Shown: positions 1 to 64,000 of the stretch, one piece after another | How positions within the stretch are numbered: position 1 is the first letter of the stretch | Layout: every line of letters begins with the position of its first letter | DNA from: Legionella sp. PATHC032 | GTDB lineage: Bacteria > Pseudomonadota > Gammaproteobacteria > Legionellales > Legionellaceae | Length of the DNA stretch: 64,000 bases | Direction: 5' to 3' | Assembly: GCF_026191185.1 (NCBI RefSeq) | Contig: NZ_JAPHOV010000001.1 | Span: 3,258,501 to 3,322,500, forward strand | Translations under genes and position numbers: made by a program | The notes under the pieces: generated by a model | What the model saw: the letters and a program-made list of their open reading frames with translations, nothing else | Told to the model about the DNA's origin: nothing | Databases searched by the model: none

Positions 1-1
1 C

Positions 2-994
2 AATCAATCTCCAATGTTATATATACCTGAAATCTATTGGGACTATTGCCATAACAATATCCTGGTGATTGAACGCATTCATGGCATACCCGTGACCGAT
101 ATAACCAGCCTCAGGGATCACGGCATCGATATTAAAAAACTGGCCGAGCGCGGTGTAGAAATTTTCTTTACTCAAGTCTTCCGTGATTGCTTTTTTCATG
201 CAGACATGCACCCGGGAAATATCTTTGTCTCCTATCAAAACCCCAAAGACCCTCAGTACATTTGTGTTGATTTTGGTATCATTGGGACTCTAACAGATAA
301 TGACAAGCGTTATCTGGCTGAAAACCTGGTTGCTTTTTTTAACCGTGACTACAAGCGCGTAGCCGAATTACATGTGGAATCTGGATGGGTAGCGCGTGAT
401 ACCCCAGTTGCAGAGTTTGAAAGCAGCATAAGAACCGTTTGTGAGCCTATTTTTGAAAAGCCATTAAAAGACATTTCTTTTGGGCAAGTAGTTTTCCGTT
501 TATTCCAGGTCGCCAGAAGATTTCATATGGAAGTGCAACCCCAACTGATTTTGCTGCAAAAAACCCTGTTGGCGATAGAGGGTTTGGGCAGACAACTCTA
601 CCCCGAACTGGATTTATGGGCTACAGCAAAACCATTCCTTGAAAAATGGGTGCGCGAACAGATGGGGCCAAAAGCATTCATTAAACGTTTAAAGCAAAAT
701 CTGCCATTTTTTACGGAGCAACTCCCCCATATGCCTAAACTGATTTTTGATATACTGGAGATGAAAAAGGATCAGTTATTAACAGTCAATGAACTCTCAC
801 GCTTGCAATCTGAAAATAAAAATCAGACTATCCAATGGAAGAGTTTGGGCATGGGTGTCTTTTTCTCATTTTTATCAATAGGTGTCATTAGCTATTTTGA
901 TTTGCTGGATTATAATCATCTGACAACCATAACGATAGCTGGTTCTGTTTTAGCTGGAATTTTTGTACTCATCAACCGCAAGATAAGGAACTAA
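2..994 (+). CDS. ubiB: UbiB-family ubiquinone biosynthesis protein, C-terminal part
   Basis: This is the C-terminal part of the ABC1/ADCK-type kinase-like ATPase needed for ubiquinone biosynthesis. The reading frame is open from base 2, so the N-terminus lies outside the window. Visible landmarks are the family-typical ERIHGIPV and [19 protein letters not shown] stretches, in which the [12 protein letters not shown] segment corresponds to the catalytic loop. These are followed by VDFGIIGTL (the DFG-like segment) and the [18 protein letters not shown] block. Two hydrophobic helices close the protein, as in UbiB, where they anchor it to the inner membrane. The stop is one base before tatA, so the genes are probably co-transcribed; ubiB next to tatA is a common gammaproteobacterial arrangement. 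Confidence 0.95.
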
Positions 995-995
995 C

Positions 996-1181
996 ATGGG
1001 ATTAAGTGGAATAAGTCCGTTATCACTCTTATTAATTCTGGCCATTATTGTAGCCTTGTTTGGCACTTCCAAATTAAAAACAATAGGCTCTGACCTTGGA
1101 GAAGCGATTAAGAATTTCCGCAAAGCCATGAATAGTGAGGAAACGAATGACACTCAAAAAGACGATCATAAACCATCATGA
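996..1181 (+). CDS. tatA: Sec-independent translocase subunit TatA
   Basis: A 61-residue pore-forming subunit of the twin-arginine translocase. It has one N-terminal membrane helix (about residues 7-21), the conserved [23 protein letters not shown] amphipathic region, and a short charged tail. The start lies one base after the ubiB stop, and the stop overlaps the tatB start (ATGA), so ubiB, tatA and tatB look like one transcription unit. The phrase LFGTSKL is diagnostic for TatA/E. The overlapping minus-strand frame is a shadow. Confidence 0.95.
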
Positions 1182-1447
1182 GTCTTGGTGAATTATTACT
1201 TATTTTCATTGTTGCTATCATTGTGTTTGGGCCATCAAAACTCCCCATGCTGGCAACCCACCTTGGCCTGTTCGTACGAAAAGTCAATCAATTAAAAGAA
1301 CATGCTTCCTCCTTTTGGCAGCAACAACTCAATGAAATTCAGCTGCATGAAAACCAACGCAAGGCAGAAAAGGCTGATCAGCACTATCAACTGACAGACT
1401 CTGAAAATAAAAATTCTGATAACATGGAAAATAGACGCCCGAGCTAA
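1178..1447 (+). CDS. tatB: Sec-independent translocase subunit TatB
   Basis: An 89-residue TatB-like protein. It has an N-terminal membrane helix (about residues 4-17) ending in FGPSKLP, the Glu in the helix (position 5) typical of TatB, then an amphipathic helix and a Gln/Glu/Lys-rich charged tail. It starts inside the tatA stop (4-base overlap). In the Tat receptor complex TatB works with TatC. Here tatC is not next in line but about 33.5 kb away at 35,000. The tail is short compared with the roughly 170 residues of the E. coli protein. Confidence 0.9.
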
Positions 1448-1489
1448 ATCAGCAAATGCTTGTTTGATTTAACTCGGACAAAAGAGTAC

Positions 1490-1750
1490 TTATTCACCCT
1501 GTTGGTTTGGTGAAGTTGTAGTATCTGTTTGATTAGGTTGTACTTCAACCGATTGGATATTGGCCAGATTCTGTTGCAATTTATCAAGATCGGCTTGAGC
1601 AGCATAAACTTGAATTTGCGAATCATCTTGAAAAGTAATGACCCCTTTCACCAAATTATGCTCTGCCATCCATTGTGTATCATCAGCGGATAGTGGCGTT
1701 GAAAATGCCAAAACGATTGCCAGAACTGATGAATTGACTAATATTTTCAT
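1490..1750 (-). CDS. small exported protein of unknown function
   Basis: An 86-residue protein starting at the second of two adjacent ATG codons (1750). An AAGGAG sequence sits 6 bases upstream of it, against 3 bases for the first ATG. The N-terminus (lysine, then the hydrophobic stretch LVNSSVLAIVLAFSTPLSA) is a cleavable signal peptide with a probable cut after the A of LSA, so the protein should be periplasmic. The rest is hydrophilic, with a Gln/Asp-rich middle and a Thr/Pro/Gln-rich tail. It converges on tatB. I do not recognise a family; the stretch after the signal resembles small PepSY/YgiW-like periplasmic proteins only vaguely. Confidence 0.7.
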   Translation of the reverse strand: MKILVNSSVLAIVLAFSTPLSADDTQWMAEHNLVKGVITFQDDSQIQVYAAQADLDKLQQNLANIQSVEVQPNQTDTTTSPNQQGE

Positions 1751-1945
1751 CATGCACTCCTTGCATACGCTTACATCCGTTATGCAGTTAAAAAATAATA
1801 TACACTACAAATTATAGATTGGTTTGTTATTAAAATGCGTTTCATAGAGTGTAACTTCATGAATCTGTCCCAGAGACAAAGAAGGCGATTGAATAATAGG
1901 AAAACATTTCATATAATAAAAATACAAAATGATTGGGGTTTTTAT

Positions 1946-2911
1946 ATGGCCTTTAGCAAATCAGAAACATCCGTAGATAAATTTTCTTTAGATGACTTTC
2001 CTCCATTTTCCGCACACGATTTGGAAATGGCCTTTAGCTTAAAAAAAAAATATCGGGAATCAAAGAAATCAGCTTATCCATTTACCGGTTTTGTGTGCGA
2101 TTATGAACGCCGTGAAAAGCTTTATGATTTTATTTATGGCAGTTGTCATTTACCCAAATTATTTGAAAACAATTTCAAGGTACAAATAGCCTATCTGGAT
2201 AGGGAAAAATCCGGCGTACGCCATTGGTCATTAATTGAACTACAATATTCCATTGAAAAAGGCAATAATACTTTAAAAATCCTGGTACTTGACAGTTTAG
2301 GGGCACAATTGTCCTATAACACAGCACAGGTATTAGCGAATGAAGTTGGATTTGAGGATTTGCTTGAAGAAATTGAAGGACTTTCAATAAAAACCTACAT
2401 CCCTGATGTTAAATTACAGCACTCGCGTGCAGGGTGCGCTACCTTTACTATGGATTGCGCCAGCATGTTGTCTGACCAGGATAAATATGAAAATATTTAT
2501 GACTTTATGGATAAACAACCAGACGCCAGCAGCACAGCAAAAGTTGCAAAACTTGAGGATGATTTTCCGGTGCATTGTGCCAGCTTACCCCCTCGAATAT
2601 TACGCGTCGCACAAAGCCGAGCCATCATCACGGATGATAAAGTACTGAACTCTACTTCATCTATTAATTCTAAAAAGGAAACCGTCAAGCAATCCATTCT
2701 AAAGCATTGTAGTTTTTTTGAAGACCAACCCCAAACACCAGAAAACATAAAGCGCAATGAAAGAATCATGAAAAAAGCGCTCAAATGGAGAAACACAATA
2801 GACCTGGAAATGCAGAGAAGCAGTTCAGAAAGGCTTGAAACAACCTGTGCAATCGATGATATCGAAGAATATGCCAGTAGTAGCCTGCCTTCCAAATCAA
2901 TACTGCTATGA
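1946..2911 (+). CDS. putative CE-clan (YopJ/Ulp-like) cysteine protease or acetyltransferase, effector candidate
   Basis: A 321-residue protein, numbered from the ATG at 1946. It shows the order expected for a CE-clan catalytic centre: a His-Trp pair in VRHWSLIEL (His93), an acidic residue in LVLDSLG (Asp116), then Q-H-S-R-A-G-C (Gln158 and Cys164) followed by ATFTMDCASML. This matches the H...D/E...Q...C layout of YopJ-type acetyltransferases and Ulp/SENP proteases. The C-terminal ~100 residues are charged and end in a Ser/Glu-rich tail, a common feature of Dot/Icm substrates. In-frame ATGs at 1835 and 1859 would add a basic N-terminal segment; the true start is uncertain. Effector status is inferred. 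Confidence 0.7.
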   Translation: MAFSKSETSVDKFSLDDFPPFSAHDLEMAFSLKKKYRESKKSAYPFTGFVCDYERREKLYDFIYGSCHLPKLFENNFKVQIAYLDREKSGVRHWSLIELQYSIEKGNNTLKILVLDSLGAQLSYNTAQVLANEVGFEDLLEEIEGLSIKTYIPDVKLQHSRAGCATFTMDCASMLSDQDKYENIYDFMDKQPDASSTAKVAKLEDDFPVHCASLPPRILRVAQSRAIITDDKVLNSTSSINSKKETVKQSILKHCSFFEDQPQTPENIKRNERIMKKALKWRNTIDLEMQRSSSERLETTCAIDDIEEYASSSLPSKSILL

Positions 2912-2934
2912 TGAGATTAAATATTCCGAAACAA

Positions 2935-3804
2935 CTAGCCAAAACGATCGACTGACTTATGGCAATAAGGGATTTTGTGATGTTTAAAATAGTAATCCTG
3001 ATGATAGTCTTCAGCAGGCCAAAAGGGTTGTGCTTGCAATAATTGGGTTACAACCTGATACCCCCTTTTCTTTAATAGCTGGATCAATAACTCCGCTTCC
3101 TGTCGTTGCTCCTGATTAAAATAAAACACGGCACTTAAATATTGCTGCCCCAAATCAGGACCTTGGCCATCTGCCTGAGTGGGGTCGTGAATTTCAAAAA
3201 AACGCTTTACAATGTCATGATAACTGGTTTTAGCAGAATCGTAGACGACGCGCACAGCCTCATAATGCCCAGTAGTACCAGTGCATACTTGCTCATAAGC
3301 TGGTTCTGAAACATGGCCACCTGTATAGCCTGACTCGACTTTTAACACCCCGGGAATGCGTTTTAAATAATATTCCACCCCCCAAAAACACCCCCCGGCA
3401 AGGATGGCTTCTTCTGTATCCAGTACATCATTATCCGCGACAAAATCCAATGAAGCGGAATTAACGCAATGACGTAAGTTCTTATGAGTCATGTATTCCC
3501 CGGTGAACACATGCCCCAAGTGCGCATCGCAACGGGCGCATAATATCTCGGTGCGCTGACCATCCGCGTCCGGTTTCCTTGCCACAGCATTGGCCATTTC
3601 ATCGTCAAAACTGGGCCAGCCACAGCCTGAGCTAAACTGACTCACACCGCGAAACAGTGCCAAGCCACAACGCCTGCATAAATACGTCCCATGAGTCGCA
3701 ACTTGATTATAAGAGCCAGTATGAGGATATTCAGTGGCTTTATCACACACGATTCTTTTAGTAGCTGGAGTTAAGCTTGCGGTTTTATCGAGGTAGTCAC
3801 TCAT
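2935..3804 (-). CDS. msrAB: bifunctional methionine sulfoxide reductase (MsrB-MsrA fusion)
   Basis: A 289-residue fusion that repairs oxidised methionine. The N-terminal MsrB domain (about 1-125, acting on Met-R-sulfoxide) has two zinc-binding CxxC pairs (Cys43/46 and Cys89/92) and the catalytic Cys113 in RHCVNSASL. The usual residue before that Cys is Tyr, here His. The C-terminal MsrA domain (about 130-289, acting on Met-S-sulfoxide) has GGCFWG with catalytic Cys139 and the YHQDYY segment near the end. No signal peptide is present, so it is cytoplasmic. An AAGGAG ribosome site precedes the start. The order MsrB then MsrA is the less common of the two fusion orders. Confidence 0.95.
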   Translation of the reverse strand: MSDYLDKTASLTPATKRIVCDKATEYPHTGSYNQVATHGTYLCRRCGLALFRGVSQFSSGCGWPSFDDEMANAVARKPDADGQRTEILCARCDAHLGHVFTGEYMTHKNLRHCVNSASLDFVADNDVLDTEEAILAGGCFWGVEYYLKRIPGVLKVESGYTGGHVSEPAYEQVCTGTTGHYEAVRVVYDSAKTSYHDIVKRFFEIHDPTQADGQGPDLGQQYLSAVFYFNQEQRQEAELLIQLLKKRGYQVVTQLLQAQPFWPAEDYHQDYYFKHHKIPYCHKSVDRFG

Positions 3805-4006
3805 TTCATGCTCCTTTGAAAACTCGACTCATGGGAAAATCTTCTGAACACCCTCAGCGGCATCGGCCACAGAAACTGTCAGTGAACTGTTTAAAGGGAA
3901 AAATCCTGCCAACAGGAGCCCACCTTTGCTCTAAAATTATAGCAATATTCGCTGTTTTTGTATTGCAATTACTCCTAATGCCAACCTACTCAAATCTTTT
4001 TGGAGT

Positions 4007-4320
4007 AAAAAATTGTGCCAGTCAAGACTGTTTTTTTATTTTTTTTTTGTTATCATAATGAGCGTCTCATACCTTATCCATGACCTCCCTTTCTGTGGAT
4101 AACTTGTCTTTATTATTCCATCTCACTACCATTTGACACCATGCTCTTTTTATAAAACCTCTTGCCCAGCAAAGGCTTATTAAATATTAATACATAAATT
4201 GCATTGATTACTTATCCCCATTTTCTGTGGATAACTCTGTGAATACACACTGGTTATACACTAAAATCCGGCACTTAAAAGGATGCTTGTTCTTTTTGCA
4301 AAGCATCATAAAAAATAATA
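4007..4320 (+). repeat. DnaA-box-rich intergenic repeat, copy A
   Basis: This intergenic stretch is repeated, diverged, at 8588-8900 in the same orientation. It holds two perfect DnaA boxes on the minus strand (TGTGGATAA at 4094-4102 and 4226-4234). Near-matches lie at 4074-4082 (TTATCCATG), 4212-4220 (TTATCCCCA), 4238-4246 (TGTGAATAC) and 4254-4262 (TTATACACT). A T-rich tract (about 4029-4052) resembles a DNA-unwinding element. It could be a replication origin or a DnaA-titrating locus. No gene is visible between 3805 and 4465. Confidence 0.7.
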
Positions 4321-4465
4321 ATGAAAATACTATCTTACGCCAGCCTTTTACACCCTCAATAGGTATACTTTCATACCACTCCACCTTGATGGATTTGTGT
4401 GTTTAGATGATTTGCCTCTGCATTATGCGCTATAGTATAAACAAGCGTTAATAACAGAGAGTGCT

Positions 4466-4690
4466 ATGGCAGATGTCATTAATCTTAATAAAAAAAGAAA
4501 AGCCAAAGTTCGTTTGGAAAAAGAAAAAAAGGCTTCTGAAAATCGCATAAAATTTGGAAGAACAAAAAAAGAAAAGCAACTAGAGAAACAAGACAATGAA
4601 CGCAACGAGCGACATCTGGACGGTCACAAGCTGGATAAAAAGGAGGAAAATAAAGACAAGGAGTCTTTTGATAGAGGCTTTGATTTTTAA
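4466..4690 (+). CDS. small lysine-rich DUF4169-family protein
   Basis: A 74-residue, very basic and acidic (Lys/Glu-rich) protein. The N-terminus MADVINLNKKRKAK and the downstream ENRIKFGRTKKEK match the pattern of the small DUF4169 proteins of proteobacteria (MADIVNLR..RK.K...K...A..NR..FGRTK). The function of that family is unknown. It is probably one long charged helix, cytoplasmic and possibly nucleic-acid associated. A GAGAG sequence lies just upstream of the ATG. It stands alone between the DnaA-box repeat and a convergent operon. Confidence 0.75.
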   Translation: MADVINLNKKRKAKVRLEKEKKASENRIKFGRTKKEKQLEKQDNERNERHLDGHKLDKKEENKDKESFDRGFDF

Positions 4691-4720
4691 GACTTTAACA
4701 AATTCATAGAGAATTTGGAG

Positions 4721-4807
4721 AATAATGCTGATTGATTTTTTCTCAGGGACTTTAAAATAATCAGCAAGCAATTTTTTGTAGGTCGTTCAGGAGAAAATCA
4801 GCATTAT
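4721..4807. terminator. inverted repeat between convergent genes
   Basis: Arms AATAATGCTGATT (4721-4733) and AATCAGCATTATT (4795-4807) are perfect complements separated by about 60 bases. They sit between the convergent genes ending at 4690 and 4828. A second small hairpin with a T-run (about 4810-4830) lies over the end of the minus-strand gene. A bidirectional terminator is plausible but not certain. Confidence 0.4.
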
Positions 4808-4827
4808 TGACAACAATTTTTTTGTTG

Positions 4828-4989
4828 TTAAACTCCATTCCTGCTCGTCTTAGTGCTAGCCATTAGCATCATGAGCTCACGATTATATACATCATCTAGG
4901 GTGAGGTTGCTCTTTTCATTCAGTAGATAAAGGCTAAATCCTAACTTTGCATTTTGTCCAAGTTTCTTTTCAATTTCTCTTAAATCCAT
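4828..4989 (-). CDS. small hypothetical protein downstream of the kinase-like gene
   Basis: A 53-residue frame beginning MDLREIEKKLGQNAKL. Its ATG starts one base after the stop of the upstream 367-residue gene (TGAAATG), which suggests translational coupling. The composition is protein-like, with a Leu-rich amphipathic centre and a basic end. No known family is recognised. Coding status rests on the junction and composition only. Confidence 0.4.
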   Translation of the reverse strand: MDLREIEKKLGQNAKLGFSLYLLNEKSNLTLDDVYNRELMMLMASTKTSRNGV

Positions 4990-4990
4990 T

Positions 4991-6094
4991 TCAGGTACTC
5001 TTAACTGTTACAGAAAGTTGAGTCACCTCAGAATTTACATTACTTTTGCTCATATTATCGTCTTCTCTCTTGGGGGATTTATAGAAACCCAATAGCCTGC
5101 AAGCTTCCTTTAGTTGCGTAGATTGAAAAAGGGCTGGTATTACACGTTCTTCAAATTGCTTTTTGGTTTTTATACGTTTAGCAATTATCATTTTTATGGT
5201 ATCGACAAATTCATTTTCTATTTTGGGGTAAATTTCACTAAGGAAATCATATATATATTCAGGAGTAGTAATGGGTCTTGCCTTTAGATTTGCTGCATGA
5301 TCTGCCTCCAGAGCATTTCGAATAATAGACTTTAAGATCCGTTTAATCTTTGAAACTTCAGGTACAGTGTCTATTGGAGTAGGGCCAATCTTGGGTACAT
5401 AATATTTAGAAGAAAAATCATAAAGAAATAATCTAACTGTAGATGATTGACCATCTTTTGCAGGCATGAAGGCCAGGTTAAAAGAATCTTGTTCATTAAC
5501 TTCAAATCCTAAATATAATAACAAAGCAAGATCATCCAAGACATCTAGGAATATTTTTCTATTGATATTGATATCAAAACATTCTTCATCTGAACTGTAT
5601 AATTTGTATTTTGATCCAAATCTATACCTGTTTTTTGTATCATAAATTTCGATATTTTTTTGGAGACTTAAAGTCGAAAATGAATCAGCAACCATGCATG
5701 GATAATCATAATAATTTTGGTCACCTGGGTCATATATGGAAATGTAATCTTTATTCAATGTCTGCGTACAAAGACCAAGTAATGCCATTTGATGGGAAAT
5801 TGAGACTTCCTCGTCAATAATTTGCTCAAGGCGGTTGATATCATGGCATGGAATTAAAAAAACTGCTTGACTCTGTATATGATATACTCTTTTCATACCT
5901 CCATACCCCAACAACTGGCCATCTTGAATTGGCTGGTCGGTGATAAAACGCCTAGGATTTATATTTGTATTAAGCAAGTTTATTTTTTCTTTATGAAAAA
6001 CAATCGGTAATGTTGTGGTTTTATCATCTTCATCTGAATCAAAAAAGCAGCGAAGTAGAGTACATTGCTTTTCAATATTTTTCGTTTTTCCCAT
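4991..6094 (-). CDS. hypothetical protein with protein-kinase-like features, effector candidate
   Basis: A 367-residue soluble protein of no family I can name with confidence. Residues about 60-72 (GQLLGYGGMKRVYHI) resemble the glycine-rich loop of eukaryotic-type kinases (LGxGGxxxVY). Further on, LFLYDFSSKYY could be a DFG-like segment, preceded by an aspartate-rich helix (FLDVLDDLALLLYLGFEV). A clear HRD catalytic loop and an obvious catalytic Lys are missing, so it may be a pseudokinase or something else. The C-terminus is Ser/Asn/Thr/Val-rich and polar. A probable substrate of the Dot/Icm system is an inference from this build and the host; it has no signal peptide or membrane segment. 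Confidence 0.5.
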   Translation of the reverse strand: MGKTKNIEKQCTLLRCFFDSDEDDKTTTLPIVFHKEKINLLNTNINPRRFITDQPIQDGQLLGYGGMKRVYHIQSQAVFLIPCHDINRLEQIIDEEVSISHQMALLGLCTQTLNKDYISIYDPGDQNYYDYPCMVADSFSTLSLQKNIEIYDTKNRYRFGSKYKLYSSDEECFDININRKIFLDVLDDLALLLYLGFEVNEQDSFNLAFMPAKDGQSSTVRLFLYDFSSKYYVPKIGPTPIDTVPEVSKIKRILKSIIRNALEADHAANLKARPITTPEYIYDFLSEIYPKIENEFVDTIKMIIAKRIKTKKQFEERVIPALFQSTQLKEACRLLGFYKSPKREDDNMSKSNVNSEVTQLSVTVKST

Positions 6095-6230
6095 TTATAC
6101 CTCACAATAGGCAAGCAATATTGCTTATTTTTTAAATCATCTGCCCCAATATAAGACGCAACCACAATATTACTGTTCAAAATTCAACTCATTATAATTC
6201 ATCTAATCTCAAATAACTCAACAACAGAAA

Positions 6231-6255
6231 AGCACCTTCTTCAGAAGAAGGTGCT
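6231..6255 (-). terminator. rho-independent terminator of the amine oxidase gene
   Basis: A nearly perfect palindrome (AGCACCTTCTTC, one base, then GAAGAAGGTGCT). On the minus strand it is followed by TTTTC. It lies 15 bases after the amine oxidase stop, exactly where a terminator is expected. Confidence 0.85.
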
Positions 6256-6269
6256 TAGTTTCAATCCCA

Positions 6270-8204
6270 TTAATAAGTTAATGAAGAACAACAGGAGTCG
6301 CCTTTTTCTTGTACTTTGCCTTGAGGAAGATCCATGGCTGGGTTTCTCTTAAAAAACCCAAAGGGCTGAAGCTTGGCACAAATTGTCGTGGTAGGCATGA
6401 CAGGAAAATCTTCCGGTCTGGGAAAATGGGTAGAACCCAGCGTTACCCACAAGACCAGATTTTCATTGTCAATTTTCCGGTTCTGCTTAATATAAGCAGG
6501 CAAACCACAACCCCCGGAACTCTGATTGGGATAATCTCCTGCCGCGTATTTTTCTTGAGGGTCATATTGTGTTACCCATACCTGCTTACTGGCAAATCCC
6601 CCGCGCTTATAAATATAACTCTCTTCATCTGCCAGCAATAAGGGGGTTTCCGGCAACTCCAGTTTATAAGCTGGCGCAGTGCCAATGCTATTGACGCAAT
6701 TGGGATTGAATATCTTCCAGGTTCTCTGGGTTTGAGCACAAGCCGAGCGGGCTGCGTCACCTTCCTGTTCAAATATTTTCTGGCTGCTGCCAAAGGCATT
6801 GCCATAAGGATTTTTTCCACCCATGGTCATAGGATAAAACTCATGTTCACTAAATGAGTTCTTTTCACCATCAACCATCATATGAAGACGGGCATTGAAA
6901 AAATGTTGATGTGTAGGGGCTGCCAGCTCAGGGGTCAATTTCCCGCCCCATTCATAAGGGGTATCAGGAAATATTGCTGCCGTTTGCACAATACCTGTCA
7001 GTTTTATCTCCAGTTTGAGGCTGCCGTCCTGGCCAAAACGCCAATAAAAACCATAATCATAGTTACCTATCGTAGTAAAAAAGCTGACAACCAGCTCACG
7101 AGCACGGCGAACCTCGAAGGTACTGTTACGAACTTCATAATGCTTCCACAGTGTGCCTGCGTCTTCTTCATGCATGCAAATCGCATTTTTAATCAATCTC
7201 GCATTGCCGGAATCATCCACCGTGGGAACGTCAAAATAATAAATATTTCCCAAACAATCACATCCGAGCTTTAATTCATTTGCCAATTTGCCAAGACCAT
7301 ATTCACCCGCATCAAAAGCGCTTTTCCAGTAATGACTGACGGAAGGATCCGCATAGGGGACGATCATATCCGTCACACTGGCTCGGTAAATAATTGGCCG
7401 TTCCTTCCCTTCATCCAGGTATTTGATCTGATGCAAAACCAAACCCTCGCGTGGGGTAAATCCAACATGAAATGACCAGTTTTGCCAATTGACTTCCCAA
7501 CCTTCCACTTTAAAACTGGGTCCTTCTGCCTGAATAATATCCAGCGGTTTTAAATCCTTGCGTTTCTCCGGGTAAGAATCGGAATCGTAATTGATTTTTT
7601 CTTTAGGAATGGGAACGTTGCGGCCGTCATCAATAACACGCAATACCTTCTCATTGCCGAGATCTACTATCGCGACAACCCCCTCAATGGGACGGGCATA
7701 GCCATTATCCTTTAAATCATCACGATAAAAACTTATCCCTTTAACAATACGTTTTTCCCTCTCTTCCTCTTCATCGAAATAGCCCGCAGAAAACGCATCA
7801 ACTTGAATTTTGTCAATTTGCTCATCATTAAGCCCACGCTTTTCCATAGCGGCTCTCCAGGTCGGATCGGCTTTAACAATTTGCTCACATTTTTGAAAAT
7901 CCTCAATTAAAATAGGCGGCTTACCATAAGGCGGGGCTTCGAGGACGATCTGTTTCCATTCCACGACTTTTTTGCTGCTGAGGTTGACAACGGCTTCAAA
8001 GGTTTCATTCGTTTTTTTATTAAAAACAGAGAGAAAAGCACAGCGGTCGAAATCAGTATCGCTTGAATGCAAAACTTCTTGTTGAGGCGGTTCATAAGTC
8101 ATCACCCAGGCAAATCGATAACTGTCGGACAGCTCTTTTTCTCGTTTTAAAATATCACAACTTTCTTGAATTTCCTCAAGAGTTAATGGATCTAACACAT
8201 GCAT
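6270..8204 (-). CDS. copper-containing primary-amine oxidase
   Basis: A 644-residue enzyme that oxidises primary amines to aldehydes with release of H2O2 and NH3, using Cu(II) and a self-made topaquinone. The topaquinone Tyr is residue 382 in the invariant N-Y-D-Y. The catalytic base is Asp298 in SAFDAGEYG. Two copper ligands form H-x-H at 432/434 (PTHQHFF), and the third is the His in STHFPRPEDFPVMP near the C-terminus. Length and domain order fit the family. No signal peptide is evident, whereas many bacterial homologues are periplasmic. The AAGGA ribosome site is 7 bases before the ATG and a strong terminator follows. It is a single-gene unit enclosed by the two DnaA-box repeats. Confidence 0.93.
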   Translation of the reverse strand: MHVLDPLTLEEIQESCDILKREKELSDSYRFAWVMTYEPPQQEVLHSSDTDFDRCAFLSVFNKKTNETFEAVVNLSSKKVVEWKQIVLEAPPYGKPPILIEDFQKCEQIVKADPTWRAAMEKRGLNDEQIDKIQVDAFSAGYFDEEEEREKRIVKGISFYRDDLKDNGYARPIEGVVAIVDLGNEKVLRVIDDGRNVPIPKEKINYDSDSYPEKRKDLKPLDIIQAEGPSFKVEGWEVNWQNWSFHVGFTPREGLVLHQIKYLDEGKERPIIYRASVTDMIVPYADPSVSHYWKSAFDAGEYGLGKLANELKLGCDCLGNIYYFDVPTVDDSGNARLIKNAICMHEEDAGTLWKHYEVRNSTFEVRRARELVVSFFTTIGNYDYGFYWRFGQDGSLKLEIKLTGIVQTAAIFPDTPYEWGGKLTPELAAPTHQHFFNARLHMMVDGEKNSFSEHEFYPMTMGGKNPYGNAFGSSQKIFEQEGDAARSACAQTQRTWKIFNPNCVNSIGTAPAYKLELPETPLLLADEESYIYKRGGFASKQVWVTQYDPQEKYAAGDYPNQSSGGCGLPAYIKQNRKIDNENLVLWVTLGSTHFPRPEDFPVMPTTTICAKLQPFGFFKRNPAMDLPQGKVQEKGDSCCSSLTY

Positions 8205-8423
8205 ATTGACATCCTTTACCTATTAAAAAACTAATATTGCTCTTTAAAAATTAACTAAAGAGACAGTGCGTTGAAATAATTAGATAGAAATAAAAATAGC
8301 GGGATATCGCTAAGAGTAGTCGGATAAGCGGTGGGCAGTATGGTATTTTTTAATCAGTGAATACAACATAAGCTTTTCAAATTAAAAGTCTGGCCTTTTA
8401 AAAGTGGTACATTATTTAACCTT

Positions 8424-8439
8424 CTGGTGCTCGCACCAG
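8424..8439. other. short perfect hairpin
   Basis: CTGGTGC, two bases, GCACCAG, in the gap upstream of the amine oxidase. There is no T-run. It could be a regulator site or part of a degenerate element; function unknown. The rest of 8205-8587 shows no gene. Confidence 0.3.
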
Positions 8440-8587
8440 GGGCTGCAACCATTAAGGGTGCACTTTATATCATTCTAATCAATTTGAATCAAATAATTGT
8501 CCAGTCACTAGTCATATTGAGTCAGTCAGCAATATCAATAAAATAACCGGCCACTTTTTTAATTAACTTTTAACCATGAGTTTTTGC

Positions 8588-8900
8588 AAAAAATTGACTT
8601 AGTCAAGACTGTTTTTTTATTTTTTTTTTTGTTACGATGGAAATCGCTTAACATCTTAATTGCATCCCCCTTTCTGTGAATAACTATTTCCGTATTTCAA
8701 TCCCATAACCAGACCCCACCAGGCTCTTTTTATAAAACCCCTTGTCCTGCAAGGACTTATCAAGTATTGATGTATAGATTGCCTTGATCACTTATCCCCA
8801 TTTTCTGTAGATAACTCTGTGAATACACTCTGGTTATTCGCTAAAATACGGCACTTGAAAGGATGCTTGTTCTTTTTGCAAAGCGTTCTAAAGAATAATT
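8588..8900 (+). repeat. DnaA-box-rich intergenic repeat, copy B (diverged)
   Basis: A direct repeat of 4007-4320, alignable along its whole length. The T-tract, the CTCTTTTTATAAAACC segment, TTATCCCCATTTTCTGT, AACTCTGTGAATACAC and GGATGCTTGTTCTTTTTGCA are all kept. The boxes are weaker here: TGTGAATAA at 8675-8683 still fits the consensus, TGTAGATAA at 8806-8814 has lost one base, and TTATTCGCT at 8834-8842 has lost two. The pattern suggests an older copy drifting while copy A is maintained. Confidence 0.65.
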
Positions 8901-9153
8901 AAGGGATTGGGGTTAAAATAGATACTATTTAAGTATTTTGTAATATAGGTTGCTGAATACTATAAATGCTATTTAGTTTAGGGTCTGTTGACAATTCACC
9001 TACCGCCTATGTGTCACGACTTGTTCGCGGCATCCAGTTGATGGTCAAATTAAATTTACCCTATATAATTCTTTGATTAATAAGAGAAAATTCATAATAT
9101 GACGGTTTTGACACCAAATATAAACCGAGTTTGCAATGTTTAGAATAATGCTC

Positions 9154-9400
9154 AATGATGAGCTATAGTTCAAGCTAAGGGAGATCATGCTAAACATGGA
9201 ATTTATGACAAGCCTAATCTTCGTACGATCGTTGAGGCAATGTTATATCGTATGCGTGTAGGCTATTGTTGGCGAGACCTACCGGCAGATTCTGTATGCT
9301 CGAATTCAATTTATCAACAATTAAATCGTTGACATTCAAAAAGAAAGTGATGAAATTGTTCTAAGAACCTAATCTTGAATGGGAGCTCATAGAGGGGTGA
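9154..9400 (+). pseudogene. IS5-family transposase fragment
   Basis: Translation gives LREIML, then after a one-base slip HGIYDKPNLRTIVEAMLYR and MRVGYCWRDLPAD, then SNSIYQQLNR and a stop. After another frame change it gives KLF-stop-EPNLEWELIEG. This is the recognisable N-terminal region of DDE transposases of the IS5 group (normally ...VEAMLYRMRVGCPWRDLP...). It is broken by at least one frameshift and several stops, and the catalytic C-terminal part is absent. It is a dead remnant. Confidence 0.8.
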
Positions 9401-9415
9401 ATTATTTGTACTCAG

Positions 9416-9736
9416 CTACATGGTACAGGTGCGTGCGATGCTAGAAACGAGACTATTAATAAATCCACAATAAAAATACAACCAAAACTCATGTGGCTGT
9501 AATTCATACCGGTTACCAATTGAACCTCCATTAACCTGAAGCAAATTACATGACTCAAAAGCTACACCGGAATTGATTTTAAGTTTACCAAAATCTTTAT
9601 ATATTATTGCGTTAGTTATCATTAAGATAGCTGCTAAGAAAATAAACCAATTTAATTTTTGGTCAATGCGTCGAAATAACACTTCTGAGCTTTTTAAAGG
9701 TTTTTCGATTTTAATAGATCTACTGCTTTTTTCCAT
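9416..9736 (-). CDS. hypothetical single-pass membrane protein
   Basis: A 106-residue frame starting MEKSSRSIKIEKPLK, with one clear membrane helix (about residues 30-46, LNWFIFLAAILMITNAII) and a predicted extracytoplasmic domain of about 55 residues rich in Asn/Gly. It lies inside the presumed IS remnant and beyond the transposase fragment, so it may be cargo, a truncated gene or non-functional. The ribosome site (AAAGA) is weak. No family recognised. Confidence 0.4.
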   Translation of the reverse strand: MEKSSRSIKIEKPLKSSEVLFRRIDQKLNWFIFLAAILMITNAIIYKDFGKLKINSGVAFESCNLLQVNGGSIGNRYELQPHEFWLYFYCGFINSLVSSIARTCTM

Positions 9737-10008
9737 TTTTATCTTTAATAAATTAAACGCTATTGCACATTAATTATGTAGATATCATACAAATTCTTAA
9801 ATGGCTTAATTCCATTTAAAAGAAGTTTGTCAACCGACCTATTAAATAATAACATTGTCGGTATTACTTTACATCCACATTACATTTTTTGTCTTTATCT
9901 TAATTAAATAACCGCATCCCCCCTACTCTAGCGGTATAAAGTTTATAAACGGGAATGCTGTTAATCAGACAATATAATATATAGAAATAATCTTGTTTGA
10001 TCCTATAT

Positions 10009-12438
10009 TAAATAAGATACCTGTGCGGCAGTGAACCTAATACCAAATTACCTTCTATATCCTTGTGTCTTCTAAGCTGCCTGTGCGGCAGTGAACTCGG
10101 ACAAATTCGCTCCGGACAAATCCGCATTCTTCTAAGCTGCCTGTGCGGCAGTGAACTCGGACAAATTCGCTTCGGACAAATTCGCTTCCTTCTAAGCTGC
10201 CTGTGCGGCAGTGAACTTTGATAATCTTCGTAAGGGTCGTTTTCTTGTACTTCTAAGCTGCCTGTGCGGCAGTGAACCTGCAGCAAGCGGTGCTTTAACA
10301 GCAGCTACTCTTCTAAGCTGCCTGTGCGGCAGTGAACTTTAGAGAGAATAATACTCCTGAACGTTTAGACTTCTAAGCTGCCTGTGCGGCAGTGAACTGG
10401 CTGCGGCTTCAAATACCAATTTGTATACACTTCTAAGCTGCCTGTGCGGCAGTGAACGCTCGTTTGGCTACTCCTTTGTTTCCTTTTATCTTCTAAGCTG
10501 CCTGTGCGGCAGTGAACAAATAAACTATAGCTAAATGAAACTGCTTGTTCTTCTAAGCTGCCTGTGCGGCAGTGAACCTTTACTGGTGTTGATGAGGACG
10601 TTTGGAAAGCTTCTAAGCTGCCTGTGCGGCAGTGAACTTAACCAGACCCACTGTGAGAGAAATTCGTTACTTCTAAGCTGCCTGTGCGGCAGTGAACAAT
10701 TTCATTACCCATCGGCTCGAATGAGAAAACTTCTAAGCTGCCTGTGCGGCAGTGAACAAGTGTATACATTTTAGACACTACCTGTAATTCTTCTAAGCTG
10801 CCTGTGCGGCAGTGAACCATACCTGCCCACGCTAATTGTAGATGTACATCTTCTAAGCTGCCTGTGCGGCAGTGAACTAAAAAGAAATGCGCAGAGGATC
10901 AGCCTTTGCCTTCTAAGCTGCCTGTGCGGCAGTGAACTCCATATAAAATAGTGGGTCGCTTTCGCCATCCTTCTAAGCTGCCTGTGCGGCAGTGAACAAC
11001 TAGTTTGAGGAACAGGCGTAACCATAATACTTCTAAGCTGCCTGTGCGGCAGTGAACGAATGAGGTTAATATGTACGATGTGGTAGATTCTTCTAAGCTG
11101 CCTGTGCGGCAGTGAACGAAGCCAGAGGGCTATTATAAAATAATTTTTTCTTCTAAGCTGCCTGTGCGGCAGTGAACATTATTTTTGTCTTTTCGCTATG
11201 CTCTTGGTACTTCTAAGCTGCCTGTGCGGCAGTGAACTTATGACGCTCAGTACGAACAATCAATTTACTCTTCTAAGCTGCCTGTGCGGCAGTGAACAGC
11301 TAGAAATTTGGATTTTGGCGTGGCTTTCTCTTCTAAGCTGCCTGTGCGGCAGTGAACATTTAAATTGAAAACTGCTAGATTATTTTGCACTTCTAAGCTG
11401 CCTGTGCGGCAGTGAACTTCCCATATTATTAATTATGGGAATTTTAATTCTTCTAAGCTGCCTGTGCGGCAGTGAACTATACCAATCAACGGAAACACTT
11501 GTTGCAGAACTTCTAAGCTGCCTGTGCGGCAGTGAACATTAAATGCTTCTAATTTAGTAACTTCCTTAACTTCTAAGCTGCCTGTGCGGCAGTGAACTTC
11601 GCAACGCCTCTAATTTCTTGGTATAACTTCTTCTAAGCTGCCTGTGCGGCAGTGAACCTGAATATTATTTTGTAAGAGTTATGAGTTCTCTTCTAAGCTG
11701 CCTGTGCGGCAGTGAACGAACAAATCCATCAAGATTGGCAAAAATAAAACTTCTAAGCTGCCTGTGCGGCAGTGAACAAATATCAGTAGGCTTTCCGATG
11801 TACTGTTTTGCTTCTAAGCTGCCTGTGCGGCAGTGAACATTCTGAGTTCCCGATTAAAAAAGGAGTTTTACTTCTAAGCTGCCTGTGCGGCAGTGAACAT
11901 CTCATAACATCGTCTGGATTTTCAGCAATGCTTCTAAGCTGCCTGTGCGGCAGTGAACAGAAATTATGCTAGAAGCTATTAACAAAGATACTTCTAAGCT
12001 GCCTGTGCGGCAGTGAACTTTTATATAAATGCCACACCATTGTCGCTATTCTTCTAAGCTGCCTGTGCGGCAGTGAACATGGCTGGGTATATGGCAATGG
12101 CCGGATATCTCTTCTAAGCTGCCTGTGCGGCAGTGAACTTGTCCAGGCATATGTGACCCCAAGCCAGCTTCTTCTAAGCTGCCTGTGCGGCAGTGAACTA
12201 AGCACTAAGGCTACTGAAATGGCTATGAATCTTCTAAGCTGCCTGTGCGGCAGTGAACTGCTCAGGACTCAGGGTAGTAAGTATGGATTTCTTCTAAGCT
12301 GCCTGTGCGGCAGTGAACATTTTTTGTCTTATATTCGTATTGCCTATTTACTTCTAAGCTGCCTGTGCGGCAGTGAACGAGCCTTTCAATTTCTCTAATT
12401 TAGGCTTCGCCTTCTAAGCTGCCTGTGCGGCAGTGAAC
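10009..12438 (-). CRISPR. type I-F CRISPR array, 41 repeats and 40 spacers
   Basis: Forty near-identical 28-bp repeats (10069-10096 to 12411-12438), plus one degenerate repeat at 10009-10036 in which the distal 12 bases are decayed. Spacers are 32 bp, with two of 33 bp (after the repeats ending near 10216 and 11777). On the minus strand each repeat begins GTTCACTGCCG and contains the CTGCC/GGCAG hairpin cut by Cas6f, leaving the 8-nt handle CTTAGAAG. The decayed end is far from the cas genes, so the leader is at the high-coordinate side and transcription runs right to left, co-directional with the cas operon. Frames that translate to repeated SLPHRQLRR or LLSCLCGSE are repeat artefacts. Confidence 0.98.
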
Positions 12439-12700
12439 TCGATTATAAACTATAAAAAAACAGAAAAAACAGTAAGTTATATACAAACTACTCTGTCACC
12501 CAATGTATTTCAATCAAGTTATAATCATCTGATTTTAAAACAAATTTTTAAGGAACCAAAATTATTAGTATTTGGAAGTTTAGAATAGCCAAGCCTAGAC
12601 TATTTTTTATTTTAATTCTATAAAAGGCTAAAATATTTGACTTAGCTAAAATTCTCTTCTTAAACTGATCAAATTCAATAGATTTGTCAATTTCTCTTTT
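12439..12700 (-). promoter_or_regulatory. CRISPR leader
   Basis: An AT-rich gap of 262 bp between the cas6f stop and the first intact repeat. It should hold the array promoter and the integration signals. An imperfect IHF site (one mismatch to the consensus) lies near 12512-12524 on the minus strand; type I-F adaptation is known to use IHF. No coding frame is seen. Confidence 0.65.
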
Positions 12701-13255
12701 CTAATCAAACCAAGGAACTGTAGCAGTTTTGGAAAGACCAAACTGATCAAACTCGCCAGAAATTGGTTTATCGAGCAGCTCTCCAAATTCAATATATCGG
12801 CGGTATTTTTTTCCGTTTGAATTACTAACTAGTTCAGCATATGGATAATCCAAACCATTGGAAAACATTTTAATTTTATATTGTCGAAACTCACTTTCCG
12901 TTATAGAACCACGTTTAACTAATCTCCTCATTTTGGATTGACTCATGGTAGATTGCTTGCGTGAAATAATTCGAAATTTACAATCGGTAGGAATTGGTTT
13001 AACTTGCCCTACACTACAGGTGGTGTTCGAAATATTGATCAGAATTAAATTCAGAAGCTTTTGCAAAACAGATCTTTCCCCATGAAGACGCAAAACATTT
13101 CCCAAACAAACATTGTACTTCGGAAAGCTAATTCCAATATTTTTTGAACCCAGATCGTACAAAATTTTATGTAGTTTTGTGTAAACCGTATTCAATAGAA
13201 CATTCAAACGCACTTCTGAATCTGGCTTGATAAGAATATCAACATAATAATCCAT
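12701..13255 (-). CDS. cas6f: CRISPR endoribonuclease Cas6f (Csy4)
   Basis: A 184-residue endonuclease that cuts the pre-crRNA at the base of the repeat hairpin and stays bound as the crRNA 3' cap. The start at 13255 gives MDYYVDILIKPD, matching the Csy4 N-terminus, and has AAGGAGA 5 bases upstream; the longer frame to 13336 would overlap cas5fv. His29 falls exactly where the catalytic His of Pseudomonas Csy4 lies. The arginine-rich helix (QSKMRRLVKRG) for hairpin binding is present, as is a Ser-containing segment (LVSNSNGKKYRRYIEFG) of the active site. It is the last cas gene, next to the leader. Confidence 0.93.
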   Translation of the reverse strand: MDYYVDILIKPDSEVRLNVLLNTVYTKLHKILYDLGSKNIGISFPKYNVCLGNVLRLHGERSVLQKLLNLILINISNTTCSVGQVKPIPTDCKFRIISRKQSTMSQSKMRRLVKRGSITESEFRQYKIKMFSNGLDYPYAELVSNSNGKKYRRYIEFGELLDKPISGEFDQFGLSKTATVPWFD

Positions 13256-13265
13256 ACTTTTCTCC

Positions 13266-14282
13266 TTAACGGACATCGATACGAGAAACATATGCCAAAC
13301 CCTTTTTCCCCAAGTAAAATGAGGAAACACCAGCATAATCGATCATATTTTTTAGCTCAATTGCCCTTTCAAGATTGACATCCAGGTATATATCTATTTG
13401 GCCGCTTGCTTTCCTTAAAGCGCGCTTAATTTTCCCCTCACCTTTGACATACTCCTCTCTAACATAGGGGTTACCATAGATCAATTTTTTAGGTCCGGTT
13501 GTATACTTATCCATAAAATCTTTTGCCGTAAATCCATTATTAGATATTCCGCTTATCATACCCATTTTAGATTTTACACCTGACATATCATGATGTGCCT
13601 CCAATCGATTAAGTTGAAGATAGAGTGATGAACAGTACATTGGAAGAATTTTTATCTGGCCTTTATGATCTAAAGGATTATATTTATCAAAAATTGAAGC
13701 CAGTTTTGCAGAGGCTAATTTTGCATGTTCAGTATTTTCTACAGACTTCATTTTTTTAATATACTCCAAGCGATTTAAAATGCTTATTGGATTAAGCTCA
13801 ATAGTACTCTCTAGTTTTATGTTATGAAGTATGAATTGGCACAACTGATTAAAATCAAGCCAAAGAACGCCCCACAACAACTGTGAGAAGTCAGATTGGA
13901 AAATTGGATCTTTCACCTTAATCATTCCTGTAAATGCATTTCGATCCGTGTTACCACTCATATTTCTTACATAAACGATTTCCTGACATTGTATTTTTGG
14001 TCTATCCTCAAACCGAATAACTTGGACAATATCTTCAAAATAATGATTATGATTACCATAGCCCGCTCTAATCTGATAAAGTTTCCGTTGATCACCAATT
14101 AATCTATTTAGAACACCAAGCACAGTATCAAGTGTAATTTCTCTAGATTTATAGTTTTCCTCCACCTCTAATTTTGACATTGAACCTATAAAATTCCGTC
14201 CTTTTTTAGGGAGTGGCTCATTATTCGAGCCATCAAGAAAAGAGTTGCGCCAAGACGCCTCATAATCAATGGTTATTTTCAT
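13266..14282 (-). CDS. cas5fv: Cascade subunit Cas5fv of the minimal type I-F2 system
   Basis: A 338-residue protein starting MKITIDYEASWRNSFLDGSNNEPLP. This N-terminus, the LNRLIGDQRKLYQIR stretch, NAFTGMIKV, YTTGPKKLIYGNPYV and the C-terminal AGVSSFYLGKKGLAYVS correspond to Cas5fv of the Shewanella putrefaciens I-Fv system as I recall it. In that system Cas5fv caps the crRNA 5' end and, in the absence of a large subunit, also recognises the PAM. It starts 3 bases after the cas7fv stop and ends 10 bases before cas6f. It is longer than typical Cas5 proteins, in line with its double role. Confidence 0.9.
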   Translation of the reverse strand: MKITIDYEASWRNSFLDGSNNEPLPKKGRNFIGSMSKLEVEENYKSREITLDTVLGVLNRLIGDQRKLYQIRAGYGNHNHYFEDIVQVIRFEDRPKIQCQEIVYVRNMSGNTDRNAFTGMIKVKDPIFQSDFSQLLWGVLWLDFNQLCQFILHNIKLESTIELNPISILNRLEYIKKMKSVENTEHAKLASAKLASIFDKYNPLDHKGQIKILPMYCSSLYLQLNRLEAHHDMSGVKSKMGMISGISNNGFTAKDFMDKYTTGPKKLIYGNPYVREEYVKGEGKIKRALRKASGQIDIYLDVNLERAIELKNMIDYAGVSSFYLGKKGLAYVSRIDVR

Positions 14283-14285
14283 TTT

Positions 14286-15242
14286 CTATTCCTCTTTCGC
14301 CTCGAAATAAATAGCATATTCTTCTTCTGGTGTATGAGAAATTTGATTAGGTGAACGCTTAATTCGCATCATTTGATTACTATTATTAAAGTCAACATTA
14401 ACCTCATCGACGTACATGTAAGCTTTTGCTTGGCGGATACAAAGATTTTTTATCAAATCTATAGTTGTCTCTACAAGGGCTTGTATTGCATCCTGGTTCA
14501 AAAGAATTCCAGCCTCACCAATTTCAAAAATAGTGCCCTTACGAACATAATTCGGATGGAATATTACCTTCGGGTTCAATGATGGCTTCAGAGACTGTAT
14601 ATATTCTTCAACGACTTTAGCTACATTATCTCCTTGAGAATCTTCAATATTCATTGCAGCACGATCAAATTTATTATCTAGTGAGATAAACTGGAGTTGC
14701 TCTACACTAATGGAACCATAGGAGATATACTGAGTATCACCAAACGTGGTTTTGGAAAAAAAAGAAGAGCTATCTCTTTTTCCCGACCTAGTAAACTGCT
14801 CAAAATTTCCATTACCCAGTTGATCAACAAAATCCTCTAATAATAAAGGGCTAGTTCGCTTATATTGACTAGCAGGTACCACATAACCTCTAATAAGACC
14901 CGTTATAGAGGCAAGTACTTTTTCAATATTTTTTTCCTCTGCATAATGCAAATCAAATGCCTGTGCTCTAAAGAGGTGATGACGAATACAATTTTGGCTG
15001 ATATATAAGGGGGTTTTTCTAAAGTCAACATCAGTAGGTTCTTTCACGTGTTTATAGCCTTTTTCACTGATTTCACCTGTTAAATTGGTATATCCTCTAA
15101 GTTTAGGCATTGTGTGATTGCTCTTACCTAGCTTACTATCTTCCTGAACTTTTAAAGTAGTTGGGCCATTCCAATTGACTACCCCATGACCAAAAGCAGT
15201 TATTTTAAAATCAACGCTTTTAATGCCTGTAATTTTCTCCAT
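14286..15242 (-). CDS. cas7fv: Cascade backbone subunit Cas7fv of the minimal type I-F2 system
   Basis: A 318-residue protein from the ATG at 15242 ([20 protein letters not shown]), preceded by AGAGGA. A longer frame to 15314 would overlap cas2-3 and lacks a ribosome site. Blocks [16 protein letters not shown], [48 protein letters not shown] and [16 protein letters not shown] match the Cas7fv family. Copies of Cas7 form the helical filament along the crRNA spacer. It lies between cas2-3 and cas5fv. A canonical I-F system would have cas8f and cas5f before cas7f, and neither is present. Confidence 0.92.
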
Positions 15243-15273
15243 AGTAGGTTTCCTCTTTTGGATTGAGTTGGTC

Positions 15274-18252
15274 TTAAGTTTCGGTTTTTTGAAAATGTTG
15301 TTTGAGTTTGTCAATCGACATGGCTCCTACAGGCTGTTTATCACTGATTACGTAATAGATAGCTTGTGGGTGTGCTGCATTCATTCCACCGATATGATCT
15401 AGATCCTTTGGAGTATAACTAAGATAAATTGGTGTCTCTGGAGAACGAGCCTCTTTAATTAAATCCCATTCATTGCGTGCCTGCTTGTAGCCAGTGCTGT
15501 ATTTAATATTATGGTGTTTTTTTCGCATATACTGAACAAGATTATTATTATCCTCACCATAACCTCTCATACTTTCAACTGACGCAGTCAGGTGTGTTTG
15601 TAACAATGTGGAATCAAATTCCTCTCTATAGGCATAATCATTGGTAAATTCATAGTGTAGTGTTTCTGTCACCCTGCAAATAGCCATTTGTACAAAGCGA
15701 TTATCGCTTCTAAGTGAGTTAGCAGATATTTTAATTACTTCATCAGTCCTTTTCGTTTTTTGTGGAATAGAGATAGGGTCAATAACTTTTTCATTGATTA
15801 AATCTACACTTTTTTTAAGAGCCTTTAGGAAGTCCTCTTTGACAGCTTTCTGTGATGCTGGGGTTGAATAAAATTCCCTATAATATTTATATAGTTGATT
15901 GATACTTACTTCACTATTATCTTTCAATTTATCTTTTAAAAACTTAAGCCAAGCTTTAGTGCTTTGCCAAATGCAAAGTTGGTTTAAAAATCTAGCGCAA
16001 TGGCTCGTTTGTTTGCCCTCCTTATCAATACTTTCAGGTAATACAGTAATATAGTGATTAGCTTCTGAATTAACACCAAAGCGATCTAAGCGCCCTAGCC
16101 GCTGTAGCCAGTTTTCTGCACAAGTCAATTCCGTCAACATACGATCACAACTGATATTTAGAGATGCCTGAATAATAGGACCACTTCTAAGCACATCAAA
16201 GCGTTGGTTACCATTACGTTTAAAACTTTCAAATACCTGATTAAACCAGTATGCCTTATCCTGCTTGGTATATTTCGAATGCAGTAAAACACTGTTTTCT
16301 GTGGTGTAGTGTTTTAGATAACCAATCTGTGCATCTTGAGCTGTATTGCTAATAATAAAAGTATTACTTTGTTGATATTCAGTGATAAGAGGACTTAACG
16401 CCTCTTTTTCATTATAAGTTTTAAATTCAATTAGATAGCGCGAGCTATTAAAGCTATCGATGGCTACAATATCTTCGCCAGGAATATCAAGAAATTCTTT
16501 CAGAAAAAAGTAATGTGGTGTAGCAGAGACCAATAGGGTATTCGCTTGCGAGCCCCTTTTTTTCTTGACCTCAAGCAACTCACCAAAAAGAAGATTAAAG
16601 GCAGGCATATGAATAAGTTCATGAAATTCATCAAACACTACATGTGCCTGCATTAAATCAATTAACGCCACAACTTTATGATGTGTAATAACAGTATTCA
16701 CAACCTGATCAATCGTGGTTATAACAATATCTCCAGAAAAATAAGCTTCTTCATTAGTTTCAGGTGCATCATCAAAAGTCATACCACTACTTAATATTTT
16801 CTTATATTCACCAGTAAAGATTTCAATCTGGCAATCCGGAAGATAATCTGATGCTGTTAAGTCATTCAGTAAACCAAGACAAACCTGTACTCGAGGGCAA
16901 ATCCATATAATTTTTTTTGCTTCTGTGAGTAATGCCCATTCCAGAGATATTTTTGTTTTACCACATCCAGCAGGCCCCTCAAGGACACTAATGTTAGGAA
17001 GCTCATTAATTTTGGCAATTTTTTGTAAATTAGATAACTTTTTAGCTACTTCACTTTGCACACGATTTTGATCACTTGCAGGGAAACGCTTCTCAAAACC
17101 TTCGAGACAACTACGGATTCCATTAAGCAATTGACTATCTTCTTGCATGAGATTATCCACTAACTCCTTTAATGAGCCTTCAGCAAGATACTCTTCAAGA
17201 TCCTCCGCAGAGCATGATGATACCAAACGATCAGCGCTAATAACTGCTGAGCGAATTAGATTATTTAGAGCGTTATGTCTTATATCATTTTTATATCTTT
17301 CTAAATCATCTAATATGTTGTCATATTTTTTGAATTTTGGCAGGCTATTATCTGTTAATACAAAGGTTTTTGCAAAATCTGGCATTAAACTTGGGATATT
17401 AAATTTACTTGCAAATATGGAAACATCTTTCAAAACTACCTTAGCTTGAAAGTAAATATCGTTAATATTCATACTACCTAATGATGCATTAAAAATGGTG
17501 AATATCTTTTCTGCATCAATAAATTTATCATCCTTTCTAAAAGGCTTAGTATGGTGCCAGTAAATTCCATGAGCAATATAGATTCGCTGATGTTTCGAAA
17601 GACTTTGTGATTCAACAAGCAATGCCTCACTTAGTAACCATGAAAGCTCGTGATGTCTTGGATAACTTTCGAAGGAGAATCTCTTAGGCGCATCAATATG
17701 TACCCCATCCTCAGGGACTATATTTTCTGAAAGTTTATTGTTTTTTTTACAAACCCAACTCTGAAACGCTGGATCTATTTTTCCAATATCATGCAATATT
17801 CCAGATATAAAAGCGGATTGTCTTAATTTGTTATCATCGACACCCATTTTTTCCAGCAAATAGTAAGCAACATAACCTACCGAAAAAAGGTGATGGCTTA
17901 GAGACTGTGCTTTAGTGTTAGCAATTAAATGACCAGTTTCAATGGGCAATTTATCCATTATGACTTCCTTTGATGTAAAATTAACAGGTACAACACCAAG
18001 ATGGTTAAAAGCTTGTCTCCGACCAACCACCCAAACCAGCTCGGTTTTCGATCTTGTTCTAATCCAATGACAACAAACTGCTGTGTTTTTACTGGCAGTT
18101 TTACTCAGCAGCTTCTTAACTGCCAACAATCCTTCTTGGGTTATTACTGTCCGCCAAGTTTTATCACCGATGCGATCTGCAAAAGCATCCAAAACACGAC
18201 GAGTTCTAGCAAGCGCTTTCTTTTCACATTGAGAAATGAAGACAACCATCAT
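15274..18252 (-). CDS. cas3: Cas2-Cas3 fusion nuclease-helicase, type I-F
   Basis: A 992-residue fusion specific to type I-F. Residues 1-~95 are a Cas2 domain ([23 protein letters not shown]). Then comes the HD nuclease ([25 protein letters not shown], ...RHHELSW, HGIYWHH). The superfamily-2 helicase follows, with Walker [11 protein letters not shown], Walker B/motif II VFDEFHE (DEFH instead of DEAH), motif III SATPH and motif [12 protein letters not shown]. The C-terminal domain ends near HFQKTET. It degrades target DNA after Cascade recruitment and takes part in adaptation with Cas1. The start overlaps the cas1 stop (ATGA). All key residues appear intact, so the operon should be active. Confidence 0.97.
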
Positions 18253-19217
18253 AGAGTGTTTTCTCCAATATTTTCTAATTCCCAGTCTGTTTTTAAAGCC
18301 ACTGATTTCACTTGATTAAACATAAAATCCAGAGAATTATGATCTACAAAAGCCTGCAAACACTGCTGGCGAAACTCTTGCTCACTAGCATTTTCTTTAG
18401 CACAGATAAAAGCCCATGGTAAAATTATGGCATCTTTGATCAAATCAGCCACATCAAACACCAATGCTCCCCGTCTCGTTTTACCATGCATAACAGCAAA
18501 GCCATGAGGAATACCTAGCGACCAAAGTGTTGTTGCGCCTAACCCATAAGCAAGATAGTTACCATGGTTTAAAAATATGTTGGCCTTATCCACTGCTTCT
18601 CTTTGACGGCTAAATTTGCCATAGTTAGTTCTACTTGCAGCGTAAATGTAAAGTTGTTTTGTTAACTCCGCTTCACATTGCATAAGTTTGTTAACATCAC
18701 ATGCGCTTATGATTTTAGTTTCACAAATTAATAATTTTTCTTGCAAGTCATTGTAATTAAATCCTTCTGCAGCAAGATCGCGGCTTTTTTTCCATTGAGT
18801 TTTCAAATACTCAATGCGGGATAATTGAAATTGTTTTGCGGCCTGTAAGCGCTTTTTCTCATCAAACCAGAATTTCATCCACCCCTGCATATATTCCGTA
18901 GGGCGATATTCACTTTGAGGAGTAAGCCACTCTATTTCGGTAGCCATTAGCAAAGGTGTTCCTCCTCCTCCACAAAAACCGACGACTACTCCTGCTTGAG
19001 CCAACATACGCATAGCAGCTTGAGTAATAGATGTTCCCGTCCCTAGTAATAAGCATGTTGTATTAGCAATTGGAATATTCCAATATTGGTTTTCGTCTTT
19101 TTCTTCTGTAAGATAAAGTATGCGCCCATCCTTTTGCATAATTCGGCATTTTTCTAAGTAATAAATATTGGCGCGTTTTGAATGTAAAATTGCTTTTAAA
19201 TCTGTTAAAATTTCCAT
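18249..19217 (-). CDS. cas1: CRISPR integrase Cas1, type I-F
   Basis: A 322-residue integrase that inserts new spacers. The ATG at 19217 (MEILTDLKAILHSKRANIYYLE) has AGGA 6 bases upstream and matches the family N-terminus. An upstream in-frame TTG at 19232 is unlikely. Typical I-F blocks are YWNIPIANTTCLLLGTGTSITQAA, GVVVGFCGGGGTPLL, the metal-binding HGKTRRGALVFDVADLIKD region, and the C-terminal FICAKENASEQEFRQ. It is the first gene of the cas operon and overlaps cas2-3 by 4 bases. Confidence 0.96.
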   Translation of the reverse strand: MEILTDLKAILHSKRANIYYLEKCRIMQKDGRILYLTEEKDENQYWNIPIANTTCLLLGTGTSITQAAMRMLAQAGVVVGFCGGGGTPLLMATEIEWLTPQSEYRPTEYMQGWMKFWFDEKKRLQAAKQFQLSRIEYLKTQWKKSRDLAAEGFNYNDLQEKLLICETKIISACDVNKLMQCEAELTKQLYIYAASRTNYGKFSRQREAVDKANIFLNHGNYLAYGLGATTLWSLGIPHGFAVMHGKTRRGALVFDVADLIKDAIILPWAFICAKENASEQEFRQQCLQAFVDHNSLDFMFNQVKSVALKTDWELENIGENTL

Positions 19218-19261
19218 TAAAAATCCTGGCAATTTAGTTGTAGAAATCCATTTTCTTATGA

Positions 19262-19290
19262 ATCATGGGTCAGAATGGTGAAATTATCAA
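19262..19290 (-). promoter_or_regulatory. candidate cas operon promoter
   Basis: On the minus strand TTGATA (19285-19290), a 17-base gap, then CATGAT (19262-19267), about 45 bases before the cas1 ATG. The -35 matches 5 of 6 bases and the -10 matches 4 of 6. Found by eye only. Confidence 0.3.
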
Positions 19291-20264
19291 ACTATTTGTC
19301 AGAAAATAAATTGTTGGGACTTTAATCTTTTTTGCATAGTAATTCATTGCAGTTAACAAAGAAAAAACCAAATTGGTAAACCCTATGTTTTCATTCTTTT
19401 AGATATTAGTTCAATTTTCATTGCTGACTCTCTTAACTACAAATTCTTCCAGCATTTTTCCTAATAATTATTTATTGATATATTTATTAAGCTTTTAATA
19501 TAAACTAATTCTCATTAGATGATCTTTATTTGATCAAGTAGGCAATATTACAACAATTCTAGAGTAGATACTACTTTTCACTGATATTTTAGTTTGGTGC
19601 CAAAATAAATAAGATGAAACTTATTTTTATGAACTTTTCCAGCTTGTCCTAGCACCCTTCTTTTGGAAGGCAAAACCAACAAAGAAAGGCCAGATGAGAT
19701 TTTGATGAAAAGACCGTTTGATATAATATTCATTTAAAATTCAATTTCAACTTATCAATTAAGTAAAGAGAAACTTTTATTCTTTTGTCATAACCATTTA
19801 CCAGCCTAACCACCAAAATCTTTATTAGCTTAATAAGACAACATTACTTTTGATTCTAAAAATTTATCCGTTAACAGTTCTGAAAAATTAATATTCTTTA
19901 ACTCAACGCTTACAAAGATACATATCTACCAGAAGACTTATCACTAAAAAATCAAATTCGTTTCAGTAGTTCAAGGCATAACTCTTGGAATCAAGCCTTT
20001 CTCTCCTCCTTTTGCAAGCTTATAACGCTTCGACAAATTTTTTAAGTAAATCTCCATTGATAACTTCCCTATAAAAATTGACCCTTACCACTTTTCTTCT
20101 TAGGTGCATTTTATTTGAGGCAACTTGGACACTCTCTGCTTGTTCAAATAAGAGCGCGTTTATTAGCAAAAATAGAACAAGAAACATGGAGTTCATTCAG
20201 GACTCCTTCAATTCTCTATAATCGCTCACAGAGCTTTAAGGTAGCCACGAATAGCCTATCGCGA
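19291..20264. other. long AT-rich gap upstream of the cas operon
   Basis: Nearly 1 kb with no convincing gene. A 112-codon frame at 20115-20453 begins with TTG, has no ribosome site and overlaps the better minus-strand gene. Translated pieces around 20140-20200 (ARLLAKIEQETW) look protein-like, so remnants of a decayed gene are possible. Confidence 0.4.
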
Positions 20265-20768
20265 CTAATCAACACTTTTGTTTTCATGAATTATCTTTTT
20301 GAGAATGGCCTGTTTATTTGGCCATTGTTCAATGAAAGACTTATTCAATTGTGCACAATTTTGAGCAAGCCAGGGGCCAAATTGAATCAGAATCAAAGGA
20401 ATTCTCGGTTTGATGCATTCTTCCAATTCCTTTTGTACTTCTTTTTTACATAGATTCTTGTTTTCGATGCAGTTTTTTATAATATCGTCGCTTAATTGCT
20501 GCCAGTTTTCGGGCGGGCTTACTCCTAAAAATGTTTCTGTCATAATTTGGGGCAGGATATTGTGACTAATAGAAGCAAATTTTTGGGGATTGATGTTTTC
20601 CTCGCAAAACTCATGCTGTAAAAGCTTATTGATTTGTTTTCCAATGCGCTCTGCTTGCTCCATGTTAAAACAAGGGACCAGGTTAGTAGAGTCCAATTGC
20701 GACAATGGTTTCGCAATGAGTAAGTTGCTGCTTAAAAACAGTCCTAAGTAAATGACTATCTTTATCAT
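20265..20768 (-). CDS. exported cysteine-containing protein of unknown function
   Basis: A 167-residue protein with a signal peptide (MIKIVIYLGLFLSSNLLIAKP, cut probably after IAK or LIA). The mature part has six cysteines (one near residue 33, then near 55, 99, 106, 117 and 136), an even number that suits three disulfides in the periplasm. It is helical and polar and I do not recognise the family. The opposing plus-strand frame is weaker because it lacks a signal, a ribosome site and biased composition. It lies downstream of an oxidoreductase on the same strand with a gap of about 110 bases. Confidence 0.7.
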   Translation of the reverse strand: MIKIVIYLGLFLSSNLLIAKPLSQLDSTNLVPCFNMEQAERIGKQINKLLQHEFCEENINPQKFASISHNILPQIMTETFLGVSPPENWQQLSDDIIKNCIENKNLCKKEVQKELEECIKPRIPLILIQFGPWLAQNCAQLNKSFIEQWPNKQAILKKIIHENKSVD

Positions 20769-20877
20769 TTTTTATCCTTGATGTTCCATGTTCAATGCAA
20801 ATACAACAAAGCCTTGCGAGTCTGTAGAAACCTAACCGATGAAGAGTGGGCGCATGATGAATTATCATCTCACAACT

Positions 20878-21924
20878 CTAGGCAGGGTATTTAAACCAGA
20901 CAGGCAGCACTTTACACAAATACACCATGAACTTCCATAATCCCACCTGATGCTCAACTGTCCCAAACGGATCGACACTGAGTTCAGGATAGGCTATGCC
21001 TAAGCCAAATAAGCCGGGCCCTATAATGCCCACATGAGGATTGGGAGTAACGTGTTCATAATTATCAATGATCATGTTTTTACGTCTTTCAAAACCAACG
21101 GCGTAAATCACTTTGTCGCATTCTGGAAGATGGCGCGCAATATTTAATTCGCTTGGGTAGTAGCGGACAAGATTGGCAGGCAAAACACCGTCGATGTGTT
21201 TCCTCGCCCATGCGGCCGTTTCACCTTTCAGGCCTGTGTTGTCGAATAAAATCCAGTTGCCCATATTGATGGCATAACGACAAGGGGAACGATAAAAGTT
21301 GATCACTTTCTTTACCCCTAATTCGATAAGAGCGCGTAAAATCATAATGGCTGAATGAGAAGAGCCAAAAACCCCGTAAGTCTCATTCGTATCTACAAAA
21401 CCGGCAAGGCGCTGCTTATCGATTGCAATTTCAAACGGTACCACATTAACGCCGGGGTAATTGAGGCTGGATGGGACAGCCCCTGTTGCTAAAATAACAT
21501 TCTTAGCCTGATATTGTTGTGTATCAGAACATAAAGTCCAACAACCTCCTGAGAGAAACATGCTGTGGATGACAGCCTCTTCTGCAACAACCTGATTCAG
21601 CAGAACGGTGGTAACCCATTGCAAAGGCTCCGCAACGTCACTCAACAGGCAGGTATTATCCGGATCCAGGTTGTTTAAACGAAATTGGGCGGATGCTTTT
21701 TTATAGGAGAATGAATTTGCGGCATGCAGAAAGCTTGAGAAGAGCTTGACTGTAGTATTACTGGAAACGTGTCGCCAAAGCTGACCAAAATCGCCCACTT
21801 TAAAATGAGGATCAATCCACAATATTTCAGAAGCCGCTATGCCATAGTCCAACAGCTTGCCTACTGCAGCAATTCCGGCAGGCCCCGCGCCAACCACTGA
21901 CCACTGAAAGGATTTTTGCTTCAT
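20878..21924 (-). CDS. FAD-dependent NAD(P)-binding oxidoreductase
   Basis: A 348-residue flavoprotein-like enzyme. The N-terminal dinucleotide fold has GAGPAGIAAVGKLLD (about residues 12-26). A second nucleotide motif region appears near YGVFGSSHSAIMILRAL (about 184-200), and ATGAVPS in between is the ATG motif of two-dinucleotide flavoproteins. The architecture resembles pyridine-nucleotide-disulfide or flavin monooxygenase-like oxidoreductases, but no CxxC redox pair is seen, so it is not a thioredoxin reductase. Substrate unknown. The repeat element at 21934-22130 lies just upstream of its start and may influence its expression. Confidence 0.8.
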   Translation of the reverse strand: MKQKSFQWSVVGAGPAGIAAVGKLLDYGIAASEILWIDPHFKVGDFGQLWRHVSSNTTVKLFSSFLHAANSFSYKKASAQFRLNNLDPDNTCLLSDVAEPLQWVTTVLLNQVVAEEAVIHSMFLSGGCWTLCSDTQQYQAKNVILATGAVPSSLNYPGVNVVPFEIAIDKQRLAGFVDTNETYGVFGSSHSAIMILRALIELGVKKVINFYRSPCRYAINMGNWILFDNTGLKGETAAWARKHIDGVLPANLVRYYPSELNIARHLPECDKVIYAVGFERRKNMIIDNYEHVTPNPHVGIIGPGLFGLGIAYPELSVDPFGTVEHQVGLWKFMVYLCKVLPVWFKYPA

Positions 21925-21933
21925 TTTAATACC

Positions 21934-22130
21934 TAACGTGAGTTATGGATAAAGAGGATATAACAGCCCGTCGATACCCAGGGTACGTTCGGGCTGAGGA
22001 GATGCCTAAGCATCGTCTCGAAGCCTTGGCATGAAACATAAAATCCGATACTAGGCTTCGAGACGGCATAAATGCCTCCTCAGCCCGAGCGGTTCCAGAT
22101 AACAACTGATTTTATCCATAACTCACGTTA
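21934..22130. mobile_element. 197-bp MITE-like palindromic element, copy 1
   Basis: Perfect 20-bp terminal inverted repeats (TAACGTGAGTTATGGATAAA at 21934-21953 and its complement at 22111-22130). The interior is a second, near-palindromic arm: CGGGCTGAGGAGATGCC... against ...CCTCCTCAGCCCG, and CGTCTCGAAGCCT against AGGCTTCGAGACG. It has no coding capacity. A diverged copy lies at 59008-59207. Confidence 0.85.
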
Positions 22131-22240
22131 CCTATGATTTATAAAGCTTAAAAGCTTGGCGTAGGTTAACTCCACTGAACGCCTGGCCCAGTGGAGTTCA
22201 TCAGTAGATATCTATGTCTCCAGCAAATAATTGCGGTGAA

Positions 22241-23203
22241 TCATTGACCCTGGCAAATTTTATCTGCCATATAGCCAATCGCTCCGGCATAATAAATGGA
22301 GTTATTATAACGCAGTATCATCTTGTAGTTAGGAAACGCCAGGAAGGTCGGGCCACCATAAGGCTGGACAATACTGGCCTGCAAATTTTGATAGGGCAAT
22401 GGTTCGCCGCTTTCAGTGCGGACACCTAATGCATTCCATTCGCTGACTGGTTTAACTATCCCTTTCCCTTCCAGTTTCATATCAAACTTAGCAGGAAGCT
22501 TCACTTGAATAGCCCAAGGCTCACCTGCTTGCCAGCCGTTTTGTTTCATGTAATTCGCTATGGAGGCAAAAACGTCGGGTTTGCTCTTCCATATGTCTTT
22601 TCGTCCATCCCCATCGTAGTCTACAGCGTATTTGACCCAGCTGGATGGTAAAAATTGAGGTTGACCAGAAGCGCCAGCCCATTCGCCCTTGAAATCAGCC
22701 AGGCTGACATGCCCGCCTTTCAGGATGTGTAAAGCGAGAAACAATTCCTTGCGGAAAAAGTCTTTACGGTTTGAATCATAGGCTAAAGTAGCCAGCGCGT
22801 TGATGACCGGGAAGTTTCCCATGTAGGAGCCGTAACTGGTTTCCATACCCCAAAAAGACACGATAAAACAAGGATTAACCCCGTATTGTTGGGCAATCTC
22901 TTCCAATATTTCCTTGTTTTTCTTGTACTCTTTCCGCCCAATCACAATTCGGTAATTGTCCGCTCTGGTATTACGATATTTCATGAACGTTAACCTGTGC
23001 TCAGGTTGTGAACGTAAAAATCCTTTTATTTTTCGACTTGGTTCATGAATGCCGGCAAACGCTTCATCAAATAAACTGGGTGGTATCCCTTGTTGTAAAG
23101 CTTCCTCCCTCACTCCTGCAACCCATTGATTCCAGCTTTGACTGGCATAGGCCATCTGGTTGAATAACATCAATGCAACGATAGTGAGCCCCCACTTTTT
23201 CAT
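22241..23203 (-). CDS. MltB-family lytic murein transglycosylase
   Basis: A 320-residue enzyme that cleaves the MurNAc-GlcNAc bond of peptidoglycan, giving 1,6-anhydro ends. A signal peptide (MKKWGLTIVALMLFNQMAYA) directs it to the periplasm. No lipobox Cys is present, so it is a soluble form rather than an outer-membrane lipoprotein like E. coli MltB. The catalytic Glu is in FWGMETSYG. GEWAGASGQPQFLPSSWVKYAVDYDGDGRKD is the family-typical block, and the C-terminal NYKMILRYNNSIYYAGAIGYMAD repeats the usual pattern. It is a single-gene unit, with the repeat element of 21934-22130 downstream of its 3' end. Confidence 0.93.
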   Translation of the reverse strand: MKKWGLTIVALMLFNQMAYASQSWNQWVAGVREEALQQGIPPSLFDEAFAGIHEPSRKIKGFLRSQPEHRLTFMKYRNTRADNYRIVIGRKEYKKNKEILEEIAQQYGVNPCFIVSFWGMETSYGSYMGNFPVINALATLAYDSNRKDFFRKELFLALHILKGGHVSLADFKGEWAGASGQPQFLPSSWVKYAVDYDGDGRKDIWKSKPDVFASIANYMKQNGWQAGEPWAIQVKLPAKFDMKLEGKGIVKPVSEWNALGVRTESGEPLPYQNLQASIVQPYGGPTFLAFPNYKMILRYNNSIYYAGAIGYMADKICQGQ

Positions 23204-23756
23204 AGCTCTTCCCCTCAGTTATATTTATTGTTTGATAACATGTATTTCGCCCAGCGTTTCTTTCTCTTTAATTGTTATAAAAAACAATTTGCTCAAATCA
23301 TACTGGTATTCTTAAAAGATAGCTCATTTATTAAAAATTGGCCTGTCTATTCGTAATTCTCTTGCAATACAACGACAAAGCTTGAACCAGAAAGTCAGAC
23401 CCAACAATAAGTATTGTACAGAAAGTAATCTTTCATGGAAATCTATAATTAGAACCCACTCATTAGAAGAAAGTGGAGCTATAAACTAGTCTTGGCCTGC
23501 AAAGATTGTTATGGGATTTTTTCGCATCTTTTTCCATTCTATTTTTTGTCAACATGATAACTCCATTGATAACAAAATAGATTTTAGGATGCCGTATTGC
23601 AAAAAGGCAAAGAGGCCGTATGGGGTCCAGCGTCTTGAACTTACAGAGATTAAATATCATAAGTCAGGGGCTGATGTATTTGTATGTAAGTAAACTAGAA
23701 TAAAAAGAAATTAGTGTTCATAGTATTACTGAGGATTTGATCCACAGGAGTTAAAT
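23204..23756. other. intergenic region between divergent genes
   Basis: A 553-bp AT-rich gap between the divergent transglycosylase and hydrolase genes. The frames here are short, unsupported by ribosome sites and mutually overlapping. Promoters for both genes are expected; GGAG at 23747 is the ribosome site of the following gene. Nothing else recognised. Confidence 0.5.
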
Positions 23757-24935
23757 ATGCATATCAAAAATATATTCACATGGAGTTTAATGGGAGCAGT
23801 AGTTCTGTCTATGCCCCTATTTGCGAGCGAGCCATTTAAACTGAAATCAATTGACTCATTAATCGATAAATACATTGAGAAATATAACAATGAAGAGCTA
23901 GTTACAGGTGTGGGCGCGACTTTTTTAAGCGGAACTGAAATAATATCAACAGCTCATGGTTTTGAGAATAATAAAAGGAAAAAACGCCTTACAAACAACG
24001 CATATTTTCAAATTGGCAGTATAACCAAATCATTTACAGCCGCGTTAATCTTAAAGCTTGAGGCGGAAGGGAAATTAAACATCAACCAAACAATTGGAGA
24101 TTGGTTGCCAGAATATTATGGTTGGAAAGACATTACTATAAAGCAATTACTAAATATGACAAGTACAATTCCAGGTTATGCAACAATTCCAACGCTTGCA
24201 GATTCGATTACTGATAATCCTAAAAAACAGTGGACTAGTAAAGAACTGGTAGATTTAGCATATGGATATAAACACCCCACCTCAGGTTATAATTACTCTG
24301 ATACCAACTACTTAATTCTGGGTATGATTATAGAAAAAGTCACTCACGATTCCTTTCATAATCAATTACAGGAAAAAATTTTAAAGCCCTTACAATTAAA
24401 AGAGACTTATTATATTACTGATTCTTATACCCTACATTTTTTAGAAAAAATGCCGGAAAGTTACTATTATGGTAGAACAGTGGAAAACTTAAAGCATGGT
24501 CAAACGGCAACTAATGAGAATTTATCAATGGCGGGGCCTGCTGGCGCCATGGTTGCAACGACATCTGATGTTGCTAAATGGATAAGAGCTTTATTTTTAT
24601 CGGATTTTTTACTGCCCAAACAGCAAATGGAGTTAAAATCACTCATTTCGATGAAAACGGGTACTCCAATCTCCCATGTTGATTCAGAAGATCCTAATGG
24701 TTTTGGTTTAGGTGTTGTTCAAGGCTATAAGCCGCAATTAGGCAAATATTGGTATTATGAGGGTGATACAATGGGATTTAGAGTCCTTTATATTTATCAT
24801 CCTTGTAATGAAAAAATAGTAGTTATTGCATTAAATAGTTCACCTTTTGTCGATGAAGCAGCCGGAGATCATAGTGGTGATTTGTTGTTAGCATTGTACA
24901 AAAACGCTTTTGGTATATTGCAGAAATGTGAGTAA
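23757..24935 (+). CDS. exported beta-lactamase-fold serine hydrolase
   Basis: A 392-residue serine hydrolase of the class C beta-lactamase / D-Ala-D-Ala carboxypeptidase (AmpC, EstB) superfamily. It has a signal peptide (IFTWSLMGAVVLSMPLFAS). The nucleophile is in S-x-x-K of QIGSITKSFTAAL (about residue 89). The second motif is Y-S-D in YNYSDTNYL (YxN replaced by YSD). The third motif, KTG or HxG, is replaced by EGDTMGF. These substitutions point to a peptidase or esterase rather than an efficient beta-lactamase. The ribosome site GGAG precedes the ATG. Monocistronic. Confidence 0.85.
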   Translation: MHIKNIFTWSLMGAVVLSMPLFASEPFKLKSIDSLIDKYIEKYNNEELVTGVGATFLSGTEIISTAHGFENNKRKKRLTNNAYFQIGSITKSFTAALILKLEAEGKLNINQTIGDWLPEYYGWKDITIKQLLNMTSTIPGYATIPTLADSITDNPKKQWTSKELVDLAYGYKHPTSGYNYSDTNYLILGMIIEKVTHDSFHNQLQEKILKPLQLKETYYITDSYTLHFLEKMPESYYYGRTVENLKHGQTATNENLSMAGPAGAMVATTSDVAKWIRALFLSDFLLPKQQMELKSLISMKTGTPISHVDSEDPNGFGLGVVQGYKPQLGKYWYYEGDTMGFRVLYIYHPCNEKIVVIALNSSPFVDEAAGDHSGDLLLALYKNAFGILQKCE

Positions 24936-25037
24936 AATGGGGTAACATTTAGGTATAGCACCAAAACGAATTGGAAAAGTCCCCGGTTATTGAAAAAGCT
25001 GCTGGTGGTATTTCGATTGGAATATCACCTTGTGTTG

Positions 25038-25196
25038 TTATGGTCCCACTTTTTTTACCGGCATCTGTGGACTGAGATTCACTTTCCATTTTGACTTTAT
25101 TATACGTAGCAAATTCTTGTTCAGATTTCTTTTATCAGCATTCTCAAGTTCAGCCCGCCTCTCTTCTTCGCAACCTTTCAAAAAGAGGCGAATCAT
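25038..25196 (-). CDS. possible small ORF in the gap after the serine hydrolase
   Basis: A 52-residue minus-strand frame (MIRLFLKGCEEERRAELEN...) with protein-like, charged composition. A second small frame overlaps it in another phase (24951-25091, starting MESESQSTDAGKK). Neither has a good ribosome site. They may be remnants of a longer frameshifted gene. Otherwise the 24936-25377 gap shows nothing. Confidence 0.2.
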   Translation of the reverse strand: MIRLFLKGCEEERRAELENADKRNLNKNLLRIIKSKWKVNLSPQMPVKKVGP

Positions 25197-25377
25197 GCAA
25201 GAGGGGTATAGGTTATGGCCTTAAAGTACTTGTAAATCCGGTGCAAAAAACCTATTTAGATAAAAAAACGCTTCTGGAATACCTCGTGTTTTTCATTATA
25301 AAATGAGTTTTTATAATTTGATAAAGTCGCTTCATTAAATTAACCGGTACAACCTCAAAATCTGGAGTAAGTAAGTT

Positions 25378-26116
<739 letters not shown>

Positions 26117-26120
26117 GACT

Positions 26121-26268
26121 TTAGGGTCTGTTGACATTTCGCTCGCTTGAGTCGAAAAGCCTTGATTTTCGAGCACCGTAGCGGAGCATACATAGAAGTA
26201 TGTGAGTAACGGAGCACAGAAAATCAAGGCTTTTCGGCCAAGATAGTAGAAATGTCAACAGACCCTAA
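26121..26268. mobile_element. 148-bp MITE sharing ends with the IS5-like remnant
   Basis: Perfect 20-bp terminal inverted repeats, TTAGGGTCTGTTGACATTTC (26121-26140) and its complement (26249-26268). The interior folds back on itself (CGAAAAGCCTTGATTTTCG... with ...GAAAATCAAGGCTTTTCGG). The outer 16 bases equal the left end of the IS remnant at 8978. It fills the whole gap between two convergent genes. Confidence 0.88.
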
Positions 26269-26272
26269 TAAA

Positions 26273-27466
26273 CTATTCACTGCGTAAAGAAACCATCGGC
26301 TCCAGTTTCGAGGCCCGTCGGGCCGGATAAAATCCGAAAAATATTCCAGTGGCGGCGGAAACGAGAAAGCCGGCAATTGGGGGGAGTAAGTAGATAGTAA
26401 AAGTCCAGTCACTGAAATAAGCGACTATTCTGGTAAAAATCAATCCTAAAATAACTCCGAGCACACCCCCTAGCAAAGACAGCATGACAGACTCCACCAA
26501 AAACAGGGCCTGGATTTCTCTGTTTTTCGCACCCACTGCTTTGCGAATCCCAATTTCTTTCTTGCGCTCGCTGACCGAAACCAGCATCACATTCATGACA
26601 CCGATGCCGCCAACCAGCAAGGATATTCCACCAATGACCGCTAACAGCAAGGTAAAAATACGGCCCTGATTTTCCATGCTGGCTATAATTTGCTTGGCGC
26701 TGCGCGGAAAAACACTGAGCTTTGGCGCCAGGGAATTAATCATTTCCTTTATTTCATTAATGACTTCATCAATGGGGCTGTCTGGCTTGAGAAGCAATAC
26801 CGCATTATTGATTTTGGCGTCCTTGCTGACCAGACTCATTCCAGCCAGGGGAATAATGACAGCCTGGTTGATGTCCTCGTTAAAAAAGCCATTTTCTCTC
26901 CAACGCTCGGCAACACCGATAATGGTATACAAGGATTGCCCTATACGTAATTGCTTGCCAATGGGATCATCCAGGGTAATTTCCTTGATTTGTTGTGCCA
27001 GGCTATCGCCAATAACACAAAAATGCTCAAAAGAATCCAAAAAAGAAACAAAATGCCCCTGCGCCAAGGTCACATGAATGATATCAGCAAGGCTTTCATC
27101 GGCGCCAATCACCGCCCCTTGCATCACTTTACCATTAAAACTTAGGGTTTGGTAAGCAGTGCTGTATGGCGCGATTTTTAATACATAAGGAATACGTTCG
27201 GCTATCTGCTGCCATTGACCTATCGTTAACGAGTCGGATTCACTATGGGATTTGCTGGGCACCTTTTGATAAACGGAAACAGCCAACAAATCGGTACCCA
27301 ATGCCTTGAATTGCTCCAACGCCTTCTCGGTAGCCAATTGCCCACAACTAATCAGGGCAACGACAGCAGCAGTCCCTACCAGTATTCCCAGTACAGCCAA
27401 AAGTGAGCGGAGTTTGGAGGCTGTTAAATTAACCAACGCTTGTTGACAATGATTAAGAAAGTTCAT
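26273..27466 (-). CDS. MacB-type ABC transporter permease (FtsX-like)
   Basis: A 397-residue permease starting MNFLNHCQQALVNL at 27466, where ATG overlaps the ATPase stop as ATGA. An N-terminal membrane helix (LRSLLAVLGILVGTAAVVAL) is followed by a ~220-residue periplasmic (MacB-PCD) domain and three C-terminal helices. GIGVMNVMLVSVSERKKEIGIRKAVGA is the hallmark of the FtsX/MacB family. Here permease and ATPase are separate polypeptides, unlike E. coli MacB in which they are fused. It works with the adaptor and TolC-like protein encoded upstream. Confidence 0.92.
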   Translation of the reverse strand: MNFLNHCQQALVNLTASKLRSLLAVLGILVGTAAVVALISCGQLATEKALEQFKALGTDLLAVSVYQKVPSKSHSESDSLTIGQWQQIAERIPYVLKIAPYSTAYQTLSFNGKVMQGAVIGADESLADIIHVTLAQGHFVSFLDSFEHFCVIGDSLAQQIKEITLDDPIGKQLRIGQSLYTIIGVAERWRENGFFNEDINQAVIIPLAGMSLVSKDAKINNAVLLLKPDSPIDEVINEIKEMINSLAPKLSVFPRSAKQIIASMENQGRIFTLLLAVIGGISLLVGGIGVMNVMLVSVSERKKEIGIRKAVGAKNREIQALFLVESVMLSLLGGVLGVILGLIFTRIVAYFSDWTFTIYLLPPIAGFLVSAATGIFFGFYPARRASKLEPMVSLRSE

Positions 27467-28152
27467 TGCCCAGACTCCGCTATAATGGCTCCATCGGCTA
27501 GAGTAATTTGGCGTTTGCATTGCGCAGCCACGTGTTCATCATGGGTCACCATGATAATAGTCCGCCCTTCCTGATGTAAGGCCAAAAACAAATTCATTAC
27601 CTCAGTACCTGTTCTTGAATCCAGCGCACCGGTCGGCTCATCGGCCAGGATAACCTGTGGATCAGTCACTAACGCTCTGGCGATAGCGACTCGCTGTTGC
27701 TGACCACCAGATAATTGGGTTGGTCTGTGACGGATGTATTGGCGCATTCCCACTTTCTCCAGTGCCTGCTCCACTTTTTCTTTTATCACAGCGGGATTGA
27801 CCCCTCGGTACGTCAAAGGCAAAGCTACATTTTGCAGCGCTGTAAAGCGAGGAAGCAAATTAAATTGCTGAAAAACAAAGCCAATGTTTTGATTACGTAA
27901 TTCAGCCGCCTCATCATCGCTTAAACTGGCTACATTTCTATTGTTTAAAATGTAAGTTCCTGCATCCGGTTTATCTAATAAACCTATGATGTTCATCAAT
28001 GTGGATTTGCCAGAACCTGATGCGCCGACAATAGCGAGTAAATCACCTTCGTATACGGTCAAAGACACTTCTTTTAATACCGTGGTACTAATGCCTTCAA
28101 GATGATAAGTTTTCACCAAATCAGAAAGTTGGATTAAAGGTTTGTCAATCAT
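27463..28152 (-). CDS. MacB/LolD-type ABC transporter ATPase
   Basis: A 229-residue ATPase. The start at 28152 (MIDKPLIQLSDLVKTYHL) overlaps the adaptor stop by 8 bases; the longer frame to 28188 lies inside the adaptor gene. Walker A is GASGSGKSTLMNIIG, the Q-loop is FQQFNLLP, the signature is LSGGQQQRVAIARAL, Walker B is VILADEPTGALD, and the switch His is in MVTHDEH. The LolD/MacB subfamily is indicated by these sequences and by the neighbouring FtsX-like permease. It powers export or lipoprotein/peptide efflux across the envelope. Confidence 0.95.
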   Translation of the reverse strand: MIDKPLIQLSDLVKTYHLEGISTTVLKEVSLTVYEGDLLAIVGASGSGKSTLMNIIGLLDKPDAGTYILNNRNVASLSDDEAAELRNQNIGFVFQQFNLLPRFTALQNVALPLTYRGVNPAVIKEKVEQALEKVGMRQYIRHRPTQLSGGQQQRVAIARALVTDPQVILADEPTGALDSRTGTEVMNLFLALHQEGRTIIMVTHDEHVAAQCKRQITLADGAIIAESGQ

Positions 28153-29290
28153 AAACCACGACATCCCCTGATTTAAGACCACTTTCAACCACTACAGAAT
28201 CAGCCTGGGCAGCACCGGTAGTAATCATCCGTTTCTGAATTTTCCCCTTGGCTAATTGGACCTGAACAACGCTACTGCCTTTTTCCCTTTTAACCGCCGC
28301 TATAGGGATTAACAATTGATTATTCGATTCGACATTCAACTCTATAGAGGCACTCATACCGACTTTAATCCATGACTGTTGCTCGGGAGTTAAGGAATTA
28401 ACCTCTACTACTGCAGTAAAGGAAGGTAATCCTCCAGTGCTGGTGTTCGATGCCTGTGCATTGACTGCAACCAATTTACCTTTCAACTGATGCCGGCCAA
28501 ATGCAACGCCACTAATTGTGGCATCCATCCCAGGGCGAATTTTATCAATGTCTATTTCTGGAACATCAATTTCCACACTGATTCCATGCAAATCACCTAT
28601 CAAGGCGATGACTTGCCCTGACTTTATGGTTGATCCTACGGTCACTCGATTGTTTTTATCCTCTCCTGATTTGGGAGGATACAACATGATCCCATCACTG
28701 GGGGCCTTCAAATGAATCAAATTATGATTTGACGTAAGAATTTTCCTCACCTTGTCAAAATCAGCCAAGCTGAGATTGGATATATTCTGAGTGTTTTTAT
28801 CATCCATTTTTTCCAGCATTTCAGAAAGCTTGCGGGTGGCCTGCATTAAAGTGACGCGCGCCGTATCCAAGCCTGATTTTTCACTTAAATAATTGTTTTT
28901 AGAGATTAATCCCGAATTCCAGAGCTCTTCTGTTCCTACAAATTTTGCCTTGGCAATGGAATAACTGTCTTTCGCCTTTAAGTAATCAGTTAAGGTATCG
29001 TTATACTGTTTTTGCAATTCATTGGAATTTAAAGTTAAAACAATCTCTCCCTTTTTAACCATCTGACCATAATGGAAATGCATCGTTTCAACAACGGCTT
29101 CCATTGGACTGGTCAGGCTGCTTTCCCTCAAGGGTTGCACGGTCCCGGTAAAATGCAGGGTTTTGTGTAAGGGCTGGGGTTTCACTTCATACGTTTTTAA
29201 TGACGTGGTTTGCGGCTTATCAGAGCTGCCACAAGAAACCAAAGTTAAAATAAAGAATGTTATTGAGAATATTTTCAGATAGTTGTTCAT
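28145..29290 (-). CDS. periplasmic adaptor lipoprotein of an efflux system (HlyD/MacA-like)
   Basis: A 381-residue membrane-fusion protein. The N-terminus is a lipoprotein signal with lipobox LVSC (Cys20), so the mature protein is anchored by lipid. The biotinyl-lipoyl halves are visible at about 60-95 (ESSLTSPMEAVVETMHFHYGQMVKKGEIVLTL) and near LIHLKAPSDGIMLYPPKSGE. A coiled-coil hairpin lies between them (LQKQYNDTLTDYLKAKDSY ... MEKMDDKN). It bridges the inner-membrane ABC transporter and the TolC-like channel. It overlaps the upstream TolC gene by 4 bases and the downstream ATPase by 8. Confidence 0.92.
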   Translation of the reverse strand: MNNYLKIFSITFFILTLVSCGSSDKPQTTSLKTYEVKPQPLHKTLHFTGTVQPLRESSLTSPMEAVVETMHFHYGQMVKKGEIVLTLNSNELQKQYNDTLTDYLKAKDSYSIAKAKFVGTEELWNSGLISKNNYLSEKSGLDTARVTLMQATRKLSEMLEKMDDKNTQNISNLSLADFDKVRKILTSNHNLIHLKAPSDGIMLYPPKSGEDKNNRVTVGSTIKSGQVIALIGDLHGISVEIDVPEIDIDKIRPGMDATISGVAFGRHQLKGKLVAVNAQASNTSTGGLPSFTAVVEVNSLTPEQQSWIKVGMSASIELNVESNNQLLIPIAAVKREKGSSVVQVQLAKGKIQKRMITTGAAQADSVVVESGLKSGDVVVYD

Positions 29291-30915
29291 CCGCCATACC
29301 TTAATTTAATCTGCCAGTAATCCAGCGTGGTCCCTAAAATCCTTTGCAACGCGGATAACTGATTGAGATACGCAATTTTTGCTCCTATCAATCCTGACTG
29401 TGCCTGAATCAATTGATTCTGAGTATTGTTGACATCCAGGGCACTGGATATTCCTGCCTGTTGTTTTTTCTTTTCCAGAGCATAAGACTGCTCTGCCAAT
29501 TTGACTTGCTTTTGTGCCAGCTCATAACGCTTGGCCAAGCTCTGAATATTATTGATGGTATTGGTTACACTGGTAATTAAAGCTCTTTTGGCTGCAATTA
29601 GATTAATTTTGTCTTTTTCCAGCTGGACTTTGGCATTAATTAATTGACTGCGCCGGCCAATATCGTTCAATGGAATGGTCAAAGTGACCCGGGCTGATTC
29701 CGTGACATTATTACCATTGTAAATGCTGCTTAAACCCGTACTGGTTCCGGTAACATCATTGACTGCTCCCCCTTGCACAGTGCCTGCCAAATCAAGCTGC
29801 CAAAGTTGCTGATTTTTTGCAACGGTATAAGCCCGCTCATCAGCGCGCAATGCCATTTTCTGTGCCAGATACTGCGTATTGTGATTCAATGCGATGGTAA
29901 TGGACTCTTGCAAGTCAGGCACTATAATTTCCTTTATCGTCACATCACTGGGAACTGAAATATGCAAATCCGGATCAAGCCCAATCATTTGCAATAATTC
30001 CTGAGAAGCCAGTTTAAAATCATTTTCACCTTGTTCTACCATCAAACTCAACGATTCTATCTGATAGGATTGCTGGATATTTCCAGTAGGTTCTAATTGT
30101 CCTGCTGCAATCTTTTTTTCATTAATTTGATAGGATTTTCTCGCTTCCTCCAGTTGCAAACGCTGATTCTCTAAATTGTTACCACTTAAAATCAATGCCC
30201 TGTATGCCGTAATGACCTGGGTAATCTGATCCATCACCGATTGCTGCAAACTTAATTTATTTAACCACTCTTTATCAATCGCATCCAACAGTTTTGCTTC
30301 ATTCACTGACTTGCCAAATCCTCGCAGCAAGGGCTGGGTAATGGATAAATTCAACACAGGATTATAGCTGTTGTTGGTGGAAACGTTGTTATCGATGGAT
30401 AAGGACGCTTTCGTCCCTAATTTGGTTTTCAAATCCAATTCAGGACTGGCCAGGAATGAATGATTTGTCGCGCTGCCTATCCCTTCAAAAGTACTTTTCT
30501 GCACAACGCCTGAAGCACCAAGGGCATATTGCAATTCAAACTCATTATTAGCTAAACGCAATTGATAGCGTTGAATAATGCGGTCTAATTCCGCATTTTG
30601 GATATTAGGATTATAACGCAAGGCTAAAAGAATGGCTTCTCGTATCGTCAATTGATGCCTTGTTTTCTTTTTTGATGCAGGCGAGGTAGGCAACTCTATC
30701 CAATTTTTCAACATGTATTCCGGGTTGGCAATGGCTGCCTTTAACCTTTCCTCCGCCTGCTCCACTCGCTGTGCTTCAGTGGAAGGATTTTCTGTCCAGG
30801 AGTAGAGTGAATTGCCAGTATTTGAAGAAGTCTTGGCGCTTGCGGCATGAAAACCAATCAGGCCCGATAAAATAAATACCGGTAACAATGCTGTGCTTTT
30901 ACTTAAAAATTTCAC
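29287..30915 (-). CDS. TolC-family outer-membrane efflux protein
   Basis: A 542-residue outer-membrane channel with GTG start and a signal peptide (ALLPVFILSGLIGFHAASA). Two outer membrane efflux protein repeats are visible: ILLALRYNPNIQNAELDRII near the start, ITIALNHNTQYLAQKMALRADERAY in the second half, and the closing EKKKQQAGISSALDVNNTQNQLIQAQSGLIGAKIAYLNQLSALQRILG. It is the first gene of the four-gene operon TolC-adaptor-ATPase-permease; all junctions overlap, which argues for one machine. The ribosome site before the GTG is weak. Confidence 0.92.
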   Translation of the reverse strand: MKFLSKSTALLPVFILSGLIGFHAASAKTSSNTGNSLYSWTENPSTEAQRVEQAEERLKAAIANPEYMLKNWIELPTSPASKKKTRHQLTIREAILLALRYNPNIQNAELDRIIQRYQLRLANNEFELQYALGASGVVQKSTFEGIGSATNHSFLASPELDLKTKLGTKASLSIDNNVSTNNSYNPVLNLSITQPLLRGFGKSVNEAKLLDAIDKEWLNKLSLQQSVMDQITQVITAYRALILSGNNLENQRLQLEEARKSYQINEKKIAAGQLEPTGNIQQSYQIESLSLMVEQGENDFKLASQELLQMIGLDPDLHISVPSDVTIKEIIVPDLQESITIALNHNTQYLAQKMALRADERAYTVAKNQQLWQLDLAGTVQGGAVNDVTGTSTGLSSIYNGNNVTESARVTLTIPLNDIGRRSQLINAKVQLEKDKINLIAAKRALITSVTNTINNIQSLAKRYELAQKQVKLAEQSYALEKKKQQAGISSALDVNNTQNQLIQAQSGLIGAKIAYLNQLSALQRILGTTLDYWQIKLRYGG

Positions 30916-30958
30916 CTTTGTTATCGCCTGTGTTTATAAAAATGCATCTCTGTTAAGG

Positions 30959-31789
30959 TCATTCAAAACGGCTAACCCCATACCCAGGTACCGAAAAACG
31001 CTGCCTGTCCTGCAGGCGTAATGCCGTTAATTGCCCTCCCCAAAGACATCCGGTATCTATCGCATGAATATGTGGATCCGAGCTTCGCCCCATGAGTGCA
31101 GCCCAATGACCAAAAACGATATCCATTTCAATTTTTTTCCGGCATGGCACCGCAAACCAGGGGTACAGATGATTGGGGGCTTTGGACAGTGTCCCTTTAT
31201 AACCCAACTCTAATCGTCCTTGAGCATCACAAAATCGCATCCGGGTAAAATAATTGGTAATGACTCGTAATCTATCGATCCCAGCCAAATCATCTGACCA
31301 AATATCCGGCTTATTGCCATACATCTGCGCTAAAAATTTCTTATACGAATCCCCAGAAAGCACCGCTTCCAGTTCATTAGCCAGGCTTACGGCCTTGGAC
31401 AAATCCCATAAAGGGGCTATACCGGCATGACACATGACTATGTTTAGCTCAGATGACATGCAAAGAAGAGATTGCTTTCGCAACCAATGCCCAAGCTCCT
31501 CTCCATCATCAGCCAGCATAACTTCTTCAAGCGTATCATCATGCCCTTTCCAGGGTTGCCCACCGAATAATAAGCCTAATAAATGCAAATCATGATTACC
31601 CAAAGTCACCTTGGGTTTAACAGGCAAGGAATAAATAAACCGTAATACGGCCAATGAATCAGGGCCTCGGTTTACCAAGTCCCCAACAAACCATAAACAA
31701 TCTTCCTTCTCATTAAAATCGATTAATTCAAGCAAACGTTGTAAAGGATCATAACAGCCCTGTACATCCCCTATTGCATAATCAGGCAC
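30959..31789 (-). CDS. apaH: diadenosine tetraphosphatase ApaH
   Basis: A 276-residue symmetrical Ap4A hydrolase. The metallophosphatase motifs are [14 protein letters not shown] (D-x-Q/H), [13 protein letters not shown] (GDxVxRG), TLGNHDLHL (GNHD), and [10 protein letters not shown]. The start chosen is GTG at 31789, giving [12 protein letters not shown] as in the family. GGAG lies 9 bases upstream of this GTG, and the alternative TTG at 31804 has no ribosome site. It overlaps the end of the upstream TraI-domain gene. In Enterobacteria apaH usually follows rsmA; here the order is rsmA, TraI-domain gene, apaH. Confidence 0.95.
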
Positions 31790-33119
31790 CGCGTTTTGCT
31801 CCAAACGTCAATTGGGACAGATCCTGCTCAATATTCTGCCATTGGCCATTCGCTGCCAATCGTTGCAAAGGAGTTATTGCAATAGCACTTGGTTGCTGTG
31901 TGAACTGACTGGTGTATTGTGATTTATGAATTAACTCGAGTGCAGACATGGGTTCTATTTTGCCTGTATTCAAATGATGCACCTGGACAGAATTGGGCAA
32001 AGCAACCCCATATCCTGCAAAAACGACTCCGGTATACATTTGCTGAGTATGGGCCTGTTCAAAACGACTGGTTACATTGCCCCCCGCATCTCGGCTATGC
32101 AGTCCTAATGACAAAAATCCATTCTGTATGGCTTGCCAATTTTTATATTCAGGATGCTCACGGACAAACAATTGAAACATTTCAGGGCACATCAACATGC
32201 CCCCGGGAACCATAAATAATGGCGCCTTGTTCACCATAATTCGACCGTCATCCAATGATTTGATAAGCCATTGAATGAATTCTACCCCTATTGCCTGCTC
32301 TTTTTCTGTTATGGATTCCGGTACACCACCGGTAAAGGTCACCGCTCTGCCATAACGGCCGCTTCGCCTCGCTCCACTTCGTGCCATAAACGCCAGAAAA
32401 TAACGCTGTATCGCAATGGCATCGGCCCGAATTAAAATAGCGCCCAAAGTACCCGCAGAACGATAATCTTCATTCAGCAAGGCTAACCAAACAGACAAAA
32501 CTTCTGGATTGGAGGCAATCCAGGCAAAACCACTGGCCGGCATCAAAGTTCTGGCCAGCAACAGGTTCAGCCGGCGGCGGAACTCCACATCCGCTTCTTT
32601 TTCAAACTGGTAATCATAATAACTTCCAATTTGAATTAAGCTTTCTAATAGAGGGTTCCATTGTTTTAACAATTGACCATTGCTATCGAACAAATTAATG
32701 CGAAACTCATCAAATAATTTGCCAATGCCTTGTAAAATTGCCGCAGAGTAAAGCGCATATTGCCAAAGCTTCTGTTCCTCGGAAAGCAAGTCTGGCTGTT
32801 CCTGAACGGTAAATTCCTTGAACAGACTCAATGCAGCTTCTGTTCTATTTAAAGCATGATCGACCATACCACCAGGCTGAGAATAATAACTGTTCGCAGT
32901 TTCTGGCAAATTTTGACAATAGTTGACCAGGTTCTCGATAAGAACAGAACATAAACTCTCATAGCGAGAGGCTTCCAACCCACTCAATGCTCTCATTTTC
33001 TGGAGTAATACCTGACGTTTCTCTTCACTCAGAAACTGCTCTGCGGTCACCATGCGAATTAAATCTTTTAACGACTTGGAATGAGCAGATAAAGAGCTTT
33101 TACGCTGACGATGAAACAA
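31782..33119 (-). CDS. TraI/MobH-like domain protein of unknown function
   Basis: A 445-residue cytoplasmic protein. Its N-terminal part contains [39 protein letters not shown], which resembles the N-terminal 'putative helicase/TraI' (HD-like) domain seen in MobH relaxase relatives (pattern GG...H...R...A). No relaxase active-site cluster is recognised. The start at a TTG (33119) has GGAGG five bases upstream; a GTG at 33131 and an ATG at 33053 are alternatives. It lies between rsmA and apaH on the same strand, which suggests a housekeeping role rather than conjugation. Confidence in function is low. Confidence 0.6.
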
Positions 33120-33155
33120 GACAACCTCCACAATAACTTATCATATAATTTTACA

Positions 33156-33926
33156 CTAATTGGAAATAAATTTCGCTAGTTGAACATATTCCGCAACGGA
33201 AATTTGTTCTGGCCTCTTGCCTCCATCAATTCCTAAATCATCGAGTTGAGATAATGAGATGATCCCTTTCAAATTATTAGTAAGAGTTTTGCGCCTCATA
33301 GCAAATGCTTTAGCAACAATATTTTCCAGTTTCTCAGTGCTTACAGACTCAAATGGTGAAACACGATAAGGTGTTAATCGAACTATTGCTGAGTCTACCT
33401 TGGGTTTGGGCTCAAAAGCTTCTGGAGGAACATCAAACAAATACTCTACCTCACAATGATACTGCAACATCACGCTTAATCGCCCATAAGCTTTTGTCCC
33501 GTGGACTGCTGCTATTCGCTCTACAACTTCTTTTTGTAACATAAAATGCATGTCATCAATACAAGTTATAAATTTCAATAAATAGATCAGCAAAGGAGTA
33601 GAGATATTATAAGGCAGATTACCCACTACCCTTAAATGGGAACCGAATTGACAAAAATCAACGGTTAATGCATCAGCAGGAATTAAATTCAATTTACCTT
33701 GAGACACTGGCAAGTGGGTTAAGTAGGTTTGTAAATCCGTATCGATTTCAATGGCTGTTAACTGATTCAGTTTTTGCAGTAATGGCTGTGTTAAAGCGCC
33801 TAGACCAGGGCCAATTTCCAGCATATTATCATCCGCCACAGGATTGATAGCTCGCAGAATCTCATTAATAATATATTTGTCTTGTAAGAAATTTTGACCA
33901 AAACGTTTACGTGGGCTATGCCTCAC
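33156..33926 (-). CDS. rsmA: 16S rRNA dimethyladenosine transferase RsmA (KsgA)
   Basis: A 256-residue SAM-dependent methyltransferase that dimethylates two adjacent adenosines in the 3' helix of 16S rRNA. It starts with GTG ([16 protein letters not shown]). The SAM motif is [12 protein letters not shown], the acidic residue for ribose binding is in [10 protein letters not shown], and the catalytic motif is NLPYNIS (NLPY). [11 protein letters not shown] and the C-terminal domain [11 protein letters not shown] are typical. It leads the rsmA-TraI-apaH series. Confidence 0.97.
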
Positions 33927-34160
33927 TTTCTATCACCTATGTTAGGATAAAATTAATTCAGTAATCTTGTTGACTGCACAAGGTATACCCCATCAGGTAA
34001 AACTTGTTAATTTTACCGTAGGTTAGTGCCAAGTGCCAGCAAACCCCGGCAATACTCATCTAATCAAATCCATCTCTCTTAATTTTACAAATTTATATAG
34101 CGTAAACTCCAGAATATGGGGTAAAATTCAACCACAATGACCAAGGTTGATATTATCTGT

Positions 34161-34282
34161 CAGGACTTACGAAAAATCCCAAGGTCAAGGCAAAAATGTT
34201 TTTAATGAGGGAGTTTAGATAAACTAAATGACCGAATTAAAAACTTTTTTAACAAAGAGACTGTTGGTTTTCGTAAGTCCTG
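34161..34282. mobile_element. 122-bp MITE with 5-bp target duplication
   Basis: Terminal inverted repeats CAGGACTTACGAAAA (34161-34175) and TTTTCGTAAGTCCTG (34268-34282) are perfect. TCTGT flanks both sides (34156-34160 and 34283-34287) as a direct target-site duplication. No coding capacity. It lies in the 458-bp gap between rsmA and panD, which otherwise contains only the panD promoter region. Confidence 0.88.
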
Positions 34283-34384
34283 TCTGTTTTTTAGTTATTT
34301 CAATCTGGAAAAAGCCTTGAACAAGTAGACTCAGTCGTATTGAATCAATTGCTTTTTCCAGGCTCAAATTTAGGAAAGTAAATA

Positions 34385-34786
34385 ATGGCTTATAGAAAAA
34401 TGCTTAAATCAAAAATTCATCGTGCCTGCGTCACGCAAGCAGACCTGGATTATGAAGGGAGTATCACTATTGCACCCGAGCTTTTAAAAGCAGCAAATAT
34501 ATTGCACTATGAAGCTGTTAATGTTTGGAATATCACTGCCGGAACTCGATTTGAAACCTATGCCATTACAGGCGAAAAAGGTTCAACGGATATCTGTGTC
34601 AATGGAGCGGCAGCTCATTTAGTAACCCCTGGCGATTTGGTTATCATTGCCTCTTTTACGCAAATTCTGGAAGAGGATTGCGCAGCACATGAACCTACTG
34701 TTGTTTTTGTTGATCAATTCAATCGTCTGAAAGAAATCAGACCTGAAAGAATCGGTGTTAAAAGCAGAATACCTGTCCCGGCTTGA
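34385..34786 (+). CDS. panD: aspartate 1-decarboxylase precursor PanD
   Basis: A 133-residue pyruvoyl enzyme that makes beta-alanine for pantothenate and CoA. It is made as a proenzyme cut between Gly24 and Ser25 in DYEGSITI, which leaves the pyruvoyl group. Other family blocks are MLKSKIHRACVTQADL, NVWNITAGTRFETYAI, GAAAHLVTPGDLVIIASF and the closing V.VD..N. A good ribosome site (AGGAAAG) precedes the ATG. It is not next to panB or panC. Confidence 0.97.
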   Translation: MAYRKMLKSKIHRACVTQADLDYEGSITIAPELLKAANILHYEAVNVWNITAGTRFETYAITGEKGSTDICVNGAAAHLVTPGDLVIIASFTQILEEDCAAHEPTVVFVDQFNRLKEIRPERIGVKSRIPVPA

Positions 34787-34849
34787 GCTTGCCCCCATAT
34801 TAATCTGATTCCTCTATACCTCTCTGAAAATCGAGTACTGTACTGTCTT

Positions 34850-34880
34850 CGACGTCCCGTGACTTGTCCACTGGGCGTCG
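34850..34880. other. hairpin in the panD-tatC gap
   Basis: CGACGTCCCGTG, seven bases, then CACTGGGCGTCG, pairing at 10 of 12 positions. It may be the panD terminator (no T-run) or a repeat remnant. Confidence 0.35.
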
Positions 34881-34999
34881 ATAGAGATGTGATCAAGAGG
34901 CAGCCTATAAACCGAGGTGTATCCTGTTCGTCAGGCAATGATCAAAATTAGAAAAATCAAATAGAATAGTTTATTCTATGATCTCGGTATCCAACCCCA

Positions 35000-35725
35000 A
35001 TGAGCTTTATGTTAATTCATTTAATTGAATTACGTCGGAGAGCAATCTATACCCTTCTCTGGTTTGGCGCTTTAGCTTTATTGTTTTTTTTCATATCAGA
35101 CCAACTGTTTCATATCCTGGTAAAGCCCTTATTGCAATCTTTGCCAAACCAAGAGGGCCTGATTGCCACACAAATTACTTCCTCGGTTTTCACCCCTTTA
35201 AAACTTGCTGTGGATGCAGCCTTTTTACTCACTGCTCCGTTTGCTTTATTGCAGCTTTGGCGTTTTATGCGTCCGGGACTCTACAAAAACGAGCAAGAGC
35301 AAATCAGAGGTGCAATGATTCTAAGTCTTTTGCTCTTTGTCTTTGGAACACTATTTTGCTTTTATCTTGTCCTCCCTTATATGTTCCAGTTTTTTGCCCA
35401 GGCTCTGCCGAAGGAAGTGCGACTCATGCCTGATATGGCTTACGCCATAGATTTCATTACACGCATGTTGCTTTTATTTGGTTTTTCCTTTCAGGTTCCA
35501 CTCATTTGTCTTGTACTGGTAAAAATTCATTTTACTACGGTGACAACCCTTATAAAAATCAGGCCTTATGTGATAGTGGGGGCGTTTATTGTTGGTATGC
35601 TGCTCACCCCCCCTGATGTTTTTTCTCAAGTTGCATTAGCCTTGCCTCTGTGTTTGCTTTATGAAGCTGGGATTATTTTAGCCAGGATTTATGGGAAATC
35701 GCCCGTTCCCGCTTTAATTCAATAA
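35000..35725 (+). CDS. tatC: Sec-independent translocase subunit TatC
   Basis: A 241-residue inner-membrane protein with six predicted helices. It is the receptor that binds twin-arginine signal peptides. The conserved N-terminal HLIELRRRAIYTL, the FTPLKLAVDAAFLLTAPFALLQLWRFMRPGLYKNE block and LLFGFSFQVPLICLVLV are typical. The C-terminal part has MLLTPPDVFSQVALALPLCLLYE. The N-terminus is slightly shorter than in E. coli. An internal ATG at 35009 is an alternative start. tatC is separated from tatAB by about 33.5 kb. Confidence 0.95.
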   Translation: MSFMLIHLIELRRRAIYTLLWFGALALLFFFISDQLFHILVKPLLQSLPNQEGLIATQITSSVFTPLKLAVDAAFLLTAPFALLQLWRFMRPGLYKNEQEQIRGAMILSLLLFVFGTLFCFYLVLPYMFQFFAQALPKEVRLMPDMAYAIDFITRMLLLFGFSFQVPLICLVLVKIHFTTVTTLIKIRPYVIVGAFIVGMLLTPPDVFSQVALALPLCLLYEAGIILARIYGKSPVPALIQ

Positions 35726-35786
35726 GCTCAAGTTAAAAGAGGAACAACCGATATATTTATCATAATGCTCAAAAATGGAGCCTCTT

Positions 35787-36098
35787 ATGAATAAAATAGC
35801 CAAGTACAATATCGGGGATCTGGTTATTCATAAACGCATCAGATACCGAGCGATCGTTATTGATGTGGATCCCATATTTCAAGCCTCAGGGAAATATAAT
35901 CCCCGGGCAACTCAGCATGAATTTGCAACAAGAAACCCTTGGTACCGCCTGTTAGTCGATGACAGCAGCCAAATCACTTATGTTGAAGAATGCCAGTTGC
36001 TTCCTGACACCAGTCAGGAACCTATCAACAACCCCAATATTGATGATTATTTAATCAAAAGAAAAGGCAGTTATCAGAAAGCCATCTCATCTCACTAG
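35787..36098 (+). CDS. hspQ: heat shock protein HspQ (hemimethylated DNA-binding YccV family)
   Basis: A 103-residue protein. MNKIAKYNIGDLVIHKRIRYRAIVIDVDPIF is the family N-terminus, and NPWYRLLVDDSSQITYVEECQL is its second block. Homologues stabilise or destabilise DnaA mutants, act as Lon specificity factors and bind hemimethylated DNA. The start at 35787 has GGAG 6 bases upstream; the ATG at 35775 is less likely. The gene ends inside a hairpin. Confidence 0.88.
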   Translation: MNKIAKYNIGDLVIHKRIRYRAIVIDVDPIFQASGKYNPRATQHEFATRNPWYRLLVDDSSQITYVEECQLLPDTSQEPINNPNIDDYLIKRKGSYQKAISSH

Positions 36099-36110
36099 CC
36101 TATGAGATGG
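36082..36110. terminator. hairpin at the hspQ 3' end
   Basis: CCATCTCAT, eleven bases, ATGAGATGG, overlapping the hspQ stop codon (36096-36098). There is no T-run, so it may be an RNA-stability element as well as a terminator. A second perfect hairpin (TACCGCT...AGCGGTA) lies at about 36215-36235, downstream of the opposing gene. Confidence 0.45.
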
Positions 36111-36302
36111 AGATGCCAACAAGACATTGTATAGTTATTTGATTGTTAAATGACACGTTGGGCAACCTAAGTGCCTCGGCTTATCCGAGAAGCATTCAGC
36201 CTTACTTTGTGGATACCGCTGACAAGCAGCGGTAAATGAGTAGTGCAGAAACCTTGGCAACGCAGCAATACAGCGAAAGAAGCAGGTTAGACAAGAGGTC
36301 TG

Positions 36303-36497
36303 TTATGTAGTTCTCAACATCAACACCAGCAAAGCAATAAACCCTATTAAAATCAGGCCTAAAACACCCATCGTCATAAAGCTTTTGCTCATATTTTCCT
36401 TGCTAAATTGCTCTGGGCTCCCCTTAATGAATCGGTACAATATAAAAATAATCAAGCCTGCGCCAATAAGTCCTAAAATTTGATATAAAGTTTCCAT
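36303..36497 (-). CDS. small two-helix membrane protein
   Basis: A 64-residue inner-membrane protein starting METLYQILGLIGAG (GGAG lies 7 bases upstream), with two hydrophobic helices (about residues 6-21 and 42-61). It follows fre by 18 bases in the same direction, so it is probably co-transcribed with ubiD and fre. The family was not identified. It resembles the small HIG1-like proteins in layout only. Confidence 0.6.
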   Translation of the reverse strand: METLYQILGLIGAGLIIFILYRFIKGSPEQFSKENMSKSFMTMGVLGLILIGFIALLVLMLRTT

Positions 36498-36515
36498 TAA
36501 TTCACTCCATTCCAC

Positions 36516-37229
36516 TCAGTTTTTTGCGTTATCTGTTTTGGATTCAAAACGAAAGGCATCTGAAAACATCTGGGTAGGCGATAGGCCATAACCAAGCAAG
36601 GTATCACGAGTACTGTACACCATATCGAAAGGACCACTGATGACGATTTGCCAATCTCGCAAAACGTTTGCATGCCTGGCAAGAACCCGCGAAGCCAAAG
36701 TATCCTCACTTTTATCGGATAACAGCGAAAAATATTGGAAGTGGCTGGCGTGAGACCGCCAACTCCTTACCTTTTCATCCATGTATAAATCACTTTGCGA
36801 TCGTGCTCCCCAAAACAACTCAAATGGCCTGCTGTCCGCATCTGCCAGTAATTGCTCAATCATGGCTTTAATTGGTGCAAATCCAGTCCCGCCAGCAATG
36901 AATAAAATGGGTTTTTGGGGATGTAATCTATCAATACTGCATTCACCCAAAGGTAACCTTAAGTGCAGAGCTCCATATTGTTTGATATGAGCCAACAACG
37001 ATTGATGATAATCATTATCCTGGCTATGGCGAATATGCAACTCGTAACGATGAGAACCTAAAGGCGCATTCGCGATTGAATAACTAAACGCATCCTCTGC
37101 AAACAGGATTTGCAAATACTGCCCCGCTTGATAATCGACGTATTCATCAGGCATTAATACCAATCGCACGATGCTGTCCGTTAAAGGGGAAATGTCCTCC
37201 ACCTGAGCTTGAATTATTTTATCTGTCAT
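36516..37229 (-). CDS. fre: NAD(P)H-flavin reductase Fre-like
   Basis: A 237-residue oxidoreductase of the ferredoxin-reductase superfamily. The flavin-binding motif R-x-Y-S appears as FSYSIANAP, the NAD site as FIAGGTGFAPIKAMIEQL, and the C-terminus as YGLSPTQMFSDAF. It transfers electrons from NAD(P)H to free flavin. It starts at 37229 with one base shared with the ubiD stop (TAATG), so the two are translationally coupled. UbiD needs prenylated FMN, so a flavin reductase here makes biochemical sense; that link is an inference, though the pairing of fre with ubiD is seen in other gammaproteobacteria. Confidence 0.88.
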   Translation of the reverse strand: MTDKIIQAQVEDISPLTDSIVRLVLMPDEYVDYQAGQYLQILFAEDAFSYSIANAPLGSHRYELHIRHSQDNDYHQSLLAHIKQYGALHLRLPLGECSIDRLHPQKPILFIAGGTGFAPIKAMIEQLLADADSRPFELFWGARSQSDLYMDEKVRSWRSHASHFQYFSLLSDKSEDTLASRVLARHANVLRDWQIVISGPFDMVYSTRDTLLGYGLSPTQMFSDAFRFESKTDNAKN

Positions 37230-38695
37230 TATTTTAATCCTAATAAGGACCAATAACCATTTACTCTATTAAGCACATCCTCATCCATCGTAATTGGTTT
37301 ACCCCATTCTCTTTGTGTTTCTCCTGGCCATTTACTGGTAGCATCCATACCCATCTTGGAACCCAGTCCTGAAACCGGAGAGGCAAAGTCCAGATAATCA
37401 ATAGGCGTATTTTCTACCATGACGGTATCGCGGGCCGGATCCATGCGTGTCGTCATTGCCCATATGACATCTTGCCAATTACGCGCGTCCACATCATCAT
37501 CACAAACAATGACGAACTTGGTATACATAAACTGACGCAAGAAAGACCAAACAGCCATCATAATACGTTTAGCATGTCCTGGGTATTGCTTTTTTATAGT
37601 GACTACAGCCAAACGATAAGAGCATCCCTCTGGCGGCAAATAAAAATCCACGATCTCGGGGAATTGTTTTTGCAACAAGGGAATGAACACTTCATTTAAG
37701 GCAACTCCCAAAATCGCTGGCTCATCTGGCGGCCTCCCGGTGTAAGTACTGTGGTAAATAGGTTTATCACGATGAGTAATACGCTCTACCGTAAAAACAG
37801 GAAAAGATTGGACTTCATTATAATAACCGGTGTGATCGCCATAAGGTCCTTCAGGTGCCTCATTTCCTGGCTCAAGATACCCCTCCAAAATAATTTCGCC
37901 ACTGGCTGGAACATGCAAATCATTGCCAATGCATCGAGTCAACCGAGTGCGTTGCCCTCTAAGCAATCCCGCAAAAGCGTATTCAGACAAAGTATCAGGA
38001 ACTGGAGTAACTGCTGCCAGTATGGTGGCTGGGTCAGCACCCAAAGTCACCGCAATCGGGAAGCGTTCTTTTGGGAATTCCCGCTGCCAGGCCAGGTAAT
38101 CGAGAGCACCTCCCCGGTGGGATAACCAGCGCATGATCAATTTATTTTTACTTAATAGTTGCTGGCGATAGATACCCATGTTTTCTCTGGACTGCTGTGG
38201 GCCACGAGTAGTAACCAAACCCCAGGTAATCAAAGGAGCCACATCTCCCGGCCAACACGTTTGAATGGGCAATAACGTTAAATCCACTTCATCCTTTTCC
38301 CATACGTGAGTCTGGCACTCTGCGCCACTGACATATTTGGGCGCCATATTCAGTGCCTGTTTCAATAAAGGCAATTTGCTAAAAGCGTCTTTGAATCCTT
38401 TAGGAGGATCCGGCTCTTTTAAAGCGGCCAGTAACTTCCCCACTTCCCTTAAAGCGGCAATAGACTCTTCACCCATTCCCAAAGCAACTCGCTCCACTGT
38501 ACCAAAAAGATTGGTCAGTACAGGCATGTCGTAATTGGGTGTATTGGTAAATAAAAGGGCTGGTCCTCCTGAGCGCAACACTTTATCGCTGACAACGGTC
38601 ATCTCAAGATGAGGTGATACTGGATACTCAATACGTTTTAATAATTCACGTGATTCAAGTTGGGCTATGAAATCTCTCAGATCTGAATACTTCAT
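37229..38695 (-). CDS. ubiD: 3-octaprenyl-4-hydroxybenzoate carboxy-lyase UbiD
   Basis: A 488-residue decarboxylase of ubiquinone biosynthesis that uses prenylated FMN. Family blocks include [23 protein letters not shown] N-terminus (here SRELLKRI), [57 protein letters not shown] ([11 protein letters not shown] contains the catalytic Glu region), [16 protein letters not shown] and VVCDDDVD-like [20 protein letters not shown]. The length is normal. It leads the ubiD-fre-small protein unit. Confidence 0.97.
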
Positions 38696-38840
38696 TAATT
38701 ATCTCAAAAAGAAGCTTACTGTAAACCCGTACCAGCACAGCGTAATACAGGTTATGAGCATGAATTATAAACCTGAAAATAAGGCGAATTTGGACCCCGA
38801 ATTAGATTCTGCTAATTACGGGGTTACTCAATCATTTCAA

Positions 38841-40103
38841 TTATTCCTGACGCTTCATTGCATCAAAGAATTCGGCATTTGTCTTATGATTTTTCATGCG
38901 TTCCAATAAGAATTCAATCGCATCGCATTCATCCATGGATTGCAGGATTTTACGCAATATCCAGGTACGTTGTAATTCTTCTGGGCTCAACAGGAGATCT
39001 TCACGACGGGTACCAGAGCGATTAATGTTAATCGCAGGGAACACTCTTCTCTCGGCAATATTACGGCTCAAGTGGATTTCCATATTACCAGTACCTTTAA
39101 ACTCTTCGTAAATCACCTCATCCATTTTGGAACCGGTGTCTACCAGAGCGGTTGCAATAATGGTTAAACTGCCACCCTCTTCTATGTTACGTGCCGCACC
39201 ATACAATCTCTTGGGTCTTTGCAGAGCATTCGCATCAACACCACCAGTCAGTACTTTACCTGATGCAGGTACAACTGTATTGTAAGCTCTGGCCAGGCGA
39301 GTGATTGAATCCAGCAAAATAACCACATCACGTTTGTGCTCAACCAGGCGTTTTGCTTTTTCTATTACCATTTCAGCAACCTGGACATGGCGATTGGCAG
39401 GCTCATCAAAAGTACTCGCAACAACCTCCCCTTTGACAGAACGTTGCATTTCAGTTACTTCTTCCGGGCGTTCATCAATAAGCAAAACAATGAGATAACA
39501 TTCAGGATAATTTTTTTCTATAGAGCGAGCAATGTTTTGCAACATCAAAGTCTTACCAGCTTTCGGAGGTGACACGATCAAACCACGCTGACCGCGGCCG
39601 AAAGGAGCACATAAATCAACTACTCTTGCCGTTAGATCTTCTGTGCTGCCATTCCCCTGTTCCATGACCAGACGCTCGGTAGCAAATAGGGGAGTTAAGT
39701 TTTCAAATAAAATCTTACGCTTTGCGCTATCCGGTGTATCGTAGTTAATTTGATCGACTTTTAATAAAGCAAAATAGCGTTCGCTGTCTTTAGGTGGGCG
39801 GATTTTACCAGAAATAGTATCCCCGGAACGAAGACCAAAACGTCTGATCTGACTGGGAGAGACATAAATGTCATCAGGACCCGCCAAATAGGAGCCATCA
39901 GCAGAACGCAAGAAACCAAAACCATCAGTCAAAACTTCCAAAACACCATCGCCATGGATGTCTTCCCCTTTTAAAGCATGGGCTTTAAGGATGGCGAAAA
40001 TGATGTCTTGCTTGCGCATACGGGAGGTATTTTCCACACCCATCTCTTGAGCGATATTAACGAGATCGGCAATAGGTAATTGCTTAAGTTCACTAAGATT
40101 CAT
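38841..40103 (-). CDS. rho: transcription termination factor Rho
   Basis: A 420-residue hexameric RNA helicase. The start at 40103 gives [22 protein letters not shown], as in E. coli. The RNA-binding domain is at about 48-125 ([30 protein letters not shown]). Walker A is [15 protein letters not shown], Walker B is [16 protein letters not shown], the Q-loop is [33 protein letters not shown] and the R-loop is [32 protein letters not shown]. It forms a separate unit downstream of trxA, as is common. Confidence 0.98.
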
Positions 40104-40374
40104 ACTTCTCACTTGATTTGTTGTTTAAATGAATTGAATATCCGAAGAAAAAATTATGTTAGGGAATAGCAGCTAAGGAATCCGCTGCCTATGTGGCTCA
40201 CTTGTTTTAAAGTATGTCACATATAGCTACAGGCTATCACAGCTTTACAACAAGATCCAACATTTTTAAACTAAAAATAAAAAGTTATTTTGACTTTTTT
40301 GATTGCAACTTTTAAATCTTTAAGAAAAAATCCCTTTCATCGCTTAATTTTAACACAAACCCCATAAAAAAGAT

Positions 40375-40412
40375 AAAAGCCCTGTAAATAAATTTTTACC
40401 TCAGGGCTTTTT
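40375..40412 (-). terminator. rho-independent terminator of trxA
   Basis: On the minus strand AAAGCCCTG, a loop, then CAGGGCTTT followed by a T-rich run (TATCTTTTTT). It begins 15 bases after the trxA stop. The rest of the trxA-rho gap (40104-40374) shows the rho promoter region and no gene. Confidence 0.9.
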
Positions 40413-40426
40413 GACTTTTCATCCCG

Positions 40427-40753
40427 TTACAGGTGACTTTCAACAAAAGCACTTAATTGGGATTTAGACAGCAACCCCATTTTAACTGCTTCGACCTGAC
40501 CATTTTTAAAAAGAATTAAGGTTGGGATACTCATCACACCAAATTTGGCCGGGGCTTGAGGATTTTCATCAATATTGATTTTAGCAAACGTCATGTCCTT
40601 GCTATGAGTAGCTGCCACTTCTTCCAAAATAGGAGTCAATGCACGACATGGTCCACACCATTCAGCCCAAAAATCAACAAGAACAGGCTTGGATGAATTA
40701 ATTACATCCTGCTCAAAGCTTGCATCGGTTACTGTTTTAATATGATCACTCAT
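40427..40753 (-). CDS. trxA: thioredoxin TrxA
   Basis: A 108-residue thioredoxin with the redox motif W32-C33-G34-P35-C36 in DFWAEWCGPCRALTP. The cis-proline loop is MSIPTLILFK. It is the general cytoplasmic disulfide reductant, and serves the methionine sulfoxide reductase fusion at 2935 among others. GAGG lies 7 bases upstream of the ATG. It is followed by a strong terminator and then by rho, the same neighbourhood as in E. coli. Confidence 0.97.
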   Translation of the reverse strand: MSDHIKTVTDASFEQDVINSSKPVLVDFWAEWCGPCRALTPILEEVAATHSKDMTFAKINIDENPQAPAKFGVMSIPTLILFKNGQVEAVKMGLLSKSQLSAFVESHL

Positions 40754-40965
40754 AAATAAACCTCAGTTATTAGAAATATAAAGGTCTGGCCCAAGACCAG
40801 ATTTTGCTATTCGATCCAGAATTTTTCCTGCGTATCCTGTGTATTTTGTTTTAGAGCAAACGCAAGGCTTTCAAAAAGAGTAGTGTACATATAATACTAC
40901 AGAAATGCTTGCAATAGAGCCATAAAACAAAAGACGCAGGTTATGCCGAGTTAGAAAGAAGTCTA

Positions 40966-41700
40966 TTATAGATCACCTCCGACAGCTTGCAAAACACTTA
41001 ACGCAGTTATTGCCGCAGTTTCCGTGCGCAATACTCTCGGTCCCAGTAATAAAGGCAAAAATCCATAGTCACTCGTCAATGTAATTTCTTCATCACTTAA
41101 GCCACCTTCAGGGCCAATAATCAAGGCAACATCAGGGGGCTGGACAGGATAATCACGCCATGTCTTTTTAAATGCTGGATGTAGAATGAACCTGAGATGT
41201 TCTTTGGCTTCTTTGACAAATTGTTCTAAATAAACTGGCTGCCGCAACTCTGGAATTTGATTACGCCCACATTGCTCGCAAGCTCCAATGACAATATTAA
41301 GCCATTGGTGCATCTTTTTTGCCATTTTTTCTTTGTCAATTTTAACCTGGCAGCGCTCGGTAATAAGAGGTGTAATGCATGCCACTCCTAGCTCAACTGA
41401 TTTTTGCATCACCATTTCCATCCGGTCACCCTTGGAAATGGCTTGTGCCAAATGTATCTTTAATGGAGATTCCCTGTTCACTTCAAGGGCTGAGGCAATC
41501 CTGACGAATACCTGCTTTTTTTTGACCTTCTCAATGGATGCTGTAAACTCTTTGTTGTCCCCATTAAACAGTGTCAGTTGCTCGCCTTGCTCCATGCGCA
41601 AGACTACGCCAACATGCTGTCCCGCCTCAGGCGATAATTCCAGAAGTTGCCCCGGCTGGTATTCGCCAGGTTGATAGATACGTATTGTTCTCACAGCCAA
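40966..41700 (-). CDS. rsmE: 16S rRNA m3U1498 methyltransferase RsmE
   Basis: A 244-residue SPOUT-fold methyltransferase. The SAM-binding knot is marked by ALIIGPEGGLSDEEI and LLGPRVLRTETAAITALSVLQ. The N-terminal PUA-like domain runs over about residues 20-70, and AISKGDRMEMVMQKSVELGVACITPLITERCQVK is typical. It methylates U1498 of 16S rRNA. It is divergent from fumC. The RsmE protein of L. pneumophila has been reported in effector screens; that is from memory and not visible here. Confidence 0.96.
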   Translation of the reverse strand: MAVRTIRIYQPGEYQPGQLLELSPEAGQHVGVVLRMEQGEQLTLFNGDNKEFTASIEKVKKKQVFVRIASALEVNRESPLKIHLAQAISKGDRMEMVMQKSVELGVACITPLITERCQVKIDKEKMAKKMHQWLNIVIGACEQCGRNQIPELRQPVYLEQFVKEAKEHLRFILHPAFKKTWRDYPVQPPDVALIIGPEGGLSDEEITLTSDYGFLPLLLGPRVLRTETAAITALSVLQAVGGDL

Positions 41701-41863
41701 TTATCCTTGATTTTAGTAAAGGATACTATAACAAAAATTACCAATTTACGTCTGCTATGCTAGAATTTTGGCGATTGATTTTATTCTTTCCCAACTCGCT
41801 GATAAAGCAGCTAGACATAAATAAACATAATCAACAGATTAACTTTGCTAAGGAATTGATAAC

Positions 41864-43258
41864 ATGGCTAAAACACGTGTAGAAACAGACAGCATGGGTG
41901 AAATTGAAGTCCCGTCTGATAAATATTGGGGCGCCCAAACCGAACGTTCATTGCATCACTTTAATATAGGCAAAGACATTATGCCACGCGAAGTAACCCA
42001 TGCCTTTGGTATCCTGAAAAAGGCAGCCGCCCTGACAAATCTTGAATTAGGCAAACTGCCAAAAGACAAAGCGGATTTGATTGTTCAGGCAGCAGAAGAA
42101 GTGAGCAAAGGACTATTGGATGAGCATTTTCCCTTGCATGTCTGGCAAACGGGAAGCGGCACACAATCGAATATGAACGCCAATGAAGTCATTTCCAATC
42201 GGGCCATTGAGCTGGCTGGCGGCACCCTGGGAAGCAAGTCCCCTATTCATCCCAATGATCACGTCAATATGTCTCAATCATCGAATGACACCTTCCCAAC
42301 AGCCATGCATATTGCAGCGGCGATAGCTTTTAACGAAAAATTGTTACCTGCTGTACGCAATTTACGTCATGTTTTCGCAGCGAAAATGGACGCTTTCAAA
42401 AACATCATAAAAATTGGCAGAACCCATTTGCAAGATGCGGTTCCACTGACTTTGGGGCAAGAGTTTTCAGGTTATGTTGCCCAACTGGATGCCTGCATTC
42501 ACCGTCTGGAAGAAGTCTTGCCTGAATTATATGAGCTGGCTGCCGGGGGCACTGCCGTTGGAACCGGATTGAACACCCATCCGCAATTCGCAGTCAAAGT
42601 TGCTGAACACATCGCTAAAATAACCAAACTGCCTTTTGTGACCGCTCCTAACAAATTTGCCGCTCTGGCTTCTCACGAACCTCTGGTCCATGCGCACGGT
42701 GCCATGAAAACTCTCGCCTGCGCACTCATGAAAATCGCCAATGACATACGCTGGCTCGCATCAGGACCTCGTTGCGGGATTGGTGAACTGGTTATTCCAG
42801 AAAATGAGCCCGGGTCATCCATCATGCCAGGCAAAGTCAACCCGACACAATGCGAAGCCATGACCATGGTTTGCGCTCAGGTACTGGGTAATGATACAGC
42901 CGTTGGAATTGCTGACAGCCAAGGCAATTTTGAATTAAACGTGTTTAAACCGGTTATCATATTTAACGTATTGCACTCATTAAATCTGCTTGCCGACAGC
43001 TGCCATTCCTTCCAGGAGTTTTGCGCAGAAGGAATAGAGCCTAATCAGCCAGTGATTGATTACTATTTACACCACTCCCTCATGCTGGTTACTGCTCTTA
43101 ATCAACACATTGGTTATGATAAAGCGGCTAAAATCGCCAAAACCGCTCATCATGACAATATTTCATTGCAAGAAGCCGCCGTGAAACTGGGAATTTTAAC
43201 CGCCGAGCAATTTGCAGAGTTTGTGAAACCGGAAAAGATGATTTCTCCTGAGCAATGA
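41864..43258 (+). CDS. fumC: class II fumarate hydratase
   Basis: A 464-residue iron-independent TCA-cycle fumarase (fumarate to malate). The superfamily signature is [15 protein letters not shown], and the catalytic Ser is in this loop. Other blocks are [54 protein letters not shown] and [21 protein letters not shown] lies 9 bases before the ATG. It is divergent from rsmE and ends before a strong hairpin. Confidence 0.97.
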
Positions 43259-43269
43259 AATTGACAGGG

Positions 43270-43302
43270 TTAAGACATGCCGGTGGTTCTGGCATGTCTT
43301 AA
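43270..43302 (+). terminator. fumC terminator hairpin
   Basis: TTAAGACATGCC, nine bases, then GGCATGTCTTAA, a perfect 12-bp stem starting 12 bases after the fumC stop. There is no T-run, so it may act in both directions or protect the transcript end. Confidence 0.7.
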
Positions 43303-43350
43303 CCTAAGATGTAGTAGAAAATAAAATGACAACAAACAATAGTTTGAATT

Positions 43351-43974
43351 TTACTCAACCAAATGGGTCTGATTTTTTATATGAAGATCGATTTCGTTTT
43401 GTTTACAAGCATCCTTTAAAATAGAAGCTTTTACTATGTGTCTTGGTTGAGCTAATAACAGGAAAAATACTAATGGGTCAAAAACTAAAACAAATAAATT
43501 ATAGGACTGGGCTAAAAAAATTACACCTATAGTAATGCTCATGAGGTATAAATAGGCCAAATATAAATTTATAAGCGCTGCAATTAAAGAAATTGCCAAA
43601 CAGAGCAATAGTGTAGTCAATTGCCCCATATAGAACACATTAGGAGAAAGAATATTTAAATAACTGCAGTAAAAAATAATGGTAATGAAAAAAATATAGA
43701 ATTTAGTTTTCCCTGAAAGTAACCAATCAACATAACGAAATTGATGTAAGAGTAGCAAAATACAATAGATAAAACTTACAATGCTAGGCATTCCCAAAAT
43801 GCTATATAGTATTTCGGTAATTGAGTTGGTATTACCATAACTCAAATTAGAACATGTGCATATGATAACTATAAAAACTAGAGCGTTTCTTAATGAAGTT
43901 GCTTTTATCCTGTTAAGGATAAAATAGCATATACAGATTGAATAAAACAATTTGCTATAAATTAATGCAGTCAT
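43351..43974 (-). CDS. polytopic inner-membrane protein of unknown function
   Basis: A 207-residue, very hydrophobic protein with six or so predicted membrane helices. The start overlaps the stop of the sialidase-fold gene (ATGA), so it is translated together with it. The C-terminal ~30 residues are polar and probably cytoplasmic. No family recognised. Since its partner is a glycan-binding-type protein and acyltransferases lie upstream, a role in an envelope or export complex is plausible but unproven. Confidence 0.75.
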   Translation of the reverse strand: MTALIYSKLFYSICICYFILNRIKATSLRNALVFIVIICTCSNLSYGNTNSITEILYSILGMPSIVSFIYCILLLLHQFRYVDWLLSGKTKFYIFFITIIFYCSYLNILSPNVFYMGQLTTLLLCLAISLIAALINLYLAYLYLMSITIGVIFLAQSYNLFVLVFDPLVFFLLLAQPRHIVKASILKDACKQNEIDLHIKNQTHLVE

Positions 43975-45143
43975 TTTTTCAAACTATCCAGGTAATATTT
44001 ATTAAAACGTATATGAATGACCTCATTCGCATTTTTGTCATAGATAATATCAACATAACCTCTATCCACTAATGTAGAAGGGTAAGTAACACTTTTATTG
44101 TTAATTTCACCCGTATCCAAAGTAAACAGATACGAAAATATTCCGGTCGAATTCTCCATTCTGGATAACACAAGTTGGCCTTTGATATTATTTTTATGCG
44201 TTCTGTTATGGACTAAAAATACCTCTGAATTAAAATTAAATAAATTAATAGAATTATTCATATTTTTAATATTCGTTTTTTGGGGATCAAGCCATGAAAG
44301 TCCTCCTTCCTGGCAATATTGGATCCGCATCCAGTGATCTGTTTTATTAGCATTACGAAATCCAGCTAAGCAATTCAAGCTTGAAAGGGGAATGATTGAT
44401 GGCTGTAATTGCCCCCCAATGTGATTGATTTGAATGCTTTCTGTATAGCTCCCTTTTTTATCAAACCGGAGCATTAAAGGATATTTGCTTTCTAATTCAT
44501 GGTATGCTGGCAAAAAAAAACCACCATCTACTAATGGAAGGGGGGATGCTCTGATTAAGGTACTTAAATTAAAAAAGGGACTTAAATACAAGGTAGCTTT
44601 ATAGTTGAAACTCTTCCCTTTATCTAATGACTCAAAATGATAAATTTTGCTAGCCGCCCAACCTGCAAAAGCAGTTGCAACAACAAACAAATGCAACTTG
44701 CCATTTTGATTATAAATAACAGGATTACCTAATTTTCTAATCAATTGATGGCTATTCTTGCGCAGTTTCTCTCGAGTCAGCACTATTTTGGGGGTTGACC
44801 ATTTATTTCTATGGATATCATAAATAGAGCTATAAATTTTAACATCAGGTCCTCCCTCACGACTCCCAGCAAAATACATGGCGAGCAAATGACTGTCATC
44901 AACTTTAGTCAATGTAGCAGAATGTGCCTTTTTAATACCTTTTGGCATAGGTAATTTTTCTCTTATATAAACAGGATTGGCATTTGTGTTATTTTCTATC
45001 TTAAAAGGTTGAGATAATTCAAATGCGCAATTTTTAGGGGCCTTAGAAGTTAGCAAGCCAATAAAAAAAACTATTATTAACCATCCTAAATAAACCAGAT
45101 GATTTTTTGATGACATCAACATTTGAAAAATATTCATTTTCAT
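43971..45143 (-). CDS. membrane-anchored sialidase-fold (BNR) protein
   Basis: A 390-residue protein with one N-terminal signal-anchor helix (about 16-29), then a beta-propeller-type region. FAGSREGGPDVKIYSSIYD followed by NKWSTPKIV is typical of the exo-alpha-sialidase superfamily. SLDKGKSFNYK (about residue 172) is an Asp-box (SxDxGxxW-like, with Phe for Trp). Second matches are weaker. Catalytic sialidase residues (Arg triad, nucleophile Tyr) cannot be confirmed by eye, so it may be a glycoside hydrolase-like or carbohydrate-binding protein. It is coupled with the downstream membrane protein and follows two acyltransferases by about 40 bases. Confidence 0.7.
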   Translation of the reverse strand: MKMNIFQMLMSSKNHLVYLGWLIIVFFIGLLTSKAPKNCAFELSQPFKIENNTNANPVYIREKLPMPKGIKKAHSATLTKVDDSHLLAMYFAGSREGGPDVKIYSSIYDIHRNKWSTPKIVLTREKLRKNSHQLIRKLGNPVIYNQNGKLHLFVVATAFAGWAASKIYHFESLDKGKSFNYKATLYLSPFFNLSTLIRASPLPLVDGGFFLPAYHELESKYPLMLRFDKKGSYTESIQINHIGGQLQPSIIPLSSLNCLAGFRNANKTDHWMRIQYCQEGGLSWLDPQKTNIKNMNNSINLFNFNSEVFLVHNRTHKNNIKGQLVLSRMENSTGIFSYLFTLDTGEINNKSVTYPSTLVDRGYVDIIYDKNANEVIHIRFNKYYLDSLKK

Positions 45144-45181
45144 TTTGTAAAATAATATTTGGGGTTCTTTACATTTTTAGC

Positions 45182-46018
45182 TTATAATTTCCATCGTCTA
45201 TGAACCCACCACCATTGCTCCGGATATTCCAAAATTAATTTTTCAAGCATTTGATTATAGCGAAGAGTATTTCTGTAGATAGCTTGTTCTTTATCGACAT
45301 GAAATTCCCATTCTATTTCTGGATGAAATTTAATAACGTGCTTGCCGTTGTGTAGCCTATAGCCGGATACGGGGACTACTGGTGTTTGATGTTTATGGGC
45401 AAAAAAGGCCAAACTTCGGTATGTCCCAGCATGAAGGCCAAAAAACTCGACAGCGATTCCTGATTTATTTTCCAATTTCGCATGCTGATCGAGTGTAAAA
45501 AGTATTAATTCCTTGTTTCTTAAGGCTTGATTTATTTTTTTTGGCGCACTAATGCTGCTGGTAATTGTCAATCCATAGCGCATCATCCTATTAAACAATA
45601 TTGATTCCAGCCATTTTATTTTAATGGGTCGTCTGATGATATTAAATTGCCCATATTGAGGCATCAGGCGAGAAAAACCTAAAGTGTAAGTTAATTCCCA
45701 ATTACCTAAATGACCAGTGAGCAGAAAAACCCCTTTATTCTGACTCACAGCGCTTTCCAAATGCTCTAAACCATGAATCTCTATCTTATTAGTCAATCTT
45801 TTAGAACTTGCCCAACCCATCCAAATGAGTTCTTTTAAATTAGATGCGACATGAGAGTAAAAGGCTTTGGCTAATCTTGTTTTTTCAGCAGAGGTTGCTG
45901 TATTTTTAAAAACGAGGTCAATATTACTCAATACAATTTGCTTGCGAAGAGGCAAAATCCAGTAAAAAAGAAGCCCTGCAAAAGTCACTCGAATTTTGGA
46001 CAAATGATTATTAGCCAT
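45182..46018 (-). CDS. LpxL/HtrB-like acyltransferase (second of a tandem pair)
   Basis: A 278-residue lysophospholipid/lipid A acyltransferase-fold protein. The catalytic motif is H103-L-G-N-W-E108 in LTGHLGNWELTYTLGF. The conserved second block is NIIRRPIKIKWLESILFNRMM, and a QHAK-type block (LFTLDQHAKLENKSGIAVEFFG) and the C-terminal YPEQWWWVHRRWK are typical of the family. The N-terminal hydrophobic helix (about 12-25) places it at the inner membrane. It overlaps its upstream paralogue by 8 bases. The acceptor is unknown; the location beside lpx genes suggests a lipid A-like or other glycolipid. Confidence 0.85.
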   Translation of the reverse strand: MANNHLSKIRVTFAGLLFYWILPLRKQIVLSNIDLVFKNTATSAEKTRLAKAFYSHVASNLKELIWMGWASSKRLTNKIEIHGLEHLESAVSQNKGVFLLTGHLGNWELTYTLGFSRLMPQYGQFNIIRRPIKIKWLESILFNRMMRYGLTITSSISAPKKINQALRNKELILFTLDQHAKLENKSGIAVEFFGLHAGTYRSLAFFAHKHQTPVVPVSGYRLHNGKHVIKFHPEIEWEFHVDKEQAIYRNTLRYNQMLEKLILEYPEQWWWVHRRWKL

Positions 46019-46859
46019 TATTTTTCCAACGCTTGTATGACCATAACCATTGCTCAGGATAAGGCAATAACATCTCTTCTAATCTTTTATTATAAAGTTG
46101 AGTGTTTTCGACAAGGGTCTGTTTATAGTCCGGATAAACAACCGGTTTTATCTCCGGATAAATATGCACTACATGTTGCTTTTTATTGGTGCGATAAAAA
46201 GTGATTGATAACACACATGAATCATAAAGACTTGCTAAATAGGCTAGACTGAGATTAGTCTCCGTTTTCTGTCCTAAAAAGTCGGTTTTTATCTTATTTT
46301 TAATTTTCGAAGAAGGGCAAACATCGAAAGGAAAAAACACAATGGCATTGCTTTTCAAAGCCCTGCGAGTTTGACTCACTGCATTTTTATGACTAATTAT
46401 TTTAAATCCGCAATTTTCAAATCGCCGCAAAAAAATGGAATCCAAAAAAGCAAAACGCAAATTTTTGCGAACACAATAAAAATCAAGATCCTTGCCATTA
46501 AATTTGTCAAGAAAGAATAAAGGTGCAAACTCCCAGTTACCAAAGTGTCCGGTGAACACTAAAGTTCCTTTTCCCTTACCTAAAGCGTTCTCTAAATGCT
46601 CAATACCAATGACTTTGATACGCTTTTCCAGAGATTTTTTACTGACCAACGCGTATAAAATAATTTCTTTGATATTGGTCATAATATGAGAATAATAAGC
46701 CATGCATAAACGTTTTTTTTCAGCAGGCGATAGGGAGAATTGAAAAACACGATCGATATTTTTTTTTGCATTACTTCTTTTGTAAGAAGAGAAAAAATAG
46801 ACGCAGCGTCCCAACCAAGTCAAGGGAAGAGAATTTAAATCACGTTTCAGCTCGAACAT
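46011..46859 (-). CDS. LpxL/HtrB-like acyltransferase (first of a tandem pair)
   Basis: A 282-residue member of the same family as the next gene, with H105-F-G-N-W-E110 in FTGHFGNWEFAPL, the YCVRKNLRFAFLDSIFLRRF block, and the C-terminal YPEQWLWSYKRWKN. The two proteins are clearly paralogous but diverged, as if specialised for different chains or acceptors. It begins with MFELKRDLNSLPL and has weak N-terminal hydrophobicity. It is the first gene of a four-gene minus-strand series (two acyltransferases, sialidase-fold protein, membrane protein). Confidence 0.85.
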   Translation of the reverse strand: MFELKRDLNSLPLTWLGRCVYFFSSYKRSNAKKNIDRVFQFSLSPAEKKRLCMAYYSHIMTNIKEIILYALVSKKSLEKRIKVIGIEHLENALGKGKGTLVFTGHFGNWEFAPLFFLDKFNGKDLDFYCVRKNLRFAFLDSIFLRRFENCGFKIISHKNAVSQTRRALKSNAIVFFPFDVCPSSKIKNKIKTDFLGQKTETNLSLAYLASLYDSCVLSITFYRTNKKQHVVHIYPEIKPVVYPDYKQTLVENTQLYNKRLEEMLLPYPEQWLWSYKRWKNNG

Positions 46860-47080
46860 AAAAAGAAAACTACCCTGTGTTTTGCCTAAGCACTATTCCT
46901 GACTATGAAGCCTGGTTTAGACAGGCAGTCTACAATCTAATCATTTTAAAGTAAACAGAACTTACTGATACTGACTAACTCCTGCGAATACGTTATTTGT
47001 AGCTGGATATCATTGAAGTTGTCCTTTATAATCCAGAGCGAACAAATACAATATTCAAAGATCAGGGAGTAGATACATAG

Positions 47081-48151
47081 ATGAATAAAAAAAGCATTTT
47101 ATTGATGAGCATGCTCTTGGTAAGTCCACTTAGCATGAGTGGCACAGTAGGAGAGGCGCAACAAGATGGTAAGAGATTTGTTTTTAGTGCTTCAGCAATT
47201 TATGGCTCGTTAAGTGACGGCACCTTGGATACCAGGGAATATGCTGATACCATAAAGTCTTCCGGGCTAATTAGCTCTGGCTTGTTTAATGTGGATTCCC
47301 GTTGGGGGTATTCATTAAGTGCCGGATATCTTTTTGGGCCCGAATTCAGCTATGATTTGGTATTAAGCTACACCAATATAAAAAATCACGGCTCCAGCAT
47401 AACTGTCAACTCTGCACAGGGTGATCTCATGGACAACAGGCTAAGCCTGATTCTTAAAGATTTTTCAGGACTGCAAATGATTGGCTCTGCCCTTGCTGCG
47501 GTAAATTCTGATTATGATTATCAAACCGCGGATTTAATTACTCATAGGACTGTTCCAAGCAAATTTGCCAAACAGCTCCATTATACTCGCTATTACGGGG
47601 CAAAAGCCGCAGAAATAGTAAAAGAATTTACCGCTCGTTATAGTGGTGAATCTCGTTTTGGCTTCGCCCTTCCCCCTGCAATACAGCCCCTTGCGGACAA
47701 TATTAATTTTCATGCGAAATATAAAGGGATTGGCCCTAAAGCGGGAGCAGGAGTCTATTGGGATGTTAATCGATTTATTACTGTAGGCGGGGATATTTCT
47801 TTCTCTGTATTGGCTGGTAATAGCAAAAGTCATTGGAACGAAAGGGTTGAAATAACCGGGGCTCAACCAATTTTGGATTTCCCCAATACGGGCGGCCGTT
47901 ACGCTTATTTCCTTAATCATCCTTCCTCGCTATGGGTTTCTCCAGTTCTAGGAGCCAATTTGGTTGTGGCCTCTCATTTCAATTTGAATAATGACAGTGT
48001 AATTGGTGTTGAGGGCGGAATCGGCTCTGAGCAATACTGGTCGATGAATGAAGGGGAAAGGTATGGTCTGTCAAATGGTGGTAACAGGATAAATATTAGC
48101 GAGCGTTTTGCGGTACGTAATGTATTTATAAAAGCAAGTTATATTGTTTAG
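47081..48151 (+). CDS. Legionella-type major outer-membrane protein family member
   Basis: A 356-residue outer-membrane beta-barrel protein with signal peptide (KSILLMSMLLVSPLSMS). Alternating hydrophobic residues, repeated aromatic/Gly segments (SLSAGYLFGPEFSYDLVLSY, GPKAGAGVYWDVNRFITVGGDISFSVLAG) and a terminal aromatic-poor but hydrophobic end (VFIKASYIV) fit the Legionella OMP family. Members are porin-like and restricted to Legionella and close relatives, which supports the taxonomic call. It is followed by a hairpin (48168-48194) and then lpxA. Confidence 0.85.
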   Translation: MNKKSILLMSMLLVSPLSMSGTVGEAQQDGKRFVFSASAIYGSLSDGTLDTREYADTIKSSGLISSGLFNVDSRWGYSLSAGYLFGPEFSYDLVLSYTNIKNHGSSITVNSAQGDLMDNRLSLILKDFSGLQMIGSALAAVNSDYDYQTADLITHRTVPSKFAKQLHYTRYYGAKAAEIVKEFTARYSGESRFGFALPPAIQPLADNINFHAKYKGIGPKAGAGVYWDVNRFITVGGDISFSVLAGNSKSHWNERVEITGAQPILDFPNTGGRYAYFLNHPSSLWVSPVLGANLVVASHFNLNNDSVIGVEGGIGSEQYWSMNEGERYGLSNGGNRINISERFAVRNVFIKASYIV

Positions 48152-48167
48152 TTCAGACATAACCTGA

Positions 48168-48194
48168 CACGACTTGCGATGAGCGCAAGTCGTG
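48168..48194 (+). terminator. hairpin after the outer-membrane protein gene
   Basis: CACGACTTGCG, a short loop, then CGCAAGTCGTG. It is a strong 11-bp stem 17 bases after the stop, with no T-run. Confidence 0.7.
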
Positions 48195-48304
48195 TGACTG
48201 AGTGCTTTCCCTCTATATCAAATCATTTTCCCAGAACAGATTTAAGAGTAGTATAGAGCACGTTGTAACCAGCATTTAATTTATAGTTGTAGTGGAGGTG
48301 AACC

Positions 48305-49135
48305 ATGCAAATGAGTCAGTTGGATCATGTTCATGCGGTTAACAATTTATATATGCTCTCCCATCAAATTCATCCTACAGCTATCGTATCAGCCAACGCC
48401 AGAATTGGACGGGATGTGGTTGTAGGTCCATATTCAATTATTGAAGACAATGTCAGCATTGGACAAGGAACCGTCATTGGTTCTCATGTGTCGATAAAGT
48501 CCTGGACAGAAATAGGTGAATATAATCAGATTGAAACGGGAGCAATCATTGGAGCAATCCCGCAGGATCTGAAGTTCAGCGGAGAAAACAGCACTGCCAT
48601 AATCGGTAATAATAACATTATTCGCGAATACGTTACGATCAGTAGAGGAACATCTGGGGGAGGAGGAATTACTCGAATAGGAAACAACAATGTCATAATG
48701 ACTTCCGCCCATATAGCCCATGATGTTCAGATGGGTAATCATAATATCATCTCCAATGCGGTAGCCGTAGCCGGGCATGTAATCATTGACGATTGGGTAA
48801 CCATAGGCGGTTTATGCGGCATACACCAATTCGTACAATTAGGACGGATGAGTATGATTGGCAGTCAAACCAGAATTACAAAAGACGTACTGCCTTTCAC
48901 GTTGGTTTGCGGAAACCCAGCCAAGCGTTTTGGTATTAACATTGAAAGATTGCAACGAAATGGATACAGTTCTGTCGCAAGAATGCAAATTCAACGAGCC
49001 TACAAGATACTTTTTCATGATGGTCATCTTTTGACAAATGCCATTGAAATACTCAAGCGTGAATTCATAGACAATAATGATGTGGCTTATATTCTCAAGT
49101 TTCTTGAAAATTCCAAACGCAGCTTTTATCGCTAA
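48305..49135 (+). CDS. lpxA: acyl-ACP--UDP-GlcNAc O-acyltransferase LpxA
   Basis: A 276-residue first-step lipid A enzyme with a left-handed beta-helix built of hexapeptide repeats (for example ARIGRDVVVGPYSIIEDN, ITRIGNNNVIMTSAHIAHDVQMGNHNIIS). The LpxA signature includes HPTAIVS, IGAIPQDLKFSGE and the catalytic His in AHIAHDVQMGN. The C-terminal helical part (RLQRNGYSSVARMQIQRAYKILFHDG) is present. GGAGGTGA lies just before the ATG. Its nearest neighbour is lpxD, with no fabZ between them, unlike the usual lpxD-fabZ-lpxA-lpxB order. L. pneumophila is known to hold duplicate lpx genes, and this is probably one of the extra copies. Confidence 0.93.
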   Translation: MQMSQLDHVHAVNNLYMLSHQIHPTAIVSANARIGRDVVVGPYSIIEDNVSIGQGTVIGSHVSIKSWTEIGEYNQIETGAIIGAIPQDLKFSGENSTAIIGNNNIIREYVTISRGTSGGGGITRIGNNNVIMTSAHIAHDVQMGNHNIISNAVAVAGHVIIDDWVTIGGLCGIHQFVQLGRMSMIGSQTRITKDVLPFTLVCGNPAKRFGINIERLQRNGYSSVARMQIQRAYKILFHDGHLLTNAIEILKREFIDNNDVAYILKFLENSKRSFYR

Positions 49136-49150
49136 TTTTTTAGAGTGTGT

Positions 49151-50182
49151 ATGTCAAATTACCAATTTACAAAACCTGCAGGACCATTTCGTTTATTCGA
49201 ATTAGCTAAGATTTCTGGTGCTACACTGTATGAAGGTAAAGGAGAAACCTTTACAGTTTCTGGTTTGGCAAAACTTTCAGAAGCCACAAGCAATGATTTG
49301 GTAATGTTGCATCAAAAAAAATACGTCAAAGAATTAAAGCATACAGCTGCTCGTGTTTGTATCATCGGGCCAGACTATGTGAAATATGCCCCTGATAGCA
49401 TGTATTTACTGGTGCACCCCAATCCCTACAAAGCATTTGCTTTGATTGCTCAAGCGTTTTATCCTTCTGAAAAACCACCCGGTTTCATTGCCACTTCGGC
49501 AATGATTGAGTCGAGCGCTATTATTGGCGTGAATTGTTTTATTGCTCATGGGGCTTATATTGGCAATCAGGTTAAAATTGGCAACAGATGCAAAATTGGA
49601 GTAAATACTTATATTGGCGATGCTGTAACCATAGGCGATGATTGTCTTATAGAAGACAACGTCAGCATTAGGCATGCTGTTATAGGGAATAACGTGGTCA
49701 TTTATTCCGGCGCTCGTATAGGCCAGGATGGTTTTGGCTTTGCCAGTGATGCGAATGGCCATTATAAAATTCCCCATGCGGGTGGTGTCATTATTGGCAA
49801 TGATGTTGAAATCGGGGCTAATACCTGCATTGACCGAGGCTCTCTGGATAATACGGTGATTGAAGATTGGTGTCGTCTGGATAATCTTGTGCAGATTGGG
49901 CATAATGTCAAGATTGGTAAAGGCTCTGTCCTAGTGGCTCAAGTTGGAATCGCCGGCAGTACAGAGCTTGGTGAACATGTCACTTTGGCAGGACAAGTTG
50001 GCGTGATTGGACACTTGAAGATTGGTAAAGGCGCCACTGTTTTAGCCAGCGGTAAAGTCTATAAAAATGTGAAATCCGGAGACAGGGTCGGCGGCCACCC
50101 AGCGGTACCAATTAGTGATTGGCAAAAACAAATCCGATTTTTAAAAACAGCGATTAAGCCAAAGAAATCCCCAAAATCCTGA
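49151..50182 (+). CDS. lpxD: UDP-3-O-acylglucosamine N-acyltransferase LpxD
   Basis: A 343-residue lipid A enzyme acting two steps after LpxA. The N-terminal uridine-binding domain (about 1-100) includes SGLAKLSEATSNDLVMLHQKKYVKELKHT. It is followed by a long hexapeptide beta-helix (IGNQVKIGNRCKIGVNTYIGDAVTIGDDC...). The catalytic His is in LVQIGHNVKIGKGSV. The start at 49151 is preceded by AGAG; an upstream GTG at 49145 is less likely. It lies 15 bases after lpxA and overlaps the end of the convergent lpxB by 29 bases. Confidence 0.95.
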   Translation: MSNYQFTKPAGPFRLFELAKISGATLYEGKGETFTVSGLAKLSEATSNDLVMLHQKKYVKELKHTAARVCIIGPDYVKYAPDSMYLLVHPNPYKAFALIAQAFYPSEKPPGFIATSAMIESSAIIGVNCFIAHGAYIGNQVKIGNRCKIGVNTYIGDAVTIGDDCLIEDNVSIRHAVIGNNVVIYSGARIGQDGFGFASDANGHYKIPHAGGVIIGNDVEIGANTCIDRGSLDNTVIEDWCRLDNLVQIGHNVKIGKGSVLVAQVGIAGSTELGEHVTLAGQVGVIGHLKIGKGATVLASGKVYKNVKSGDRVGGHPAVPISDWQKQIRFLKTAIKPKKSPKS

Positions 50183-51305
50183 GGATAGATAAAGCCGCTT
50201 TCTCATTAGCATTTTGCCTTAATGTGCAGTGAATATCAGTAAATTGTTTAATTAGTTCGTTTTGATTGGATGAGTCGAGTAAATTCAGAACTGATTCTGT
50301 AATGCTATCAACATTCGCTTTTTCCTGAACAAATTCAGGGATTAATTTTTTACCAGCCAATAAATTAGGCAACGCAATATAGGGAACTTTTACTTGCGGC
50401 GCGATAATCGCATGAGTAAGTATACCCCATTTAAAGGCAACCACCATGGGTCGTTTTAAAAGCATCGCCTCAAGTGTTGCTGTTCCGGATTTTGTTAAAA
50501 CAACGTCAGAGATAGCCATGGCCTCACGAGCATTCCCTTGAATAATCTGAATTTTTAAGTGGCCATACTCGGCATGGAGTTGTTTAAAAAAAACTGGATA
50601 CAAATCCTGACACGCAATCGGTACTATGAAATGCACATGAGGCCTCTCCACAGCAATTCTTTGCATTACTTCCAAAAATAAGGGCCCCATGTATTTGATT
50701 TCACCTACCCGACTACCAGGTAATACTGCCAGAATGGTGTCATCAGAATGGTAGTTATATTTTTTACGTAAAGTAGAACAACTTGGGTTTATTTCGATTA
50801 AATCAGCTAAAGGATGACCAATAAATTGTGCCGATACCCCATGTTGTCGGTAAAATGCTTCTTCAAATGGAAATAGGGTTAATACTAAATCAACTGCCTT
50901 TTTTATTAAATGCACCCGTTTTTGTCGCCATGCCCAAACTTTGGGGCTCACCAGATGAATGGTTTTAATATGCTGTTTTTTTAACCGTGCTTCAACGGAT
51001 AAATTAAAGTCAGGGTAATCAATCCCAATGAATACATCTGGTGGATTAATTGTCCATTCCCTCAATAACCTTTCTCTTATTAAATACAGTTGAGGATATC
51101 GTCGCAGAACATCACTGATTCCCATCACAGAAAGCTCAGAGATATCAATCAGGGAATGGAAGCCTTCCTTAAGCATTTGAGGACCACCTACCCCCATGAA
51201 TTCTACGTTGGTTAAATGCTGTTTCAGCTCACGAATTACCCCTGCTCCCAGTAAATCTCCAGATAATTCGCCGGCAACCATCGCAATTCGGGTCGGTCTT
51301 TTCAT
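50154..51305 (-). CDS. lpxB: lipid A-disaccharide synthase LpxB
   Basis: A 383-residue GT19 glycosyltransferase joining UDP-2,3-diacylglucosamine and lipid X. Hallmarks are AGELSGDLLGAGVIREL (N-terminus), FMGVGGPQM, PKVWAWRQKRVHLIKKAVDLVLTLFPFEE, LPGSRVGEIKYM, and the C-terminal TKSGTATLEAMLLKRPMVVAFK. The start is the ATG at 51305. It is convergent with lpxD, with overlapping 3' ends, so lpxA-lpxD and lpxB are not one operon even though they act in one pathway. Confidence 0.94.
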   Translation of the reverse strand: MKRPTRIAMVAGELSGDLLGAGVIRELKQHLTNVEFMGVGGPQMLKEGFHSLIDISELSVMGISDVLRRYPQLYLIRERLLREWTINPPDVFIGIDYPDFNLSVEARLKKQHIKTIHLVSPKVWAWRQKRVHLIKKAVDLVLTLFPFEEAFYRQHGVSAQFIGHPLADLIEINPSCSTLRKKYNYHSDDTILAVLPGSRVGEIKYMGPLFLEVMQRIAVERPHVHFIVPIACQDLYPVFFKQLHAEYGHLKIQIIQGNAREAMAISDVVLTKSGTATLEAMLLKRPMVVAFKWGILTHAIIAPQVKVPYIALPNLLAGKKLIPEFVQEKANVDSITESVLNLLDSSNQNELIKQFTDIHCTLRQNANEKAALSILRILGISLA

Positions 51306-51488
51306 AGTCAAATTGCACCAATATAAAATTTAAATGACTCGATGTTAGCCTAAACCAATAACCATAGCCAAGCAGTATTAATCCCGCAAACGCTCAGATT
51401 GCCAATTGAGTATCAGAAAACGCTTTACAAATAATTTTTCAGCCTGGCAAAAATGTCTGCCTGGGCAAGTCCTCTTGGCAAAGATCAT

Positions 51489-52346
51489 CTAGATCTCATT
51501 GTAAAATACCATAGCCGGGCGAGGAGCATTGTATATTTTAAGTTGTCTGACTAATTTTAAATTATTCTTGAATACGTCCCAATGAAAATCAAATAGATGA
51601 AATATCAGAGCAGTGTAGTTATTTGCAAGGAGACATTGAATCTTATCTTTACCGAAGAGTTCTCTTTCCTCTGCCAAATCAGGTTTTATAATAACCAGTT
51701 TTTCAAGCACTATTGGTGTGCTGCAATGTTGATTAGGCTTTAAATCAATATGATGCTTGGATCTTCCATTATAAGAATAGAGTGACTCCAAAGATAATAA
51801 ATGTAGGGCTTCTCTACTATCGTTCCATAATTTCAAACGAGGAAATCCCGGCAATACATGAGGGATATCCTGTTTGAACTCTATGGCTGTTATATCATCT
51901 GCGGCCAATAAAGCGCCTTGTTTTATATGAAATGCAGCTGCCGTAGATTTTCCTGCCCCGGTATGGCCAGAGATGGCAAAAGCAGGTTGACCTGGGTAGC
52001 AAACTGTATTGGCATGCAAAACAATCAAATTTCTCTGCTGGAGCAGGCAGCCAAAACAGGCGCCAGTAAGAAGAATATGAATTGGTGTAGTCAGCTCGAC
52101 GGATTTAATTTGGTATAAAATTGTACTTCCCCCTTCAATATAAAAGCTCCATTGGTTATCGGTAATCCATAGCTGATTTTTTAAAGACGCGTATTTGTTT
52201 CCCAAGCGACTCGCGTTTGTAGGTATATCAGGAATTTCACTGGTTTTACGAATAATGACATCTGGAACACAATAAGAAGTTTGCTCTATTTTTCCAAGTG
52301 GAATGTCACTTTGTATGTTCAATTGATATGCGCGATAGTAAAACAT
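51489..52346 (-). CDS. lasso-peptide kinase (HPr kinase/phosphorylase fold)
   Basis: A 285-residue protein whose C-terminal half has the HprK-like P-loop S126-G-H-T-G-A-G-K-S134 and the acidic pair A-A-D150-D151-I-T, the arrangement of lasso-precursor kinases of the ThcoK/PadeK type. The N-terminal ~100 residues are unlike true HPr kinases and may bind the leader peptide. It is the last gene of the RiPP operon, 29 bases after the exporter. Known relatives phosphorylate serine at the C-terminus of the precursor; some add several phosphates to serine-rich tails. The Ser run of the precursor at 58078-58218 is the obvious substrate. Activity is inferred from sequence and context. Confidence 0.85.
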   Translation of the reverse strand: MFYYRAYQLNIQSDIPLGKIEQTSYCVPDVIIRKTSEIPDIPTNASRLGNKYASLKNQLWITDNQWSFYIEGGSTILYQIKSVELTTPIHILLTGACFGCLLQQRNLIVLHANTVCYPGQPAFAISGHTGAGKSTAAAFHIKQGALLAADDITAIEFKQDIPHVLPGFPRLKLWNDSREALHLLSLESLYSYNGRSKHHIDLKPNQHCSTPIVLEKLVIIKPDLAEERELFGKDKIQCLLANNYTALIFHLFDFHWDVFKNNLKLVRQLKIYNAPRPAMVFYNEI

Positions 52347-52375
52347 AAACGTCTTTATAAAAAATTGATAAATAA

Positions 52376-54178
52376 TTAATTCATAGCAACCGTAGTGTCT
52401 TCAAGAACATTGAAATTTAACGGATACTCCTCTTTTAAATTAAACTTGCCAAAATCGATTATTTCATCCGCATAAACTATGGTACTTTCCCGGTGAGCTA
52501 TTAAAATGACTGTCATGGTCTGTTTTAAAGCAGCAAGCGACTGCATAATAACAGCCTCGCTTTGGGGATCAAGTGCACTGGTTGCCTCATCGAGAATGAG
52601 CAGCGTTGGCGATGACAGTATGGCTCTGGCAATCGCCAGCTTTTGCCGCTCTCCGCCAGATAAATGCACTCCTCTGTCACCAATCATAGTATTCAATCCA
52701 TTGGGCATAGACCTGACCAGGTTTTCAGCATCAACCAGGGCAAGAACTTTCCATAGCTTCTCTTCATTCACATCATTGTTTAGCCACGTGATGTTATTCC
52801 TGATTGAATCATTAAAAAGAAAAATATTTTGAGGAACATAACTAACCCATTTTTTCTTGGAAGTTGCATGTTCCACATCCATTGGAACTACGGACTGGTT
52901 AAAGAGAATTGAGCCATCATCCGGCTTCAACAAGCCCAATATTAAATCGACACTGGTGGATTTCCCAACACCAGATGGGCCTTTTATTGCAGTTATTTTA
53001 TTTCGATGTATGTCAAATGAAACATTTTTTAAAATTGCTTTTTCTCCATAGGAGAAGGAAACTTGCTTTACTTTAATTAATATATCCTTAGGTAATGGTA
53101 CTCGCGTATGAAAGGGTATCACATTTGATGATTCTTTATTCGATAAAAAATCATTTTTAAGGATTAAATAGTTTCGAAACAAGGGAGAAATATTCAATGC
53201 ATAAGACATGCTTTGCTGCATCGTTGATATTCTTCTTATGATTTGATTGTAAACAAATAATAAAACAACCAACGTTGGAATTGAAATCTGTAACAGGGAA
53301 ATGGAAATAAGAAAAATTAAAGTGAACGCGATCGCGCCGATTGCAGTATATCCAAATTTAATTTTCATCTGGTTGCTTAAAAATTTAATGTTATTGTCCA
53401 TCACCTTGAATGAGATATCACGCTCTTGCTTGAGATATTCATGTGTAAGCTCATGAATTTTAGCTATTTTTATTCCTTCAAGAAAATTTGACAAATTGAT
53501 TTGCCTGCTTCTGCTCAGATCAAGTTCTTGTTTTCCCATACCAGCAGAATTTGATTTTTTAAAAAAAATTGCTATCGAAATCACAGTAATTAGCGAAATG
53601 ACTGTTAATCCCGTAGAAAGCATTAAACCAACAATCAAATACACCGAGTTTTTGATTATGTTATTAAATAAACTCAACGTATAAGTCGTTAAAGCAGAGA
53701 TCTTCATCAACCCAACATTCAATACATACTCAGAATCTTTCAGTTTACTTTTTAGCAGGTATTCCCATCGCGCATTCACCAAGTTTTGGATTAAGCTTTC
53801 ACGGCAGTATCTCTCAAAATTTTTCATAAATTTTATTTTTGTTAATTCAGCGAGATAATTGGTCATGGAGACTGAGCATATGATGAGGCAATAAACCGAT
53901 AAGACAAAAGTGATTGGAATTTGGCCATCGTGCATCGGCAATTGTTGCCATAAACTGGATAACCAATTGAGATCAGAGCCGGACTTATTTTGGGCTAGCC
54001 AACCACTATAGCTTAACATTGGCACCAATGAGACCACTCCAACACCGCCCAGAAAGCTTGAAAGAATTACCATTGCTTGTGAAAACACAAGCTGGAATGG
54101 CGAATATTCATATAAAAACCTGATGAAATCGAGAAAGTCTTTATATTTTCCCGCATATTTTTTATAAAATTCAGCCAT
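52376..54178 (-). CDS. ABC exporter for the lasso-type peptide (lasD-like)
   Basis: A 600-residue half-transporter with about six membrane helices (1-~330) fused to an ATPase domain. Walker A is GPSGVGKSTSVDLILG, the Q-loop is VPQNIFLFN, the signature is LSGGERQKLAIARAIL, Walker B is TLLILDEATSALD and the His switch is in LIAHREST. No N-terminal C39 peptidase domain is present, so leader removal must be done by the separate B2 protease. It sits 10 bases after the B2 gene and 29 bases before the kinase. The expected job is export of, and self-protection against, the mature peptide. Confidence 0.93.
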   Translation of the reverse strand: MAEFYKKYAGKYKDFLDFIRFLYEYSPFQLVFSQAMVILSSFLGGVGVVSLVPMLSYSGWLAQNKSGSDLNWLSSLWQQLPMHDGQIPITFVLSVYCLIICSVSMTNYLAELTKIKFMKNFERYCRESLIQNLVNARWEYLLKSKLKDSEYVLNVGLMKISALTTYTLSLFNNIIKNSVYLIVGLMLSTGLTVISLITVISIAIFFKKSNSAGMGKQELDLSRSRQINLSNFLEGIKIAKIHELTHEYLKQERDISFKVMDNNIKFLSNQMKIKFGYTAIGAIAFTLIFLISISLLQISIPTLVVLLFVYNQIIRRISTMQQSMSYALNISPLFRNYLILKNDFLSNKESSNVIPFHTRVPLPKDILIKVKQVSFSYGEKAILKNVSFDIHRNKITAIKGPSGVGKSTSVDLILGLLKPDDGSILFNQSVVPMDVEHATSKKKWVSYVPQNIFLFNDSIRNNITWLNNDVNEEKLWKVLALVDAENLVRSMPNGLNTMIGDRGVHLSGGERQKLAIARAILSSPTLLILDEATSALDPQSEAVIMQSLAALKQTMTVILIAHRESTIVYADEIIDFGKFNLKEEYPLNFNVLEDTTVAMN

Positions 54179-54188
54179 AAAACAACAC

Positions 54189-54659
54189 TTAATTTTTTAC
54201 CCAGTCTAATGCATAAGTACAAAAAATAGTATAACCCACGCCGTTTCCTCCAGTGATATAGTGTTTACCGCACCGCAACCATACGTGCCCTATGACCTCA
54301 TCTCCTTCTCGCTTCATACCAAAATAAATCGTTGTGGGCATATTTTTGCGACGTAATAGCAAAAATGCTGCAACACTTTGCTGTAAACAGGCACTTTTCC
54401 ATGGCAACAATCTATTTATTTTAGGAAACAGTTTTTGGCAACATTTTAGCCAATACAAATGGTCGAAGTCTTCATACAAAGTTTCGGCGTGTTTATGCCC
54501 AAACGACTTGGCATATCTGTTAAACGGATATAACCAGGTAATGATTCTTGATACTATCAGGTAATAAACAATAAGCACAGCAACATGAACTCGTGTTTTT
54601 CCCTTGCCCAATAAAACCAGAAAAAGATGGGCATATCTTATTTTCTTTATTTCAGTCAA
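54189..54659 (-). CDS. lasso-peptide leader protease (B2, transglutaminase-like)
   Basis: A 156-residue protein of the lasso B2 (McjB C-terminal-type) family. The catalytic Cys91 is in KSACLQQSVAAFLLLRRKNMPTTIYFG, and His125 is in GHVWLRCGKHYI (usually HAW). The third member of the triad is normally an Asp about 12 residues after the His; here that region reads ITGGNG, so the acidic residue is not evident. An N-terminal hydrophobic region (about 24-45) could attach it to the membrane. It cleaves the leader at the core start so the cyclase can act. Confidence 0.92.
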   Translation of the reverse strand: MTEIKKIRYAHLFLVLLGKGKTRVHVAVLIVYYLIVSRIITWLYPFNRYAKSFGHKHAETLYEDFDHLYWLKCCQKLFPKINRLLPWKSACLQQSVAAFLLLRRKNMPTTIYFGMKREGDEVIGHVWLRCGKHYITGGNGVGYTIFCTYALDWVKN

Positions 54660-54716
54660 TTGTATTATCCAATTCTGCTTAAAAACTATGACAGCGAATG
54701 ATTATAAATTCTTTAT

Positions 54717-55031
54717 CTATGAACAGACTTTGATTAATTTATGTTGAACCATTTGTTGTATAAACGCTTTAATATCATTAAAGCAGGTATCGAAATCAAC
54801 CTTATATATTTCCATAAGCCCAGAAACAAGTTGGCTCACCGTTTTTTTTGATTCCAACAAATTCCATATTTTGTAACCTACGGAATTAACTACCAAATAA
54901 TGACTCGCTTCTTCATCAAGCAGGATCAAGTCCTCATCAACGCTGGAAAAAAACACCAAGTCATAGCGTTCTAATATTGTATTGGTTTTATATTCGAATT
55001 GATATTTGTGTTGTTGTAAATGGTTACTCAT
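54717..55031 (-). CDS. PqqD-like leader-binding protein (B1, RiPP recognition element)
   Basis: A 104-residue protein starting MSNHLQQHKYQFEY, with GGAG 9 bases upstream; the longer frame to 55070 would run into the cyclase gene. The PqqD-type winged-helix features are FFSSVDEDLILLDEEASHYLVVNSVGYKIWNLLESKKTVSQLVSGLMEIY. In lasso systems B1 binds the leader and presents it to the protease and cyclase. It lies between the cyclase and B2 genes, as in split-B lasso clusters. Confidence 0.92.
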   Translation of the reverse strand: MSNHLQQHKYQFEYKTNTILERYDLVFFSSVDEDLILLDEEASHYLVVNSVGYKIWNLLESKKTVSQLVSGLMEIYKVDFDTCFNDIKAFIQQMVQHKLIKVCS

Positions 55032-55056
55032 CGAGATTATCTCCAGTAAGTAATAA

Positions 55057-56883
55057 TCAATACAGATCATTTAGGTAGTTGATAAAAAATGCTGTGCTTA
55101 AAGCTGGGACCAAATGCATATTAACGTCTTGAAAATTTCTTGATTGCGGACTAATGGGATAATTAGCAAATAAATCCAAAAGGTATTTTTTAGGATAAAT
55201 TTCCCAAATGAGAGGGTGTTTCTCTGCAATATCTGCCAAAAGCCTTCCCCAGGCATGACCATATTTATTGAATTGATAGTACCAATCTGCTGCCTGTTCA
55301 CCGCGATAGGGATTATGGCGGATCTCAGGGGGCACAAGCCCTTCCAGAGCATCTCTCACCAATAAGCGCCTTTTTAATTTGGGCAATCGCCTGATTTCAA
55401 AATATTTGTTACCTCCATGATAAACCCATTCAGGAAGATCATAGCAAAACTGGACCAGATCCAGGTTACTTGTTGGGTCAATCACCTCTACCCCAAACCA
55501 CAAATAGATGGAACGCATGTAACTTCTTGTTTCCAACCTGTTCTTACCTCTCAGGAGAGAATAATGGGGCTCTAAAAAATTTTTTTTCATCTCATTGAGA
55601 TCAGTACGATTTTTTTTCAGGTTTAGCGAGCCAGATTTTATAAATTGCTTGCCTAATTTCATATGGTATTTTAAAAGATGCCGCGTAAATTTTACACGCT
55701 GATTCAGATAGTTGCCCAATGTCACTCCCTTCCATGAAATGGATCCATTCCCCTGTTCACCATTTAAAAGAATCCTGCAGTTTTTGGCTGCTGCCATTTC
55801 CAATCCTGCCAATATCCATTCCATATTGAATACCGCTTTGAATGGCTGATCTAAATAAGGATAAAAGACTTGAAGTTTATCAAAAATACTCAAGTCTTCA
55901 GAGCTTTGATAAACTATTGTTTCAATATTGTCATAGTAACGGCATGCGCTTTGCACCCGATCTAATTCATGATATTTACATCCTTTCCGATGACTATCGC
56001 CCGACAAATATTTAGGAATCGCGGTATATGCCATAAGAGTTTTATTTTCTTTGGCAAGTTGCAAGGCAGCAATCGAAGCAATGGATGAAGAGTCTAAACC
56101 ACCGCTGTAATGGGCCATGATTTCTGCGTCAGTCCGGATACTTTGTCTGATACTTTGCTGAATCTCATTTCTGAATGCACTATAGTAGTCTTCACGCGAT
56201 TGGCATTGTCCTGTCTGTTGTGTCTTACGGAGGTCCCAGTATTGTTGCTCTTGTAAATTTTGGTCGCTAACAATCATATATCTGGCAGCCGTCAGTTTTT
56301 TAACCGATTTCAGGCAAGTTTCCTGACCTATTTTCTGTTTTGCCGCAAGCTTATGGAAAGCGCCATGATTCACCGCTAAGGAGTCATGAAAAACTTTGAA
56401 TGTATTGAATGTATTGCTAAATATAAAGTATTTACCAGGCACAAACAGATAGTAACAGCAACAAAAATTAAAATGATCAATGGCAATAAACAGCCGTTTT
56501 TTGCGTAAGTCATAAAATACAAGGAAAAAATTCCCTGCTAAATAATTCACACATTTTTCACCCCATTTTAAATATGCCCGGGTTGCCAGGTATAAATCCG
56601 AATTTTTGGAGCTAACTCCTAACCAATTTGCCAAACTGGAATGATTAGTTAGATAAAGATCGCCGTTGGCAATTACACCCGATTCCTTATCATGATATGG
56701 AGCTGTTTGTAAGGCGCATTCGGGAGTAATAAAGCGCTGTGTGCTCGCCGTAGCATAAAAATCATTATAATAAAGTTCGCTATGATCCGCTCTCCAAACC
56801 GGGCTATTAAATTTGGCTCGTTCTAATAACTCTCGATCAAATGGTTGCCCGTCAAAACGCAGAACTCCATACAAAGCATTCAT
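55057..56883 (-). CDS. lasso-peptide cyclase (asparagine synthetase-like, C protein)
   Basis: A 608-residue enzyme that would close the macrolactam ring after leader removal. The N-terminal glutaminase-like domain begins MNALYGVLRF instead of MCG, so the glutamine-hydrolysing Cys is absent, as expected for lasso cyclases. The ATP-pyrophosphatase P-loop is S260-G-G-L-D-S-S-S267 and adenylates the side-chain carboxylate. GEQGNGSISWKGV and DPTSNLDLVQFCYDLPEWV continue the synthetase domain. It is the second enzyme gene of the cluster, 141 bases after the nucleotidyltransferase. Confidence 0.93.
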   Translation of the reverse strand: MNALYGVLRFDGQPFDRELLERAKFNSPVWRADHSELYYNDFYATASTQRFITPECALQTAPYHDKESGVIANGDLYLTNHSSLANWLGVSSKNSDLYLATRAYLKWGEKCVNYLAGNFFLVFYDLRKKRLFIAIDHFNFCCCYYLFVPGKYFIFSNTFNTFKVFHDSLAVNHGAFHKLAAKQKIGQETCLKSVKKLTAARYMIVSDQNLQEQQYWDLRKTQQTGQCQSREDYYSAFRNEIQQSIRQSIRTDAEIMAHYSGGLDSSSIASIAALQLAKENKTLMAYTAIPKYLSGDSHRKGCKYHELDRVQSACRYYDNIETIVYQSSEDLSIFDKLQVFYPYLDQPFKAVFNMEWILAGLEMAAAKNCRILLNGEQGNGSISWKGVTLGNYLNQRVKFTRHLLKYHMKLGKQFIKSGSLNLKKNRTDLNEMKKNFLEPHYSLLRGKNRLETRSYMRSIYLWFGVEVIDPTSNLDLVQFCYDLPEWVYHGGNKYFEIRRLPKLKRRLLVRDALEGLVPPEIRHNPYRGEQAADWYYQFNKYGHAWGRLLADIAEKHPLIWEIYPKKYLLDLFANYPISPQSRNFQDVNMHLVPALSTAFFINYLNDLY

Positions 56884-56891
56884 GCTATATC

Positions 56892-57005
56892 CTAAGATAA
56901 AAAATAACTACTAATGTTTGTGCTGCTTAATTTCCAACCAGCCAAAAATGTAACTACCGCAACAGCAAAACTAATAAATTCGTTGCCGGTAGTAGCAAGC
57001 TCCAT
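56892..57005 (-). CDS. possible 37-residue membrane peptide in the RiPP operon
   Basis: A short frame in the only wide gap inside the operon (between nucleotidyltransferase and cyclase). It starts MELATTGNEFISFAVAVV and has one hydrophobic segment followed by a Trp-Lys-Leu-Ser-Ser-rich end. AGAG lies 5 bases before the ATG. It could be an immunity-like or second precursor-like peptide, or chance. Not recognised. Confidence 0.3.
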   Translation of the reverse strand: MELATTGNEFISFAVAVVTFLAGWKLSSTNISSYFLS

Positions 57006-57024
57006 TTCTACTCTAAGCTTTTCA

Positions 57025-57990
57025 TTAAATGTAATAAAATTTGTTCGCCATCATACGTAATATTCTTCTTTTCGAGCGATATGTGCTTTTTGAATGGTAA
57101 ATTAAAGAAATCAGGGCTTTTCTCGTTAAAGAGTTGGGTAGTAAACCTGCATTACCGCTTTCTGTAAACACACTTGGAAATATTCTCTCCGCACAATAAG
57201 TCGCCATTTGATACTCTGTCTGTATGGAAAGACTATTAACCAATTCAACAACTCTTCTGCGGTCATCCTGGCTGAGCAAGGTGGAATAACGGGCAAAATC
57301 ATAAAGCCAGTGCAAAGATTCAAATCCATGATTCGCTCCATGTACAGCGACATACAGATACTCGTCAATAGGGGACAGGGTATAAAATAAATTTTTTCCC
57401 CCCACCAAAATCGGCACTTTATTGTTCCAATAAAACTCAAAAGGCTGATTGAATTTATCTTTCCATCTAAACAAACGCCAGTGGAGTTCGATTTTAATAC
57501 CATATTTTTCAGCCACGTACGAAACATCCTTTAGTACTCGATGTTTCTTTAGCTTATTAACGTCATGTAAGAAACTGTATTTATCCCGAATGATTCCATT
57601 TTCAAAAAACACTTCATCTGCCTGTTCCAAGTGCTGGGGAGAAATATATAAATCGATGTCGCATGACTGACGAATCAAAGGGTCTCCAAACAATTTTTGC
57701 GAGAGTGGTAGTCCTTTCAGGTGAATAACCGGAATATTGTATTGCTGAAAAAGCTCGTTGATTTTGATGGACAAAAATAATTTCCTAATGGCCCTGTCTC
57801 TATTTTCCTTTAAAACGAGCTTAAAGTTAGCGAGTTGAGAAGCAGGAATACCATAGTGCTCCCTTAAAATGGTATAAACCGAATTGGTCAGGCGCATTCT
57901 TTGTGCTGTCTTTAGGATTTCAGGTGCTGAAAATGAAGTCAAGGCGGTTTCATTCGTGTTTAAAATATCAATAAGGTTGCCATATTCCAT
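57025..57990 (-). CDS. nucleotidyltransferase-family protein of the RiPP cluster
   Basis: A 321-residue protein of the uncharacterised NTP_transf_5 family. IPVIHLKGLPLSQKLFGDPLIRQSCDIDLYISP (about 90-122) carries the conserved LKG...D..R...DID nucleotidyl-transfer core, and KIELHWRLF supplies the downstream acidic element. Members occur in lasso-peptide clusters next to the kinase, but their chemistry is not settled. It is the first gene after the precursor (87-base gap, with a hairpin in between). A tailoring role is an inference. Confidence 0.88.
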   Translation of the reverse strand: MEYGNLIDILNTNETALTSFSAPEILKTAQRMRLTNSVYTILREHYGIPASQLANFKLVLKENRDRAIRKLFLSIKINELFQQYNIPVIHLKGLPLSQKLFGDPLIRQSCDIDLYISPQHLEQADEVFFENGIIRDKYSFLHDVNKLKKHRVLKDVSYVAEKYGIKIELHWRLFRWKDKFNQPFEFYWNNKVPILVGGKNLFYTLSPIDEYLYVAVHGANHGFESLHWLYDFARYSTLLSQDDRRRVVELVNSLSIQTEYQMATYCAERIFPSVFTESGNAGLLPNSLTRKALISLIYHSKSTYRSKRRILRMMANKFYYI

Positions 57991-58031
57991 TAATTATCCT
58001 AAAGGCTTGATTGCTGGCGAATCTAAAAAAT

Positions 58032-58077
58032 AGAAAAAGGGTAATTTGTACTTTACTTATAAAGAACCCTTTTCTTT
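58032..58077 (-). terminator. partial terminator/attenuator after the precursor gene
   Basis: On the minus strand GAAAAGGGT, a ~23-base loop, ACCCTTTTTC and then TATTTTTTAG. It sits directly after the precursor stop and before the nucleotidyltransferase start. In RiPP operons such a leaky terminator raises precursor over enzymes. Confidence 0.65.
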
Positions 58078-58218
58078 TTAACCACCTGAACTGCTGCTTG
58101 AGGAAAGGCCGCTTTCACTACTGCCGTCCTGAACGTCAGCTTCCTCAGTGCTAGCGCTAACACTGTCTATTGGTATAGCACAAACCTCAGGCTGCTCCCA
58201 ATTTAACTTATCCATCAT
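58078..58218 (-). CDS. lasso-type RiPP precursor peptide with serine-rich tail
   Basis: A 45-46 residue peptide too short for ordinary gene calling. Two adjacent ATGs (58218 and 58215) occur; AGGAG is 6 bases before the second, which is the better start. The N-terminal part, LNWEQPEVCAIPIDSV, fits the W-x-x-P-x-(V/L/I) leader pattern of paeninodin-type lasso precursors (compare W..P.I..L.I). After it come an acidic segment (STEEADVQDG) and a tail SSESGL followed by six Ser and Gly-Gly. A ring from S (or A) to the Asp at position 9 (or 7) of the core is possible, but the cut site lacks the classic Thr two before it. It leads the cyclase, B1, B2, exporter and kinase operon and is probably its substrate. 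Confidence 0.75.
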   Translation of the reverse strand: MMDKLNWEQPEVCAIPIDSVSASTEEADVQDGSSESGLSSSSSSGG

Positions 58219-58252
58219 CTACTCCTGTATTTCAGACTACTAAACGGCCGCC

Positions 58253-58281
58253 ATTCTAAAATAATTTTTCAAGGCACGCAA
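58253..58281 (-). promoter_or_regulatory. candidate promoter of the RiPP operon
   Basis: On the minus strand TTGCGT (58276-58281), 17 bases, TAGAAT (58253-58258). The -10 matches 5 of 6 consensus bases and the -35 only 3 of 6. The distance to the precursor ATG is about 35 bases. Confidence 0.45.
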
Positions 58282-58455
58282 ATATCAGAAAAAATAACAT
58301 TATGGTTCTAACCAAAACAAGGAGGAATTTCTCTACTGCCATCTTTGATAACTATCAAGGATCATGGCATTTCATACCTATGAGAAAATCTTTTGAACAA
58401 GTTTTAGTTATCCCTCATATAAGTTGATTATGAGGGATAATAAGTAAAACTCTTT

Positions 58456-58722
58456 TTATTGAATTACCGGGAGTTGGGGTGCAGCGGTTCGCTTTGGCCC
58501 AGGAGTAGATTTTTGAGAGGTATCCTTTGACGCATAGCTTTTTTGTTGCGGCTGGGATTGATTGCTAGCGGTGGTTTGTCCTCCACTGGATGGCATGCTA
58601 TTTTCCTGGTAAGAATACCCTCTTTCTTGAGGGCTTGTCCCGTCAAAATAACATCCTGATACCCCTAAAGCAAAGAGCGCAATGAGGCCATATCTCCATT
58701 TTATCGTTTTGTAATTTATCAT
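58456..58722 (-). CDS. small lipoprotein of unknown function
   Basis: An 88-residue precursor with a lipoprotein signal: LIALFALGVSGC, lipobox with Cys24. The mature part is low-complexity, rich in Ser, Gln, Pro, Thr and Lys (QQKSYASKDTSQKSTPGPKR), and probably unstructured in the periplasm. AGGA lies 9 bases before the ATG. No family recognised. It is on the same strand upstream of the RiPP operon, but about 175 bases separate its end from the candidate promoter, so it is not obviously part of it. Confidence 0.75.
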   Translation of the reverse strand: MINYKTIKWRYGLIALFALGVSGCYFDGTSPQERGYSYQENSMPSSGGQTTASNQSQPQQKSYASKDTSQKSTPGPKRTAAPQLPVIQ

Positions 58723-58781
58723 AATTAAGCTTCCTGCATTCGTTAATTAAACAAAATATCAATTGAAATGAATTATTGTAA

Positions 58782-58997
58782 CTATTTGAAAACACTTTGG
58801 ATTTTTGCCATTTTTGTAAAACAGATAGAAATCCGTTTTTTGATCTCAATTAATAAGTAATGTTTTTCTGTTTTTACAAAAATAACCAACGCCCACAATA
58901 AATATAATGTAAAAAAGGAGAAATAACCATAAAAACGAAGTATCCCTGCATTAATAAGGAGGATATCACAAATATAAACTGCCAAGATGATTTGCAT
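58782..58997 (-). CDS. possible small membrane protein
   Basis: A 71-residue frame with one or two hydrophobic segments (MQIILAVYICDILLINAGI and YFSFFTLYLLWALVIFV) and a basic C-terminus. GGAAAG precedes the ATG closely. A second frame overlaps it (58643-58849). AT-rich DNA makes hydrophobic frames by chance, so the call is weak. The remaining gap from 58723 to 59300 holds only the repeat element at 59008. Confidence 0.3.
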   Translation of the reverse strand: MQIILAVYICDILLINAGILRFYGYFSFFTLYLLWALVIFVKTEKHYLLIEIKKRISICFTKMAKIQSVFK

Positions 58998-59007
58998 TTC
59001 TTTCCAA

Positions 59008-59207
59008 TAAACGCGAGTTATGGATCAATATAGGTCATTATCTTGTATCGTTAGGGCTGACGAGGCATTTAGGCTGTCTTGAAGCCTTGCCTGAAATTTG
59101 ATGTTTGGTACCAAGGCTTCGAGACGATGCTTACGCATCTCCCCAGCCCAAACGAATATTGGATATCGACTGCTTCTTATATAATTCTTATCTATAAACC
59201 ACGTTAA
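59008..59207. mobile_element. MITE-like palindromic element, copy 2 (diverged)
   Basis: Ends TAAACGCGAGTTATGGAT and TCTATAAACCACGTTAA resemble the 20-bp ends of the 21934 element with several changes. The interior again contains AAGGCTTCGAGACGATGCT and AGGGCTGACGAGGCATTTAGG, forming the same fold. It lies upstream of the cystathionine beta-synthase-like gene. Confidence 0.75.
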
Positions 59208-59300
59208 TAAGAGAAAATAACTGGATTGTAGAAACCACCATTTTGCTATTTTACCTTATCCGCTTATAATCAACTTATTTCACCATGACAAAGGACTACC

Positions 59301-60251
59301 ATGATTTACCCTAACATACTGGCTACTATAGGCCATACTCCCGTTGTAAAAATTAACAGACTGGGAAAAGATCTGGAATGTGAGCTGTATGCCAAATGCG
59401 AATTCTTTAATCCTGGCGGCTCTGTAAAGGATCGTATTGGCTATGAAATGGTAACAAAGGCAGAAAAGGAAGGGAGAATTAAACCAGGAGATACCTTGAT
59501 CGAGCCTACTTCCGGGAATACCGGGATAGGTATAGCCTTGGCAGGCGCTGTATTAGGCTACAAAGTGATTATTACCATGCCCGAAAAAATGAGCCAGGAA
59601 AAGCAATCTGTGCTTGAGCGGCTGGGAGCCATCATTTATCGAACGCCAACAGAAGCAGCCTATAATGATCCAGACAGTCATATTTCTCTGGCTAAAAAAT
59701 TACAAGCTGAAATCCCTAACTCCCATATCCTTGATCAATACGCCAACCCTAATAACCCCAATGCCCATTATTTTCGGACCGCTCAGGAAATTATTGACGA
59801 CTTCGGAAAAGATTTGCATATGGTTGTTGCTGGCGTTGGGACAGGCGGAACAATTACAGGCATTGCCAAACGCCTTAAAGAATTTAACCCTGCCATCAAA
59901 ATCATTGGAGCAGATCCCGAAGGCTCGATTCTCGGTGGCGGCACAGAAGTCAAATCTTATCATGTTGAAGGGATAGGTTATGACTTCTTCCCTGATGTGC
60001 TGGATAATACGTTGATTGATGCCTACATAAAAACCAATGATGCGGATTCTTTCCGTACTGCCAGACGCCTCATTAAAGAAGAAGGACTGTTAATAGGCGG
60101 CTCATGTGGAGCAGCCATGTGGGCCGCATTGCAAGCAGCCAAATCCTTAAGCAAAGGACAAAAATGTCTGGTGATTTTACCCGACTCTATTCGTAATTAC
60201 ATGTCCAAATTTGCCAATGATGAATGGATGAAAGAAATGGGCTTTCTTTAA
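59301..60251 (+). CDS. cystathionine beta-synthase-like PLP enzyme (catalytic core only)
   Basis: A 316-residue fold-type II PLP enzyme of the cysteine synthase/cystathionine beta-synthase family. The PLP-lysine is in [11 protein letters not shown] (about residue 43). The substrate-binding loop is [14 protein letters not shown], and the phosphate-binding loop is [29 protein letters not shown] favours cystathionine beta-synthase over CysK/CysM. The C-terminal CBS regulatory pair found in eukaryotic enzymes is absent. A good AAGGA ribosome site precedes the ATG. It would condense serine (or O-acetylserine) with homocysteine or sulfide. Confidence 0.92.
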
Positions 60252-60345
60252 TTGAAAGCCATAAAAAACTATCGTATTGCTATTTCATCAAAAAATGACC
60301 GTTGACAATCCGCTTTGAAAAAATGATCCGGATTGCCAACACAAT

Positions 60346-61389
60346 TTAACCAACAGACATGGATACTGAAGAAGGTCGATTTTCTAAATGATCGAACAAT
60401 TGATCAACATCGACCTGTCTGGTACTAATCCACCCGGCCAGCGCGGAAGCCAATAACTGATTGACTCCATCCTTGTTTTCACCCGAATAATCAGGAATAA
60501 CCGGTTTGTCAAAATCTTCTGATAATCTGGAAAAAAATTCTGTTGAATCAACAAAAAAACCTTTTTCTGAAGGTAAAAACTTGATGTAAATATTAATCAT
60601 CCTCTGGGTTGTTATTTCGCCTAATTTAAGCATGGTTAAAAAGTTCTGATGCCATTGTTTATAGGTCTGTAATAATTTTTTATTATCAGACGCAATTAAA
60701 TCAACCATATCAGCAATAGTGTCTTTCCCACTTGTATTGGAGCTTTCTACTGGTTTGGGGGGGCTTACTGCCAATTGCCCTACATAAACAAAATCAGCTT
60801 TATTTTTCACGGCAGGGAAATACCTGTTATTTTGCTGGACCTGAATGGTTATCCCGGGTTTTGCACTATTCAGATTATCCCCAACATACATTTCACGTTT
60901 CCTCAATTCTTTGCCATTTTCCACAACAGATAAAGTGATGTTTGTACCTATTACATGAGAAAGGGCTCTCAAAGCACTGGCCGGGAGAGGAGTAGATGGT
61001 TGACGTAACAATGATTTTGGCGTGTCACGGTTGAATTCAGCAAAGATATCACGATAATTGAGAGGTTTTGCATAAATCTCATCTATAGCCAATTGGCGTA
61101 ATACATAAGCAAAACATTCGACAATTTCCGACTTTCGTGCCCCATTAATCAACATACTCATGCGTTCGGAGGGGGTCAAATAAGGTTGGCTGGGAATGTA
61201 TTTAGGAAAATGAAAATAAAAACGCTCCAGTATTTTTTTCAAAGTATCATCATTAATACGTGGGGATCTCTTAAAATAATCAATTAAAGCAACTGCAGCC
61301 GCATGAAACTGCTCTCCGCCGACATTAATAAAGCTATGCTGTACTTGCGAACTATTATTTTCTGCTTTAAAGAACCTAGCTCTTGGCAT
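60346..61389 (-). CDS. hypothetical protein with an OTU-like central region, effector candidate
   Basis: A 347-residue soluble protein I cannot assign firmly. The middle (ALRALSHVIGTNITLSVVENGKELRKREMYVGDNLNSAKPGITIQVQQNNRYFPAV, about 144-199) has the run of an OTU-fold: LxxLSxxxGxxIxLxVxENG...I.V....(H/N)(H/R)Y.. . The catalytic His of OTU is replaced by R or N (NRYF), and a clear D-x-x-C motif near the N-terminus was not found. It may be an inactive relative or an unrelated fold. The C-terminus ends in SSVSMSVG, a small polar tail as in many Dot/Icm substrates. No signal peptide or membrane helix. Confidence 0.5.
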   Translation of the reverse strand: MPRARFFKAENNSSQVQHSFINVGGEQFHAAAVALIDYFKRSPRINDDTLKKILERFYFHFPKYIPSQPYLTPSERMSMLINGARKSEIVECFAYVLRQLAIDEIYAKPLNYRDIFAEFNRDTPKSLLRQPSTPLPASALRALSHVIGTNITLSVVENGKELRKREMYVGDNLNSAKPGITIQVQQNNRYFPAVKNKADFVYVGQLAVSPPKPVESSNTSGKDTIADMVDLIASDNKKLLQTYKQWHQNFLTMLKLGEITTQRMINIYIKFLPSEKGFFVDSTEFFSRLSEDFDKPVIPDYSGENKDGVNQLLASALAGWISTRQVDVDQLFDHLENRPSSVSMSVG

Positions 61390-61975
61390 AATGTTCTCCT
61401 ATCCCAACTTATATCTTCATTCTAATCAATCCAGATTAAGGAAATATTAACAAAGTTTTTACAGTCTACTGAAATTTTTAACAAGGGGGCATTTCTCTTA
61501 ACCACATCATTTTTTAAACTGCCGCCCATTTTCATGTAATGCCATTGAACTTCATTTATTTCTGCAAACTGATAACTCGTCTCAGTGGATTTTAATATAA
61601 AGAAAGTATATGCCGAGTATCTTAAATATTAAGCATAAATAATGCCAATTTTATAAGGTATTACTACACTGAGCTAAATCGAGAGTTTATAGAATTAATA
61701 ACGAAAATTGAATGAGAATTTTAGGCAAAAATTGCCGTTTTCAAAATAATGTTATGGATATAATATAGTATGGAACATCATAATTCTAAATCCACAGCGA
61801 AAGAGGCAAGATGCATTAAAGGATATTATTAGCTTTCTTGTATAAACTGATTATTTTGTTTTAGGCAAAGCGCAAACACAGAAATGTTTGTAACGCGGCA
61901 ATAAAATGGAAAAGGCAGCTTATGCAAGAAGTCTATTGAAGATTCTCTGACCGTGAATTTAGTAGGGAGAGGGGC
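61390..61975. other. intergenic region upstream of the coiled-coil gene
   Basis: A 586-bp, strongly AT-rich stretch with no convincing frame or repeat. It must hold the divergent promoters of the effector candidate and the coiled-coil protein. Nothing else seen. Confidence 0.5.
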
Positions 61976-62701
61976 ATGGAGCATTATCAGGAAGATGATT
62001 TGACTCGCATTAGAGAGTTACTGAGACATACTGGTGAATTTATTGCCTATTTTGAGTTTGTCGAAGCTAAAATGATGGAGTGGCGAGAAGAAATTGAGCA
62101 ACAGGCTGAGCAAGTTCTACATATGACCCAATCGCTACAAAATGAATTAACTTCAATGCAAAGCCTTATTTCCCAATCAGGAGTAAGCCATTTTAAAATA
62201 AGTGCTGAAAAAGCCTTGGCTCAAGGTGAAACGCATTTGCATTCTTTAGAAAGAACTTGTAATCAATTTACCCAAATCTTCCAACAGCAGCAAGAAAAAA
62301 TCAAAAGCTTAACAGAAAACTGCATTGACAGAATCGAAAAACATACCAGTCAAGCCACTCAAACACTGACTTTGCAACTAGCTAAATATGATGTTCAACA
62401 TTTTTATCGCATCGCTAACGAAAGCTGTGATCATGTTGATCGAGTTGCAAACGATGCCATAAACAAAAGCAATAAAATGCTTAATATGTTTCAATTCAAA
62501 GTAGGTCTTTTTGCCATGTTAATCACTGTACTCACTGCCTTCGTGATAGTCATTTACCTTAATGATGAAATGCCTTGGGAAATGCACCACCAGGCCATGA
62601 GCGAGCGCCAGGCCGGTAAAGTTCTCCTTCAAGCGTGGCCAAAATTAAGTCAAAAGGAAAAGGCAAAAATCTTGAATGAAGATGTTTTGAAGCAAGGATA
62701 A
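61976..62701 (+). CDS. coiled-coil membrane protein of unknown function
   Basis: A 241-residue protein. Residues about 35-165 are a long, polar, Gln/Glu-rich helix (QQAEQVLHMTQSLQNELTSM, HSLERTCNQFTQIFQQQQEKIKSL), probably a coiled coil. One membrane helix follows (about 181-198, KVGLFAMLITVLTAFVIVIYL). The C-terminal ~45 residues are charged. The layout recalls mobilisation/MbeB-like or methyl-accepting proteins, but no domain is recognised. It is followed after 4 bases by a methyltransferase gene, so the two are probably co-expressed. Confidence 0.7.
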   Translation: MEHYQEDDLTRIRELLRHTGEFIAYFEFVEAKMMEWREEIEQQAEQVLHMTQSLQNELTSMQSLISQSGVSHFKISAEKALAQGETHLHSLERTCNQFTQIFQQQQEKIKSLTENCIDRIEKHTSQATQTLTLQLAKYDVQHFYRIANESCDHVDRVANDAINKSNKMLNMFQFKVGLFAMLITVLTAFVIVIYLNDEMPWEMHHQAMSERQAGKVLLQAWPKLSQKEKAKILNEDVLKQG

Positions 62702-62705
62702 TACT

Positions 62706-63422
62706 GTGCTTGACTTCATATCGTCAAAAGCGTTTTTTTTATGCCTCATTCTGTTTCTCATTCTATTTTGGTTTTGCCTTGATAAGGCAAGAAAAGAATT
62801 GCGCATTAATCGATGGCAAAAAAAGCTAAATTTAAAGCATCATACTCACATTTTTCAGATCCTGTATTGTAATGTTAATGGCTTCATGATTTCCCAAAAA
62901 AGCAGGAAGAATCGAGATGCAATAGAATATGTGTATGGGGAAATTGAATTTTTACCTTTCATCGCCTTATTATCAATGGTTAATATTGATCGTAATACTG
63001 TTTTTTATGACCTTGGCTCTGGAACTGGGAAGGCCGTTCTAGCCTGCGCTATGGTATACCCCGTCCATAAAAGTGTAGGTGTCGAATTGTTCCCCAAGTT
63101 ACACCAATGTGCTTGCGAGCGTCTCCAGAAATTAGCGGCTATGGAAGGCTATGCAGAGAGTAGCAAAAAAGTCTCTTTTATATTGGGTGATTTTCTAACC
63201 GTTGATTTATCTGAGGCGACCTTAATATTTATTAATTCAAGTACCTTATTCGGTGCAACCTGGGAAGCCCTTAACACCCGTCTCAATAGCCTGCCACAAC
63301 TTTCAACCGTCATTACCACTAGCAAAACCTTATCATCCAGTCGTTTTAAATTAGTTACTCACGCTAAAATACAAATGAGTTGGGGTGTGGTTTTTGCGTT
63401 CATTCATAAGAAAGAAAACTAA
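62706..63422 (+). CDS. membrane-anchored class I SAM-dependent methyltransferase
   Basis: A 238-residue protein with GTG start (AAGGA 7 bases upstream). The N-terminal helix (about 9-25, AFFLCLILFLILFWFCL) anchors it; the soluble part is a Rossmann methyltransferase. Motif I is FYDLGSGTGKAVLACAM (about 97-113), motif II is SVGVELFPKLHQCACERL, and the post-I acidic residue is in FILGDFLTVDL. The DLGSGTGK sequence resembles DOT1-type lysine methyltransferases. A substrate is not known. It is coupled to the coiled-coil membrane protein upstream. Confidence 0.82.
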   Translation: MLDFISSKAFFLCLILFLILFWFCLDKARKELRINRWQKKLNLKHHTHIFQILYCNVNGFMISQKSRKNRDAIEYVYGEIEFLPFIALLSMVNIDRNTVFYDLGSGTGKAVLACAMVYPVHKSVGVELFPKLHQCACERLQKLAAMEGYAESSKKVSFILGDFLTVDLSEATLIFINSSTLFGATWEALNTRLNSLPQLSTVITTSKTLSSSRFKLVTHAKIQMSWGVVFAFIHKKEN

Positions 63423-63675
63423 TTTTTACTAACCAGCTTGAAAACATTGAATAATTTTTTACCCGAACTATACTTATAAAATCAAATGGGAAATTGTCAG
63501 CACCTGATGTGTCTTGGTAGCAGACATTAGACCAGTTGCTCAACTCATGGATTCTATTTTAGTGCCGGGACGCGTGCGTTTCGAGGTACAAAGCGAACAG
63601 AAGCACAGGCAAACAGGCTAAAATAAAAGAGGGTGCAATAGGTCTATTTAATACGCGACAAAACGAGGTGAGTAT

Positions 63676-63987
63676 ATGATTAAATCCGAACTCATTGAAC
63701 ACATCGCTGCTCGAATGACGCATCTTACTGAAAAGCAAGTAGCCGATGGCATCAACAGAATACTTGAATTAATGAGCGAAGCACTTATCCATGGCCAAAG
63801 AATAGAAATTCGTGGCTTTGGCAGCTTTTCTCTTCATTACCGACCACCGCGAAATGCTCACAATCCTAAAACAGGTGAAAAAGTAGTGACAGAGGCCAAA
63901 TACAGTCCTCACTTTAAACCTGGAAAGGAGTTACGCGAGCGCGTCAATTCGTCGCGAGCCAAGTTCCCACTTTTGGATAAAGACTAA
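63676..63987 (+). CDS. ihfB: integration host factor beta subunit
   Basis: A 103-residue DNA-bending protein. [37 protein letters not shown] is the family N-terminus. [29 protein letters not shown] is the arm with the DNA-intercalating Pro (NPKTG). [12 protein letters not shown] closes the core. A C-terminal extension of about 12 residues beyond E. coli IHF-beta is basic/acidic. rpsA, its usual upstream neighbour, is not next to it. IHF is needed for spacer integration in type I-F systems, such as the one at 12,701-19,217. Confidence 0.93.
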
Positions 63988-64000
63988 AACTCTATTTTTT

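What the first reader, a model, noticed from the sequence alone, without database searches (positions are those of the whole stretch)
51489..58218. A complete lasso-peptide-type RiPP cluster with an overlooked precursor gene
Seven same-strand genes form the set expected for a kinase-bearing lasso cluster: precursor, nucleotidyltransferase, ATP-dependent cyclase without the glutaminase Cys, PqqD-like B1, Cys/His B2 protease, ABC exporter without a C39 domain, HprK-fold kinase. The precursor is only 45-46 codons and is easily missed. Phosphorylating lasso clusters are described mainly from Firmicutes and a few proteobacteria; one in Legionella, an intracellular pathogen, would be unusual.
Basis: partly seen in the sequence, partly recalled or inferred. 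Interest (0 to 1): 0.88.

Follow-up and report, generated by a model that had tools for sequence, protein, structure and literature searches.

The report
Strain-variable lasso-peptide cluster in Legionella
A seven-gene Legionella cluster most likely makes a knotted (lasso) peptide decorated with phosphate and perhaps sugar; the gene kit is a known type, but the peptide's ring differs sharply between strains and its serine-rich tail breaks the usual rules.

Summary
The seven intact same-strand genes are present as described and form a lasso-type RiPP cluster of the kinase plus nucleotidyltransferase kind. B2 passes the lasso B2 model; B1's best solved relative is the lasso RRE TbiB1; the kinase keeps the eight residues reported for lasso kinases. 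Fifteen distinct precursors (the window plus 14 homologues, ten named "lasso peptide" of L. pneumophila) share a leader ending SV[S/T]A, then a hypervariable stretch (core 1-8, 27% mean identity), an aspartate at core 9 (8 in one shortened allele) and a conserved SGL-Ser tail. This fits a ring from residue 1 to Asp9.

The peptide is what departs: C-terminal Ser, the usual kinase target, is in 4 of 15 alleles against 40 of 40 control precursors from kinase-bearing loci; a bulky plug residue is in 0 of 15 tails against 37 of 40 controls; residue 1 is Asp, Asn or Ser. A few other precursors share single departures. Threading, modification sites and function are inferred. Of 45 genomes of this genus only the window's gave a cyclase or transferase match.

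The parts
58078..58215 (-). precursor A, 45 aa (46 aa if the upstream ATG at 58218 is used); AGGAG just upstream
   Evidence: 14 homologues are listed from the second Met
58153..58215 (-). leader, 21 aa, with WEQPEV (WxxPx[LV] RRE motif) and, in the register preferred here, Ser at -2 and Ala at -1
   Evidence: motif from sections 6 and 9 of PMC13381572
58126..58152 (-). core residues 1-9, proposed macrolactam ring (Ser1 amine to Asp9 side chain); positions 1-8 hypervariable among homologues
58081..58125 (-). Ser/Gly-rich tail, core residues 10-24; S14, G15, L16 and S18 invariant in 15 of 15
58010..58090 (-). hairpin with U-rich 3' side between precursor and next gene, possible partial terminator
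   Evidence: fold z -2.40, 4 of 200 shuffles as stable; not listed by the consensus terminator scan
57025..57990 (-). N: PF14907 nucleotidyltransferase-like protein (PsmN/BsfN type)
   Evidence: 191.6 bits, cut-off 31.2
55057..56883 (-). C: asparagine-synthetase-like macrolactam cyclase, SGGLDS loop kept, glutaminase Cys2 replaced by Asn
54717..55070 (-). B1: PqqD-fold RiPP recognition element
   Evidence: PF05402 63.8 bits; best PDB matches TbiB1 5v1u E 2.3e-8 and lasso PqqD chaperone 9x90 E 5.5e-6
54189..54659 (-). B2: leader peptidase, Cys91 and His125
   Evidence: NF033537 60.2 bits, cut-off 33; both residues in 26 of 26 aligned sequences
52376..54178 (-). D: ABC exporter without a peptidase-domain match
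51489..52346 (-). K: HprK-like lasso precursor kinase; H111, G127, G130, G132, K133, S134, D150, D151
   Evidence: all eight in 26 of 26 aligned sequences; profile with 27 relatives matches HPr kinase 1jb1 best, E 4.4e-7, with other P-loop proteins close behind

Best explanation
A complete lasso-peptide biosynthetic cluster of the phosphorylating (paeninodin / pseudomycoidin / bsf) kind. B1 binds the WxxPxV leader and presents the precursor to kinase K, which phosphorylates a serine, probably in the conserved SGL-Ser tail. N adds a sugar or nucleotide group to that phosphate. B2 cuts after Ala21. C adenylates Asp9 and joins it to the amine of core residue 1, giving a nine-residue ring, presumably around the tail. 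D exports the product. Shown here by sequence: gene set, families, catalytic residues, leader motif, conserved Asp9. Inferred from relatives: each reaction, threading, export. The variable ring suggests a product under diversifying selection, most simply an antagonistic peptide against related bacteria.
For: B2 over the lasso B2 cut-off. B1 nearest TbiB1 and another lasso RRE among solved structures. Kinase catalytic set complete in 26 of 26, matching the eight residues listed for lasso kinases in PMC10368454 (passages). Asp at core 9 in 14 of 14 full-length cores and at 8 in the one shortened core; 0 of 20,000 within-sequence shuffles of the 14 gave Asp9 in all. Leader 93.7% and tail 14-21 90.5% mean identity around a core 1-8 of 26.7%, so Asp9 is kept inside a variable stretch. 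Candidate precursors near cyclase and kinase genes elsewhere show the same register: VTA|SIFATSGND in L179, DTA|NTLGSGAD in L100. Of 79 loci fetched by cyclase similarity, 42 also show kinase and B2 and 22 show all six enzyme/transport genes (recount), 18 of these 22 from Bacillota by record title, so this gene company is a recurring set.
Against: No product is shown, and threading cannot be read from sequence. Cyclase and B1 fall below curated lasso cut-offs. Residue -2 is Ser in 7 of 15, including the window. C-terminal Ser is in only 4 of 15, so the usual kinase target is missing in the window's own peptide. No tail has F, W, Y, H, R or K (0 of 15), so nothing obvious locks a thread. The Trp-to--2 spacing is 14, not the usual 13. 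The homologues came without genomic context, so that each allele sits beside these enzymes is assumed. The shuffle test ignores the relatedness of the sequences.
Confidence: 0.78

Rival explanations
1. The enzymes make the ring, but the tail is not held in it: the product is a branched-cyclic, heavily phosphorylated (and perhaps sugar-bearing) serine-tailed peptide, not a true lasso.
For: 0 of 15 tails have F, W, Y, H, R or K after the ring, against 37 of 40 control precursors from kinase-bearing loci; the largest residue conserved in all tails is Leu16.
Against: Modified serines could act as plugs; all lasso machinery genes are kept. 3 of 40 controls also lack such residues, and so do the candidate precursors of L100 and L050.
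Confidence: 0.2
2. Other register: Val19 at -2 and Ala21 as core residue 1, giving a ten-residue ring to the same aspartate (nine in P0130).
For: Most W-type candidates have 13 residues from Trp to the -2 Thr (51 at spacing 13 against 8 at 14), which would put Val19 at -2; Ala21 is invariant; Ile/Val at -2 is published (PMC10368454 passages).
Against: Spacing 14 exists elsewhere, including L179 with VTA|S...D9 and L100 with DTA|N...D8; position 20 is only ever Ser or Thr; 37 of 42 controls have the acid at 9, although their selection pattern demands an acid at 7-9.
Confidence: 0.12
3. A decaying or silent cluster kept by chance.
For: Cyclase and transferase matched in only 1 of 45 genomes of the genus; no expression data.
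Against: Seven intact ORFs; catalytic residues and Asp9 kept while neighbouring core positions vary.
Confidence: 0.04

Closest known systems
bsf lasso cluster of Bradymonas sediminis (PMC10368454, passages seen)
   Same: Same seven genes A, B1, B2, C, D, K, N in a Gram-negative; phosphorylation not at the C-terminus (Ser3 in the ring); precursor without C-terminal Ser.
   Different: YxxPxL leader with Ile at -2 and a Gly1-Asp8 ring; Legionella has WxxPxV, Ser/Thr at -2, a predicted nine-residue ring and a Ser-rich tail.
Paeninodin and pseudomycoidin (Bacillota; review PMC9266682, passages seen)
   Same: HprK-like kinase and, in pseudomycoidin, a nucleotidyltransferase-like protein that adds hexose to the phospho-Ser; W-type leader is near-invariant in paeninodin-like precursors (PMC13381572, section 9).
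   Different: Their kinases modify the C-terminal Ser; the window's peptide ends Gly-Gly and C-terminal Ser is kept in 4 of 15 alleles.
Linear polyphosphorylated peptides, LPP (PMC13381572, outline and sections 6 and 9 read)
   Same: RRE, HprK-like kinase, NTP transferase, MsbA-like exporter; conserved N-terminus with variable C-terminus.
   Different: LPP sets lack the macrolactam cyclase and use a signal-peptidase-like protease and a YxxP leader; the window has cyclase, B2 and WxxP.
Metanodin (PMC12670498, passages seen)
   Same: Asn assigned as ring residue 1, as in 3 of the 15 Legionella alleles.
   Different: Soil metagenome cluster; 9 of 15 Legionella alleles would have Asp1.

Membership tests
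Lasso peptide cluster | B2 leader peptidase with Cys/His | tested here: met
   NF033537 60.2 bits, cut-off 33; Cys91, His125 in 26 of 26; the third residue of the triad was not identified
Lasso peptide cluster | B1 RRE of lasso type | tested here: inconclusive
   PqqD passed; lasso-specific NF033536 53.6 bits, cut-off 80; nearest PDB TbiB1
Lasso peptide cluster | asparagine-synthetase-like cyclase without glutaminase Cys | tested here: met
   Asn_synthase and GATase_7 over cut-off, Asn2, SGGLDS
Lasso peptide cluster | cyclase over NCBI's curated lasso cyclase model | tested here: not met
   NF033535 (an 'exception' type model, so a narrow one) is the best match but 147.9 bits, cut-off 525
Lasso peptide cluster | [Y/W]xxPx[L/V/I/F/A] leader motif | tested here: met
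   WE[LQ]PEV in 15 of 15
Lasso peptide cluster | Thr at leader position -2 | tested here: inconclusive
   Thr 8, Ser 7 of 15; the window has Ser
Lasso peptide cluster | Asp/Glu at core position 7-9 | tested here: met
   Asp9 in 14, Asp8 in 1 of 15, in the preferred register
Lasso peptide cluster | threaded lariat product | not testable with these tools
   needs the isolated product
Phosphorylating (paeninodin-type) lasso | HprK-like kinase with H-K-D-D motif | tested here: met
   26 of 26; the window kinase alone is below curated HprK cut-offs
Phosphorylating (paeninodin-type) lasso | C-terminal Ser in the precursor | tested here: not met
   4 of 15, window Gly; controls 40 of 40 in kinase-bearing loci, 41 of 42 in all
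LPP (linear) | no cyclase; signal-peptidase-like protease | tested here: not met
   cyclase present and no such protease among the seven genes

The most novel reading that the evidence does not exclude
L. pneumophila carries a strain-typed lasso peptide whose ring, not its tail, is diversified, and whose thread has no bulky residue and is locked by enzyme-installed phosphate or phospho-sugar groups on a conserved serine-rich tail: a plug made after translation. It might also be the first with Asp as ring residue 1.
Probability: 0.2. Interest if true: 0.78.

Novelty: new variant of a known kind. Interest (0 to 1): 0.52.

Why it matters
I saw no established purpose for the phosphate and sugar groups on lasso peptides in the passages I read. 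A natural series in which the bulky plugs and the C-terminal Ser are mostly gone while kinase and transferase are kept would make a structural role for those groups testable. Ring hypervariability among alleles named from one species is the pattern expected of a peptide in an arms race, which would point to competition among amoeba- and biofilm-dwelling bacteria.

Tried and rejected
Considered and rejected: ordinary asparagine synthetase (the genome has a separate match at C1:2070108, and this gene sits in the RiPP operon with Asn2). LPP-type linear peptide (cyclase and B2 present). The 88-aa lipoprotein-like ORF 58722-58456 as a cluster member: by eye a homologue sits beside the same neighbour gene in G029, and G029 gave no cyclase or transferase match.

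Led nowhere: first genome-contig scan with the transferase found no relative; viral-contig scan with the cyclase alignment found none; the plasmid search gave 3 distant records. PDB search with the kinase alone gave 2 meaningless matches. NCBIfam scan of the 13 precursors of A1, 0 families; Pfam, 2 weak chance-like ones (P0133 and P0134 were not in these scans). GC of the cluster (0.33-0.39) is not remarkable against its flanks. The promoter scan found 15 sites, below the shuffle mean of 26.7. dN/dS could not be computed: DNA of the other alleles was not reached.

Limits of the counts: the 42 control precursors were picked by a pattern that already requires Trp, Thr at spacing 13 and an acid at core 7-9, from loci fetched by cyclase similarity; 40 of the 42 lie in loci with a kinase match. 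Only their C-terminal residue and tail content are free measurements. Some loci are near-duplicates (L081, L082). Against my reading of the C-terminus: other candidates also lack a C-terminal Ser (L054, L071 and L100, that is 3 of the 5 spacing-14 candidates L054, L071, L098, L100, L179), as does published BsfA, so this is not unique to Legionella.

Papers: PMC13381572 outline and sections 6 and 9; PMC9266682, PMC10368454, PMC9576775, PMC3423634, PMC8831229, PMC12670498 and PMC10132079 passages only; PMC6993621 and PMC4919450 not held. In the listings of the searches for Legionella with lasso peptide and with RiPP, no title or shown start of abstract describes a Legionella lasso peptide; most of these papers were not opened. 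PMC9576775 reports a different RiPP, a graspetide, from L. pneumophila (passages).
Full report
What is there. On the minus strand, between an lpxB-like and a cysteine-synthase-like gene (names from the sequence by eye, no family scan), lie seven intact genes with short gaps: precursor, PF14907 nucleotidyltransferase, asparagine-synthetase-like cyclase, PqqD-type B1, B2, ABC exporter and kinase. Family scans support each enzyme except the kinase, which on its own falls below every curated HprK cut-off; the precursor matches no family. Aligned with 25 relatives the kinase keeps H111, G127, G130, G132, K133, S134, D150 and D151 in 26 of 26 sequences. These correspond to the eight positions listed for lasso kinases in PMC10368454 (passages). 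A profile of 28 kinases matches solved HPr kinase best (1jb1, E 4.4e-7), with ABC ATPases and other P-loop proteins following at E 2e-6 and above. B1's best solved relative is the lasso RRE TbiB1. B2 passes the lasso B2 model and keeps its Cys and His.

Origin. Named homologues are from L. pneumophila: cyclases 94% and 91% identical and ten precursor clusters. The precursor cluster nearest to the window (P0121, 96%) has no name. The window is therefore L. pneumophila or a very near relative. In 45 genomes of the genus the transferase occurs only in the window's genome (1 of 45). In a set of 92 genomes that includes those 45, the cyclase search at E 1e-20 matched 4: the window's own, two of the same family and one of the same class.

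The precursor. Two protein searches gave 14 homologous clusters in all; NCBI of them 'lasso peptide', so the gene is not overlooked there. With the window that makes 15 sequences, all used. The leader MDKL[ND]WE[LQ]PEVCA[IM]PIDSV[ST]A is 93.7% identical on average. Core positions 1-8 are 26.7% identical. Position 9 is Asp in 14, and in P0130, one residue shorter, Asp is at 8. Positions 10-13 are 44.5% and 14-21 are 90.5% identical (SGL[SP]S..). The searches use words from the whole short protein, but the only long conserved block is the leader, so Asp9 was hardly selected for. In 20,000 within-sequence shuffles of the 14 full-length cores Asp9 was never universal; the sequences are related, so this is not a true probability.

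Register. The preferred reading puts Ser/Thr at -2, Ala at -1 and a ring from residue 1 to Asp9. Trp to -2 is then 14 residues. In the fetched loci 51 W-type candidate ORFs have 13 and 8 have 14 (some are probably chance). Among the eight, L054, L071, L098, L100 and L179 lie close to cyclase genes, with kinase genes also seen in L054, L071, L100 and L179; L179 reads VTA|SIFATSGND and L100 DTA|NTLGSGAD. A sixth, in L042, ends 10 bases before its cyclase ORF. The alternative (Val at -2, ten-residue ring) is kept as a rival. Of the eight nearest cyclase relatives L036-L043, six have a W..P precursor-like ORF in the neighbourhood: L042 and L043 just before the cyclase, L038 between B2 and kinase genes, L039 at the start of the kinase gene, L037 about 2.3 kb upstream, and L036 overlapping the cyclase's 3' end on the other strand, which is weaker. 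None convincing was seen in L040 or L041.

Gene company. Of 79 loci fetched by cyclase similarity, 42 also show kinase and B2 and 22 show all six enzyme/transport genes by tblastn with the window's proteins; 18 of the 22 are Bacillota by title. The set is thus a recurring one, as the literature says.

What is odd. First, the C-terminal Ser, the kinase target in paeninodin-type peptides (review PMC9266682, passages), is present in 4 of 15 alleles (Gly 10, Val 1). In the control precursors it is present in 41 of 42, and in 40 of 40 of those in loci with a kinase match. It is not unique: L054, L071 and L100 also end otherwise, and BsfA ends in Asp and is phosphorylated at Ser3. In the Legionella core Ser14 and Ser18 are invariant and positions 19 and 21 are always Ser or Thr, so the tail is my best guess for the site. 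Second, no tail has F, W, Y, H, R or K (0 of 15), against 39 of 42 controls, or 37 of 40 with a kinase match. That large residues lock the thread is general knowledge, not a call. Third, residue 1 is Asp in 9, Ser in 3 and Asn in 3; PMC12670498 (passages) calls Asn unreported at this position before and names Gly, Cys, Ser and Ala as observed ones. Asp1 as a first is inference from that. In the controls residue 1 is also varied, with Asn in 8 of 42.

Mechanism. Steps by analogy: B1 binds the WxxPxV leader; K phosphorylates; N adds hexose, or a nucleotide first (the review leaves both open for PsmN); B2 cleaves; C forms the lactam; D exports. A hairpin after the precursor gene (z -2.40) may raise precursor output over the enzymes; the consensus scan did not list it. 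Function is inference: a variable ring between conserved ends suggests diversifying selection, as expected for antagonism among close relatives, but dN/dS was not computable here. Published lasso clusters in amoeba symbionts such as Amoebophilus (passages of PMC8831229) make a role in or around amoebae a fair alternative.

Judgement. The cluster belongs to a known kind and its gene set has a published Gram-negative twin (bsf). The peptide fails a tested feature of the paeninodin type (C-terminal Ser), so I file it as a variant of the phosphorylating lasso kind, not as a paeninodin-type member.

Noticed in passing
window 50154-60251; L250-L257: Around the cysteine-synthase-like gene, other genomes of the genus hold different cargo between it and the lpx set (gene kinds judged by eye, no family scan), as if it were a variable site.
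   Followed up: partly
L036, L037, L040, L041, L042, L043: Six of the eight cyclases closest to the window's, in Legionellaceae, Coxiellaceae and other MAGs, show no B1, B2, kinase or transferase nearby by tblastn, yet in 4 of these 6 (L036, L037, L042, L043) a W..P precursor-like ORF lies in the neighbourhood. In L037 and L041 the cyclase starts 5 bases after a 754- or 760-aa gene with no Pfam match.
   Followed up: partly
L050:5640-5789:-: A Caulobacter MAG precursor-like ORF ends ...NTVNSGPDSSSSS, resembling Legionella cores such as NTDNSGADD and also ending in a run of serines.
   Followed up: partly
L071, L054: Chloroflexota and unassigned MAG loci with kinase, and a spacing-14 SLDT leader and GSGxD ring motif in precursors that do not end in Ser.
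   Followed up: no
L087, L094, L108: Cyanobacterial loci carry two or three YxxP precursor-like ORFs each, with Tyr-to-Thr spacing 15.
   Followed up: no
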